DNA of 43,500 bases from a virus, in IMG/VR virus record IMGVR_UViG_3300046492_000111, positions 1 through 43,500 of that record; one strand, written 5' to 3'. The translations under genes were made by a program, and so were the position numbers. A model generated the notes under the pieces. It was not told the origin of the DNA. It made no database searches and saw nothing but the letters and a program-made list of their open reading frames with translations. Within the stretch, counting starts at the first letter, position 1. Each line of letters opens with the position of its first letter. This document shows positions 1 to 43,500 of the stretch, piece by piece.

Positions 1-45
1 ACCGAGAGCCTTCGCAAGTTCGTGAACGGCGAGGACGCGGCGTGA
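1..45 (+). CDS. 3' end of small HTH (Xis/Cro-like) gene, partial
   Basis: The first 45 bases encode the last 14 residues plus TGA of the same small helix-turn-helix protein seen complete at 42601-42798. The rest lies before the window. The stop overlaps the GTG start of the next gene (GTGA), exactly as in the complete copy. So the window opens inside a second copy of the immunity/early region, not at a natural genome end. Confidence 0.8.
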   Translation, partial: TESLRKFVNGEDAA

Positions 46-251
46 CCCGGATCAACGACATGCTGACACAGGTCGCAGCCGGGGCGGGCGCCGTAGGCTG
101 GAAGATCGTCCGGCAGAACAAGCACCTGATCGTGGACTTCGAAAAGCCTGATGGCAGCGAAGTCAGAACCACCGTCTCGGTGACAGCTTCCGACCACCGC
201 GCCATGCGCAACAAGATCACCCAGCTTCGAAAAATAATCAAAGGACACTGA
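42..251 (+). CDS. HicA-like small protein
   Basis: This 69-residue protein starts at GTG, overlapping the previous stop as GTGA. Its pattern is a W-x-I-V-R-x-N-K-H core strand, a D-F-E-x-P-D-G turn, then an N-K-I-x-Q-L-R-K-I helix. That resembles the double-stranded-RNA-binding-like HicA fold (a strand with His, a basic turn, a C-terminal helix ending L-R-K). No HicB antitoxin gene is adjacent, so a toxin role is not supported; a nucleic-acid-binding early protein is the cautious reading. A near-identical copy (two silent differences) lies at 42795-43004. It is first in a tightly packed early operon. Confidence 0.6.
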   Translation: MTRINDMLTQVAAGAGAVGWKIVRQNKHLIVDFEKPDGSEVRTTVSVTASDHRAMRNKITQLRKIIKGH

Positions 252-252
252 C

Positions 253-450
253 ATGGACGACCACGACCTGAAAGTCACCGCGATCATCACCACAGCGGTC
301 ATCGTTACTTTCGCCTTGGTGGCGCTGCTGATCATCCACAGCAACACGCTCGACGCCAAACTCGCCGCCCAGTGCATGGAGACCGGCAAGTCATGGGTCT
401 CCTTTAGCGGCGGCGCGCGCCAGTGCCTCGCTGTCAAGTTCGGAGGCTGA
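253..450 (+). CDS. Small single-pass membrane protein, allele 1
   Basis: This 65-residue protein has a short charged N-terminus, one hydrophobic segment at about residues 10-28, then a polar tail with two cysteines in the pattern C-x4-GK-x-W-x-n-QC. The tail is probably periplasmic, with a possible disulfide. Two bases separate it from the HicA-like gene. The equivalent gene in the second copy (43006-43215) keeps the membrane segment and the C/GK-W/QC pattern but is otherwise strongly diverged. Function unknown; a superinfection-exclusion or envelope role is possible but only inferred from size, topology and allelic variation. Confidence 0.6.
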   Translation: MDDHDLKVTAIITTAVIVTFALVALLIIHSNTLDAKLAAQCMETGKSWVSFSGGARQCLAVKFGG

Positions 451-451
451 C

Positions 452-649
452 ATGCAGCGCTTCGATTACAGCAGGTTCGGCGACCCCAAGATGATTTATA
501 TCATTGACAGGAAAGTCGGCTTCTCGAAGGAGCACGCGGTCGTCTGGACCCGTGACATCGATCTCGCCGCCAAGATCGTTGACGCGCTGAACGCGTGGAA
601 CGACCAACAGCAATCGGCACGCCCGATGGAAATGGTAGGACTGGGATGA
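452..649 (+). CDS. Conserved 65-aa early protein
   Basis: I do not recognise a family. The protein has an aromatic N-terminus (F-D-Y-S-R-F-G-D), a short basic central strand and a helical A-A-K-I-V-D-A-L-N-A-W segment. Its stop overlaps the helicase start (ATGA at 646-649), so the two are probably translationally coupled. The copy at 43215-43412 differs at only a few residues (K to S, I to V, Q to R, M to T), much closer than the membrane-protein gene beside it. Confidence 0.65.
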   Translation: MQRFDYSRFGDPKMIYIIDRKVGFSKEHAVVWTRDIDLAAKIVDALNAWNDQQQSARPMEMVGLG

Positions 650-1962
650 CCGAGCTTTGGCCCCATCAATCCGAGGAAATCCCGCGCCTTGTCAGCGGCC
701 ACCGCGTGCTGGCATGGGAGCCAGGTACAGGCAAGACCCGTGTCACGCTGGAGGCGTTCAAGAAGATCGGCGGCAGGATGCTTGTCATCGTCCCGGCCAA
801 CGTCCGCTACCAGTGGGATTTCCACGCCCGTGAGCTTGCGTTTAGAACGCAACTGATTGAGAAAACAACAACTGCGATCGATCCGACCGCCGAAATTGTC
901 ATTGTCAGTTACCACGGCGTGATCGCGGCGACCGTCTGGAAATCCGCCATGCGCCAGACGTGGAACGTCCTGACACTCGACGAAGCGCACTATTGCAAGA
1001 CGCCCTCGACCAAGTGGACGAAGGCCATCTTCGGCGCCCGCAAGGACAGCCCCGCCAGCCTCTTCAACAAGTCGAAGCGGTGCTGGATGCTGACAGGCAC
1101 GCCGATCCTGAACGACCCGTCTGACCTGTGGGTGATCGTGTCGCGGGTCTTCCCGCACCTCTTGGAGAAGTTCGAAATCAAGAACCGCCAGCAGTGGGTG
1201 CAGGAATGGTGCTCCGGCTATGACACGCCTTACGGCTTCAAGGTGACAGGCGCGCGCAAGCCGCAACTCCTGAACTCGCTCCTCGCGCCGCACATGTCAC
1301 GGGTCAAGAAAAGCGCCGTGCTCAAGGAGCTCAAGGAGCCCCTGATTGACAGCTTCCGGCTCCCGCCGCGCCCGATCAAGATCGACGCGTCGCTCGACCC
1401 GGTCCTGCAAAAGCTGATGGCAATCCTTGACATGGATGACTTCGGTGAACTGGAGGACTTCGACCCCCAGGTATCGACGTTGCGTCGCCTGATCGGGATG
1501 GAGAAGGCGGGCGAGGTGGCGGAGTTTGTCAGGGAAGAACTGACAGCCCACGACAAGATCATCGTCTTCTACATCCACACCGCTTGCGGTGAGCGCATCT
1601 ACAACGACCTGCACGACCACGGCGCCGTCATCTACAACGGCAAGATGTCGGCGAGCGCGAAACAGCACGCCAAGGAAGCCTTCATCAACGACCCCGACTG
1701 TCATGTCATCGTCATCCAGATGCAGGCGGGCGGCACCGGCACTGACGGTTTGCAAATCGCGCAGCGCGTCATCCTCGCCGAAGACCCATGGACCCCCGGC
1801 GTCAAGGAGCAAGCCATCGCCCGTGCCCATCGCGGCGGGCAGACCGGCCAAGTCCACGCAACCTCGATCGTCATCGCAGGCAGCTTTGACGAGCGTGTCA
1901 CCAAAACCCTCGAACGCAAGGCGCGGATCGTGTCAGCCATCATTGACGGGGAGGCGGCGTGA
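646..1962 (+). CDS. SNF2-type DEAD/DEAH helicase
   Basis: This 438-residue superfamily 2 ATPase probably acts in phage replication or recombination. Visible motifs are Walker A at about residues 27-31 (GTGKT), motif II DEAH at about residue 112, motif III T-G-T-P, motif V with Q-A-G-G-T-G, and motif VI Q-A-I-A-R-A-H-R. That pattern fits the SNF2-like helicases common in temperate-phage replication modules. The ATG at 646 overlaps the previous stop and is preferred to upstream in-frame starts because the protein then opens with the usual W-P-H-Q motif. A DUF2800 gene follows with a GTGA overlap, and DUF2815 and PolA genes lie downstream, a common replication cassette. A second copy begins at 43409. 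Confidence 0.9.
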   Translation: MTELWPHQSEEIPRLVSGHRVLAWEPGTGKTRVTLEAFKKIGGRMLVIVPANVRYQWDFHARELAFRTQLIEKTTTAIDPTAEIVIVSYHGVIAATVWKSAMRQTWNVLTLDEAHYCKTPSTKWTKAIFGARKDSPASLFNKSKRCWMLTGTPILNDPSDLWVIVSRVFPHLLEKFEIKNRQQWVQEWCSGYDTPYGFKVTGARKPQLLNSLLAPHMSRVKKSAVLKELKEPLIDSFRLPPRPIKIDASLDPVLQKLMAILDMDDFGELEDFDPQVSTLRRLIGMEKAGEVAEFVREELTAHDKIIVFYIHTACGERIYNDLHDHGAVIYNGKMSASAKQHAKEAFINDPDCHVIVIQMQAGGTGTDGLQIAQRVILAEDPWTPGVKEQAIARAHRGGQTGQVHATSIVIAGSFDERVTKTLERKARIVSAIIDGEAA

Positions 1963-3068
1963 AGAAACCCTCCCACACACCGCTTTTCGGGAGCACGTCC
2001 TACCGCACGCTCAAGTGCCCCGCGCACTACCAGCGCTCGCAAGGACTGCCGGAAGGGCCATCGAGCCCCGCCGCCCAAGAAGGAACGATGCTCCACGGGA
2101 TCGCCGAGAAACTTCTTCTCGACCCCGCCCTCGACATCGGGGCTTTCGACCTCACCGACGACCAGCGTCGCATCGTTGACAGCCATGTCAGCACTGTCAA
2201 ACGCCTGGTTAAAAATGGACGGCTCTACGTTGAGAAACGGTCGGCGGCGCCGCATCTGCACTGGGCATGGTACGGCACCGCCGATGCTGTGATCGTCAAT
2301 CCGCCGCGCTTGACGATCGCTGACCTCAAGTGTGGGAGGATCGGGGTCGAGGTACAAGACGAGGACGGCGCTGTCAACGCGCAGCTTGCCAGCTACGCCA
2401 TCTCCATTCTGGAAAGCATGAAGAAGGAAGTCTCTGACAAGATCACCGAGATCGAGCTTGTCATCGTCCAGCCGCGCAACGGCGGCGTCAAGCAGACGGT
2501 GATCACCCGTGCCGAGCTCGACGAGGTGAAGGCCAAGCTGATCGAGGCGGGCAACCTCGCCGAGACGGACGACCCGCCCGCCGCCGCCGGATCGCACTGC
2601 AAGTTCTGTCGGGCAAAACCAACCTGCCCGACGATCCGGGACTTCGTCAGCGAGAAAGCCAAGATCGACTTCGCGCTTGACAACGCCGACCCGGAAGACC
2701 TGACGCCGGTCGAACTCCACGAAGTTCTCGCGATCGCCGAGATCGCCGACGACTGGATCAAATCTGTCAAGGCGCACGCCGAGCGCGTATTGTCAGAGGG
2801 CGGCGACATCAATGGCGAATGGGAGCTCGTGCCCAAACGCGCCATTCGGAAGTGGAAAGACGAGCGCCTGGTCAACCAACGTCTCCTGTCAGAAGGTCTG
2901 TCAGGGCGTGACTTCACCAAGGAAATCCTGCTGACCCCGGCGCAAGTCGAGGCCGCAGCCAAGAAAAAAGGCGTCGAGCTCGATCTGTCTGACATGACGA
3001 TCGCCGAGAGCTCCGGCACCAAACTCGCACGCAAACCAAAGGAAGACGAAAATGACGACTGGGATTGA
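1959..3068 (+). CDS. DUF2800 protein, PD-(D/E)XK/RecB-like nuclease fold
   Basis: This 369-residue protein starts at GTG, overlapping the helicase stop. The N-terminal half carries the nuclease-like core: H-G-I-A-E-K, then G-T-A-D-A-V and I-A-D-L-K-C-G, which match the E, D and D-x-K positions of RecB-like nucleases. Near residue 210 a C-x2-C-x5-C segment follows, as in AddB/RecB-type Fe-S domains. DUF2800 proteins commonly sit with SNF2 helicases, DUF2815 and PolA in phage replication modules. It probably processes DNA ends or recombination intermediates, but the activity is inferred from fold motifs only. Confidence 0.85.
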   Translation: MKKPSHTPLFGSTSYRTLKCPAHYQRSQGLPEGPSSPAAQEGTMLHGIAEKLLLDPALDIGAFDLTDDQRRIVDSHVSTVKRLVKNGRLYVEKRSAAPHLHWAWYGTADAVIVNPPRLTIADLKCGRIGVEVQDEDGAVNAQLASYAISILESMKKEVSDKITEIELVIVQPRNGGVKQTVITRAELDEVKAKLIEAGNLAETDDPPAAAGSHCKFCRAKPTCPTIRDFVSEKAKIDFALDNADPEDLTPVELHEVLAIAEIADDWIKSVKAHAERVLSEGGDINGEWELVPKRAIRKWKDERLVNQRLLSEGLSGRDFTKEILLTPAQVEAAAKKKGVELDLSDMTIAESSGTKLARKPKEDENDDWD

Positions 3069-3657
3069 AGCCCGCATCTCCAAGCATTACCACAACGTTC
3101 ACTCGCGCGTGTTCAAGCGCCCGCCCATGGCACAGAACCACCTCAAGCGCATCCTCGCCGAAGTCGAGGAGCGCAAGCGCATCGAGGCGGAAAAGGTCGC
3201 GGAGCGCGAGCGCAAGATCGAGCAAGACCAAATCCTCAAGGACATGCTGACAGACCCGGTGACAGGCGTGCGTGCGCGCTTCGCCAACGCCACCGAGGAA
3301 GCCCGCCGGATCGACATCGCGCTCGCCTCGCGTGACCCGGTCCAGCGCATGGCAGGGTTCCGGTCGAGCCCGCATGACGCCTACGATTTCACCGACGCGG
3401 TGTCTGTCATTCTTGAACACCACGGCGTGACGTGGGAGGTCGCGTGCTCCGGCTCCCGGCTGTTCGACGCGTGCGCCGCGCGTGTCATGATTATCCGTCT
3501 CTTCTATTCGTTCGGGCTCAAGCCCGTCGAAGTCGCTGCCGAAATGGGCATCGATGGTTCAACGGCCCGCTACCACTGGCGTGCCATGAACGCGGAAAGC
3601 GAAAAGCGGGATGAGCCTGTATTTTCGCGCGCTGTCGCTTGTGTCAAACGCAAGTGA
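3052..3657 (+). CDS. DnaA-HTH-like DNA-binding protein
   Basis: This 201-residue protein starts at 3052 behind a good ribosome site (aaggaag), overlapping the DUF2800 end by 17 bases. Residues 25-70 are a highly charged helix rich in E, R and K, likely a coiled coil. The C-terminal half has I-R-L-F-Y-S-F-G-L-K-x-V-E-V-A-A-E-M-G-I, a helix-turn-helix resembling the DnaA C-terminal DNA-binding domain. No ATPase motif is present, so it is not a full DnaA. It could be an origin-binding or regulatory protein for the replication module. Confidence 0.6.
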   Translation: MTTGIEARISKHYHNVHSRVFKRPPMAQNHLKRILAEVEERKRIEAEKVAERERKIEQDQILKDMLTDPVTGVRARFANATEEARRIDIALASRDPVQRMAGFRSSPHDAYDFTDAVSVILEHHGVTWEVACSGSRLFDACAARVMIIRLFYSFGLKPVEVAAEMGIDGSTARYHWRAMNAESEKRDEPVFSRAVACVKRK

Positions 3658-3667
3658 ATTGCTAAGT

Positions 3668-3686
3668 CTTATGTGTAAGACGCAAC
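3668..3686 (+). promoter_or_regulatory. Operator-like element A (CTTATG-N7-CGCAAC)
   Basis: This lies in the 45-base gap before the DUF2815 gene. It is one of about a dozen intergenic sites resembling CTTGTG-N7-CACAAG, here as CTTATG and CGCAAC. Its inner part CTTATGTGTAAG also resembles the CTTATGCGCAAG arm beside the repressor gene. It is probably a repressor binding site or part of a promoter for the DUF2815-Tad2 unit. Confidence 0.45.
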
Positions 3687-3702
3687 AAAGAAAGATGACT
3701 AA

Positions 3703-4287
3703 ATGAAAATCAAAATCGGTCCCGGTCGCCTGTCCTTCCCGAAAATCTTCACGCCGAACGAAAAAGAGTTTGGTGGCAAGTACGGTGTCACGCTCCTCCT
3801 GCCGCCGACCTTCGACCTCAACCCGCTCAAGGAAGCCTTGAAGCAGGCGGCGATCGAGAAGTTCGGACCTGATCAGGCCAAGTGGCCAAAGGGTATGCGC
3901 GGCCCGAAACAGGTCATCCGCCCATGCGAAGACAAGGGCCATTTGGCAGGCTATCTGCCCGGTTGGCACTTCATCACCGCATCGAGCGCTGACATGCCGG
4001 GTGTCGTTGACGGCCAGCTTCGCGAAGTCACCGACCCGAAGGAAGCCTACGCCGGTCGTTGGGCGATCATCTCGGTCAACACCTACGGCTATGACAACGT
4101 GTCGAAGGGCGTGGCTCTGGGCCTCCAGAACATCCAGCTTCGTCAGGACGATGACGGCTTCTCCAGCCGTGTCGCGGCTCGCAACGAGTTCGAGGAATAT
4201 TACTCGGAAATGGACGAGGCTGGCAGCGACTTCAAGGACAACACGCAGTCGCAGGGCAACTCCGCCGGGGGTGACTGGGATGAGTAA
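3703..4287 (+). CDS. DUF2815 ssDNA-binding-type protein
   Basis: This 194-residue protein opens K-I-K-I-G-P-G-R-L-S-F-P, followed by P-x-P-F-D-L-type packing, a Y-A-G-R-W segment near residue 118 and an acidic C-terminal tail (E-x-D-E-A-G-S-D, then G-G-D-W-D-E). These features are typical of DUF2815 proteins, predicted OB-fold single-stranded DNA-binding proteins of phage replication cassettes. The acidic tail resembles the protein-interaction tail of SSB. It lies between the recombination/helicase genes and PolA, as expected. Its last bases overlap the Tad2 start (ATG at 4280 versus stop 4285-4287). Confidence 0.85.
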   Translation: MKIKIGPGRLSFPKIFTPNEKEFGGKYGVTLLLPPTFDLNPLKEALKQAAIEKFGPDQAKWPKGMRGPKQVIRPCEDKGHLAGYLPGWHFITASSADMPGVVDGQLREVTDPKEAYAGRWAIISVNTYGYDNVSKGVALGLQNIQLRQDDDGFSSRVAARNEFEEYYSEMDEAGSDFKDNTQSQGNSAGGDWDE

Positions 4288-4552
4288 TTTCGGCGCTGTC
4301 ATCGCGGGCCTCAAGGAAGGTCGTCGCTACGCACGGTCGGGATGGAACGGCAAGAGCATGTTCATCTTCCTCGTGCCGGGGTCGGTCTTCACGGTCAACC
4401 GCGAGCCGCTTCTGTCAATCATGGGTGAGGGTGCACAGGTCGAGTACCACGCCCACATCGATATGAAGACCGCGCAGGGCTACGTCGTGCCTTGGTTGGC
4501 CTCTCAGGCTGACATGCTCGCGGAAGATTGGGTCGAAGTGATCCCGAACTAA
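4280..4552 (+). CDS. tad2: Tad2 (DUF2829) anti-Thoeris homologue
   Basis: This 90-residue protein has the DUF2829 hallmarks: an N-terminal A-x2-L-K-E-G-R-x-Y-A-R-x-G-W-N-G-K, a central F-x3-P-G-S, then D-M-K-T-A-Q-G and a C-terminal V-P-W-L-A-S-Q-x-D-M-L-A-E-D-W. Family members include Tad2, a small oligomeric sponge that sequesters the cyclic ADP-ribose-type signal made by Thoeris ThsB and so blocks that defence. The ATG sits inside the DUF2815 3' end (8-base overlap), so it would be made with the replication proteins early in infection. Not every DUF2829 protein is proven to act this way; ligand binding here is inferred. Confidence 0.8.
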   Translation: MSNFGAVIAGLKEGRRYARSGWNGKSMFIFLVPGSVFTVNREPLLSIMGEGAQVEYHAHIDMKTAQGYVVPWLASQADMLAEDWVEVIPN

Positions 4553-4554
4553 AC

Positions 4555-4618
4555 GCCGGGGGTTTCGCTCCTTTACCCCGGCCAAGGGCGCGGCTTCGTT
4601 TTTCCGGGCGGAGCCGCG
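4555..4618 (+). other. Two GC-rich hairpins after tad2
   Basis: GCCGGGG at 4555-4561 pairs with CCCCGGC at 4576-4582, and CGCGGCT at 4589-4595 pairs with AGCCGCG at 4612-4618. A run of five T lies at 4599-4603 inside the second loop. Together they could form a weak terminator or attenuator before the next element B. Neither hairpin is followed directly by a T tract, so this is tentative. Confidence 0.3.
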
Positions 4619-4626
4619 TCCACTAA

Positions 4627-4645
4627 CTTGTGTCAGAAACATAAC
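4627..4645 (+). promoter_or_regulatory. Operator-like element B (CTTGTG-N7-CATAAC)
   Basis: This lies 15 bases before the ATG at 4660. CTTGTG is followed by N7 and CATAAC, and the inner GAAACATA is shared with the element before the gene downstream of the major capsid (27376-27394). It is probably a repressor site or promoter. Confidence 0.45.
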
Positions 4646-4659
4646 GAAAGCCCAATCGC

Positions 4660-5082
4660 ATGTGCAACACTTCCACCGCCCGCGACCAAAAAGCGGCTGA
4701 CCGGCTCTCCGAACTCGTGCTTGAAGTGACGGGCCATTACGTCCGGCCTGAAGGACTGAGCCTTTTGATGGTGACAGAGTGGACGCGGGTCAAGCGCCTC
4801 GCGCACCTCATCCATGGCTCCGCCTCGTGCGAAGACGCCGACGACACGGAAGTCAAGGTCGAAGCCGAACTGGCGAAGACGACGAGGGTCAAGCCCGCCG
4901 TTCCAAGCTGGGATGACATCCGGGCGCCTGCCCCTGTCAAGAGGGACGAACCCACCAAGACCACCACCCCGACGCGCATCGCCGTCGAGCGCAACGGCGC
5001 TATCCAGATTTACATCCTCGACGGTCATACCGGCGGGCCGCTGGACCCCGGCGAGACCGTGCCGCTTGTCAAGGCCAAGTGA
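4660..5082 (+). CDS. Hypothetical early protein, 140 aa
   Basis: No family is recognised. Residues 1-50 look helical and mixed in charge; residues 55-105 are polar and rich in E, K, T and P, likely disordered; the last 35 residues form a predicted strand-rich end (R-N-G-A-I-Q-I-Y-I-L-D-G). It is the first gene after element B and lies just before a small HTH gene and PolA, so a role in early regulation or replication is possible. The start at 4660 follows a cgaaag ribosome-site-like stretch. Confidence 0.6.
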   Translation: MCNTSTARDQKAADRLSELVLEVTGHYVRPEGLSLLMVTEWTRVKRLAHLIHGSASCEDADDTEVKVEAELAKTTRVKPAVPSWDDIRAPAPVKRDEPTKTTTPTRIAVERNGAIQIYILDGHTGGPLDPGETVPLVKAK

Positions 5083-5083
5083 C

Positions 5084-5335
5084 ATGCGGCTACCCGAAAT
5101 CGCCGATCGGCTGCGCGCGATATCAGCCGAACTCGAAATGCTGTCAGAAGAGATGGCACGTCGCAAACCCAAGAACGTCGCGCCGCGCTCGTCGCGCCGC
5201 ATGACGCCCGAACTCCGTGCGGAGATTTACTCCTTCGCCAAGGCGCACCCGACCATGACGCAAGTCGCGATCGGCAACCATTTCCGTGTCAATCCGGGCC
5301 GCGTCTCGGAAAGCCTCGCGGGGTTCCGCGTATGA
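5084..5335 (+). CDS. Small HTH DNA-binding protein
   Basis: This 83-residue protein begins one base after the previous stop. The first 25 residues form an amphipathic leucine-rich helix that could dimerise. A basic linker (R-R-K-P-K and R-S-S-R-R) follows, then a C-terminal helix-turn-helix with M-T-Q-V-A-I-G-N-H-F-R-V-N-P-G-R-V-S. The HTH resembles those of phage and plasmid regulators. Its stop overlaps the PolA start (ATGA at 5332-5335), so the two are probably co-expressed. Confidence 0.65.
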   Translation: MRLPEIADRLRAISAELEMLSEEMARRKPKNVAPRSSRRMTPELRAEIYSFAKAHPTMTQVAIGNHFRVNPGRVSESLAGFRV

Positions 5336-7416
5336 CAGAGCTCCGCATCAACATTGACGTTGAGACGAAGTCCACGGCTGACCTCCGCAAGACCTCTGCC
5401 AAGATGTATGCGCGGCACCCGTCCACCGACATCATCTGCGTCCGGTATTGCGACGAGGCGACGCCCGACTACGTTTATGAATGGCTTTGCTACCAAGACC
5501 CGATGCCGCTTGCGCTTCGGGCTTGGCTGCTCGACCCATCCGTGCGTCTCGTCGCTCACAACGCCGGATTTGAGCAAGCGATCCTGACAGCGCCGCACCT
5601 CGTCGAGAAGTACGACATCCCGAAGATCGAGATGTGGCGCTGGGACGACACCGCTGCCCGCGCTGCCCGCATGGCACTGCCCCGCTCCCTCGACGGTGCC
5701 GCGAAGGCACTTGGCCTCAATGTCCAGAAAGACCTTGAGGGCTCGCGCATCATGCTCCAGCTTTGCAAGCCGCGCTCGTGGGCTGTCAACGACGACGGCG
5801 AGGACGTGCCGGTTTGGTGGTCGCCGGAAGAGAACGCCGACAAGTATGAAAAGCTCTCGGACTACTGCGCGACCGACGTTCGGGTCGGCGCCAAGCTGTC
5901 AGAAGTGACACGCCCGATGACCGACCAGGAGCGGGCGATCTGGCTCCTGACAGAAGCGATCAACGAGACCGGCGTCTTCGTCGATTGGGAGTTCGCCGAG
6001 GTCGCCGTTCGCGTCGCCAAGCTCTACAAAAAATACCTTGACATGCAGATGTTCGCCGTCACCGAGGGCGCCGTCGCCGGAGCGTCGAAGGTCGTGCATC
6101 TCAAGCAATGGTGCGCCAAGAAGGGCTTCGTCATCCTTGACGATGAGGAAGACGTAGACGGCGACCCGAAGATGCTGATGGACAAGGGCGCCATCACCCA
6201 GCTTCTCGCCCGCGACGATCTGCCCGGTGATGTCAGGACCGCGCTGTCAATCCGGCGCGTCGCCGCCAAGAACTCGGTCGCCAAGTACGAGAGCATCTTG
6301 AACCGGGTCGATCGGGAGAACTCCCGCGTCTACGACACCATCATCTACCACGGCGCCTCGACGGGCCGGTGGGCGGGCGCTGGCATCCAGACGCAGAACT
6401 TCCCGCGCGCCACTGTCAAGGACTGGGTCGAGTGCAAGTGTGATGTCATGCTCGTCGATCAGGGCGTCATGACGTTCGAGCAGTTCGAGGAGAAGCACGG
6501 GCAAGACCTGATGGCGGTCCTGTCAAAGATGCTTCGCGGCACGATCTGCGCGCCGAAGGGTGGGGGGCTTGTCGCTTGCGACTTCTCCAGCGTCGAAGCG
6601 CGCGGCGTGGCATGGGTTGCCGGTGCCACCGACCTCGTGGACCTCTTCGCTTCCGGCGGCAAGGTTTACGAAGAGTTCGCGGGCCGGATTTACGGCGTCC
6701 CGGCGAGCTCGATCGGCAAGGACAGCATCGAGCGGTTTCTCGCCAAGACCGCCGTGCTGGGCTGCGGCTACGGCATGGGCGGCAAGAAGTTCGTCTCGTC
6801 GTGCGAGGCCCAAGGCAAGACTGTCAGCGAGGAAGACGGCACGACCACCGTGCAGGCGTACCGCTCCGCGTACCCGGAAATCCCGGCGCTGTGGCGTGGG
6901 CTTGAAGACTGCGCGATCGAGGCGACCCGCAACCCCGGCATCGAATACGCCTACAAGCCGCGCGGCGGCGTGCCGATCCGGTTCTACAGCAGCGGCAACA
7001 TGCTGATGATGAAGCTGCCTTCGGGCCGGAGCCTCTACTACCACAGCCCGCGCGTCATCGCTGTCAGCACGAAGTTCGGCACCAAGTCGGCGCTGGAGTA
7101 CTCGACTGTCAACTCTGTCACCCGCAAGTGGCAGCGCGAAGTTACCTGGGGCGGTCGCCTCGCCGAAAACGCCGTGCAGGCGATCTGCCGCGACCTGATG
7201 GCGGAAGCCATGCTGCGGGTCCGGGCCGCTGGCTACACGCTTGTCATGACAGTCCACGACGAGCTCGTCGTCGAACTGACAGAGATGCAGATGAAGACGC
7301 CGGATTACCACAAGAGCTACATCAACCAAATCATGACGTGGGTTCCGCCTTGGGCCAAGGGCTTCCCGGTCGGCGCCGAGGCAGGCTTCGGTCTGCGGTA
7401 TTCCGACGCCAAGTAG
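5332..7416 (+). CDS. polA: Family A DNA polymerase with 3'-5' exonuclease domain
   Basis: This 694-residue replicative polymerase starts inside an ATGA overlap. The N-terminal DnaQ-type exonuclease shows Exo I (D9, E11 in D-V-E-T), Exo II near residue 77 (H-N-A-G-F-E) and Exo III (D-Y-C-A-T-D-V). The polymerase domain has motif A around D417 (A-C-D-F-S-S-V-E-A-R), motif B (K-T-A-V-L-G-C-G-Y-G-M-G) and motif C around H642-D643 (V-H-D-E-L-V). The 5'-3' exonuclease domain of cellular Pol I is absent, as usual in phages. All catalytic positions appear intact. It forms the core of the replication cassette with the helicase, DUF2815 and primase/helicase. Confidence 0.95.
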   Translation: MTELRINIDVETKSTADLRKTSAKMYARHPSTDIICVRYCDEATPDYVYEWLCYQDPMPLALRAWLLDPSVRLVAHNAGFEQAILTAPHLVEKYDIPKIEMWRWDDTAARAARMALPRSLDGAAKALGLNVQKDLEGSRIMLQLCKPRSWAVNDDGEDVPVWWSPEENADKYEKLSDYCATDVRVGAKLSEVTRPMTDQERAIWLLTEAINETGVFVDWEFAEVAVRVAKLYKKYLDMQMFAVTEGAVAGASKVVHLKQWCAKKGFVILDDEEDVDGDPKMLMDKGAITQLLARDDLPGDVRTALSIRRVAAKNSVAKYESILNRVDRENSRVYDTIIYHGASTGRWAGAGIQTQNFPRATVKDWVECKCDVMLVDQGVMTFEQFEEKHGQDLMAVLSKMLRGTICAPKGGGLVACDFSSVEARGVAWVAGATDLVDLFASGGKVYEEFAGRIYGVPASSIGKDSIERFLAKTAVLGCGYGMGGKKFVSSCEAQGKTVSEEDGTTTVQAYRSAYPEIPALWRGLEDCAIEATRNPGIEYAYKPRGGVPIRFYSSGNMLMMKLPSGRSLYYHSPRVIAVSTKFGTKSALEYSTVNSVTRKWQREVTWGGRLAENAVQAICRDLMAEAMLRVRAAGYTLVMTVHDELVVELTEMQMKTPDYHKSYINQIMTWVPPWAKGFPVGAEAGFGLRYSDAK

Positions 7417-7435
7417 CTTGTTTCTGACACACAAC
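7417..7435 (+). promoter_or_regulatory. Operator-like element C (CTTGTT-N7-CACAAC)
   Basis: This fills the 29-base gap between polA and the dNMP kinase gene. The two half-sites have one base changed in each relative to CTTGTG-N7-CACAAG, with spacing kept at 7. It suggests a new control point between polA and the nucleotide-metabolism/primase genes. Confidence 0.45.
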
Positions 7436-7445
7436 GGAGACGCAA

Positions 7446-8303
7446 ATGACAAAACTGATTATTGGCCTGATCGGCGACGCCGGGGCCGGAAAATCCACCA
7501 TCGCCCGCTACCTTGAGAGCGACTACGAGTTCGAAGCCGTGCGCTTCGCGGGCGGGCTCAAGAAGATGATGGGCGCGCTTGGCCTGTCGCTCTACCACAT
7601 CGAAGGCGCTGGCAAGGAACACCCGACCGAACTCCTCGCCGGGAAGACCCCGCGCTACGCCATGCAGACGCTTGGCACTGAGTGGGGCCGCGACCTGATC
7701 GGGCGGGACTTTTGGGTCCAGCAGTGGGCGCGCGAAGTTGACAAGCACGAGCTCGTCGTCGTCGAGGATTGCCGCTTCCCGAACGAGGCCCAAGCGATCC
7801 GTGACGCGGGCGGTTACATCGTCAAGGTTGTCAATCTGTGGCAGGCGAAGTCTTCCGGCGCCGCGCACTCCAGCGAGCACCAAGAGATCAAGAGCGACTT
7901 CACGATCGCCAACGTCAAGAAGGGCGACCTCACCGCCCTCTATGACAGCGTCGATGAGGTGCTGGAGCTCATCGAGGAAAAGCGCAAGCCGAAGCCCAAG
8001 CGCATCTACCTGTCAGGCCCGATGACAGGGCTTCCTAACTTCAACTACCCAATCTTCAACGCCGCCGCCGCGCGGCTCCGGGAAATGGGCCACACCGTCT
8101 ACAACCCTACCGGTGATAGGGACGCACCACCTGCGGACTTCGATATCCGCGAGGCGTTCGCCGAATACACCGCTTGGATTTGCAAGGACGCCGACGCCAT
8201 CGCGATGCTGCCGGGTTGGCAAGAGAGCGAAGGTGCATACGTGGAATTCGCGCTGGCTGTGCGCCTCGGACTGGAAGTCATCGAGATGGAGATTGAGAAG
8301 TGA
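7446..8303 (+). CDS. dNMP kinase fused to DUF4406 (NDT-like) domain
   Basis: This 285-residue protein appears to be a two-domain fusion. Residues 1-175 look like a phage deoxynucleoside monophosphate kinase: Walker A at 10-18 (GDAGAGKST), M-Q-T-L-G-T-E-W-G-R-D and E-D-C-R-F-P-N-E-A. Residues 186-285 match DUF4406: R-I-Y-L-S-G-P-M-T-G, Y-N-P-T and a C-terminal G-A-x-V-E-F-A-L-A. DUF4406 is related to nucleoside 2-deoxyribosyltransferases and nucleotide hydrolases. The fusion would link dNTP supply with hydrolysis or exchange of the N-glycosidic bond, but its substrate is unknown. The next gene overlaps as GTGA. Confidence 0.8.
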   Translation: MTKLIIGLIGDAGAGKSTIARYLESDYEFEAVRFAGGLKKMMGALGLSLYHIEGAGKEHPTELLAGKTPRYAMQTLGTEWGRDLIGRDFWVQQWAREVDKHELVVVEDCRFPNEAQAIRDAGGYIVKVVNLWQAKSSGAAHSSEHQEIKSDFTIANVKKGDLTALYDSVDEVLELIEEKRKPKPKRIYLSGPMTGLPNFNYPIFNAAAARLREMGHTVYNPTGDRDAPPADFDIREAFAEYTAWICKDADAIAMLPGWQESEGAYVEFALAVRLGLEVIEMEIEK

Positions 8304-8512
8304 CCGTGATCAAGACCGCCGACGATCTGCTGAAGGTCATCGAAACCGAACGCGAGGGGCAGGGCATCCCGCTTTCGTGGCTCGCTCTCAGGAGCGGCAG
8401 GGCGCATGGCACCTACTGGAGTTGGGCGCGTAAGGGGATCATGCCGAAGCTGGACACCGTGCTTCGCTACGCCGAAGAGCTCGGCCTGCAAGTCACAGTC
8501 ACCCCCAAATAA
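8300..8512 (+). CDS. Small XRE-like HTH protein
   Basis: This 70-residue protein starts at GTG inside the preceding stop (GTGA). It has a helix-turn-helix pattern (I-P-L-S-W-L-A-L-R-S-G-R and T-Y-W-S-W-A-R) ending in L-D-T-V-L-R-Y-A-E-E-L-G-L-Q-V-T-V, the last helix and strand typical of short XRE proteins. The layout resembles the protein at 39776-40078. It is probably a Cro-like regulator or a DNA-binding accessory factor. Confidence 0.65.
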   Translation: MTVIKTADDLLKVIETEREGQGIPLSWLALRSGRAHGTYWSWARKGIMPKLDTVLRYAEELGLQVTVTPK

Positions 8513-8519
8513 AAAAAGA

Positions 8520-8576
8520 GGCCGCTGCGGAAGAACCGGAGCGGCCAATTGCCCAATACAAAAGGAGCATCGCTCC
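8520..8576 (+). other. Hairpins between HTH gene and primase/helicase
   Basis: Bases 8520-8530 pair with 8536-8546 (GC-rich stem with one mismatch, loop aagaa). A shorter hairpin GGAGC-atc-GCTCC lies at 8564-8576. The first has seven A before it (8513-8518 region), so it would end transcription coming from the right better than from the left. The second hides an AAGGAG sequence. They may act as an attenuator or processing site before the primase gene; no function is shown. Confidence 0.35.
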
Positions 8577-8608
8577 ACTTGTCCTCTTGAATATAGGATA
8601 TGTTTGCA

Positions 8609-11041
8609 ATGAATGCAATACGTTTTGCGGACGCAACAAAGAACTTCATCAGCCTTGTCGGTTTGCCCGCGAAAGACTTGCTCCCGCTCATCCCGAACGG
8701 GGCGGAGCTCGGCGAGAAGTCGAATGTCATGTCAAACCAGATCGGCAAAATCCCAGGTCGTTACGCCGGGGGTAAATGGTACGGCTTGACCGGCCAATGG
8801 CCGACGATCGGCCTCGGCGAGCGCGACATCACCCTGTCCGCCAACTGGCCCACCCACAACGTCGGTCTGCGCGCCGCCGAATGGCCGGGGATTGACATCG
8901 ATGTCAACTCCAAGGACGCGCTCAAAATGGTCGAGGGCCTGATCGAGATCGCTCTCGGTCCCGCACCCGTGCGCGAACGCGGCAACGCGCCGCGCGCTCT
9001 GTTCGTCTTCCGCCGCGAGGGCGACGCGCCGATCCGCAAGTCCCGGCTGGTCTTCAACGATGACAACAATGTCGAGCACGCTGTCGAGGTGCTGGGCCTC
9101 GGTCAGCAATACGTCATCAACGGGATGCACCCGACCGGCGTCGCCTACGAGTGGCGCGAGAAGCGCGAGCTCGTCAACTATACCGCCGGGTCGCTGACAT
9201 CTGTCACGCCGGAGAAGATCGCCGACTTCATGGCGGTGCTCGAACAGGAAGTGACCAACCGGGGCTGGACGATCACGTCCTCGGTCAAGCCGCGCTACGG
9301 GACCGGCGGTGAAGGCACGGGTTTTCTTGTCAAGGATTTGGAGCCGATGGCGAGCAAGGAGCTCGTGCTCGGCGCGCTCTACACGCTGCGCAACGACCCC
9401 GACCAGTTCCCCGATCGCCCGAAGTTCCTGTCACTGACAGCGAGCTTCAAGCACGCGCTCGGCAAGGACGCCGAAGATGCGTACTGGGAGTTCCAGCGCT
9501 GGGCGACCGAACACGACTGGGCCGACGACGAATATGTCAGGAAGGTTTGGGACAGCCTGCCGTCCGTCCGCACGAGCCCGGATTTTCTTTTCCAGTTGGC
9601 ACGGCGCCGTGGCTTCCACGGTGACGCGGTTCTCGACTTCACCGAGACCGGCGAGACCCACCGCAGCGCGGAAACCAAGATGGATGAGGCGAAGCTCCAG
9701 CAGCGCGAGGACGCGGCAAAGGTCAAGGAGATCGCTGACAAGATGCTCTATTGGCCGGAGCAGAACACTTGGATCGTGCGTGGCACAGGTGCGACCCTCA
9801 CGCACGCGGCGTTCAACACGTATCCCGGCCTTGGCCTTGAGATCGCCCCCGCTGGCGCCAGCGGCGCGAAGACCGCTGCCAACATCATCCTGAACACCAA
9901 GCCCGCGATCGTTCGCACTGTCAGCGGCATGACATACCTGGCTGGCAAGCAGGAGCTCGTCGAGTGGGAAAACGACGGGCGCAAGGGGGTGTTCTATAAT
10001 CGCTGGCACATGATCCACCAAGCCATGCCTGACAGCGTGTCAGACGCCGACATCCAGACTTGGCTCAAGCACGTCGAGCTCATGGTCCCGGTCGCGGAAG
10101 AGCGCGAGTTGTTCCTCGATTTCCTCGCCTACCTCGTGCAGAAGCGCGGGCAGAAGGTTCGCTGGGCACCGCTGATCATTGGCAAGCAGGGCACCGGCAA
10201 GGACATGATGCTCAAGCCGCTGGTCTGGTACTTCTCGCATAACGCGACCGAAGTCGGGCCGGAAAAGCTGATGGCGACCTTCAACGAGTTTTTGGAACGC
10301 GAGCTCATCATCGTCAACGAGATGGGGCACTTCGGAAAGCTGGACGCCTACAACAGCATCAAGACGAAGATTTCCGGCTCGATGACAGAAATGGTCCTGA
10401 TCGAGCGGAAGTATCAGGCGCCCTACATGGTGCCCAACCGCATGAACTACATCTTCCTGTCAAACCATACTGACGCGATCCGGCTTGAAGAGGACGACCG
10501 GCGCTTCTTCGTCATCACCTCCGACGTGGAAAAGCAGACGCAGAATTATTACCATGTTCTTTGCGAGGAGTTTTACGAACAGAAGTCCGGCAAGCGGAAG
10601 GTCATCAAGTGGCTGATGCAGCGCGACGTGTCGAAGTTCAAGCCTGACAGCGCGCCGATGGACACCGAAGGCAAGGAGCGGATGAAGGAAGCCGGTCGCC
10701 CGCATTTCCAGCACGTCGTGATGAGGCAGCTTTCTGACGGCGTCCACAAGCACCGCACGATCATTCTCGCCAACGACCTCTACGACGAGGTGAAGAACGA
10801 TCACAACTACCCGCTGTCACTGATGGATCGGCAGAAGATCACCAACTCCAACCAGATCGCCGAGACGATCCGCGCCGCTGGTTGGCACCGCACCAAACAG
10901 GTGCGGTTGGTGGACGGGGCCAATCCTGTAAACGCGTGGGTCCGCACCGAGGGCATGGTCTCGCTGTCAGGGCCGGAGCTCAAATCGATCTACGCGAAGG
11001 AAACGTCGAAAAAAGCCGCTGCCATCGATTTTGCGGCGTAG
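8609..11041 (+). CDS. Primase/helicase (AEP-type N-terminus, D5/SF3-like helicase)
   Basis: This protein has about 810 residues. The N-terminal 200 residues resemble prim-pol domains: N-W-P-T-H-N-V-G-L-R, then G-I-D-I-D-V with its acidic pair, and a later G-L-G-Q-Q-Y-V-I-N-G-M-H-P-T-G. The C-terminal half is a DUF5906/D5-like helicase with Walker A at about 525-532 (GKQGTGKD), an acidic Walker B region (L-I-I-V-N-E-M) and a sensor-like N-Y-I-F-L-S-N-H. It probably primes and unwinds at the phage origin. Start 8609 is chosen because AGGA lies 10 bases upstream; 8600 is also possible. It ends the replication block before the integrase. Confidence 0.88.
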   Translation: MNAIRFADATKNFISLVGLPAKDLLPLIPNGAELGEKSNVMSNQIGKIPGRYAGGKWYGLTGQWPTIGLGERDITLSANWPTHNVGLRAAEWPGIDIDVNSKDALKMVEGLIEIALGPAPVRERGNAPRALFVFRREGDAPIRKSRLVFNDDNNVEHAVEVLGLGQQYVINGMHPTGVAYEWREKRELVNYTAGSLTSVTPEKIADFMAVLEQEVTNRGWTITSSVKPRYGTGGEGTGFLVKDLEPMASKELVLGALYTLRNDPDQFPDRPKFLSLTASFKHALGKDAEDAYWEFQRWATEHDWADDEYVRKVWDSLPSVRTSPDFLFQLARRRGFHGDAVLDFTETGETHRSAETKMDEAKLQQREDAAKVKEIADKMLYWPEQNTWIVRGTGATLTHAAFNTYPGLGLEIAPAGASGAKTAANIILNTKPAIVRTVSGMTYLAGKQELVEWENDGRKGVFYNRWHMIHQAMPDSVSDADIQTWLKHVELMVPVAEERELFLDFLAYLVQKRGQKVRWAPLIIGKQGTGKDMMLKPLVWYFSHNATEVGPEKLMATFNEFLERELIIVNEMGHFGKLDAYNSIKTKISGSMTEMVLIERKYQAPYMVPNRMNYIFLSNHTDAIRLEEDDRRFFVITSDVEKQTQNYYHVLCEEFYEQKSGKRKVIKWLMQRDVSKFKPDSAPMDTEGKERMKEAGRPHFQHVVMRQLSDGVHKHRTIILANDLYDEVKNDHNYPLSLMDRQKITNSNQIAETIRAAGWHRTKQVRLVDGANPVNAWVRTEGMVSLSGPELKSIYAKETSKKAAAIDFAA

Positions 11042-11049
11042 GAATGCCT

Positions 11050-11068
11050 CTTGTGTGAGAGAAGAAAC
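11050..11068 (+). promoter_or_regulatory. Operator/promoter-like element D before integrase
   Basis: CTTGTGTGAGAGA lies between the primase/helicase stop and the integrase. It matches element F (38455) over CTTGTGTGAGAG. TTGTGT could serve as a -35 box with TAAACC 17 bases later, which would give the integrase its own promoter. The second half-site is poor here. Confidence 0.4.
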
Positions 11069-11112
11069 TAGGCTAAACCTGACACCATGGCCCAAGCAAA
11101 AGGAGAAAAGCC

Positions 11113-12192
11113 ATGGTGTCAGTTTCTATCACCCAACGCGGCGCAACATCCTTCCGTCTGCGAACCCGCTGGAAGGACGACGAAGGCGTCGAGCAAGAAG
11201 TAAATGAGACGATGCGCGGCACGCGCGCCGTCGCCGAAGCGAAGAAATCCGCTATCCTAAGCCGCTTCCAAAGCGGTCAGATGACCCGCCTGTCAACTGA
11301 CACCGTCGCTGGTTACATCCACGCTTGGATCGATCGCCGATTGGCGCACGGCGAAATCCGCCGGTCATCCGCCCAAACCTACCGCTCCGTTATCCCCCTC
11401 TTCACCGATGTCCTCGGCGACAAGCAACTCGTCGCTGTCAACGCGGCAAACCTTCGCGACTGGGTCTCTCAGACCGTCGTTGCGCACGGTGCAAAATCGA
11501 CGCAGTACACGGGCCGGGTTGTCAAGAAGGCGTTTAAGCAAGCCGTTAAGGAAGGCGTGCTAGCGTTCAGCCCGTGGGAACAGGTGGACCTTCCGCCCAA
11601 GCAAGAAGCCCATAAAGAAGATACGCTTGACGAGGATGAAGTGAAAAAGGTGTGGGACTGCTCCTACGGCTACAAGTACGGTCTCGCCGCCCGCATATGC
11701 CTGGAGACCGGTCTGCGTCGTGGCGAAGTCGCCGCACTGCGTTGGGCTGACATTACCCGCGACGGCGTCATCAATGTCGCGCGCACGGTGGTCGTTATCC
11801 GGGGTGGCGGCGTCGAGCTCACGGAGCCGAAGACGAAACGCTCGCGCCGCAAGGTGCGCGTCTCGGTGACGCTGGCGGAAGAAATCAACACGCTGCGTGA
11901 AGGCCAGAACCCGAAGGATTTCATCTTCGGCGGCAAGGAGCCACCTTACCCCAGCGTGCTCTCGTCGGGCATCGAGGCGGTGATGAGGTCGGCGGGTGTC
12001 ACCCGCTTCACAGCGCACGATTTGCGACATGCCCACGCGACGCATTTGCTGCGCTCCAACACGGTTTCCCCGGCTGCTGTTTCGCGTCGGTTGGGGCATT
12101 CGAAGACGAGCATTACGCTCGACGTTTACTCCCACGCGCTCGATGTTGACGAGGACCGGATCATCGGCGCCGTAAACAACTATTTGCGCTGA
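11113..12192 (+). CDS. int: Tyrosine-family integrase
   Basis: This 359-residue site-specific recombinase makes the phage temperate. The N-terminal region (1-60) resembles an arm-binding domain and 60-165 the SAM-like core-binding domain. The catalytic domain shows R202 (G-L-R-R-G-E), H302 and R305 (H-D-L-R-H-A-H), H329 (R-L-G-H) and nucleophile Y339 (D-V-Y-S-H-A). The start follows a strong ribosome site (aaaggag). It is the last gene of the plus-strand early block, converging with the structural genes. The adjoining repeat-rich spacer is the likely attP. Confidence 0.95.
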   Translation: MVSVSITQRGATSFRLRTRWKDDEGVEQEVNETMRGTRAVAEAKKSAILSRFQSGQMTRLSTDTVAGYIHAWIDRRLAHGEIRRSSAQTYRSVIPLFTDVLGDKQLVAVNAANLRDWVSQTVVAHGAKSTQYTGRVVKKAFKQAVKEGVLAFSPWEQVDLPPKQEAHKEDTLDEDEVKKVWDCSYGYKYGLAARICLETGLRRGEVAALRWADITRDGVINVARTVVVIRGGGVELTEPKTKRSRRKVRVSVTLAEEINTLREGQNPKDFIFGGKEPPYPSVLSSGIEAVMRSAGVTRFTAHDLRHAHATHLLRSNTVSPAAVSRRLGHSKTSITLDVYSHALDVDEDRIIGAVNNYLR

Positions 12193-12363
12193 AATCAAGC
12201 TATAGGACCAGTTTGGGCCAAGATTTTTAGACTGGTTTCAATGAAATCAATGGCTTGCGAGTGAAAAATCTTAACGCTTGGATTATTTGGGCGTGAAAAA
12301 AGCCAATGATTTCAATGTCGATTGGTCCTAAAAGTGCAGGGAAATGCAGGTGCAGAACCATAA
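12193..12363. other. Candidate attP region
   Basis: This 170-base AT-rich non-coding stretch between int and the terminator holds nested inverted repeats. TAGGACCA (12203-12210) pairs with TGGTCCTA (12323-12330). AAGATTTTT (12220-12228) pairs with AAAAATCTT (12264-12272). A 16-base arm at 12241-12256 pairs with 12300-12315 with two mismatches. GTGAAAAA occurs directly at 12261 and 12293. Such arrays beside int are typical of arm-type sites flanking a crossover core. The core itself cannot be fixed without the bacterial junctions. Confidence 0.55.
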
Positions 12364-12364
12364 G

Positions 12365-12391
12365 GGGGGACCAAGTTGGTCCCCCTTTTTT
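12365..12391 (+). terminator. Rho-independent terminator after integrase
   Basis: A perfect 9-bp stem (GGGGGACCA at 12365-12373, TGGTCCCCC at 12377-12385) with a 3-base loop is followed by six T (12386-12391). It would end the early/integrase transcripts moving right. The facing structural operon ends at the same place but has no T tract in its own direction. Confidence 0.85.
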
Positions 12392-14424
12392 CACCGTCCC
12401 GGAGCCACCGCCTGAACGTTGGCGTTGACCACCGCAGACTTGAGCACGCTGTTCAGCGCCTTCACCGATTTCGACCTGTCGAGCTCCGCCAGAAGCTTGA
12501 CGAGTTGGCCGCGATCCATGGTCGCGACTTTCGCAATTGCGGCACGGGCGGCGGTGCCTTTTGCGCCGTTGGTCCGCTCGATCAGCCTGCGCATTACCGA
12601 GTGCGCGATCTCCGCCGTGGCGCCGATGAGCGAGTGGTTGTTCAGATGAGGCACCGTGCCGAGGGCACCGTCGAGCGCTTCGTCGGCGGCTTTCGTCTCC
12701 GCCGTTTTCGACCCTCCGACTATCCGACCGTAGTCGGCGACTTTCTTAGACGCGCTCTCCCCCAACTGTATCAGCTTTTCGGTGGCGGGCGCCCCGAAAC
12801 CCGCCGTGAGGTTGTCCCGCACGGATGCGTTGGCGTGGCGCCCCAAGAACGAATTGAGGTTCGAGATGTCGTTCCCCGGCGCGCGGAGCGCCTGATCGAC
12901 CTGATCGAGCATGACCTCCTGCATCAACGCCTTGCGTGCTGGCGTTGCTTTCGTCAGGTCGGCGGTGACAAGGCGGGCCGGTGTGGAGCCGTCGAGGAAA
13001 CCAGCGGCGCGCTTCGCAGCTTCGATGTCAGTTCTTGCGTTGGCTTGAACAGCCTGGAGCTTCGCGTATTCGCCGCTGGTCGTCTTGTCAATCGCGCCGT
13101 CGATCGACTTCTTGACCGCGTAAAACGAAGACTTCGCCTCCGGGTACTTCTTTTCGAGGTTGTTGAAGACCGTCTTCATGTTGCGGAGCTTCACAGCATC
13201 CGCCGGAAGGTTTTTGACATTGCGGAACTTCGACAGGATCGTGCCGACCGGGTGGGTGGACCCCCACTTGTCATATTCCTTGACAGCCGTGTCGGCGATA
13301 TCTTTGCGCACGTTCGCCTGTACGGACTTCCCAGTCAGCAGCTTGGAATACTCCGGGCTGGTGTCAGCGATGTCCTCTTCGGCCTTTTCGATGATGGTCG
13401 CGGTGTCACGCTTGGGCTTACCAAGAATTTGGTCTTTGGCCTCCAGCACGTTATGCGAAAGATCGTCCCTCTGGCCCTTGACCGCCTTAAACACGATGTC
13501 GCTACCGCTCTCGCCCGCGCCCGTATCGACACGGCTGGCGACGCCCTGCGCGAGCCCGCCCATGCGGCGGTTAGCGTTGAGCACCATCGCGTCGTCGCCC
13601 ATGACAGCCATACGGTCGAGCGTGTTCTTGGCCGCACCGCCCCCGAACGCGTTCTCGGCGACGCGCTGGACGCGCGGGGTCATACGGATGTCAGGGAGTG
13701 ACGGGCCTTGCGCGCCCGGAGCCAACTTGCTCCCCGGAATGTAAGCGCTCGTGTCAGCGCCACGACCGAACAGCATACGCATGGCCGGAGACAAAGTAGA
13801 GGCCAGTGCTCCACCCGCAGCCCCAGCCCCCGCGCCGTAGGCGGCGCCTTCGCCCGCCGCTGCCAGATTGGTGCCCATGTCAAAGCCCGCGTCGGCGTGA
13901 CCGACGCCGCTGGCAGCACCGTAGAGCGCGCCTTCCGCCGCACCGCCGAGGATGTTGCCCGCGAGACCGGCGGCTTTCGGGATGAGGGTTATCCCCTTGG
14001 CAGCAAGGCCACCGCCTGTCAGGAGGCCACCGCCAATGTCGGCGGCGATCGTACCAGGCTTGCCGAGAATGTCAGCGGCGGTGTCAGTCGCCGCGCGCTC
14101 CTGCGCGAGCGCCGTGTCATAGTCGAGGTTGCTGTCGAACGCGGCGCGGCCCGCAGCGGCGATCTTATCGCCGAAGCCGAAGGTCGCGCTGTCAGCCGCA
14201 CGGCGGATGGCGCTGTCAGCGACCATCGCGATGTCATCGAGCGAGCCGAAGCTCTTGCCGTTGGTGTCGGAGTAGAACTCCTTGAGGACGGCGTCATGTT
14301 GGTCGGGCGGAACCTGCGGCGCCACCACGTCGTCGAAGTATTCGCGGCGAGCCTTGAATTTGTCGATCGCCGAAAGGTTTTGGTAGTCGTCAGACTTGAC
14401 AACGTCGTCCCATGCCATCGCCAT
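12391..14424 (-). CDS. Putative internal virion / ejection protein, 677 aa
   Basis: This is the last gene of the structural operon. No family is recognised with certainty. Residues about 95-220 are rich in Gly and Ala with amphipathic A-x3-G patterns that could interact with membranes; the C-terminal half is helical with many Ala, Lys and Asp. The start is set by a TAATG overlap with the gene before it (14422-14426), giving M-A-M-A-W-D-D-V. In podovirus-like phages, large helical glycine-rich proteins next to a virion lysozyme are usually ejected with the DNA to form a channel across the periplasm. Assignment rests on position and composition. Confidence 0.65.
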   Translation of the reverse strand: MAMAWDDVVKSDDYQNLSAIDKFKARREYFDDVVAPQVPPDQHDAVLKEFYSDTNGKSFGSLDDIAMVADSAIRRAADSATFGFGDKIAAAGRAAFDSNLDYDTALAQERAATDTAADILGKPGTIAADIGGGLLTGGGLAAKGITLIPKAAGLAGNILGGAAEGALYGAASGVGHADAGFDMGTNLAAAGEGAAYGAGAGAAGGALASTLSPAMRMLFGRGADTSAYIPGSKLAPGAQGPSLPDIRMTPRVQRVAENAFGGGAAKNTLDRMAVMGDDAMVLNANRRMGGLAQGVASRVDTGAGESGSDIVFKAVKGQRDDLSHNVLEAKDQILGKPKRDTATIIEKAEEDIADTSPEYSKLLTGKSVQANVRKDIADTAVKEYDKWGSTHPVGTILSKFRNVKNLPADAVKLRNMKTVFNNLEKKYPEAKSSFYAVKKSIDGAIDKTTSGEYAKLQAVQANARTDIEAAKRAAGFLDGSTPARLVTADLTKATPARKALMQEVMLDQVDQALRAPGNDISNLNSFLGRHANASVRDNLTAGFGAPATEKLIQLGESASKKVADYGRIVGGSKTAETKAADEALDGALGTVPHLNNHSLIGATAEIAHSVMRRLIERTNGAKGTAARAAIAKVATMDRGQLVKLLAELDRSKSVKALNSVLKSAVVNANVQAVAPGR

Positions 14425-15608
14425 TATTTGCCACCCCACAGGTGCTTGAAGGAAACATTCGGGACCGGGCTTTGGATCACCTGACCATTGCCGTCCTTGT
14501 CACCGCCGCCCTTGTTGTTGTAGCCAGTGCCGTCAGCTTTCGGGTCGCCCACCGCACGTTGCCAGTACGGCTTGTACTGGTCGGCGATGATGTCAGGGCT
14601 GAAGTTGACAGCCGTACCGAACGCCGGAGTGCCGATGCGAAGGCGCTGCTGGTCGGCGATCGTCGCGTCTTGGATGGTGCGCTTGATCGTGGTCTGGAGG
14701 TTGTTGCGCACGGTCTCCGGCTCGCTGTTGATGCCAGCGACCGCCTTCGACATGTTGTCGTATTCTTTCTCGGTGTCGTTACCGCCAAGCATCTTCATAC
14801 GCTGGAGCGTCAAATCGACAGCGAGCGCGTTGAACTTTTCGCGGTTAAGCGCCGCCGGGTCGATCGGCGCGTTACTGCCCATATGGCGGAGCTTGGCCGC
14901 GAGCACCTTCCAGTCGGAGAGTGAGCCCGCCGTCGCCCCTGCGTCCATGAGGTCGAGCATGTCACTCGTGATCGCGAGCTTGCCCGCCGCGCCTTCGCTC
15001 TTCGGCAGAAAGTTGGTCTTCCACGCGTTGGCGTCGGCGTTCATCAGCCCCTTGGTCGTGAGCGTCTGACCGTCGTTCGCGAGCACGGTCGCGTTCCTGC
15101 CGGTGGCCTTCTGCAAATCGGCGAGGAAGCCGTTGGCGCCGTCCACGTCGCCAGCGGCGAGGAACGAATTGAAGATCGCCTTTTCCTTGTCAGAAAAGTC
15201 GTCGCCGAGGTCCATGCCCTTCAGCGCGGAGAGCCCAGCCTGACGGGTCTTACGCTTGTCAAGCGCGTCCTCATACTGGGTGTTCATGAGCCGTGCCTGC
15301 GCGGCGTTGTAGGCGTCCTTGGTCGGGTTGTTGTTCTCGGACATCTTCGCGATGATCTGCGCACGGTCGGAGCCCGACATGGGCTGACCCATCGCGATGA
15401 GCATCGAGGACATGTTGCGCACGCTCTGCATCGGGTCAGCCTGCGGCAGTGCGTAGGGATCGGCGGAGTAGGGGTCGGCCTGCGGGTCGGCCTGCGGCTG
15501 GCCATACGCCGAGGACACGCGCTGAATGAGCGGCGAGGACGACACGCCCTCCGCGCCGCCGTTCTGGATGCCGTCTGCCATACCTTTGAAGAGATCGAAA
15601 ATGGACAT
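14424..15608 (-). CDS. Putative internal virion / ejection protein, 394 aa
   Basis: This unrecognised virion-type protein opens with a short amphipathic helix (S-I-F-D-L-F-K-G-M). A low-complexity segment with repeated P-Q-A-D-P and S-A-D-P-Y units (residues 35-60) follows, then a long helical body. Overlaps with both neighbours (TAATG at each end) place it in a tight three-gene ejection cassette with the 677-aa and 772-aa proteins. Function is inferred from position only. Confidence 0.6.
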   Translation of the reverse strand: MSIFDLFKGMADGIQNGGAEGVSSSPLIQRVSSAYGQPQADPQADPYSADPYALPQADPMQSVRNMSSMLIAMGQPMSGSDRAQIIAKMSENNNPTKDAYNAAQARLMNTQYEDALDKRKTRQAGLSALKGMDLGDDFSDKEKAIFNSFLAAGDVDGANGFLADLQKATGRNATVLANDGQTLTTKGLMNADANAWKTNFLPKSEGAAGKLAITSDMLDLMDAGATAGSLSDWKVLAAKLRHMGSNAPIDPAALNREKFNALAVDLTLQRMKMLGGNDTEKEYDNMSKAVAGINSEPETVRNNLQTTIKRTIQDATIADQQRLRIGTPAFGTAVNFSPDIIADQYKPYWQRAVGDPKADGTGYNNKGGGDKDGNGQVIQSPVPNVSFKHLWGGK

Positions 15609-17926
15609 TAGAGGAGACCCCGCGAGAGTGCGATCTGGATATTGCTTTCCGGCTTGTGCGAGAAGCCTGACAGCGCGACCGGTTTTACTTCCGGCGAGCC
15701 CCCGGCAAACCCTGCCACGAGAGAACCGATAGCGCCGAGAGCATTGGCGAACTTTTGCGTGTTGAAGGCGCCCGTCTTCGGCCTTTCGGTCGGGATCGGC
15801 GGGTTGGCGATGCCACCCGTGGAACCGGTCGCACCGGGCATACCGAAGGTTTGGGGCGACAAGTCCTGCGTGTCAGGACCGTAGGGTCCAAACGGGGAGT
15901 TCGAGCCGCCCGTGAAGGCGTCGATCTGCGGCTGCTGGTCTTCGAACTTCGCACCGGGCGCAAGTCCCAGGCTAGGGCTGTCAAGGAGGCCAAGCGTGTC
16001 AACGCTCCTGCCAAGACCGGGGATCGGCGGCTGACCCTGCTGGGGCACGGGCGGCGTCATCGAGTGGGGCGGAGCGGGCTGCGCGAGCGAAATCGGCGGC
16101 GTAGCTGCCGGGGCCGGGGCCTTCGGCGTGCCGAACGACACGTCAGGCCCGCCCAACGGGTTCCAATCGGTGAAGAGGGGCATCGGGTCCGGGGCTTTGG
16201 CCGGAGCCGGAGCGGGCGCCGGGGGCGCGAACGACACGTCAGGACCGCCGAGAGGGTTCCAATTCGTCGCACGGGCCGGAGGCGGGCTGCGCGGGCCGCT
16301 GATGTCAGGCATCTGCGACGGCGCGGCGGGCGTGTCGCCGATCGGGTCGTGGTAAGGCGTGACCGGCGAGGGACCGCTCGTAAGGGACTGCGGGATGCTG
16401 TCACCGAAGCCGTGCTTGAGCGCGTCGAGAAGCCCGACCTGACCCACGTTCGGGGTGGAGGTCATGACAGCGCCGGTCGCGGCGGGCAGAGCGTCCGCAC
16501 CGGGTGCGGGGCTGCGCGGGCCGGAAGTGATCGCACGGAGCGCTTGGAGTTGGCTCGGTGTCAGGCGGGCTTGCGCGGGCGGTGCAGCGGGCGCGGGAGC
16601 CGGGGCAGGCGCGGCGGGCGGCATACGCGGGCCGGAGATGTCAGGCATACCCATCCCCGGCGGCGTGCCGAGGAGCGGTGCGGACGGGAGCGGCGTGTCA
16701 TAGCTGACAGGCGCGCGCTGGTCGAAGGGCGAAGTCGGCTGCGGACCCATCTGGCGCACGAGCGAAGCCACACGGTCGCGCTGATTGCCCGCGTCGATCT
16801 GCGCGGGGCTCGCGGCGCCGCTCTGGATGTTCGGAAGCGCGCTGACAAGATCGCGCACCGGGTTGGAGTTCGGCGCGGTGAAAGTCTTCGGGTGGGTGTA
16901 GGGCATGTCAGCCGGAACATAGTCCGGCGTGCCGCCGCCCTGACGTGCGGCGATCGCATCCGCTGCGGCCTGCTGGCGCGCGGCGGCTTGGCGGGCCATG
17001 ACAGCGGCGTGGTCCGAGGCGTTGCCAGCCTGTACCTGGCTGGCGGGCGCGGCGCCGCTCTGGACGTTTGGCAGGACGCTGACAAGATCGCGCACCGGGT
17101 TCGAGGCCGGAGCGGCGTAGGTCTTGGGGTGCGTGTAAGGCATGTCAGCCGGGACGTATTGCGGCTGGGCGCGAGAGGGCGCGGCGCGCGCCGCCGCAGC
17201 GTCCTGCGCTGCCTTCTGGCGCTTGAGGAAAGCCGCGTGGTCAATCGCGTTCAGATCGAGAGGGGCCATTCCTGCCTCGTTGGGTTTTGCATCGGGTGTC
17301 ATCTCCCCAGCCTGCGCGGAGGAGATCGGGTTGAGCCAACTCAGGATGCCGCCGCTCTGTGGGGCTTGCGCCGTGACAGCGGGGGCCGGGGTCGGCGCCG
17401 GGGTCGCGGCGTCCTGCTTCATGGGGTCCACGAAGCCGAACGGATTGGGGGCGAGTTTGCCCATGGCTTGGGCGAGCGCTTGCTGTGACAGCGGCGTGCT
17501 GTTCGCACGGGCGGGGGAAGTCGCCGCGACGACGCCAGACGAGCCGAGAGCGCGGGCTTCGCCGCCGATCCCGTCACGCGGGCCGATACCGGACTTCGCG
17601 GCGCCGTACCACTGGCCCCAGCCCTTCGACGCGGCCTGATCGAGAGCGAAGTCGATCATGGCGCCGCCGTTGGAGGGGTCGCGCGGGTCGAGGCCGGTCG
17701 CGCGCATGAACTGATTGCCCATGCCTTCCGGGAAGCCCGTGCCGGGACCGCCGAGGAGAAGCTGGAACGGGCCGTAGGACGGTTCGCGATGCCCGTCCTT
17801 GCTGTAGCCGGAACGGACGTGGCCGGAGGTGCCGCCTTCCGACCGTGCTACGCGGAGGGCGATGTTGGGGTCAATGCCGCGAAGGGCGGCGGCTTGGCGG
17901 ATGTAGTCGCTCCAGTCGTAAGCCAT
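15608..17926 (-). CDS. Virion peptidoglycan hydrolase with long Pro/Ala-rich tail
   Basis: This 772-residue protein begins with a lysozyme/transglycosylase-like domain of about 120 residues: I-A-L-R-V-A-R-S-E-G-G with candidate catalytic E30, then P-S-Y-G-P-F-Q-L and a W-G-Q-W-Y-G-A end. The remaining ~600 residues are proline- and alanine-rich with internal repeats: a roughly 90-residue unit containing V-P-A-D-M-P-Y-T-H-P-K-T occurs twice, N-P-L-G-G-P-D-V-S-F twice and M-P-D-I-S-G-P-R twice. It probably opens the cell wall during DNA injection, with the tail acting as a flexible spacer. TAATG overlaps join it to both neighbours. Confidence 0.72.
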   Translation of the reverse strand: MAYDWSDYIRQAAALRGIDPNIALRVARSEGGTSGHVRSGYSKDGHREPSYGPFQLLLGGPGTGFPEGMGNQFMRATGLDPRDPSNGGAMIDFALDQAASKGWGQWYGAAKSGIGPRDGIGGEARALGSSGVVAATSPARANSTPLSQQALAQAMGKLAPNPFGFVDPMKQDAATPAPTPAPAVTAQAPQSGGILSWLNPISSAQAGEMTPDAKPNEAGMAPLDLNAIDHAAFLKRQKAAQDAAAARAAPSRAQPQYVPADMPYTHPKTYAAPASNPVRDLVSVLPNVQSGAAPASQVQAGNASDHAAVMARQAAARQQAAADAIAARQGGGTPDYVPADMPYTHPKTFTAPNSNPVRDLVSALPNIQSGAASPAQIDAGNQRDRVASLVRQMGPQPTSPFDQRAPVSYDTPLPSAPLLGTPPGMGMPDISGPRMPPAAPAPAPAPAAPPAQARLTPSQLQALRAITSGPRSPAPGADALPAATGAVMTSTPNVGQVGLLDALKHGFGDSIPQSLTSGPSPVTPYHDPIGDTPAAPSQMPDISGPRSPPPARATNWNPLGGPDVSFAPPAPAPAPAKAPDPMPLFTDWNPLGGPDVSFGTPKAPAPAATPPISLAQPAPPHSMTPPVPQQGQPPIPGLGRSVDTLGLLDSPSLGLAPGAKFEDQQPQIDAFTGGSNSPFGPYGPDTQDLSPQTFGMPGATGSTGGIANPPIPTERPKTGAFNTQKFANALGAIGSLVAGFAGGSPEVKPVALSGFSHKPESNIQIALSRGLL

Positions 17927-19056
17927 TACGCGGCCCTCTTCTGCGGCAAGCCTCCACCAAATCCGAGGCTCCCTGTGACAATCAGTTTGCCGCCAACCTT
18001 CCGCACCGCCGAGGGGTCTTCCTTCTCGATGTCCTGTGCCATGGGGCCGACGACCTTCGGGTAGGACTTCGGGTCGCCCTTGTAGCGGTAGGCGTACATC
18101 TCAAGGCCGGTCTCAGGGTCTTTGCCCAGCTTCTCGATGTCAGTCTTGGTCTTCCTGTCAGACATGAATGGCAGGTAGGACAGCGCGCCGAGAATGCCGC
18201 CGATCGCCGACATCGCCGAGTTGCCGCCGCCCGCAGCGGTCGAGGTCTGCGACTGGGTGCCGCCGTAAGGCGTTGCACCGAGTGCGGCGAGGCGCATGTT
18301 GAGCGCCTGCGTCGGGTAGTCCTGCTGTTCCTTCCACTGCTGATAAGCCATGGTCAAATCCTGCTGGCTCATCTGCTGCTGCTGACCGCCAAGCATCGCG
18401 AGGAGCGTGTTGGTCGAGTTGTTCATGTTCGAGCCAGCCTGCGCGATGTTCGAAAGCTGGTCAGCCGAACCCGACCGCACCTGCTGTTGCTGGTAGGCGT
18501 TCGTCATGTCACGGTTCTGGTCGTTGTTAAACTGAGCGGTGGCGTCGCTGTAGGCTTGGCTGTCAAGCTGCGCACTGAGATCACCGATCTGACGCGCTCC
18601 CTCTGCGGAGGCGACACCTTCGGCGATACCGTGGCGCGACCCGCCGAACGCGTTGGCGCTGACGGCGCTGTCACCGATCGCATTGATGTTCTGCTTGAGC
18701 GCGATGTTCGCGTTGTTAATCGCACCCGTTTTGACGTTGTCAATGTAGGGGTTCATGTACTGCGAGATGTTGCCTTGCAGGAACGAAGTCGGCTTGTAGC
18801 TGAAGTTTGTCCCCTCAGCCGCCGTGCGCGCCGCCGAAGCCATGGGGGCGCTCCACATGTTCGCGGTCTGGCTCGCACTGTTGAAGGCTTGCGTCTGGAG
18901 CGCGCTTGGCCCAGCGGTAAGCTGACCGGTGTAGGGCGTATAGGGGCGCGCGGCGAGATCGTCGGCGATGCCGAGGTTCTTCTGAGCGGCGTCGTCAACC
19001 CACTGCGGCAGTTCGGTCTTGTTAACGGTGGTCTGCGTCGAGGGCGTGCTCGCCAT
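17926..19056 (-). CDS. S74 chaperone-domain virion protein
   Basis: This 376-residue protein has an N-terminal helical body rich in Gln, Asn and Ala (Q-Q-Q runs around 200-260) and a short hydrophobic segment near 300. A C-terminal domain starts S-D-R-K-T-K-T-D-I and contains Y-R-Y-K-G-D and V-G-P-M-A-Q-D-I. That end matches the peptidase S74 intramolecular chaperone, which trimerises a fibre and then cleaves itself off. Start 19056 is chosen for its ribosome site (gggag) and family-like opening P-Q-W-V-D-D; it overlaps the upstream gene by 35 bases. The S74 domain on a non-fibre-like protein in the ejection cluster is unusual. Confidence 0.75.
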   Translation of the reverse strand: MASTPSTQTTVNKTELPQWVDDAAQKNLGIADDLAARPYTPYTGQLTAGPSALQTQAFNSASQTANMWSAPMASAARTAAEGTNFSYKPTSFLQGNISQYMNPYIDNVKTGAINNANIALKQNINAIGDSAVSANAFGGSRHGIAEGVASAEGARQIGDLSAQLDSQAYSDATAQFNNDQNRDMTNAYQQQQVRSGSADQLSNIAQAGSNMNNSTNTLLAMLGGQQQQMSQQDLTMAYQQWKEQQDYPTQALNMRLAALGATPYGGTQSQTSTAAGGGNSAMSAIGGILGALSYLPFMSDRKTKTDIEKLGKDPETGLEMYAYRYKGDPKSYPKVVGPMAQDIEKEDPSAVRKVGGKLIVTGSLGFGGGLPQKRAA

Positions 19057-19435
19057 TATTCCATTTCTCCCTTGGCAGGGTCCAAACCTCTGCCACTTTT
19101 TTCCAACCACGTTTCTTGAGGTGCGGACCCCAGCCGGGGCGCATGATCCCTTGCACGGGTTCTGTAATCCCGTGCTTGTCAGCGAGCTCTACGACTTGCG
19201 TGTGCAACGCATACACACCGGCAAGCGAGCCCGCTGCCAAGAAGATGTTGATGAACCGGCGCCGGGGCGTGACACAGATTTCCGTAATGACAACAGCGTC
19301 GTCGTTATGGAAAATCTGCATTTCGCCCTTGCGCAATGCATCAACAACATCTTCGAAATTATGAGAGGAAAAGGGGAGGGCGAGCGCCTTCCTTATCTTT
19401 TCAAGAAGCTTCTCATGGCCTGCCGTTTCCGTCAT
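19022..19435 (-). CDS. Phage virion-cluster protein, GNAT-like fold suspected
   Basis: This 137-residue protein has an H-N-F-E-D-V-V-D-A-L-R-K-G segment, then a strand pair (M-Q-I-F-H-N-D-D-A-V-V-I-T-E-I), an A-A-G-S-L-A-G-V helix and an R-P-G-W-x-P end. Similar short proteins are found near tail and ejection genes of podovirus-like phages and often carry an acyltransferase-like fold without proven activity. It overlaps its upstream neighbour by 23 bases. Confidence 0.6.
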   Translation of the reverse strand: MTETAGHEKLLEKIRKALALPFSSHNFEDVVDALRKGEMQIFHNDDAVVITEICVTPRRRFINIFLAAGSLAGVYALHTQVVELADKHGITEPVQGIMRPGWGPHLKKRGWKKVAEVWTLPREKWNNGEHALDADHR

Positions 19436-19631
19436 TTACCACCGTACTAAGAACGCCCGTGTTTGAAACCTTGACTTCGTAAACCGTGCCGTTCGGGGAT
19501 TGGAGGAGAAGACGGGGAGCCGCAGTATCTTTGCTGATACCCGGCAGCAATGCCCGCCGGATATTCTCGATCAGATCGGTGAAATACCGGGCGGAATATT
19601 GGGAGGGTGCAGGCGGAAATTTGAAATCCAT
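19413..19631 (-). CDS. Small hypothetical tail-region protein, 72 aa
   Basis: No family is recognised. It opens M-D-F-K-F-P-P-A-P and ends with two predicted strands (L-L-L-Q-S-P-N-G-T-V-Y-E-V-K-V), a layout seen in short virion accessory proteins. Start 19631 lies 16 bases after the previous stop behind an agggttg-type ribosome site; an upstream start at 19670 would overlap the tail gene by 23 bases and is less likely. Confidence 0.55.
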   Translation of the reverse strand: MDFKFPPAPSQYSARYFTDLIENIRRALLPGISKDTAAPRLLLQSPNGTVYEVKVSNTGVLSTVVNDGNGRP

Positions 19632-19647
19632 TGCGATTACAACCCTA

Positions 19648-21156
19648 TCACCTTCCGGCTCCCGGAGCAACGTCGAGCCTTACTTCACCGATGCTCCAAT
19701 CCTCATTTTTGATGTTTTCGAAACGCACGCGCACATCCCTGCCGGAGACGCGGGTGTCCATGTAACCGTCGCTCCTGACACGGTACGGGCCAAACGCACG
19801 CTCCGCGCCGGTCGGGGTCCGGTTGGTGAAGAAGCGGGCTTGTATGCTGTCAAACCCGCTGCCGCTGGCGATGAGTGCCTGGTTGATTTCGAGCGCCCTG
19901 TCACCGGAGCCGAGGGCGAGCGCGGAGCTCTCCGCCCAGACTTCGCGAAGCAGGGTCGCGGTCGAGCCCGCCCAGCCGCTTTCGTGCTTGTAGATGTGGC
20001 CGTCCTCGCCCGCCATGTAAGGGTAGCGGTCGGCGTTGGCCGCGATCATCGCACTGCGGTCGAGCTTGCCGATCGCCCACCAACCCTCTTCGTAGTTTGT
20101 CATGACATAGCTGTCACAGGTCGAGGAGTTCTTCGACGGGTAGAACCACCAAATCTCAGGATGGGTGCCCAGCGCCCCACCGTGCGCGACGGTGCGCAAT
20201 GCCGGGATGTTGGCGCGGCCCATAACGTAATCCCAGACCGGGCAGGGGAGCGGTTTGACCGCGCCGCCGTCGAACGCCTTGAACCCGTCCGTCGCCCACC
20301 AAAACGCGTTACCGTTGTCAGTGACAAGCGTGTCAGGGTTGATGAGGCGGGTCTGACCCAGATGCGGGAAGCCGTAGATGTAGGGGAGCCCTACGTATTC
20401 CATCATGAACACGTCGGAGTTGGAGAACACGAGGTTGCCGCTGCGGACCCGCACGGCCTTGATGAGCGGGGTTTGGGTTTCGAGCTCGATGAAACCGGCG
20501 GTGTTGGTCGTGCTCGCGAAGTCCCAATCTGACAGGGTTTCGCGCGAGCCCCACGCGATCCGGCGCGGGTTGCCCCCGGCTTGGAGAAGCGCGACATGAC
20601 GCTCGGCTGTCACGAGCGCGCTGATGTTGCCGATCGGTGCCCCGGAGACCGGCGCGAACTTGGTCGTCGGGTGCAGCGGGTCATAATGCAGAAGGCGCCC
20701 GTCAACCGAACTGACAGCGAGCATGTCCTGCCCCCAGTTGGGGAAAGTCCAGAAGGTCGGCAGGTTGTCGATCGAGGCGGAGGGCGTCGAGCGAGCGTCG
20801 CCGAAGTCTTCCTCGCCGAAGTCACCCACGCCGAAGCCGTAGGCGTAAGGCGTCGGGTCGGCGACGACGAGGTCGGTCGGTGTCACGTCAACGAAGCCCT
20901 CGCCGTATTCGACGTAGAGCTTGCGCATGGACGCGGCGAGGATGTAGCGCGACAGCTTGTTGTCACGCCAGACCGCCATGTTGCGGATGCGGTCAGGGAA
21001 GGGGGTGGGGGTGGCGCGCTCCCAGCCGCCGATCGGCTCCAGCACGGCGCCGTTCCACCTGACAAGGTTCGTGTCGTACCAACGCCCCCGAACATCGTTC
21101 GGAGACGCCCCCCGGACAACGCCGGGGGGAATGCTGAGTGGGGGGAGAAACGCCAA
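19648..21156 (-). CDS. P22 gp10-like packaged-DNA stabilisation / tail tube protein
   Basis: This 502-residue protein starts L-P-P-L-S-I-P-P-G-V-V-R and soon reaches G-R-W-Y-D-T-N-L-V-R-W. That opening is typical of the tail-needle-adjacent stabilisation proteins of P22-like podoviruses. The body is strand-rich with repeated W, Y and G positions (W-A-T-D-G-F-K-A-F-D-G-G-A, then E-G-W-W-A-I-G-K-L-D-R), suggesting a beta-propeller. It would close the portal channel and connect to the tail. It sits between the adaptors/lysis genes and the ejection cassette. Confidence 0.8.
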   Translation of the reverse strand: MAFLPPLSIPPGVVRGASPNDVRGRWYDTNLVRWNGAVLEPIGGWERATPTPFPDRIRNMAVWRDNKLSRYILAASMRKLYVEYGEGFVDVTPTDLVVADPTPYAYGFGVGDFGEEDFGDARSTPSASIDNLPTFWTFPNWGQDMLAVSSVDGRLLHYDPLHPTTKFAPVSGAPIGNISALVTAERHVALLQAGGNPRRIAWGSRETLSDWDFASTTNTAGFIELETQTPLIKAVRVRSGNLVFSNSDVFMMEYVGLPYIYGFPHLGQTRLINPDTLVTDNGNAFWWATDGFKAFDGGAVKPLPCPVWDYVMGRANIPALRTVAHGGALGTHPEIWWFYPSKNSSTCDSYVMTNYEEGWWAIGKLDRSAMIAANADRYPYMAGEDGHIYKHESGWAGSTATLLREVWAESSALALGSGDRALEINQALIASGSGFDSIQARFFTNRTPTGAERAFGPYRVRSDGYMDTRVSGRDVRVRFENIKNEDWSIGEVRLDVAPGAGR

Positions 21157-21166
21157 TTCGGTTTCC

Positions 21167-21424
21167 TTACTTGAAGGGGAGGTTGAGACCGCCTTTGAAG
21201 GCGAAGGTCACGAGCGCGAGGACGAAGCCGCTGACGATCAACCAAGCCACGCCGTTGATCTTCTTCTCCAAAGAGGTGAAGCGCTGGTCGAGGTACTTGC
21301 GTTGCTCTTCCGCACGGGCGTCGGCGATGTCACGCTGCGCGCGCCACGTCTCAATGTTCATGACGCGGTGCCGGAGGTCGGAAACCGGGTCGAACTCGAC
21401 GATGTCGGCGGGTGCTGGGCTCAT
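21167..21424 (-). CDS. Single-pass membrane protein of lysis cassette (XhlA-like)
   Basis: This 85-residue protein has a charged coiled-coil-prone N-terminus (residues 20-58) and one C-terminal hydrophobic helix at about 60-78 ending in L-P-F-K. That layout is like XhlA-type haemolysin/holin partners. It starts in an ATGA overlap (21421-21424) with the 3TM holin gene and lies just after the endolysin and holin. It is probably a holin partner or antiholin. Confidence 0.65.
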   Translation of the reverse strand: MSPAPADIVEFDPVSDLRHRVMNIETWRAQRDIADARAEEQRKYLDQRFTSLEKKINGVAWLIVSGFVLALVTFAFKGGLNLPFK

Positions 21425-21909
21425 TTCGCGAAGACTTCCTTGATCGTGTGACCGCCGCCATAGATGACAAGCCAGATGCCGGAGAACTGGAGAATGCTGT
21501 CCATCGAGGGGATCGGGATCGAGCTCTTGAATGCAGTGTTGACAAGAGGAAGCACGACCGTCGCCCACGCAAACAAAAAGATGACGAGCCACGACATGGC
21601 CGGACGCCAGCCCCACGCGAAGAAGGTCTCGCGGGTGTCTTCGCGGGCGATCATGCTGTCACGGTCGGCAAGATGAGCGAGCCATTCGTCAGCGTGCTCG
21701 ATCTCGATCTGCTTGACAGCGATTGCCGTGCCAACCGGGTCAGCCTGGTATTTCGCACCGATCGCCTCCGGCGTCGGATCAACACCGAGTTTCTTGGCGA
21801 TCGTGTCAACGACCGTGTCAGCGACGCCGGAGCCGATCTTGTCTTCAAGGAGCTTCTTGATGATCGGCGCGCCAATCTGCGCGAGGATCGGGATAAGGAT
21901 GGGGATCAT
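21421..21909 (-). CDS. GTA-type 3TM holin
   Basis: This 162-residue protein has an N-terminal hydrophobic stretch (P-I-L-I-P-I-L-A-Q), a central amphipathic region and two C-terminal membrane helices around 105-125 and 140-155, separated by W-R-P-A-M-S-W. The W-R-P motif and the N-terminal helix fit the three-helix holins of alphaproteobacterial phages and gene transfer agents. It overlaps the endolysin (ATGA at 21906-21909) and the downstream membrane gene, completing a compact lysis cassette. Confidence 0.78.
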   Translation of the reverse strand: MIPILIPILAQIGAPIIKKLLEDKIGSGVADTVVDTIAKKLGVDPTPEAIGAKYQADPVGTAIAVKQIEIEHADEWLAHLADRDSMIAREDTRETFFAWGWRPAMSWLVIFLFAWATVVLPLVNTAFKSSIPIPSMDSILQFSGIWLVIYGGGHTIKEVFAK

Positions 21910-22646
21910 TTGGCCTCCGATGCGGCGTTGCGGTAAGCGAGTTCGCGGGCGTCGTCGTGCCGCGCTTTGATGACAAGCCAGATGGCGACGGCGACCGCGA
22001 GGAAGCCGAACACGAGGAGGCCGGAGCTCACCCACTGGTCAGGGGCGTATTGGGCCGTTATGGCGCTGACACCGCTGGCGGGCGCGGCCTTGACAGCGGC
22101 GTTGCCCTTGCTGATGGCGGCTTTGCTCGCGGCGTTGGCTTCGTCTAGGAGTTGCGCTTTGGCTGTCGCCGGGGATGATGCTTTGAGAGCCATGGCGACG
22201 CCCTTGGCCTCGATGTCAGCGACGCGGTTGCTCCAGCCTTTGCCGAAGCTGCTGAACGTCTTGAGGCCGTGGAGGAAGGACATGCGCTTGGCGCACAGTT
22301 CCTTGACCACGGATACAGCGGAGACGGACTTGACGGCGCGGAGGGCAGAGTTGGCACGGGCGGGGCCAGAGTTGACACCATAATCCCAAGTAGCCAGGTC
22401 AACGCCTTCCGGCAGGTTGTCGCCATTGACAGCGTCCCAATAGCCCGCCTTGTAGATTTCCAGCATCTCCTCGCGGGTCATGTAGAAGACGTGCTGCCGC
22501 AGACAGTGCTTGCCGTCGCGGTAGTGATCGTAGGTCGCCTGAGTGATGCCCCAGCGGGTCGCACCGCCGGGGTCTTTCGGGTTGTCGCTGTCACCGCCCT
22601 CCCATTTCAGGGTGATCGCCTGACAAGCTTCGTAATTCTCTCTCAT
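21906..22646 (-). CDS. GH108 N-acetylmuramidase endolysin with C-terminal anchor
   Basis: This 246-residue endolysin has the GH108 signature near the N-terminus: W15-E16-G-G with catalytic E16, then K-D-P-G-G-A-T-R-W-G-I-T and W-D-Y-G-V-N-S-G. After about residue 165 comes an Ala-rich linker, then a C-terminal membrane helix at roughly 207-229 (G-L-L-V-F-G-F-L-A-V-A-V-A) and a basic tail. It should cleave the glycan strand at lysis; the anchor could hold it at the inner membrane until the holin fires. Start 22646 gives an ATGA overlap with the previous gene. Confidence 0.88.
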   Translation of the reverse strand: MRENYEACQAITLKWEGGDSDNPKDPGGATRWGITQATYDHYRDGKHCLRQHVFYMTREEMLEIYKAGYWDAVNGDNLPEGVDLATWDYGVNSGPARANSALRAVKSVSAVSVVKELCAKRMSFLHGLKTFSSFGKGWSNRVADIEAKGVAMALKASSPATAKAQLLDEANAASKAAISKGNAAVKAAPASGVSAITAQYAPDQWVSSGLLVFGFLAVAVAIWLVIKARHDDARELAYRNAASEAK

Positions 22647-23224
22647 TGGCCCGCCGCCCACATCCAGAGTGCGTCAAGTTGTTCCGGGAGGATGCCGTTG
22701 GCGGCAGTCATCGCGACGACGGTCGGGTTGAGCCGGAGGAAGCCGGTCGCCTCCTCGATGTCGATCAGCATGTCAGCCTTGAGGTCTTCGTCTTGGATGG
22801 CTTCAATCTGCGCCATGACGCCTTCCTTGGTGATGCCGACCTCGCGCGCCGCCTTCCAGAAGCGCGGCGGGGAGAGCTCCGGGAAGTTCGCACGGAGTTC
22901 GTCGGGGGTCGGCACGGGCTTAGGCAGGATGACGCCGTCGCGGTAGATCATCCCCTCAGTGATTTCCTCGTGGCTGGCGTCGATACCGAGGACCGTGCGG
23001 TCTCCTGGCATAAGGCGCGAGGGGTCATATTCCACGTTGGTGATGACACCTTCCGGTGACACCATAGCCCACGCTCCGTAGATCGCGTCGAGGAACTCCC
23101 CCTTCTCGTCCCACTGCGTTAGACCAAAGCGGATGTCGTACCAGTCATGACCTTCGTCATTAGTGAAGTAAAGTATCCCGGATTGGGACGAGACCTTGAA
23201 GTGTCCGAAGTTGGTTATTTCCAT
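22643..23224 (-). CDS. Hypothetical protein after tail fibre, 193 aa
   Basis: No family is assigned with confidence. The N-terminal half is strand-rich and aromatic (H-D-W-Y-D-I-R-F-G). The second half has F-W-K-A-A-R-E-V-G-I-T-K and W-M-W-A-A-G-Q helices. A P-x-P-T-P-D-E-L-R-A-N-F linker joins them. The C-terminal part resembles short segments found in tail-fibre assembly proteins. It starts in a TAATG overlap with the fibre gene and ends in an ATGA overlap with the endolysin, so it is probably a fibre-associated chaperone or tip protein. Confidence 0.55.
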   Translation of the reverse strand: MEITNFGHFKVSSQSGILYFTNDEGHDWYDIRFGLTQWDEKGEFLDAIYGAWAMVSPEGVITNVEYDPSRLMPGDRTVLGIDASHEEITEGMIYRDGVILPKPVPTPDELRANFPELSPPRFWKAAREVGITKEGVMAQIEAIQDEDLKADMLIDIEEATGFLRLNPTVVAMTAANGILPEQLDALWMWAAGQ

Positions 23225-24054
23225 TATGCTTCTCCGAAGCCAACCCATCCACGAACAGGGTCGTAGACTTGGATATACTTAAACATGACAGACGAGCCGC
23301 CACCAGTAGCGATACTTTTTAGCATTGCACCACCGGGAGTACTGTAATAACCACCACTAGAAGCGTTCGTCGTACCCTGCGAGACGTAGCGGTATGACAT
23401 GCTGGAGACACGGTTGTTTGCCCACGCAATCGCACGGTTCTCGATGTAGTTCGTGAGCCAATCGCTGCCGTACGCGGTGCCCCAGAGGTTACCGTCGCCA
23501 CCCATGCGTCCGTTAGACCCACCACCGGCCCATACGGTGCCGCTGGCAATCATGTCGCCCTGAGTGTAGAGGTTGCCGTTGCGGCTGGCCCTGAGGGCTC
23601 GCGTGGCGTTGAACGTGGCACCCACGCTGTCGGTGAACAGCACGTAGAAGTCGGATGCGTCGTAGTACAGCAGGGCTTCCGTCGTGCCACTTCTAACCCG
23701 CAAGTTAGAGTTACCAATAACGGTCAAGCCTGCGGTCGTCGTGACGGCCCCTGTTAGCGCGCCGCCACCCAGACCGAGATAGATCGTGTCAAAGTACGTC
23801 TTCAAGAACGCCTTGACCTGTGACCAAAGCGTCTTTTTGACAGGGGTGCCCGCGACCGCGCTGTCATAGGTGCCGACCCAGTCAGCATCGATCGGCGTGG
23901 CCTTGGCAGCGGCGGAAATACCGTCAATTGCCTTGATCTGGGCGTCGAGCGCGTCAAGGTTGGTGTTGAGCTTGTCACCCCAAGTGTCAGCACCCGCCGG
24001 GTCGTTTACGGCGGGCTTGACAAGGGCGTAGTTGGTGGTGGTCGTGTCAGCCAT
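23224..24054 (-). CDS. Tail fibre protein 2
   Basis: This 276-residue fibre shares its first ~45 residues with fibre 1 (24550-25347): N-Y-x-L-V-K, D-T-W-G, K-I/L-N-x-N and a helical D-x-K/Q-I-K repeat. This is probably the virion-anchoring module. The rest is a repetitive, Gly/Ser/Asn-rich beta region ending Y-I-Q-V-Y-D-P-V-R-G-W-V-G-F-G. No chaperone domain is visible. It is probably a receptor-binding fibre. Local base use is more AT-rich toward the C-terminal end (23224-23760) than in neighbours, which suggests recent exchange of the tip. Confidence 0.75.
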   Translation of the reverse strand: MADTTTTNYALVKPAVNDPAGADTWGDKLNTNLDALDAQIKAIDGISAAAKATPIDADWVGTYDSAVAGTPVKKTLWSQVKAFLKTYFDTIYLGLGGGALTGAVTTTAGLTVIGNSNLRVRSGTTEALLYYDASDFYVLFTDSVGATFNATRALRASRNGNLYTQGDMIASGTVWAGGGSNGRMGGDGNLWGTAYGSDWLTNYIENRAIAWANNRVSSMSYRYVSQGTTNASSGGYYSTPGGAMLKSIATGGGSSVMFKYIQVYDPVRGWVGFGEA

Positions 24055-24541
24055 CTACGCTTTCCCTGGCGTAAGCCCACGCGCTGTCAATGTCGGCGCT
24101 GGTCTTGCCGAAGGCCGCAGCGATCTGCTCGATGAGGGGGTTGTCACGGCGGAACTTCCCGGCGGAGGTCCAGTAAATCTTGGCAAGCGTCCGGTCGGGC
24201 TCCGGCATGGCGTCGATAGCCGCGTCAACGTCGTCAGGGGTGACATTGAGCGTCAGCATGGCGAGCTTGAAGTCGAGCGGGTCGAGCGGCGGGAACAGTT
24301 CTTCGAACGTCGGCGGGGGCGGCGGCACGGGGTCCGGCTGCGGCTCTTCTTCCGGCGTCGTGACAAGCACGTAGCCCCACGCGCCGTTGCGGAAGACGCG
24401 GAGGTTGCCTTCCACGGCGTTCGGAGGTGCGATGTAGGTGGCGTTCGCCGGGATAAGCCAGCGGCCCTTAACCAGAGGGTCGGGGTCGGCGACATCCGCC
24501 CCAAGGTATGCACCGGTCGCGTCGTAATGATAGATGTTCAT
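24047..24541 (-). CDS. Tail-fibre assembly-like protein
   Basis: This 164-residue protein has an N-terminal strand-rich part (M-N-I-Y-H-Y-D-A-T-G and W-L-I-P-A-N-A-T), an acidic and proline-rich linker with a run of six P near 75-80, and a helical C-terminus. The layout fits lambda-type tail-fibre assembly chaperones. It lies between the two fibre genes and overlaps the second by 8 bases. Confidence 0.6.
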   Translation of the reverse strand: MNIYHYDATGAYLGADVADPDPLVKGRWLIPANATYIAPPNAVEGNLRVFRNGAWGYVLVTTPEEEPQPDPVPPPPPTFEELFPPLDPLDFKLAMLTLNVTPDDVDAAIDAMPEPDRTLAKIYWTSAGKFRRDNPLIEQIAAAFGKTSADIDSAWAYARESVDG

Positions 24542-24549
24542 TCCGGCTC

Positions 24550-25347
24550 CTAGTATTTGATGAGGATGAGTGCGGCCATGTTCTTCGGGCGGGCTTCGGT
24601 GCCGCCGTTGTTCTGGATCGAGATGCCGGTCCCGGCGCCGTAAATGCCGATGCCCGTGCCCGACGCATTGAGCCAGATGCCAGTGCCGGAAACGCCAGTG
24701 CTCTCAGTCTGGAGACCATTGCCAGAATTGTCATTGCCGTAGCCCCCACCATGAGGAGCTAGGTAGGAGTGGCTGTGACCGGGATCGTTAACACCGTGGT
24801 TGTGGCCGGGGTCATAGACACCGTGGGCGTGGGAGGGGTCGTTAACGCCGTGGTTGTGCGCGAGGTTCTGACTGTCTTGGATGGAGCCTAACACGCGGCT
24901 CGCGTCGATCCCCCTGCCGTCGTCAAGACCGCGCAGGAAGTAGCCGCGATAGTCGGGGAGGTTGAACGTGTTGGTGCCGTCACCCGCGCCGTAGAACGTG
25001 CCAATCGCGGCGTAGAGCGCGGCGTAGGTTGTGCGGCTGACCGCCGCACCGTTGGCCTTGAGCCACCCTGCCGGGGCGGTAGAGCGAGCCGTAAACGCGA
25101 GGTTGCCCGCGTCGGTGCTGTTCAGGACGGTGTGCCCGCCCATGTCAACGTCGCCTGTCATGACACCGCCGGAGCGCGCGAGCGCGGCGTCGGCCTTGGC
25201 CTTGGCGTCGGCGATGTCGTCGGTGTGCGACTTGAGCTTTGTGTCGATCGTGTCGGAGTTGGCGTTGATCTTCGCGCCCCACGTATCCGTAGAGCCGCCG
25301 ACTTCAACTTTTACGAGGCTGTAGTTGGGGGTAAACGTATCAGGCAT
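24550..25347 (-). CDS. Tail fibre protein 1 with tail-collar domain
   Basis: This 265-residue protein starts M-P-D-T-F-T-P-N-Y-S-L-V-K in a TAATG overlap. An anchor shared with fibre 2 and a short helical shaft (A-D-A-K-A-K-A-D-A-A-L) are followed by a phage tail-collar domain: G-W-L-K-A-N-G, F-N-L-P-D-Y-R-G-Y-F-L-R-G. A histidine-rich segment around 165-200 repeats H-x-H and G-V-N/Y-D-P-G/S-H at ten-residue spacing. In other phage fibres such HxH repeats bind metal ions and stabilise trimers. The C-terminus is Gly/Asn/Thr-rich and ends P-K-N-M-A-A-L-I-L-I-K-Y. Confidence 0.82.
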   Translation of the reverse strand: MPDTFTPNYSLVKVEVGGSTDTWGAKINANSDTIDTKLKSHTDDIADAKAKADAALARSGGVMTGDVDMGGHTVLNSTDAGNLAFTARSTAPAGWLKANGAAVSRTTYAALYAAIGTFYGAGDGTNTFNLPDYRGYFLRGLDDGRGIDASRVLGSIQDSQNLAHNHGVNDPSHAHGVYDPGHNHGVNDPGHSHSYLAPHGGGYGNDNSGNGLQTESTGVSGTGIWLNASGTGIGIYGAGTGISIQNNGGTEARPKNMAALILIKY

Positions 25348-25964
25348 TAAAGCGGGGTCTCCTGCCAAGTCGAAGCGTTGTCAGGCACGGTGGCCCAAGG
25401 GTCGGTGTCAGCCGGGGCTTCCGCCCAAACCGAAGAAGTGTCAGGCACAGGCACCCAATCCGAAGAGAGATCAGGCATCGTCAGCCAAGAGGCCGAAGCC
25501 GGATCGTTGGCGAGGTAGGTGCCGCGCCCTTGCGCCCGGATGAGCGCCTTCGCCTTGACCGCCTTGAGGCGGATTAGGAGGGTCGCGGTGCTGTTGGCGA
25601 CGAGCGCCGACGTAGCGGCGATCCGCGCACTGGCGTTCTGCACGCCGCGAAGCTGCGCGGTGCCGAAGGTCTTAGCGTTGATCCAAATGCGGTCGAGGCC
25701 GAGGACGCGGTTGCTGTTTGCCTTGACAGCCGTGACAGCGGTGACGCTGGCGCGAAAAGGAATGATCCTGTTGTAGTTGACAGCGACGGCGGAGAGCGCC
25801 GTGACAACGATCCTCGCGGTTGCGATAGCCGTGGACCGAACCGTCTTTGTCGCTGACGTGGCCGTGACGTTGGTGACCTCCGCGTCTACGACCGTGTTCG
25901 CGCTGTAAAGCCCCTTACCGTATCGCCCTGTGCCGTATCCGACGCCCGTCGTGCTGTACGCCAT
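25347..25964 (-). CDS. Structural protein with Trp decapeptide repeat
   Basis: This 205-residue protein starts M-A-Y-S-T-T-G-V-G-Y-G-T-G-R-Y-G-K-G, followed by a low-complexity Ala/Val/Thr region. Its last ~45 residues hold five Trp spaced exactly ten apart, with P-D between most of them (W-x3-P-D-x4). I do not recognise the family. Its place between a tail protein and the collar fibre suggests a tail accessory or decoration protein. Start 25964 lies 4 bases after the previous stop. Confidence 0.6.
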   Translation of the reverse strand: MAYSTTGVGYGTGRYGKGLYSANTVVDAEVTNVTATSATKTVRSTAIATARIVVTALSAVAVNYNRIIPFRASVTAVTAVKANSNRVLGLDRIWINAKTFGTAQLRGVQNASARIAATSALVANSTATLLIRLKAVKAKALIRAQGRGTYLANDPASASWLTMPDLSSDWVPVPDTSSVWAEAPADTDPWATVPDNASTWQETPL

Positions 25965-25968
25965 CAGA

Positions 25969-26397
25969 TTAATCCAACGAGACCGCCAGTTCGTGGACCG
26001 GAACGCGGAAGATGTCGCCGGTCGTGATGATGCGGGGGTTGACCAGCACTGCGGGGGCCAGCATGTTGCCGCTCGTGGCCGCATCAAAAACGCCGACGTG
26101 GGTAATGTTGCCCCAGTTCGAGGTTGCGGTTGGGTACTCGATCACGGCGTTGTTGACTGCCGCCGTGACAAGCACGCCCGGATCGCCGACCGGGTCGATT
26201 TCGAAGCTCGTGAGCACATCGAACGTCGCCGCCTGACGGGCGTATGCGCCGCCTGTCACTTCGGTGCCGGGGGAGCTTTCGGTGGGGGCGGTCGTGAAGA
26301 GCGCGAGGTAGCGGCCCGTAGGTTGGGCGTAAGCCACGCCAGTAAAGACGTGCTGGAGTATCTTGTTTTCGAGGTAGTCCGAAAAGCTGTTCATCAT
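25969..26397 (-). CDS. Phage tail-fibre-like structural protein, 142 aa
   Basis: It starts F-S-D-Y-L-E-N-K-I-L-Q-H-V-F-T-G and has P-x-Y-L-A-L-F-T-T-A-P, then G-G-A-Y-A-R-Q and a W-G-N-I-T-H-V-G-V-F-D-A segment. These motifs are typical of a small conserved phage family annotated as tail-fibre or virion structural proteins. It overlaps the adaptor gene by 4 bases. Confidence 0.7.
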   Translation of the reverse strand: MMNSFSDYLENKILQHVFTGVAYAQPTGRYLALFTTAPTESSPGTEVTGGAYARQAATFDVLTSFEIDPVGDPGVLVTAAVNNAVIEYPTATSNWGNITHVGVFDAATSGNMLAPAVLVNPRIITTGDIFRVPVHELAVSLD

Positions 26398-27047
26398 CCG
26401 AAGGTCTTCCTCTTGACTGCCAGCGCGCCTTGCGCGAACGAAGCGCGTTCGGCCTCGACCAGCATGGCCGCGAAAATGCGGTCGGCCTTGCCCTGCCAGA
26501 CCGGGATGCGTTCATCATTTTTGAGGTACGGCTCGGCTTCGGAGAGCGCGCCGAACAGGTAGGCGTCGGGGCTCTTCTGAAGCAGCCAGTTGGTGGCTAC
26601 GCTGATGTCGTTGCCGACTGGGTCTCTGACACCGTCTGACAGCGAAGGGACCGAAGCCCGGTAGACGAGTTCCAGGCTGACATCGCCGGTCGGCTCCGGG
26701 TACAGGAAGAACTTCCCGTCCATGTGCGTGTAGATTTCCGGCGGGCCGCACGTCGCGCCGTAGCGGGCACGTTCCGCGAAGCTGTTCTCGATCGACACGA
26801 AACGGAGCGGGTCAGGGCTCGGTGTCAGGCGGAGGAGGGCGACGGTCTCGCGCCAGTCGGGCGGCACGACGAAGTAGCCGCGATCCACGATGGCGGTGGA
26901 GCGCTTGACCATGTCATGCGTGCGGAGCTCGCGGTTGGCGCGCGCTTCGAACAGACGAATGAAGGTGGGGATTTTCTCTGTCAGGTCTGCGCGGTTCAGC
27001 CAGTCGGCGATCTCGCTTTGCAGACCGAGATACGTGTCAAGGGCCAT
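26394..27047 (-). CDS. Head-tail adaptor protein (SU10-type)
   Basis: This 217-residue protein opens Y-L-G-L-Q-S-E-I-A-D-W-L-N-R-A-D-L and has F-I-R-L-F-E-A-R-A-N-R-E-L-R, the helical adaptor signature seen next to SU10-type capsid genes. The centre is strand-rich; the C-terminus is helical (Y-L-F-G-A-L-S-E-A-E-P-Y). It probably docks the tail tube to the portal. Its start base overlaps the previous gene's stop (27047). Confidence 0.8.
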   Translation of the reverse strand: MALDTYLGLQSEIADWLNRADLTEKIPTFIRLFEARANRELRTHDMVKRSTAIVDRGYFVVPPDWRETVALLRLTPSPDPLRFVSIENSFAERARYGATCGPPEIYTHMDGKFFLYPEPTGDVSLELVYRASVPSLSDGVRDPVGNDISVATNWLLQKSPDAYLFGALSEAEPYLKNDERIPVWQGKADRIFAAMLVEAERASFAQGALAVKRKTFG

Positions 27048-27361
27048 CAGATGATACCCGGCTTGACACGGAATGCGGCGTTGTCAGGGTCGTTGAGCCA
27101 GCGCTTGAAGGCGACCGGGTCTTTGTCGATCCCCTTCTTGATGAGGTCCATCATGATCGTGGTGGGGATGGAGGCGACGTGCGAGAGCTCTTCGCCGTGG
27201 AAGCCGCGCTTCGCGTTGTTGAAGAGGTCGCGGTTGCTTTCGACGAGACCGGCGGTTTCCTGCACGGTCTCGATCAGGAAATTCTTCGCGTCGTTGCCTT
27301 CGTCGTAGTGGAAGGTGCGCGTGATGCCCGATAGCGGGTCGTGATCAAGGATTTTCTTCAT
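27047..27361 (-). CDS. Small protein after major capsid, 104 aa
   Basis: The likely start is ATG 27361 (M-K-K-I-L-D-H-D-P); a GTG at 27391 would add ten residues. It contains H-Y-D-E-G, a helical E-S-N-R-D-L-F-N-N-A-K-R, H-V-A-S-I-P-T-T-I-M and an F-K-R-W-L-N-D-P-D-N-x3-F-R-V-K-P-G end. This pattern recurs in small phage proteins encoded next to SU10-like capsid proteins. Function unknown; probably a virion or assembly factor. Confidence 0.65.
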   Translation of the reverse strand: MKKILDHDPLSGITRTFHYDEGNDAKNFLIETVQETAGLVESNRDLFNNAKRGFHGEELSHVASIPTTIMMDLIKKGIDKDPVAFKRWLNDPDNAAFRVKPGII

Positions 27362-27375
27362 CTGCAAACAACCCG

Positions 27376-27394
27376 AATATGTTTCAAACACAAG
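27376..27394 (-). promoter_or_regulatory. Operator/promoter-like element K in late operon
   Basis: On the minus strand this reads CTTGTG-N7-CATATT, sharing CTTGTGT and GAAACATA with element B. It lies between the major capsid gene and the 104-aa gene, so it may mark an internal start or control point of the structural operon. It also overlaps the alternative GTG start at 27391. Confidence 0.35.
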
Positions 27395-27431
27395 CGAGTG
27401 GGCGGAGTTTTGGCTCCGCCCAATCTAGGTT

Positions 27432-28400
27432 TTAGGTCAGGTCGCGGGCGATGCCGTGGGCCTTTTCGGTGTGGACCTTGAGACCGAATTCGACCAGGAG
27501 CATTTCGCGCTTGCTGTCACCGTTTTCGGCGAGCGGCTTGGTGCGGAAGTCGCGGAGGAACTGGAGGGACGCGTATTCCGGGTCAACGAGGTACGCGGTG
27601 TCAACCGGCATGAAGCGGTTCGGCACGAACGTGACAGAACCAAAGTCCGAGACGTACACGTCAGCGGCGCCGATGATCGTCGCAGCCTTGTTGCCGGTCT
27701 CGCGGCGCTGCTGGGCGATGCCGGTGAAGCCGGAGGCGACACCCTTCTGCTTCGCACCGACCATGGCCAAGCCAACCTGACCGCCGGAAGCCCAAACCTG
27801 CTGAATGACGTTCTTGAGGATCGTCTCAGTGAAGGCACGGGCCGTGCCGTTGACGTAGGCGGCGTTCGGGTAGCCGTCCGTGGTCGCCGAAAGCGTCGGG
27901 TTCGTGCCGCCAGCCGCCTTGTCAACGTTGGTCGTCAGGAACGCGCCGAAACCGGCGGTCTGGCGAGCCGTGCCGGTGGAACCACCGACCGCAGCCTTCT
28001 GGCCAGCGATACGGACTTCCATGTCACGCTTGATTTCGGCGGATGCCTTGGCCTTTTCGTAGGCCATGACGCCCTTGATGCCAGCCTTCGTGACTGCTTC
28101 CGCAGTGCCGGAGGTCTGGATCGTCTTGGTCATGATCTGCGTGTAGTTGCCAAGGCGGTTCGTCGGCGTGCGCGTGTCGTTGGCAGCGTCGCCACCGTCA
28201 ACCGCAGCGTTGTCACCGTTCGCAGCGGCGAGACCGTCAGTCTGCCATTCGAAGTAGGTGTTGGAGACATTGCCGCGTCCGATGTTGGACATCAGCGGGG
28301 TGTCTTCCGGCGCGATGTTGTAGATTACGTCCGAGAGCTCTTCGCGGACGGCCTTGTTGATGTCGTACCGGTCAACAGTACCGGTGGGTTTAGCTGGCAT
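27432..28400 (-). CDS. Major capsid protein (SU10/DUF5309 type, HK97 fold)
   Basis: This 322-residue protein has N-I-A-P-E-D-T-P-L-M-S-N-I-G near the N-terminus, N-R-L-G-N-Y-T-Q-I-M-T-K-T, a helical K-R-D-M-E-V-R-I spine and a strand-rich C-terminus with F-L-R-D-F-R-T. This matches the SU10-type major capsid family (DUF5309). The start has a strong ribosome site (aggaagtga). It follows the scaffold gene by 13 bases, the usual order. No N-terminal delta domain is visible, consistent with the separate scaffold. Confidence 0.9.
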   Translation of the reverse strand: MPAKPTGTVDRYDINKAVREELSDVIYNIAPEDTPLMSNIGRGNVSNTYFEWQTDGLAAANGDNAAVDGGDAANDTRTPTNRLGNYTQIMTKTIQTSGTAEAVTKAGIKGVMAYEKAKASAEIKRDMEVRIAGQKAAVGGSTGTARQTAGFGAFLTTNVDKAAGGTNPTLSATTDGYPNAAYVNGTARAFTETILKNVIQQVWASGGQVGLAMVGAKQKGVASGFTGIAQQRRETGNKAATIIGAADVYVSDFGSVTFVPNRFMPVDTAYLVDPEYASLQFLRDFRTKPLAENGDSKREMLLVEFGLKVHTEKAHGIARDLT

Positions 28401-28413
28401 TTCTCGTCACTTC

Positions 28414-29451
28414 CTATGGATCAAGTTGCTCAAACAGGGAGGCTGCATCACGGATGCTGCCGGACTTACCAAGACGCTGCTTTGCGCGGGAAACGTTGGA
28501 GACGGTGCGGGTTTTGGCCGAATTCGGGCTACCGGGAGAGACGGACTTGGGGCCGTTCGGGGCACTCGGCTGTGGCTTTTTCGCCATCAACTCGTCGTAC
28601 CGCATGGCCTTGTAGAGAGCGAGCACCGCACGATGATCGTAGGTCTGCTTCAGTTCCTCCTCGGCGAAACCGAGTTTCTGGCCGTAGGCCATCAGCTTGT
28701 CACGGTCAGCATTCCAGCGGTTGGCGTCTTGCCACGCGGGCATAGCTTTGGCCAATTCGCGGCTGGAGGTGTTTAGGGCCTCCGCGATCGCCGCTTGCTG
28801 TTGCTGCTGTGCAATCTGTTCGAGGCGTTGCCGCTCTTGCTGGGCAGCGCCGTGTCGCGCCGATTTTTCCCGCCAAGCAACTTCTTGCCTCAAGTATTCA
28901 TTCGGATCGTTCGCCAGCAAATCGGCCCAATCCGGTTCGACTTCCATGCCAGCTTCGATTTGCTGGATGAGGAGCGGGAGGAGTTGAGCGTACTGCGCGC
29001 GTTCGGTCTGAATGGCCTGCCGATCGCCTTCAAACGACCGTCGCTCGTCGGCGAGGGTCATCTTACTGCGCGTGTAATCCGCCTGACGCTGATACCCAGC
29101 CAGAGCTTCCTTGAGCGTGACCGTCTCTTCCTTGCCGCCGATCTTGACGGTGAAAGGACGCTCCAACAGCTTTTCGTCGTCTGCTGTGTCGTCGTCGTCG
29201 GTGGTGGCTTCTTCTTCGTCAGCACCCTCTTCGTCCGAACTGTCGTCTTCCTCTTCGGAAGGCTCCTCGTCGTCTTCAGGTGGCGTCTCTTCTTCGGAAG
29301 TGTCTGCCGCAGTGCCTTCGACCGGTTCGGTCTCGGCGTTCTCGTCAGCGGTCTCGATTGTGGAAGGCTCTGTGTTGTCCGGTTCGGAAAGAGCTTCGAT
29401 GCGCGAGGCGGCTTCTGCGAGCCCGATGCCATTAGGCGTGTCGGTATTCAT
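28414..29451 (-). CDS. Scaffolding protein
   Basis: This 345-residue protein has an extremely acidic first ~95 residues (runs of D and E). A short G-G-K-E-E-T-V-T-L-K-E-A-L-A-G-Y segment follows, then a long helical region rich in Q and E (Q-Q-Q-Q-Q near 215) and a basic C-terminus. That architecture and the place directly before the major capsid gene identify a capsid scaffold. The C-terminal basic helix would bind the capsid shell. A gaggt ribosome site precedes the start. Confidence 0.85.
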   Translation of the reverse strand: MNTDTPNGIGLAEAASRIEALSEPDNTEPSTIETADENAETEPVEGTAADTSEEETPPEDDEEPSEEEDDSSDEEGADEEEATTDDDDTADDEKLLERPFTVKIGGKEETVTLKEALAGYQRQADYTRSKMTLADERRSFEGDRQAIQTERAQYAQLLPLLIQQIEAGMEVEPDWADLLANDPNEYLRQEVAWREKSARHGAAQQERQRLEQIAQQQQQAAIAEALNTSSRELAKAMPAWQDANRWNADRDKLMAYGQKLGFAEEELKQTYDHRAVLALYKAMRYDELMAKKPQPSAPNGPKSVSPGSPNSAKTRTVSNVSRAKQRLGKSGSIRDAASLFEQLDP

Positions 29452-29496
29452 CTATTTGTACCTCAAAATTGCGTTGAGCGCAAGTGACATGTCATG

Positions 29497-29736
29497 TCAG
29501 CGCAAGCGCTTGTTGAAAGCTGTCACCGCCTGGTTGTCAGCGATGGATTGGAGCTCGGTCGTGACAAGCTCGATCGACTTGAGCGCGTGCCAAGCATTTT
29601 CGCGGGAAGCGGGGTCTCCCGCCCGCTTCCAGTATCCGACGAATGCGTCTTCGACAGTCTGCATCACCTCCTTAAAAAGCGGATCGTTGAGCATTTGCTT
29701 CGCTTGCGCGGCGCGCTTGTCTGCTTCCTCACTCAT
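29497..29736 (-). CDS. Small protein between portal and scaffold, 79 aa
   Basis: It opens S-E-E-A-D-K-R-A-A-Q-A-K-Q-M-L-N and continues as two charged helices around F-V-G-Y-W-K-R-A-G. Its start overlaps the portal stop (ATGA at 29733-29736). Short helical proteins are common at this place in podovirus-like head operons; role unknown, perhaps an assembly factor. Confidence 0.65.
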   Translation of the reverse strand: MSEEADKRAAQAKQMLNDPLFKEVMQTVEDAFVGYWKRAGDPASRENAWHALKSIELVTTELQSIADNQAVTAFNKRLR

Positions 29737-31970
29737 TGCACGGGGGTTCCTTGCGGCGCCGGGGCCGGAGCCTGTTGGGCGGCGGCTTGGGCTTGCTGCT
29801 GGGCCAACTGCTGTTGCTGCTGATCGTGCGCCTGCTGGGCGCGCTCGGTGGACTGGGCTTCGGCGGTCGAGACCTTGACAGCCGTGTCAATGATCATGCG
29901 TTCGCGGGCCATGGACTGGTTTATCTGGCTCATGAACTGCTGCATCTTCACGTCGGTGTCGGCGCCGTGGTACTTGAACTCCAACTCGGCGGCGCGGAGG
30001 AGGATGTCAGCCTCCATCTGGTCGCGCATACGGTCGTCGTCCATCTTCGCCTTCATGTATTCGAGGTCCGTCTTGCGGCGGTTCATCTCGATGTTGGCGT
30101 CGGTCTTCCGGCCCTCGATCTGCGCGAGGATTTCAGCCGGGTCGGGCTTCTGGTTTTGCTGCATCGTCTTCTGGTATTCGGCGATGCTGTCAGGCGTGAC
30201 CTCTTTCCAGTAGCTCTCGACATCCTTGATGCCTGACAGTTCCAACACCTTCGCCATGGTGTTGCGAAGCTGGCCCATATCGACGAGCGGGTTCTGAGGC
30301 CCAAGCGTTTGCAGCGCTTGCTCCTGTTTCGCCATGATCGCTGACAGGACGGCGATCTTTTCCTGCTTGTCACCGGAGCCGATGCCCACGTTGACAATGA
30401 CATTCATCTCGGCGTCCCAGTCGCGCGGATCGACCTCGACCCACTTCTTGCGGAGCCGGACGACGCGCTTCTTGTCCTGATGACGCACGACGAGGCGGAG
30501 GAGGCCGCAGAAAAGCTGCCTCATGCCGCCCTCGGCGAAGATGCGGGCGACCATTTCGAGGCGGCTCTCGGCGGCGGCGACCGTCGCCTTGACAGCGTCC
30601 TGCGTCGTGGACTGGAGCACGTCGGCGTCGAGCCCTTGCGTTGCCCTGCTGATGCCGGTGCGCTGGGCGCGCACGTCATCGAGGTAGGCAAGGACAGGAA
30701 GCGCCTGACCGCCGACGAACGGCGTCTCAAGCGGCTGGACGGCGCCGATCTGGCGCATACGGATGATCCCGCCGATCTCGGTGTTCATCACGTCATCGAT
30801 GTTGGCTTGGCCTTCGACGACCGCCGTGCGCGGGTGGATCGACTGTGCCAGGCTGTCAAGCGTGCCACGCACGATGTTGGACTTGATCTTCTGGAGGTCT
30901 TTGGTCTGGTCGGCGATCGAGTAGCCGATTGCGGTGTGCGGTTCCGGGTCCGGGCAGAAAAGCGCCAGCGGCACCTCCGGCACGACCTCGTCGTGGAGCA
31001 CATGGCCGGTTTTGCCGATCGAGCAGATGCGGTGGAGCTCGGCGATGCCGTCGCCGTCCTGATCCATCCTGATCCAGCTCTCATAATAGGGCACGCGGAG
31101 CATGGAGGGGTCGTTTGCGGTGACATCGGCGCTTTGGCGGGTCTGGATGGCCGGGTTACGGGCTTGGGCTTCCTGATTGAGCTCCAGCGTGGGCTCCGGG
31201 TCGCCGTAATCGAGGATGTCATCGATGTCATAGCCCTCGGCGACGAGCTCGCTGACAAGCTTGCTCGACCGGTGGGCGACAAAATCCGAAGTTTTGATGT
31301 TCCGGGCGTTTTTGGCGAGGATGATCTCTTCCGGCGGCACCGCGACCACCTTGAAGACCTTTTCCTTGACCCGGCGCGTCGCCGTAAGGTCATAGGCCGT
31401 GTCATGGATGCCGGTAGCCTGGTCAATGACAGCGTAGTGTTCGACCGTGTCATGGTCGATTTCGAGCTCTGGGTCTTCTGTCAGGAGCGCAAACTGGCCT
31501 TCTGACAGGCCGGTATACTCTTCCTCGGTGACAGTGACCTTGTCCTCGACGTAGTACTTGGCGAAGCCGGTCTTGCGGATCAACGCGTCTTTCAGCACGT
31601 CGTAGAGGACCATCGAGCCCCCATTATCGACATAAAAGATGTAATTTATGTATTCTGTGGCCTGTGCGGCCTCTTCGACGGCGTCGCCCCGGCGCGGCAA
31701 GAACTCGACGGCGTCCTGCGTGGTCATGAAGACCCGCATCAGGCTCGGCATCATGGCTTGCACCACGTCCCGAACCTCTGACATGACAATCTGAGACCGA
31801 CCCTCTTCCTCGTTGCCGAAGGGCTCGCCCTTGTAGTAGCGGGTTGCTTCCTCGCGGTCGGGAGCGATGTAGGTGTCAATGTAGTCGGCGGCGCTGTCAA
31901 TCGCGGCGCAAAGCGCGCCGCTGATGTCCTCGTCCGTCATCTTCTTCGTCTTCGTCTTACGCTTCGCCAT
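29733..31970 (-). CDS. Portal protein (P22/SU10-like)
   Basis: This 745-residue protein has a basic N-terminus, then Y-I-D-T-Y-I-A-P-D-R-E-E-A-T-R-Y-Y, S-E-V-R-D-V-V-Q-A-M-M-P-S-L-M-R and W-I-R-M-D-Q-D-G-D-G-I-A-E, all typical of large podovirus portals. The last ~150 residues are a long Gln/Ala-rich helix ending in Q-Q-Q runs, matching the extended barrel of P22-like portals. It forms the dodecameric packaging and ejection ring. The gene follows the HslV-like protease and TerL, as expected. Confidence 0.9.
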   Translation of the reverse strand: MAKRKTKTKKMTDEDISGALCAAIDSAADYIDTYIAPDREEATRYYKGEPFGNEEEGRSQIVMSEVRDVVQAMMPSLMRVFMTTQDAVEFLPRRGDAVEEAAQATEYINYIFYVDNGGSMVLYDVLKDALIRKTGFAKYYVEDKVTVTEEEYTGLSEGQFALLTEDPELEIDHDTVEHYAVIDQATGIHDTAYDLTATRRVKEKVFKVVAVPPEEIILAKNARNIKTSDFVAHRSSKLVSELVAEGYDIDDILDYGDPEPTLELNQEAQARNPAIQTRQSADVTANDPSMLRVPYYESWIRMDQDGDGIAELHRICSIGKTGHVLHDEVVPEVPLALFCPDPEPHTAIGYSIADQTKDLQKIKSNIVRGTLDSLAQSIHPRTAVVEGQANIDDVMNTEIGGIIRMRQIGAVQPLETPFVGGQALPVLAYLDDVRAQRTGISRATQGLDADVLQSTTQDAVKATVAAAESRLEMVARIFAEGGMRQLFCGLLRLVVRHQDKKRVVRLRKKWVEVDPRDWDAEMNVIVNVGIGSGDKQEKIAVLSAIMAKQEQALQTLGPQNPLVDMGQLRNTMAKVLELSGIKDVESYWKEVTPDSIAEYQKTMQQNQKPDPAEILAQIEGRKTDANIEMNRRKTDLEYMKAKMDDDRMRDQMEADILLRAAELEFKYHGADTDVKMQQFMSQINQSMARERMIIDTAVKVSTAEAQSTERAQQAHDQQQQQLAQQQAQAAAQQAPAPAPQGTPVQ

Positions 31971-32052
31971 CCGACCCCCAAACGTCCAGAAATTCGATAG
32001 AATTTACAGGAATTATGTGGAATACGCAAATGTCATGCTTGACAGACGCAAG

Positions 32053-32511
32053 TTACTTCGCCTTGGGCGGCGCCAACTTGACGACGTTTCCAAGCTCGAC
32101 GTACTGGATCGGCCCGCCGGTCCCGATGTCGTAGATCGAGGCGATCTCCACGGCCTGCACGGCGCTGGCGCCCGCTGCCAAGGCGCCGATCGCCACGTCG
32201 GCCCCGGAGCCTTCGGAGTAGAAAGCCGCTGCGATCCTGACAGGACCGCCGTCGTCATCGATCACGAAGACTTCGCCGGTTGGGCGCACGAGGATGATCG
32301 AGCCCCGGTCGGCGGTCGAGGGAACCTCGCCGCTCAGGTCTTTTTCCACCCATTGCTCGATCTCGTGGGAGAGGCTGGCGTTGCCAGCGAAACCGACCAG
32401 AGCGCCGGATTTCGCCTTCCAGACCTTGCGCATCTCGCCGACGCGGGTGTTGCCTGACACGACCTGGCTGTCGGCGGCGAGTATTCCGTTGCGGTAGGCG
32501 ATGGTGGTCAT
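32053..32511 (-). CDS. HslV/proteasome-like Ntn hydrolase
   Basis: This 152-residue protein begins M-T-T-I-A-Y-R-N-G-I-L-A-A-D-S-Q. The Thr after Met would be the N-terminal nucleophile as in HslV, with D14 and K29 (M-R-K-V) at the matching positions and a V-G-F-A-G-N-A strand. Later G-S-G-A-D-V-A-I-G-A and A-A-x2-I-Y-D-I-G-T-G-G match the rest of the fold. Start 32511 is set by an ATGA overlap with TerL (32508-32511). No HslU-type unfoldase is adjacent. It may process head proteins or act on host targets; the role is unproven. Confidence 0.82.
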   Translation of the reverse strand: MTTIAYRNGILAADSQVVSGNTRVGEMRKVWKAKSGALVGFAGNASLSHEIEQWVEKDLSGEVPSTADRGSIILVRPTGEVFVIDDDGGPVRIAAAFYSEGSGADVAIGALAAGASAVQAVEIASIYDIGTGGPIQYVELGNVVKLAPPKAK

Positions 32512-34121
32512 ACGATGCCCTTGATGTTGCGTTTCAGCGATTTGCCTGACACCCACTTGGAGGCGCGGCCTCCGACGAGTGCGGTGTCAGCGGCGAATGT
32601 CAGGCAGAGCGCGTCGGCCAAGTCGGGCGAGCGCATTCCGCGTTTCTTCATCTCACCCTTGCTCTCGACCTTGAGCTTGCCGTTTGACAGGAAGCTGTAG
32701 GTCGGCGCCACGAGCTCCTGACGGAGATCGTCGTTCTTCGGGATGTAACAGGCACGGGCGGCGAGCCATTCCTTGACGCAGAGCCAGAGCTCATCGCGCA
32801 GCTTCGCGGCCTGCGGGTTGTTCATCGAGGCGGTTTCCGAGACGTTGACATCGCGGACATTGAGGCCAAGCTCGCGAAGGCGGTCGGCGACACCGGCACC
32901 GAGGCCGATGCTGTCCACGCAAATCAGTTCGGGCTTGTCGAGGTTGGCTTCGGCGACAACCCGGCCCGTCGTCTCCATCAGGTCAAGGCCGTTCCATGCT
33001 TTCGTTTCGAGCACGACATTGCCCTGCCGTTTGCAAAGAACTGTCCTGTCATCACCGAAGCGGGCTACGTCGAGCCCGTAGACGATCCCGGTCCCGGTGT
33101 CGGGCCGGATGTCACGGACCATCGCGCTGTCAACGAGCTCGGCGGGGATGAGGGTGTCGTCTTCCTTGAGAGCGAACTCGCCAAGCACACGAACGCGGAA
33201 AGCGTTGGAAGTTTCGCCATAGGTAGCCCTGATCTGGTTGACGAAGTCGTCGGAGACGAGGCCGCAGTTCAAGCACGAGACGTGCATGGTGAACCAGTTG
33301 CCGGAGAGCTCGTGGTGCGACTTGTAGAAGAGGCCGGAGTTACGGGTGGGGTTCCCGATCATGATTGTCACCGCTGAGTGACCTGACATCGAACCGGCGG
33401 CGCTTTCGAAGACGGGTTCCGGCACGGCGCTCGCCTCGTCGAATACCAGCACGACGTGTTCGGAGTGGATACCGGCCATCGCTTCCGGGCGATCGGCGGA
33501 GCTCGTGCGCGCCGAGAGGAAGGAGCTTTCGGGCGCCGCCTTCAGCGTGATCTTGTCGGAGAAGAGCTCGATCGTGTCACGGATCTCGGGTGGGAGCTTA
33601 TTGACCCAGTGCTTCACTTCCGAGAAGAGCGCGTCGTAAAGCTGGGAAGCGGTGGGCGCGGTACAGACGGACTTCTGCGGGTATTTCGTGACCATGTGCC
33701 AGATCAGCACCCACGAGACCGCCGTGGACTTCCCGACGCCGTGACCGGCGCGGATCGAGATGCGGCGCTCGCCGCGTGCGACGGCTTCCAGAAAGAGCTT
33801 TTGCCAGGGCAACGGTGTGGCGCCGAGGACGTTGACAACGAAGGCGTAGGGGTCGTTCTCGTAGCGGTCGAGGAAGTCGCGGTACGCGGAAACGACCTCG
33901 TGCTTTTTTTCCTGTATTTTTTCCGGGGGTGCCTCATCCAGCACGGGGTCGGGGGCGGGGGGCTCCGGCTTCTGGCCCCACACGGTTTTTTTCTGGATAT
34001 TTTTTGGGGCCATAGCGAAATACCGTGCAGATTTAAATCTAGCGGGTCGGGGCGAGGTGGGGCGGGGGGGTATTTTAAGCCTAAACGAAAATCCATTCCT
34101 GTCAGGCTCGTTTGGTGGCAT
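32508..34121 (-). CDS. terL: Terminase large subunit
   Basis: This 537-residue packaging motor has Walker A in G-H-G-V-G-K-S-T, Walker B V-L-V-F-D-E-A, and a C-terminal RNase H-like nuclease with G-L-D-V-A-R-F-G-D-D and I-C-V-D-S-I-G. The first ~60 residues are basic and proline-rich, probably disordered. Start 34121 has an AGGA ribosome site; 34013 (M-A-P-K-N-I-Q) is a possible alternative without a clear one. The start lies 33 bases after the TerS stop. Confidence 0.93.
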   Translation of the reverse strand: MPPNEPDRNGFSFRLKIPPRPTSPRPARFKSARYFAMAPKNIQKKTVWGQKPEPPAPDPVLDEAPPEKIQEKKHEVVSAYRDFLDRYENDPYAFVVNVLGATPLPWQKLFLEAVARGERRISIRAGHGVGKSTAVSWVLIWHMVTKYPQKSVCTAPTASQLYDALFSEVKHWVNKLPPEIRDTIELFSDKITLKAAPESSFLSARTSSADRPEAMAGIHSEHVVLVFDEASAVPEPVFESAAGSMSGHSAVTIMIGNPTRNSGLFYKSHHELSGNWFTMHVSCLNCGLVSDDFVNQIRATYGETSNAFRVRVLGEFALKEDDTLIPAELVDSAMVRDIRPDTGTGIVYGLDVARFGDDRTVLCKRQGNVVLETKAWNGLDLMETTGRVVAEANLDKPELICVDSIGLGAGVADRLRELGLNVRDVNVSETASMNNPQAAKLRDELWLCVKEWLAARACYIPKNDDLRQELVAPTYSFLSNGKLKVESKGEMKKRGMRSPDLADALCLTFAADTALVGGRASKWVSGKSLKRNIKGIV

Positions 34122-34153
34122 GACATTCCTGTCAGACCCCGCTTAGTAGAATG

Positions 34154-34570
34154 CTATTGCGTCTCGTCGGGAATTACGGTCGCGTCTTCTATTGCTTGCG
34201 CCTTGCTAATGGCGCTAGGTTTAACTACCTGTTTAGTTGGCGCGGCTGGATTGTCTAACGATATCAACGTGTTAGCGTTAGCGTTAAGGTCCAACGTTGG
34301 CACGGGTTTGGCTGTCAGCGCGGCAAGGTGCGCGGTCGCGGCGCTGACAGTGTGCGTTATCTCCGCCGTCACTTGCGTCTTTGCCTTGCCCATGTAGCGG
34401 TCAAGGATTTGTGTCGCCGCTGACAATTGGATTTGTTCGTTCTCGCTACCAAGCAAGCGTTCAAGCGTTGCCACGGCGCGCGGCGATAGTCCTGCCATGC
34501 GGCGCATGACTACCTCTTGCGCTTTGAGGCGCCCGCCCGGATTTCCGCTTTCGCCTTTCTTGAAAACCAA
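34154..34570 (-). CDS. terS: Putative terminase small subunit
   Basis: This 138-residue protein starts at TTG and opens F-K-K-G-E-S-G-N-P-G-G-R, a conserved phage N-terminus. A helical R-A-V-A-T-L-E-R-L-L segment and Q-I-L-D-R-Y-M-G-K-A follow, features of DNA-binding small terminases. A 14-base perfect palindrome (34564-34577) covers the start codon, which may be an operator or limit translation. Base and codon use here is less GC-rich than in TerL. Confidence 0.72.
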   Translation of the reverse strand: MVFKKGESGNPGGRLKAQEVVMRRMAGLSPRAVATLERLLGSENEQIQLSAATQILDRYMGKAKTQVTAEITHTVSAATAHLAALTAKPVPTLDLNANANTLISLDNPAAPTKQVVKPSAISKAQAIEDATVIPDETQ

Positions 34571-34989
34571 TTGGTTTCAATCCTAATCGTTAGCTTGCTA
34601 CTCAATAGGTTAGCAATGATCGTGATCATAACCATTAGGATGCTAACTATCGCTTGTCAAATGACGGAATGTCCCATGCGTTTGATACACACTTAAGTTG
34701 AAATGTCAGTTACGGTTCAACCGGTCCAAATATGCCAATTGCCGTTACTGATTTCTGACGATGCAATGCCTACCTTGACAGGGAAAACGCGCCCACGGGC
34801 TTCTATGAGGCGAATAGAGCCTATTCCCGTTTAGGTAAGCGATTGAACGCGACACACGCCTTGTGTGAGCGGAAACTTTATTTGATCTCTGACACACATG
34901 ACATATTGACATGACACAAGCATCCTTTAGAAAAGAAGTCAGCCCGCCGGTTAGAGCGGGTCGCAACGCCCATACGAAGGACACAAGAA
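34571..34989. promoter_or_regulatory. Divergent control region, terminase versus AAA genes
   Basis: This 419-base AT-richer spacer separates the leftward structural operon from the rightward AAA gene. Notable parts: the terS-start palindrome; TTGACA facing left at about 34655-34660; element E (34860-34878); and four TGACA copies packed into 34890-34917. Repeated GTTAGC/GCTAAC-like words occur at 34590-34640. No gene is visible. It probably holds both the late promoter and the promoter of the AAA-DUF7192 module; exact boxes are uncertain. Confidence 0.6.
34860..34878 (+). promoter_or_regulatory. Operator-like element E
   Basis: CTTGTGTGAGCGG lies 110 bases before the AAA gene and matches elements D and F over CTTGTGTGAG. 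The second half-site is weak (AAACTT). ACACA just upstream pairs with its TGTGT to form a small inverted repeat. Confidence 0.4.
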
Positions 34990-36156
34990 ATGAACGCTCA
35001 CACGAAAGTTTCCCTCTCCGCTGAACAGCGCACGGCGCTTCGCCGCGCTATCGCCGCACACGCCGAATGGCCTGCCTATCGCGCTGAACGGAATATCACT
35101 ACGGCGGATTTGACATCGTCGCTTTGCCTTGAAGTGGCGGCGCGCTTTGACATCGATGTCAGCGCCGTTATCGCTTCCGTTCCGGCGAAGGATGAAAGCA
35201 CGGGCTTTCCCGCAACGGTAATCCCGGCGCCTGTTTCGCCCGTGTCGCCCGTGTCGCCCGCCAACAAATCCGCCGCGCTTGCCGCGCTAGAAGCGCTGTT
35301 GACGCAAGAGGTAGATGAGGAACGCATTGAAGCGATTGTCACGAAAAAGCTAGCGGCGGCGCTTGAAGGAACGGCGCTTGTGCGGATTGAAGTCGCCCGC
35401 GCTGACAACACGACATGGAAAAGCGAAGGAACGATGCATCCTTTGTTTGAAAAGCTTTTGCGCGTTCTTTCATCGCGCATGGCGAACGGTATCGCGCCTA
35501 ACGTCTGGATTGCGGGCCCGACTGGTTCCGGCAAGACGCACGCCGCTGAACAGGCGGCGCACGCAATGGGCGTTCCGTTCTACTTCAATGGCGCGCTTTC
35601 CATGACGCACGAATTGCTTGGTTTTGTTGACGCCGCTGGCAACTACCATACAACGCCTTTCCGCCAAGCGTATGAGCACGGCGGCGTTTACCTATTCGAT
35701 GAGGTAGATGCTTCCGACAACACATGCCTCTTGGCGCTGAACGCCGCGCTTGCAAACGGCGTTGCGTCTTTCCCTGATAGCGCGGCGCCGGTAAAGCGCC
35801 ATAAAGACTTCATTTGCATTGGCGCCGCGAACACTTTCGGGCAAGGCGCAACGGCGGAGTTTATCGGGCGCGCCAAGATTGACGCCGCCTTTCTTTCCCG
35901 TTTCCCTGTCAAGTTTGCATGGGGTTATGACGTCGCGCTTGAACAGTCGATTTCCGGTCATGTCGCATGGGCGAAGCGCGTTCAGGCAGCACGGGCGCGG
36001 GCGCAACATTCGGGCGTCAAGATTGTGATTGATCCGCGCCATAGTCAGGCGGGCGCCGCGCTCATCGCCGCTGGTTTCTCGTCTGACGAAACGGCGGAGC
36101 TCACATACCTTGCTGGTCTTTCCGCTGATCAAATCAAGATTGTTGAGGGCAAGTAA
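34990..36156 (+). CDS. MoxR/CobS-type AAA+ ATPase
   Basis: This 388-residue protein has an N-terminal helical domain (1-75), a P-V-S-P linker with three repeats (81-90), a helical/strand region and then an AAA+ core. The core shows Walker A 176-183 (GPTGSGKT), Walker B 233-240 (V-Y-L-F-D-E-V-D), sensor 1 G-A-A-N-T near 281 and an arginine-finger candidate R304 (L-S-R-F-P). This fits the MoxR/CobS group, remodelling ATPases that usually work with VWA-domain partners. The next gene, two bases on, has a VWA-like core. The start has an aagga ribosome site. The gene has fewer TGACA motifs and a higher GGCGCC content than its surroundings. Confidence 0.85.
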   Translation: MNAHTKVSLSAEQRTALRRAIAAHAEWPAYRAERNITTADLTSSLCLEVAARFDIDVSAVIASVPAKDESTGFPATVIPAPVSPVSPVSPANKSAALAALEALLTQEVDEERIEAIVTKKLAAALEGTALVRIEVARADNTTWKSEGTMHPLFEKLLRVLSSRMANGIAPNVWIAGPTGSGKTHAAEQAAHAMGVPFYFNGALSMTHELLGFVDAAGNYHTTPFRQAYEHGGVYLFDEVDASDNTCLLALNAALANGVASFPDSAAPVKRHKDFICIGAANTFGQGATAEFIGRAKIDAAFLSRFPVKFAWGYDVALEQSISGHVAWAKRVQAARARAQHSGVKIVIDPRHSQAGAALIAAGFSSDETAELTYLAGLSADQIKIVEGK

Positions 36157-36158
36157 TC

Positions 36159-37037
36159 ATGGCACGCATTGAACAGTCCTTCCCGGCGCTTGGCAAAAAG
36201 CACAAAGGGAAAATTGATACCGTGACCGTGTTTGATAGCGTCAGCGAGTTTGCTGACGCCGTTCAAACCATCAAAATGCCTGATCATTCAACAGGCAATG
36301 CTTGGAACGGCGGCGAACATGTTGACGCCGTTACTCGCAAATGCCGCACGGGCGATATGGCGCGCGTCGCGGCGTCTGACGAATTCATGTCAAAGTTTGA
36401 AGCTTTGTTGGGCTATAGCGGAAGCGCTTTCCAAGTCCAAAACGCAATGACGGGCGGCGCGCCAAACATTGGCGCCTATCTTTCCGGCAATCCTATGAAC
36501 ATGCGCGTGCGGCGCCGTGTTGAAACTGAAAAGGCGCCGCTGAATATTGTTGTCGATTGCGTATCGTCAGCCGGGATTGACGCGAAAACCCTTGAACAGC
36601 GCGGCGCCGCAATCTTGGCGCTTGTCAGAGTACTGTCAGCAACGCGCCCGGTATCGCTTTACATTGCCGCAACGGCGCTTTCATCGCGTGACATGGAAAC
36701 GCACACGTCGCACGGCGTTGTCATGCGTCTGGATAGCGCGCCGTTGGACTTGGCACGCGCCGCACACATGCTTTGCGCAACGGGCGTTTCCCGGCAAATG
36801 GCATACGGTTTTATTCAGACGCACGGCGGATATCGTGACGATGTCGGCGGCTTATATTGGGGCTATAGCAGTGAACAGTTTCAACGCGAGAACGGTAAAG
36901 CCTATTGGCAGCGCTCGCTTGGCATTGGGGAAATGCTTTATATCGCCGCGCCCTATCTAACTGACGACATCGTCACGGCGCCGGAAAAATGGTTGAAACA
37001 GATGATTGCCGAATATGGCAAGCCAGATGAGGAATGA
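36159..37037 (+). CDS. DUF7192/VWA-like partner of AAA ATPase
   Basis: This 292-residue protein contains L-N-I-V-V-D-C-V-S-S-A-G-I, followed by a helix (R-G-A-A-I-L-A-L-V-R) and the strand P-V-S-L-Y-I-A-A-T-A, like the first strand, MIDAS loop and next units of a VWA domain. The MIDAS-like site (D-x2-S-S) is non-canonical. The N-terminus has S-V-S-E-F-A-D-A and W-N-G-G; the C-terminus has M-L-Y-I-A-A-P-Y-L. I associate this type with DUF7192 proteins of phages. Pairing with a MoxR-type ATPase is the usual MoxR-VWA arrangement. Function unknown; possibly a chaperone for assembly or metal insertion, or a host-takeover device. Confidence 0.65.
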   Translation: MARIEQSFPALGKKHKGKIDTVTVFDSVSEFADAVQTIKMPDHSTGNAWNGGEHVDAVTRKCRTGDMARVAASDEFMSKFEALLGYSGSAFQVQNAMTGGAPNIGAYLSGNPMNMRVRRRVETEKAPLNIVVDCVSSAGIDAKTLEQRGAAILALVRVLSATRPVSLYIAATALSSRDMETHTSHGVVMRLDSAPLDLARAAHMLCATGVSRQMAYGFIQTHGGYRDDVGGLYWGYSSEQFQRENGKAYWQRSLGIGEMLYIAAPYLTDDIVTAPEKWLKQMIAEYGKPDEE

Positions 37038-37040
37038 AGC

Positions 37041-37060
37041 AAGGCGCCGGAAGGCGCCTT
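37041..37060 (+). terminator. Terminator after AAA-DUF7192 module
   Basis: An 8-bp perfect stem (AAGGCGCC at 37041-37048, GGCGCCTT at 37053-37060) with loop ggaa is followed by a T-rich stretch (tctctt). It begins three bases after the DUF7192 stop. Confidence 0.75.
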
Positions 37061-37074
37061 TCTCTTGTCACGCG

Positions 37075-37096
37075 CGGCGCCCATGGGCGCCGTTTT
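37075..37096 (+). terminator. Second tandem terminator-like hairpin
   Basis: A perfect 18-base palindrome (37075-37092; CGGCGCC arm, CATG loop, GGCGCCG arm) is followed by TTTT at 37093-37096. It lies 15 bases after the first terminator and should back it up. Confidence 0.6.
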
Positions 37097-37593
37097 GCGT
37101 TGCTGGCTTGTCAGCCTATGGCGCTTGCCATGGAAACGCACGGGCGGCGCGCTATTGTGTCAACGGCGCGGGCGCGGGCGCCGCAATGGCATTGCGCCGG
37201 GATAGGGCGTGACAGCCAATAGGCTCTATTTGACACAAGGAAGCCCGCTGACAGGCGTTTGAGGCGCGCCGCTGTCACATATCATCTAACATGGCGAAAC
37301 GCGCTAGGCGGCGCGCTGTGGCGGTTTTCTGTCACGGCGCGGGCGGCGCCCATGCGGTATGTGTGCGAAACGCACGGTGCGGCGCGGGAAATCGCGCGAA
37401 AGCGGGCGAAAGCGCCGGGAAACGGGCGGAAAGCGGAATGAAATGCTCTAGAGCGGGCGGAAAGCGGGCGCCGGCTTGGAATAAAATGCTCCAAACCCCG
37501 GTTTTCTGTCAGCCACAGGCACGCGCGGCAACATCGGGTGAAATCCAAAACGCCACATAACAGCAATCTGAATTGCCAGGGCGAAGAGGGGGG
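37097..37593. other. GGCGCC-rich spacer without convincing gene
   Basis: This ~500-base stretch has many GGCGCC/GCGCGC words and short repeats (gaaagcgggcg, aaatgctc twice near 37440 and 37483), and at least eight TGACA/TGTCA copies. Short frames of 60-98 codons exist on both strands but lack ribosome sites and plausible protein character. Composition resembles the AAA-DUF7192 module, so it may have arrived with it. Confidence 0.55.
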
Positions 37594-38085
37594 CTACTTG
37601 AGGGCGCCCCACAAAGCAATCATCGCGGCTTCCGCACGGTTGTGGTCCTTCTCCTGCTCCCACCCCTTGTTGGAGCCGAACAGCTTGACGGCGTGCCGCC
37701 TTGACGCCGCCTTGCCCGCTGGCGCGAGCAGCGCCCGCTTCCACGAACTCGGTGGCACCGTCTTGAAGTCCAGCCCGCGCGATGTCAGCACCGTTTCCAA
37801 GATGCCCGCCGTCATCCCCAACGAAAACGCCGTCGAAGATGTGATCCCTGGCCCGCCGGAAAGACGCTCAACAACAATCCTGTCAAGCTCGTGCTCTGTC
37901 AGCAAATCATCGAAGAGCTCGCCCACCAATGGAGCATCCAATCTCAAAGCCGTGCGCTTTGACATCTTGACCGCTTTCGCTGGCAGATCGCCGACGCCTA
38001 CCAGCACCGGTTTGGCTGTGCCCACGACCTCGACGATCGCCCACGCACCGGTCACACCGGGATCAACGCCAAGCACTCGCACCAT
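37594..38085 (-). CDS. RuvC-like Holliday junction resolvase
   Basis: This 163-residue protein opens R-V-L-G-V-D-P-G-V-T-G, the first RNase H strand with catalytic Asp. Next acidic positions are V-V-E-R-L (about residue 72) and a C-terminal D-H-N-R-A-E-A-A-M-I-A, where the last acidic residue is Glu rather than Asp. It is therefore a phage RuvC-type resolvase, probably resolving replication or recombination junctions before packaging. It is the only minus-strand gene in this part and faces away from the origin-like block. Confidence 0.82.
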   Translation of the reverse strand: MVRVLGVDPGVTGAWAIVEVVGTAKPVLVGVGDLPAKAVKMSKRTALRLDAPLVGELFDDLLTEHELDRIVVERLSGGPGITSSTAFSLGMTAGILETVLTSRGLDFKTVPPSSWKRALLAPAGKAASRRHAVKLFGSNKGWEQEKDHNRAEAAMIALWGALK

Positions 38086-38111
38086 GCACCATTCCCCAAC
38101 CTCGATGCCAA

Positions 38112-38129
38112 CTTGTGTAGGAGCACAAG
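38112..38129 (+). promoter_or_regulatory. Operator-like element J (CTTGTG-N6-CACAAG)
   Basis: A perfect 6-bp inverted repeat with a 6-base spacer lies 27 bases upstream of the RuvC-like gene (minus strand). Together with element G it is the most symmetrical member of the element family. Confidence 0.5.
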
Positions 38130-38170
38130 CGACAGGGTGTCAAATCAGGGAAAAGCACGGCTTTCGGGGG

Positions 38171-38404
38171 TGTAAGCTGTAAGTGCATTTCCTTATTCTC
38201 TCTTATAATTCTATATCCTTCTTTTTTATCTTTTATGAACTTTAAGAAGAAAAGAGACTTACACTTACAAACCGAAAAATAAGATAGCAATTTCAAACCA
38301 CTTATGAGGGGCAAAACCTGTAAGTGCCATTTTTCCCCCCACACTTACAAATCGGGGGTGACTTACACTTTTGGTGTGTTTGCAAGTCCCGGCACTTACA
38401 AACC
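38171..38404. other. Candidate replication origin: iterons and AT-rich core
   Basis: At least eight copies of the word (C)ACTTACA(AAC) lie in about 234 bases. On plus: 38257-38263, 38262-38273, 38342-38353, 38361-38367 and 38393-38404. Inverted: 38171-38177, 38178-38185 and 38319-38326. The best three share CACTTACAAAYC. Between them, 38186-38255 is a very AT-rich tract in an otherwise GC-rich genome. Repeats beside an AT-rich tract are the usual design of an iteron origin. A promoter/operator array is the alternative. No gene is visible. Confidence 0.6.
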
Positions 38405-38454
38405 CCGTGCCGAAAAGGGCGCGAAACTTTTTTTGTGCGACCCGTATTTTTTCT

Positions 38455-38475
38455 CTTGTGTGAGAGGAAAACATA
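38455..38475 (+). promoter_or_regulatory. Operator/promoter-like element F
   Basis: CTTGTGTGAGAGG followed by AAAACATA lies 68 bases before the ATG at 38543. It matches element D over CTTGTGTGAGAG and element B over AACATA. TTGTGT with TCTATT 17 bases later could be a promoter for the right early gene block. Confidence 0.45.
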
Positions 38476-38542
38476 TGATCTATTCACAATCAGAGACGGG
38501 GAACACACCGCCTCACGGACCCAAAACAAAGGACTGAGCGAC

Positions 38543-39001
38543 ATGACTATCGACGCCAAGCAGTTCGCCACCGACTTCGCCAACGGGCAGAAGATCGGCC
38601 TTACCGCAGAAGACGCTTTCAAGTACGCCGACATGAAGCAGAAGACGCCAGCCGACGAGATGGCGAAGGCCATGGGCCTGCATCTGTCGAAGGAAGCGCA
38701 GGCGATCCTCGACGCCTTCCGTGGTGACACCTACAAGGCGATCACCGTGACGGACCCCACGACCGGCGACAAGGCCGTTCCCGGCTCGATCGTGCTCAAG
38801 CGCCTCGCGACCGCGCTCGACAATGGCGACCTCGTTGACGGCGTTGCCGCCACGCTCCGCGCCATTGCGGAAGGCTCCGAGCACGCCATGGCGATCTCGC
38901 ACGAACGCCTCGTGCAGACGCTCACCTCCGCCGAGCTCGTCTTTGAAGAGACGCTTTCGGTGATCACCGAACTCCGCGCCGAGCTTGAGCTCGCCGCTTA
39001 A
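38543..39001 (+). CDS. Hypothetical early protein, 152 aa
   Basis: Mostly helical and acidic, with no recognised family. It opens M-T-I-D-A-K-Q-F-A-T-D-F-A-N-G and ends in a charged helix (E-L-R-A-E-L-E-L). Start 38543 has a ribosome site (aagga). It is the first gene after the origin-like block and element F, so it may be an early regulator or replication accessory. Confidence 0.65.
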   Translation: MTIDAKQFATDFANGQKIGLTAEDAFKYADMKQKTPADEMAKAMGLHLSKEAQAILDAFRGDTYKAITVTDPTTGDKAVPGSIVLKRLATALDNGDLVDGVAATLRAIAEGSEHAMAISHERLVQTLTSAELVFEETLSVITELRAELELAA

Positions 39002-39078
39002 ACCCGGCGCCGCCGGAAGCGCCCACCTCCCGCGCTTCCGGCAAACCATCCCTGACATCCATGACAAGGAGAAGTGAC

Positions 39079-39477
39079 ATGACCGAGAATTTACCGCGCG
39101 CCGTCAAGGCGATCCTGATCGACCCCTCGCTGCTGACACTGACAGCGGTCGAGTACCAACAGCCAGGCGGGTTTGACGAGATTTACAAGCTGACAGAATG
39201 CCAGTGCATCGATGCCGCCCGCCTCAACGACGGGCACGCGATCTACGTTGACGACGAGGGCAGCGAGAAGTCCAACGACCTCTTCGCCGTGCGGGGCTTC
39301 CCGCATGTGCTCTACGGCAAGGGCTTGCTCGTCGGGCCGGTTGACGACGAGGGCGACACGACCGATTGCGTCCACGATCTGGAATGGGCCGCGAAGAACA
39401 TCTTCGGTGTCGTCGCGCTCGACGATGGCCGCTATGTCGGCACGCCGCTGACAATTGTCACGGGAGACGTGTCATGA
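39079..39477 (+). CDS. Hypothetical protein, DUF3846-like
   Basis: This 132-residue protein opens A-V-K-A-I-L-I-D-P and has E-I-Y-K-L-T-E-C, A-I-Y-V-D-D-E-G and G-K-G-L-L-V-G-P. This order resembles DUF3846-type small proteins found in phages and plasmids; the match is only by eye. Start 39079 has an aaggag ribosome site. Its stop overlaps the next start (ATGA). Confidence 0.6.
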   Translation: MTENLPRAVKAILIDPSLLTLTAVEYQQPGGFDEIYKLTECQCIDAARLNDGHAIYVDDEGSEKSNDLFAVRGFPHVLYGKGLLVGPVDDEGDTTDCVHDLEWAAKNIFGVVALDDGRYVGTPLTIVTGDVS

Positions 39478-39776
39478 CCGAGATCGATAACTGGGGCGAG
39501 CCGACAGACGCCGCCAAGCAGAAGGACGCGGAGATCGAGCGGCTGAAGGGTGTTTTGAAGCAAAGAAAAGAAAACTTTCAGCTTGCAATGGAAATCGTTG
39601 ATAGCCGGGAAGCCCTGATACGCGAACTGACAGCGGCGCTTGAAGAGGCAATCGATGAATACGAATACAGTGCCAGCTACAAGGACGCCTACTTCCGTGA
39701 GAAGCATCGGGACGAAGAGAACATCGCCGGTCTCCGGGCGGTCCTCGCCCGCGCCAAAAAGGAGGTGCCAACCTAG
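39474..39776 (+). CDS. Coiled-coil early protein, 100 aa
   Basis: After a short N-terminus almost the whole chain is a charged helix (D-A-E-I-E-R-L-K-G-V-L-K-Q-R-K, then A-L-E-E-A-I-D-E-Y-E-Y), likely coiled coil. It overlaps both neighbours (ATGA before; its TAG shares a base with the next GTG). No family is recognised. Confidence 0.6.
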   Translation: MTEIDNWGEPTDAAKQKDAEIERLKGVLKQRKENFQLAMEIVDSREALIRELTAALEEAIDEYEYSASYKDAYFREKHRDEENIAGLRAVLARAKKEVPT

Positions 39777-40078
39777 TGTCAAAGTACAAGGTCACGACCG
39801 CGAGCCCCCTGCTACGTCAGTTGTTCACGGGGCGCTCGTGGAAGTGGGAGAATGAAGTCTGCGCAAGGGCGGGGATTGCAAACGGGCGTGTCACATCACG
39901 CTGGCGCACCGGAAGGAACTCCCCGCATCTCGCCTCGATCGAGGCTTTCGCAGAGGCCGCAGGCTACCGGCTCGTGCTTGTCAAGGATGGCGGTGAGCTA
40001 CCTGACACAAGAGAGTGGTTGAATATCCGACCGGCCGATTTCGCCTTCAAAAGTAACTTGTGTGACACACACAAGTAG
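39776..40078 (+). CDS. HTH protein, XRE-like, 100 aa
   Basis: It starts at GTG, sharing one base with the previous stop. The central part N-E-V-C-A-R-A-G-I-A-N-G-R-V-T-S-R-W-R-T-G has helix-turn-helix spacing, then L-A-S-I-E-A-F-A-E-A-A-G-Y-R-L-V-L-V, the same end pattern as the small HTH protein at 8300-8512. Its last codons lie inside the perfect inverted repeat of element G. It is probably a transcription regulator that could feed back on the next unit. Confidence 0.65.
   Translation: MSKYKVTTASPLLRQLFTGRSWKWENEVCARAGIANGRVTSRWRTGRNSPHLASIEAFAEAAGYRLVLVKDGGELPDTREWLNIRPADFAFKSNLCDTHK
40056..40076 (+). promoter_or_regulatory. Operator-like element G, perfect 9-bp inverted repeat
   Basis: ACTTGTGTG and its exact complement CACACAAGT are separated by three bases (40056-40064, 40068-40076). 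This is the most symmetrical element of the family and lies 41 bases before the ATG at 40118, overlapping the HTH gene's stop. It could also fold as a hairpin, but no T tract follows, so an operator is preferred. Confidence 0.55.
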
Positions 40079-40117
40079 TTTCCAAGTAACGCAACCCAAT
40101 CAAAAGGAAGTATAAAA

Positions 40118-40744
40118 ATGACAGTCGCTTACACCGTTTTCCCCGATACCATTGAAGTCAAGCGCGTGCGCTTCGAAGGCGCGCCCAAGGCTGCAATCAT
40201 GGGCAAGTGGCTGGCCGATGACAGGGCCGTGCTGACACCGATCGTCGGCGGCAACACCATCATCTGGTTGAGCGGAAACGTCGGCGACGAGTGGGCTTTC
40301 CACAACGTCGAGGGTGAGAACGACACCGTCACGCTCAATGGTGACGACCCTGACGCGATTGTCATCAAGGGCGCCGCGATCATCGTCGGCCCGAAGGACG
40401 ACAACGGCGAGTTCATGGATGTCACGCTGAGTGACAAAGAGCTTTTCGACCGCGTCGGCTTCTCCGCCGACAAGGCAGCGAAGCTCGCGGACCTCGCTGA
40501 CAAAATCCGGGAGATCGGGAAGACCGCGACCGCAAAGTTTGAGCAGGCCGTAGCTGACGGTGACAAGCGCGCGATCGAGCTCTTGATGAAGCTGAACAGG
40601 GCTGGCAACGACAACGCCTTCAACCGGGACCACATCACCAACGACGAGCTTGACCGTTGCGGCTGCGACGAGTGCATGGACGAGCTCGCCCGCCGGAGCG
40701 CCGAGGGCGCGACCGCCAAGCAGGCAGGCGCCACGCTCCACTAA
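40118..40744 (+). CDS. Hypothetical early protein, 208 aa
   Basis: The first ~110 residues are strand-rich and acidic, with repeated G-D/D-D turns. The middle (125-170) is a helical K-L-A-D-L-A-D-K-I-R-E-I segment. The C-terminus has C-G-C-D-E-C, a possible metal-binding knuckle. No family is recognised. An aaggaag ribosome site precedes the start. Confidence 0.65.
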   Translation: MTVAYTVFPDTIEVKRVRFEGAPKAAIMGKWLADDRAVLTPIVGGNTIIWLSGNVGDEWAFHNVEGENDTVTLNGDDPDAIVIKGAAIIVGPKDDNGEFMDVTLSDKELFDRVGFSADKAAKLADLADKIREIGKTATAKFEQAVADGDKRAIELLMKLNRAGNDNAFNRDHITNDELDRCGCDECMDELARRSAEGATAKQAGATLH

Positions 40745-40828
40745 GCTGTCACGCTGACAGCAAGGGCGGCGGTGCCCCCGCCGTCCACTCGACCCGGTCC
40801 CCAACGCAGTGCATGGAAATCTGACAGC

Positions 40829-41071
40829 ATGACAAGCTTGAAATTTGAGAAGCAGACCCGCGAAGTGACGACCGTCATCAAAGAGGACATCCTCGTCGCG
40901 ACCGTATCGCTCGACGTGGCGGAGGTTGACGAGATTATCGCTGACTACGTCCGCAGGAAGCTGACCGCCGACGAATATCGAGACGTGATCGAGGTCACGG
41001 CCACATATAATATGGTTTACGGCGACTTCGACGGCTACGAAGTCGAAGTTATCAGGAGGGCGCACGCATGA
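40829..41071 (+). CDS. Hypothetical small protein, 80 aa
   Basis: An alpha/beta-looking small protein with T-V-S-L-D-V-A-E-V-D-E-I-I-A-D-Y-V-R-R-K. No family is recognised. Start 40829 is chosen over 40772 because the longer form opens with a proline-rich, unlikely sequence. It overlaps the next gene as ATGA. Confidence 0.55.
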   Translation: MTSLKFEKQTREVTTVIKEDILVATVSLDVAEVDEIIADYVRRKLTADEYRDVIEVTATYNMVYGDFDGYEVEVIRRAHA

Positions 41072-41268
41072 TGCGTCCCGTCCTCCGCGAACTGACAGAG
41101 CTCCTGACAGACATGACCCGCGACCTTATGGCCGGGTTCGCGTTCTTCCTGATCGCCGTTGCGATCATGGCTGCGAGTTTCATCGCCGCCGAACGCCAGT
41201 TCGCTTCCGAAGACCGCGCCAATCAGGAGGCCCGGTCCAATCCCCCACAAGTGCATAGGCTTTTCTGA
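41068..41268 (+). CDS. Small membrane protein, 66 aa
   Basis: One clear membrane helix at about residues 21-42 (A-G-F-A-F-F-L-I-A-V-A-I-M-A-A). It has an acidic/basic N-terminus and a polar tail. It overlaps the previous stop (ATGA at 41068-41071). Function unknown. Confidence 0.6.
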   Translation: MMRPVLRELTELLTDMTRDLMAGFAFFLIAVAIMAASFIAAERQFASEDRANQEARSNPPQVHRLF

Positions 41269-41269
41269 C

Positions 41270-41683
41270 ATGACAAAAGACAAGCATGGAAACCAGCTCA
41301 AGGTCGGCGACCTCGTGCGCCGCGTAGAACCCGGCGCCCCCAGCTTCGGCAAGGTTGGCGAAGTTTACACCGTGCTCCAAGTATGGCCCGGTGTGATCGA
41401 AATCTTCCCCGGTAAACCCGGCGCAACGTCCCACAACTTCGAACTGGTACGCGCAAAGGAAGCGCCTGACATGACAGACGAAGACGAGATCGCGACCCTC
41501 GAAGCACGCCTGGACGAACTGAACAAGAAGCGGGCCGAGACGCGCCAGACGCTGGCGCAGACCACCCTCGACCTTGACAGCCTCGCCGCCGCGATCGACA
41601 TGGGCAGGTCGCCCAAGGCCAAAACGATCGAGACCCTCCGGTCGCTGGCGACCCGGCTGACGGTGCAGCGCGGCAACGTCTGA
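41270..41683 (+). CDS. Hypothetical protein, SH3-like N-terminus and coiled coil
   Basis: This 137-residue protein starts H-G-N-Q-L-K-V-G-D-L-V-R-R-V, with V-G-E-V-Y-T-V and W-P-G-V-I-E-I: a small KOW/SH3-like barrel pattern. After residue 65 a charged helix follows (E-A-R-L-D-E-L-N-K-K-R-A-E-T-R-Q-T-L), likely coiled coil. It is probably a nucleic-acid- or protein-binding early protein; no family is certain. Confidence 0.6.
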   Translation: MTKDKHGNQLKVGDLVRRVEPGAPSFGKVGEVYTVLQVWPGVIEIFPGKPGATSHNFELVRAKEAPDMTDEDEIATLEARLDELNKKRAETRQTLAQTTLDLDSLAAAIDMGRSPKAKTIETLRSLATRLTVQRGNV

Positions 41684-41780
41684 GAAACCTGACGAAAACC
41701 TGAATTCATCATTGTATGTGACCGGAACGACACGCCCCGCCGGGGATAGCGCTTGCCAACAAAAATCGGTCTGACCACAT

Positions 41781-41799
41781 CTTGCGTGAAAAGTTAACT
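41781..41799 (+). promoter_or_regulatory. Operator/promoter-like element H
   Basis: CTTGCGTGAAAAG lies in the 160-base gap 41684-41843. TTGCGT has TAATTG 17 bases later, a plausible promoter for the gene at 41844. The second half-site is poor. Confidence 0.35.
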
Positions 41800-41843
41800 G
41801 TCTCTAATTGACACAACAACGTCCTACAAAGGTTCCCTCACCA

Positions 41844-42119
41844 ATGCCTCACACGATGGTGTTCAATCAACTTGCCGCCCAGCTCATGCAGTTGGGTTTC
41901 GAAAATGTCGTTTTGATGGCGGCGCCCAATAAGGGTAAGCCGTTCATCCGCCACACGGTAGAGACCGCAGGGCGGCTTATTGAAATGCTCGACGACGCTA
42001 CTGACACGGTTCTTGAAAGCCAGCGTAAAGAGGCTTGCGGCCCCTTAGCTGACTTCTGCCGGACGAAGTGCGCTACCCGGTGCTGGGACCGGAAGGACAT
42101 CGTTGGAAATGATCCGTAG
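41844..42119 (+). CDS. Hypothetical protein, Cys-rich end, 91 aa
   Basis: It opens M-P-H-T-M-V-F-N-Q-L-A-A-Q-L-M and ends with four Cys in its last 25 residues (C-G-P-L-A-D-F-C-R-T-K-C-A-T-R-C). Its last 75 bases overlap the 3' end of the repressor on the other strand. The central H-T-V-E-T-A-G-R-L-I-E-M-L helix looks like real protein. An upstream TTG at 41808 is a less likely start. Confidence 0.5.
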   Translation: MPHTMVFNQLAAQLMQLGFENVVLMAAPNKGKPFIRHTVETAGRLIEMLDDATDTVLESQRKEACGPLADFCRTKCATRCWDRKDIVGNDP

Positions 42120-42467
42120 GAGCTCTTGCGCGGCGCCGACTGACAAGTCCTTACGGAGCTCGATGCGGGAAATGCCGGGGGCGGGGGTCGAAATGTTCAA
42201 CGTTCCCAACGGCGCCGAGGTTGACACGGTATAATCGACGGTCGGCTCGACCGGCGGGCCACGGAAGCCAAGACCCTTAGCGAGCTCGTCAACGGAAATA
42301 CCAAGCATCTGAGCCAGCGGCACGGCCTTTGACAATGTTAAGTCCTGCATCTCTTCGCCACCGAGAAATCGGCTGACAGATGCTTGCTGAGAACCCCAAG
42401 CGACCGCCACATCCTTCTGGCGGTAGCCCCGGCGATTAAGACCTTCCTTCACCCATTCGTGCTTCAT
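42045..42467 (-). CDS. CI-like XRE repressor
   Basis: This 140-residue protein starts K-H-E-W-V-K-E-G-L-N-R-R-G-Y-R-Q-K-D-V-A and has a clear XRE helix-turn-helix: A-W-G-S-Q-Q-A-S-V-S-R-F-L, then A-V-P-L-A-Q-M-L-G-I-S-V-D-E-L-A. The C-terminal half lacks the Ser-Lys protease motif of lambda CI/LexA, so induction would need another route. It is the only leftward gene here and faces the HTH/early operon across an operator-rich gap. Its ribosome site (aaggag) overlaps the operator at 42479. Start 42467 is chosen over the upstream frame. Confidence 0.8.
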   Translation of the reverse strand: MKHEWVKEGLNRRGYRQKDVAVAWGSQQASVSRFLGGEEMQDLTLSKAVPLAQMLGISVDELAKGLGFRGPPVEPTVDYTVSTSAPLGTLNISTPAPGISRIELRKDLSVGAAQELLRIISNDVLPVPAPGSALRPAEVS

Positions 42468-42478
42468 TGCTGTTGCTC

Positions 42479-42510
42479 CTTGCGCATACTCGTTTTGTCT
42501 TATGCGCAAG
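42479..42510. promoter_or_regulatory. Repressor operator: perfect 10-bp inverted repeat
   Basis: CTTGCGCATA (42479-42488) and TATGCGCAAG (42501-42510) are exact complements with a 12-base spacer. The left arm overlaps the repressor's own ribosome site on the minus strand, so binding would limit repressor synthesis. The arms resemble the CTTGTG/CTTATG half-sites found across the genome. Confidence 0.65.
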
Positions 42511-42542
42511 AAGTAACCTACAAACACAACAATGTAAATACC

Positions 42543-42560
42543 CGTTGCACAAACGCAACG
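42543..42560. promoter_or_regulatory. Second immunity-region inverted repeat
   Basis: CGTTGC (42543-42548) and GCAACG (42555-42560) are exact complements with a 6-base spacer. It lies between the operator at 42479 and element I and probably overlaps the rightward early promoter. Confidence 0.5.
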
Positions 42561-42581
42561 ATCTAAAGGTTAACGTTTCAA

Positions 42582-42600
42582 CTTGTGTGGAGAACACATT
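42582..42600 (+). promoter_or_regulatory. Operator-like element I (CTTGTG-N7-CACATT)
   Basis: It ends one base before the ATG of the HTH gene and contains its ggag ribosome site, so a bound repressor would block both transcription and translation start. It links the dispersed element family to the immunity switch. Confidence 0.5.
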
Positions 42601-42798
42601 ATGCTTACTTCAAGCACAACAGACGTAGAAAAGCTGGCATACAACGCAGATGAGGCGGCGCGCGCGATCGGGCTCTCCGTCCGCTACATCCGCGAGCTCG
42701 TCGCCAAGGGCAAGCTTCGCTCTGTCAAGGTCGGCAAGCGCCGCCTGATTTCGACCGAGAGCCTTCGCAAGTTCGTGAACGGCGAGGACGCGGCGTGA
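42601..42798 (+). CDS. Small HTH protein, excisionase/Cro-like
   Basis: This 65-residue protein has Y-N-A-D-E-A-A-R-A-I-G-L-S-V-R-Y-I-R-E-L-V-A-K-G-K-L-R-S-V-K-V-G-K-R-R-L-I, the winged-helix pattern of HTH-17/MerR-like excisionase proteins. It is the first rightward gene opposite the repressor and starts the early operon that leads to the helicase. It may act as Cro/Xis, favouring lytic growth or excision. Its stop overlaps the next GTG start. The 3' end of another copy begins the window. Confidence 0.8.
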   Translation: MLTSSTTDVEKLAYNADEAARAIGLSVRYIRELVAKGKLRSVKVGKRRLISTESLRKFVNGEDAA

Positions 42799-43004
42799 CC
42801 CGGATCAACGACATGCTGACACAGGTCGCAGCCGGGGCGGGCGCCGTAGGCTGGAAGATCGTCCGGCAGAACAAGCACCTCATCGTGGACTTCGAAAAGC
42901 CTGATGGCAGCGAAGTCAGAACCACCGTCTCGGTGACAGCTTCCGACCACCGCGCCATGCGCAACAAGATCACGCAGCTTCGAAAAATAATCAAAGGACA
43001 CTGA
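42795..43004 (+). CDS. HicA-like small protein, second copy
   Basis: Encodes the same 69 residues as 42-251. Two bases differ (a Leu codon CTG/CTC and a Thr codon ACC/ACG), both silent. GTG start overlapping the HTH stop. Confidence 0.6.
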   Translation: MTRINDMLTQVAAGAGAVGWKIVRQNKHLIVDFEKPDGSEVRTTVSVTASDHRAMRNKITQLRKIIKGH

Positions 43005-43005
43005 C

Positions 43006-43215
43006 ATGGGCACTGACAGAACTTTCGTCATCACAACCTGCATTATCTGCATCGCGCTTATGACCGTCGCCGCCATACTTTTGCTGACCGTTGGCGAATA
43101 CAACGCGATGCAAGCCGACATCGCCAAGGCGTGCGTGTCGAGCGGCAAGACGTGGCTTTACCTTGGCAACGCATACCAGTGCGTCGGCTCCGCCTTCGTC
43201 GGCGAGGTGAAGTGA
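43006..43215 (+). CDS. Small single-pass membrane protein, allele 2
   Basis: This 69-residue protein has one membrane helix (about 9-28) and a tail with C-V-S-S-G-K-T-W and Q-C. It matches allele 1 (253-450) in topology and in the C/GK-W/QC pattern, but little else. Its stop overlaps the next ATG by one base. The swap within otherwise near-identical flanks suggests diversifying selection or recombination between related phages. Confidence 0.6.
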   Translation: MGTDRTFVITTCIICIALMTVAAILLLTVGEYNAMQADIAKACVSSGKTWLYLGNAYQCVGSAFVGEVK

Positions 43216-43412
43216 TGCAGCGCTTCGATTACAGCAGGTTCGGCGACCCCTCGATGATCTATGTCATTGACAGGAAAGTCGGCTTCTCCAAGGAGCACGC
43301 GGTCGTCTGGACGCGTGACATCGACCTCGCCGCCAAGATCGTTGACGCGCTGAACGCGTGGAACGACCGGCAGCAATCGGCACGCCCGATGGAAACGGTA
43401 GGGCTGGGATGA
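43215..43412 (+). CDS. Conserved 65-aa early protein, second copy
   Basis: Homologue of 452-649 with a few substitutions. Its stop overlaps the helicase start (ATGA at 43409-43412), as in the first copy. Confidence 0.65.
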   Translation: MQRFDYSRFGDPSMIYVIDRKVGFSKEHAVVWTRDIDLAAKIVDALNAWNDRQQSARPMETVGLG

Positions 43413-43500
43413 CCGAGCTTTGGCCACATCAATCCGAGGAAATCCCGCGCCTTGTCAGCGGCCACCGCGTGCTGGCATGGGAGCCAGGTACAGGCAAGAC
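43409..43500 (+). CDS. SNF2-type helicase, second copy, 5' part
   Basis: Starts T-E-L-W-P-H-Q-S-E-E-I-P and reaches the beginning of Walker A before the window ends. It is nearly identical to the 5' end of 646-1962 (for example ccc/cca at the Pro codon). Truncated only by the window edge. Confidence 0.88.
   Translation, partial: MTELWPHQSEEIPRLVSGHRVLAWEPGTGK

Follow-up and report, generated by a model that had tools for sequence, protein, structure and literature searches.

What might a temperate phage do with a MoxR-class ATPase and a VWA-like partner encoded side by side? The question is raised by a 43,500-nucleotide stretch of viral DNA (positions 1 to 43,500 of IMG/VR record IMGVR_UViG_3300046492_000111, hereafter the window), in which two such genes form a compact unit. 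A preliminary description, made from the sequence alone, treated this unit as a transferred module and offered virion assembly, host takeover or an anti-phage function of the lysogen as its role. We examined the two proteins, their linkage in other phages and the history of the locus, and weighed these roles against one another.

The Phage and Its Two-Gene Unit

The window represents a soil-type temperate phage related to phiM5, a phage of Sinorhizobium meliloti, with an identity of about 35–78% for most of the genes in common. Its gene content includes an SU10-type portal and capsid, a terminase, an A-type DNA polymerase, a primase, a RuvC-type resolvase and an integrase (11113–12192), which marks the lineage as temperate. 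A provirus-like record of 42.9 kb that also carries an integrase, IMGVR_UViG_2740891995_000003 (L014, also L108–L110), keeps the gene order of the window from almost one end to the other. Among 84,980 species genomes scanned, no prophages of the window's clade were found.

Both reading frames lie exactly where the preliminary description had placed them, two bases apart (Table 1). Its picture of a unit set between a divergent control region and tandem terminators likewise holds, as the upstream region is intergenic and the two hairpins fold better than shuffled sequence (z −3.1 and −2.1). An Rfam search of the control region matched no RNA family, and no strong sigma-70 consensus was found in it. 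The divergent neighbor on the minus strand is called as the terminase small subunit (phrog_2538, 5e-4), and the first conserved gene beyond the terminators is the convergent RuvC-type resolvase. This layout suggests that the ATPase and DUF7192 genes are a transcription unit of their own, heading the early/DNA-metabolism arm and set apart from the virion genes; the location points to early timing.

Table 1. Positions of the two genes, their motifs and the surrounding elements in the window
Feature	Position	Strand	Remarks
Divergent intergenic region	34571..34989		419 bases, between TerS (−) and ATPase (+); leader and presumed promoter of the pair
Exchanged segment (leader, ATPase and DUF7192)	34791..37040		divergent inside 97–99% identical flanks
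MoxR-class AAA+ ATPase (predicted)	34990..36156	+	ATG to stop, 388 aa; phrog_249 "porphyrin biosynthesis/CobS-like"
Walker A	35512..35541	+	residues 175–184, AGPTGSGKTH; G176, G181, K182 invariant in 63 sequences
Helix-2 insert hairpin (MoxR-clade hallmark)	35599..35658	+	residues 204–223; short hairpin in model, conserved
Walker B	35683..35709	+	residues 232–240, GVYLFDEVD; D237, E238 invariant in 63 sequences
Sensor 1 asparagine N281	35830..35832	+	invariant in 63 sequences
Arginine finger candidate R304	35899..35901	+	invariant in 63 sequences
DUF7192 protein, probable VWA-like adaptor	36159..37037	+	ATG to stop, 292 aa; phrog_1909
Conserved strand-short helix-strand hairpin	36429..36518	+	residues 91–120, core GxxPxVxxxLxGxPxxM; directly before beta-1
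Strand beta-1 and degenerate MIDAS loop	36540..36569	+	residues 128–137, LNIVVDCVSS
Terminator hairpin 1	37041..37060	+	GC-rich, T-rich tail
Terminator hairpin 2	37074..37093	+	GC-rich; TTT(T) directly after

A MoxR-Class Motor

By sequence and by predicted structure, the upstream gene encodes a MoxR-class AAA+ ATPase, which would assemble as a hexameric ring. The protein matches Pfam AAA_5 (1.4e-9) and phrog_249 (4.4e-61). Its AlphaFold model (pLDDT 88) finds CbbQ2 and NorQ as the best PDB folds (E about 1e-12), and the top 21 matches are all CbbQ/NorQ chains of the MoxR class (E 1e-8 to 1e-12). The preliminary description had regarded the Walker A/B, sensor and arginine-finger positions as intact, and the alignment of 63 sequences agrees: these residues, together with the sensor-2 arginine R350, vary little or not at all. 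The conserved helix-2 insert is the element that in NorQ grips the finger of the VWA partner (PMC13036017). The post-sensor-1 loop (residues 284–298) is flexible and modelled at low confidence.

A VWA-Like Partner with a Degenerate MIDAS

The downstream protein matches DUF7192 (3.8e-17; 63 bits vs a cut-off of 27) and phrog_1909 (4e-34), families that until now carried no assigned fold or function in the Pfam and PHROG libraries, and DUF7192 is not named in any paper found by our literature search. The preliminary description had proposed a VWA-like core with a non-standard MIDAS site, and structure prediction of this gene was set beforehand as the test capable of refuting it. The resulting AlphaFold model (61 sequences; pLDDT 91, pTM 0.86) has what appears to be a VWA-like fold, so the proposal is upheld, at modest structural scores. 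From residue 128 onward, the order of elements is strand, long helix, strand, second strand and two helices, which resembles the start of a VWA core. When the model is compared with 350,542 PDB chains, the three best all belong to NorQ-NorD complexes, being the VWA chains of NorD; much of the list behind them likewise consists of VWA domains, including many of integrins, complement, Ku80 and CLCA1. Among viral models, a dozen of its own relatives come first, and ranks 13–29 are mostly VWA or CobT proteins of phages and archaeal viruses (E 1e-4 to 1e-2). Solved VWAs are matched with marginal Foldseek scores (best E 1.8e-3, TM 0.2–0.3), and a profile search of PDB sequences found no VWA; the fold claim consequently rests on ranking and topology. 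DUF7192 thus appears to be VWA-like, an assignment whose strength lies in the agreement of the comparisons, no one score being decisive.

The MIDAS is degenerate throughout the family. The pattern D-x-[ST]-x-[ST] is seen in 13 of the 61 sequences, the window having D-C-V-S-S; S137 is kept in 53/61 and D/N133 in 41/61, so that the last serine alone is well kept. Since the DxSxS-T-D motif does not hold across the family, we file DUF7192 as VWA-like and not as a canonical MIDAS VWA. The most conserved stretch across the family is instead the hairpin at residues 91–120 (tip mean 2.37 bits). In NorD, a beta-stabilised protrusion with a helix, joined by a single strand to the MIDAS, enters the NorQ pore as a finger (PMC9976466, PMC13036017). 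By analogy, we propose that the DUF7192 hairpin is the equivalent pore finger.

NorQ-NorD, the MoxR AAA+/VWA chaperone of nitric oxide reductase, is among the closest known systems, being the best or near-best fold match for both proteins. Both systems consist of a motor and a single VWA-like partner from adjacent genes, and the DUF7192 hairpin lies ahead of the MIDAS strand, at what appears to be the site of the finger in NorD. In NorD, the target is bound through a large N-terminal domain and the MIDAS is intact; DUF7192 is confined to a single small domain whose MIDAS is degenerate, and no metalloenzyme target is encoded near the phage pair.

Linkage and Spread of the Pair

The preliminary description would have given way had the two genes lacked conserved linkage elsewhere. 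Loci collected by the ATPase gave 105 distinct contigs, from which four ending within 500 bases were left out. Linkage is near-obligate: among the 101 informative phage contigs, 99 have the partner, with DUF7192 directly downstream on the same strand in 96 and elsewhere close by in 3; the count is conditional on the ATPase, because the wide DUF7192 alignment is too divergent for a scan of the collection. Two contigs (L039 and L153) have an ATPase relative with no detectable DUF7192 nearby, the partner being perhaps lost or too diverged. The linkage also extends to isolate phages of diverse hosts, namely Staphylococcus, Listeria, Enterococcus, Acinetobacter, Mycobacterium, Gordonia, Rhizobium/Sinorhizobium and the acidobacterium Tunturiibacter, and includes the Kayvirus and Pecentumvirus phages; in the Enterococcus phage the gene order is reversed.

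Some ATPase relatives have other partners. In Brevibacterium phage Cantare, the related ATPase is followed downstream by a protein matching VWA_2, and the CobS-type ATPase relatives of cyanophages have a protein of ~750 aa, annotated as a peptidase, upstream instead. In the MoxR-vWA(peptidase) pair known from group 2.2 jumbo phages and T4-like cyanophages (Iyer et al. 2021), the ATPases are related to that of the window (tblastn E 1e-6 to 1e-11) and a partner is linked, although that partner, at ~750 aa and annotated as a peptidase, is far larger than the 292-aa single domain of DUF7192. The occurrence of different VWA-type partners in the same position supports the VWA assignment of DUF7192. 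The divergence of the ATPase correlates with that of DUF7192 (r 0.75 vs a null maximum of 0.11), a relationship that is confounded by shared ancestry. In every pair compared, the ATPase core is better preserved than DUF7192 (median identity 46% vs 22%), a difference that relaxed constraint on an adaptor could also produce.

Relatives of the ATPase occur in >800 phage records, where the annotation often reads cobalamin or "porphyrin biosynthesis". This annotation, with the corresponding PHROG 249 label, leads to a metabolic explanation of the pair, in which viral CobS and CobT join the host CobN and raise cobalamin production, as Liu et al. proposed in their CobN-hijack model for viral cobST clusters (PMC8651126). 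Those clusters are like the window's pair in comprising two viral genes for a MoxR-type ATPase and a VWA protein, and CobS does appear among the PDB sequence matches of the ATPase (E 0.0011). However, the midasin ATPase outscores CobS by sequence, CbbQ/NorQ lead by fold, and DUF7192, a single small domain that Pfam does not recognise as a VWA, has neither the long N-terminal part nor the intact MIDAS of CobT. The window phage encodes no CobN, and the pair is present in Staphylococcus and Listeria phages. Neither Staphylococcus nor Listeria is known to use an aerobic CobN-type pathway. We regard a cobaltochelatase role as highly improbable.

Exchange of the Unit between Near-Identical Phages

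The preliminary description had read a lower frequency of TGACA and a higher frequency of GGCGCC in the pair as signs of separate ancestry. The counts are right (TGACA, 11 vs 18.0 expected, P = 0.054; GGCGCC, 9 vs 2.9 expected, P = 0.003), but other genes of the window are lower still in TGACA and its depletion in the pair is not consistently common to related phages. As proof of foreign origin, the motif frequencies are weak and differ from one relative to another, and we reject them.

Of all 5-mers, TGACA/TGTCA shows the strongest over-representation in each of three phages, the window, phiM5 and the provirus L014, with counts of 376 (67 ± 8.6 in shuffles of the window), 423 and 391, respectively, and has no extended flanking context. 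It is possibly a short signal common to the clade, such as a site for primase or another DNA-binding protein. The density of GGCGCC is 1–1.7 per kb in these three phages, and the L015 and L016 loci of related phages (6.4 and 8.6 kb) have none, which may reflect restriction-site avoidance.

A direct comparison with a sibling metagenomic contig, IMGVR_UViG_3300046455_000279, by identity profile and dS is more telling about the history of the unit. The two phages are 97–99% identical overall around the unit (98.4% over 28105–34570 and 97.2% over 37038–39500), whereas identity falls to 87.3% in the leader (34791–34989), 78.4% in the ATPase and 76.6% in DUF7192. The breakpoints, between 34724 and 34794 on the left and between 37025 and 37108 on the right, coincide with the edges of the transcription unit. 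The dS values of the pair are 0.69 and 0.64 compared with 0.02–0.09 in flanking genes, so that more than accelerated protein evolution lies behind the step: the segment that was exchanged differs in age from its flanks. The unit has been swapped as one cassette between near-identical phages, independently of the capsid and tail genes, which are 99% identical between them. Transfer in this allelic sense is what survives of the "transferred module". Recent capture from outside is ruled out, as phiM5, the syntenic provirus L014 and the L113 contig all carry the pair at the same position, and this common location across the clade identifies a core pair with exchanged alleles and not a foreign gain.

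The divergence step could in principle be an assembly artefact, in which one metagenomic contig joined reads of two strains at conserved edges; just two near-identical contigs were found in the collection, and the sibling is itself metagenomic. Such a misassembly would need to strike at both breakpoints, each at a transcription-unit edge, and to leave both alleles intact. A comparable divergent segment moreover surrounds the pair in a second lineage, where flanks 93–99% identical between L065 and L067/L068 enclose a replaced stretch of ~4.9 kb that takes in the MoxR-DUF7192 pair along with small neighboring genes. We consider an artefact very unlikely. Between phiM5 and its sibling L113 there is no divergence step and the pair evolves much like its flanks, from which we conclude that exchange is occasional. 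Selection would be a plausible driver of it.

In the locus L015, the two genes differ in their affinities. Its ATPase is 88% identical to that of L014 and its DUF7192 protein just 42%, with 58% identity to the DUF7192 protein of phiM5. Set beside L014, L016 and phiM5, these sequences are suggestive of adaptor and motor having been swapped independently; the ATPase grouping withstands an AU test on DUF7192 (p = 0.14), and we do not adopt partner swapping for this locus.

Role of the Pair

For MoxR-VWA pairs found in other phages, earlier authors preferred an assembly role in the virion or a link to cobalamin (PMC7824862, PMC8651126). If the former applied here, the machine would be a chaperone that folds or assembles a head or tail component in late infection. 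The pair does adjoin the terminase end of the late block; it is, however, transcribed divergently, on the strand opposite to the late operon and with its own terminators. In phiM5, no other unit lies between the pair and the terminal repeat. The neighbors in relatives are helicase, primase, ParB-like, resolvase and methyltransferase genes, a terminase small subunit in three cases and many genes of unknown function; tail and morphogenesis families are absent among the neighbors listed. The phiM5 record flags many products as "detected in phage particle proteome", mostly structural proteins plus the DNA polymerase and a small ORF, but neither protein of the pair; a chaperone could leave the virion, so this absence is compatible with an assembly role. 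As a separate observation, a 65-codon ORF in another frame within the phiM5 ATPase gene (L003:1349–1546) is annotated as detected in the particle proteome.

The archaeal virus ATV, known for its extracellular tail development, has a comparable pair in p618/p892, a viral MoxR-type ATPase with a vWA-MIDAS partner; in contrast, nothing ties the window's pair to virion parts. An assembly role is proposed for p618/p892 in the ATV work as cited in PMC7911831, and for the MoxR-vWA pairs of group 2.2 jumbo phages (PMC7824862). Such precedents have to be set against the occurrence of the DUF7192 pair in phages with quite different virions and against its exchange independently of near-identical capsid and tail genes. 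On balance, virion assembly seems to us rather unlikely.

MoxR-vWA pairs are also the cores of predicted conflict systems (PMC7159879), and the unit might be a moron that the lysogen expresses to shield itself from superinfecting phages. An autonomous unit with its own leader and tandem terminators, a temperate lineage with an integrase in both the window and the syntenic provirus, and allele swapping would all fit such a conflict. The ternary systems of Kaur et al. 2020 have the same MoxR and vWA core, and some of their vWAs also are without the MIDAS aspartates, but the window's unit ends at terminators after two genes, with neither an effector domain nor a third component such as VMAP, iSTAND or FtsH. 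Membership in a defence-related ternary system, a setting that the preliminary description had mentioned for MoxR-VWA pairs, is unsupported for this reason. PADLOC hits are weak and generic to AAA proteins. The Kayvirus and Pecentumvirus phages that carry the pair are obligately lytic, which makes a lysogen function impossible there, and lysogen defence therefore cannot be the general role of the family. For the window itself, we judge it quite unlikely.

Among the roles offered at the outset, the evidence tilts toward host takeover or counter-defence at an early stage, without settling the matter. The reading that we favor, at a probability of about one half, is that the pair is a two-component MoxR-VWA remodelling machine, acting early and aimed at host or host-defence complexes. 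In such a machine, the ATPase would form a hexameric ring onto which one DUF7192 protein docks, with the conserved hairpin reaching finger-like into the central pore, where it would press on the helix-2 inserts, and the C-terminal end of DUF7192 touching the post-sensor-1 loop. ATP hydrolysis would turn or pull the DUF7192 adaptor, whose variable surface would hold the target protein complex, and the target would be remodelled. Given the degenerate MIDAS, the usual metal bridge is probably not used for target binding. The location of the unit suggests that the targets would most likely be host or host-defence complexes, met early in infection or in the lysogen. Such targets would explain both the swaps of whole alleles and an adaptor that diverges much faster than its motor. 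Our literature search found no expression data for the window phage or the Kayvirus homologues, and the Kayvirus transcriptome papers do not name the homologous gene in their text.

Implications

DUF7192 may found a class of MIDAS-less VWA adaptors, with the phage-specific MoxR motor serving as a general remodeller for counter-defence or host takeover, and with an exchangeable allele of the adaptor determining its target. We put this broader view forward tentatively, as a possibility that is more doubtful than the remodelling machine itself. If it holds, the motor would be widespread in tailed phages of both Gram-positive and Gram-negative hosts. The partner is left as a "hypothetical protein" in phage records, and its reading as a VWA-like adaptor with a probable pore finger recasts a doubtful metabolic gene as a specific and testable machine, one that unrelated phages have in common, among them phages studied for therapy. 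As the allele exchange suggests selection on the target of the machine, the two alleles would constitute a natural experiment for finding that target.
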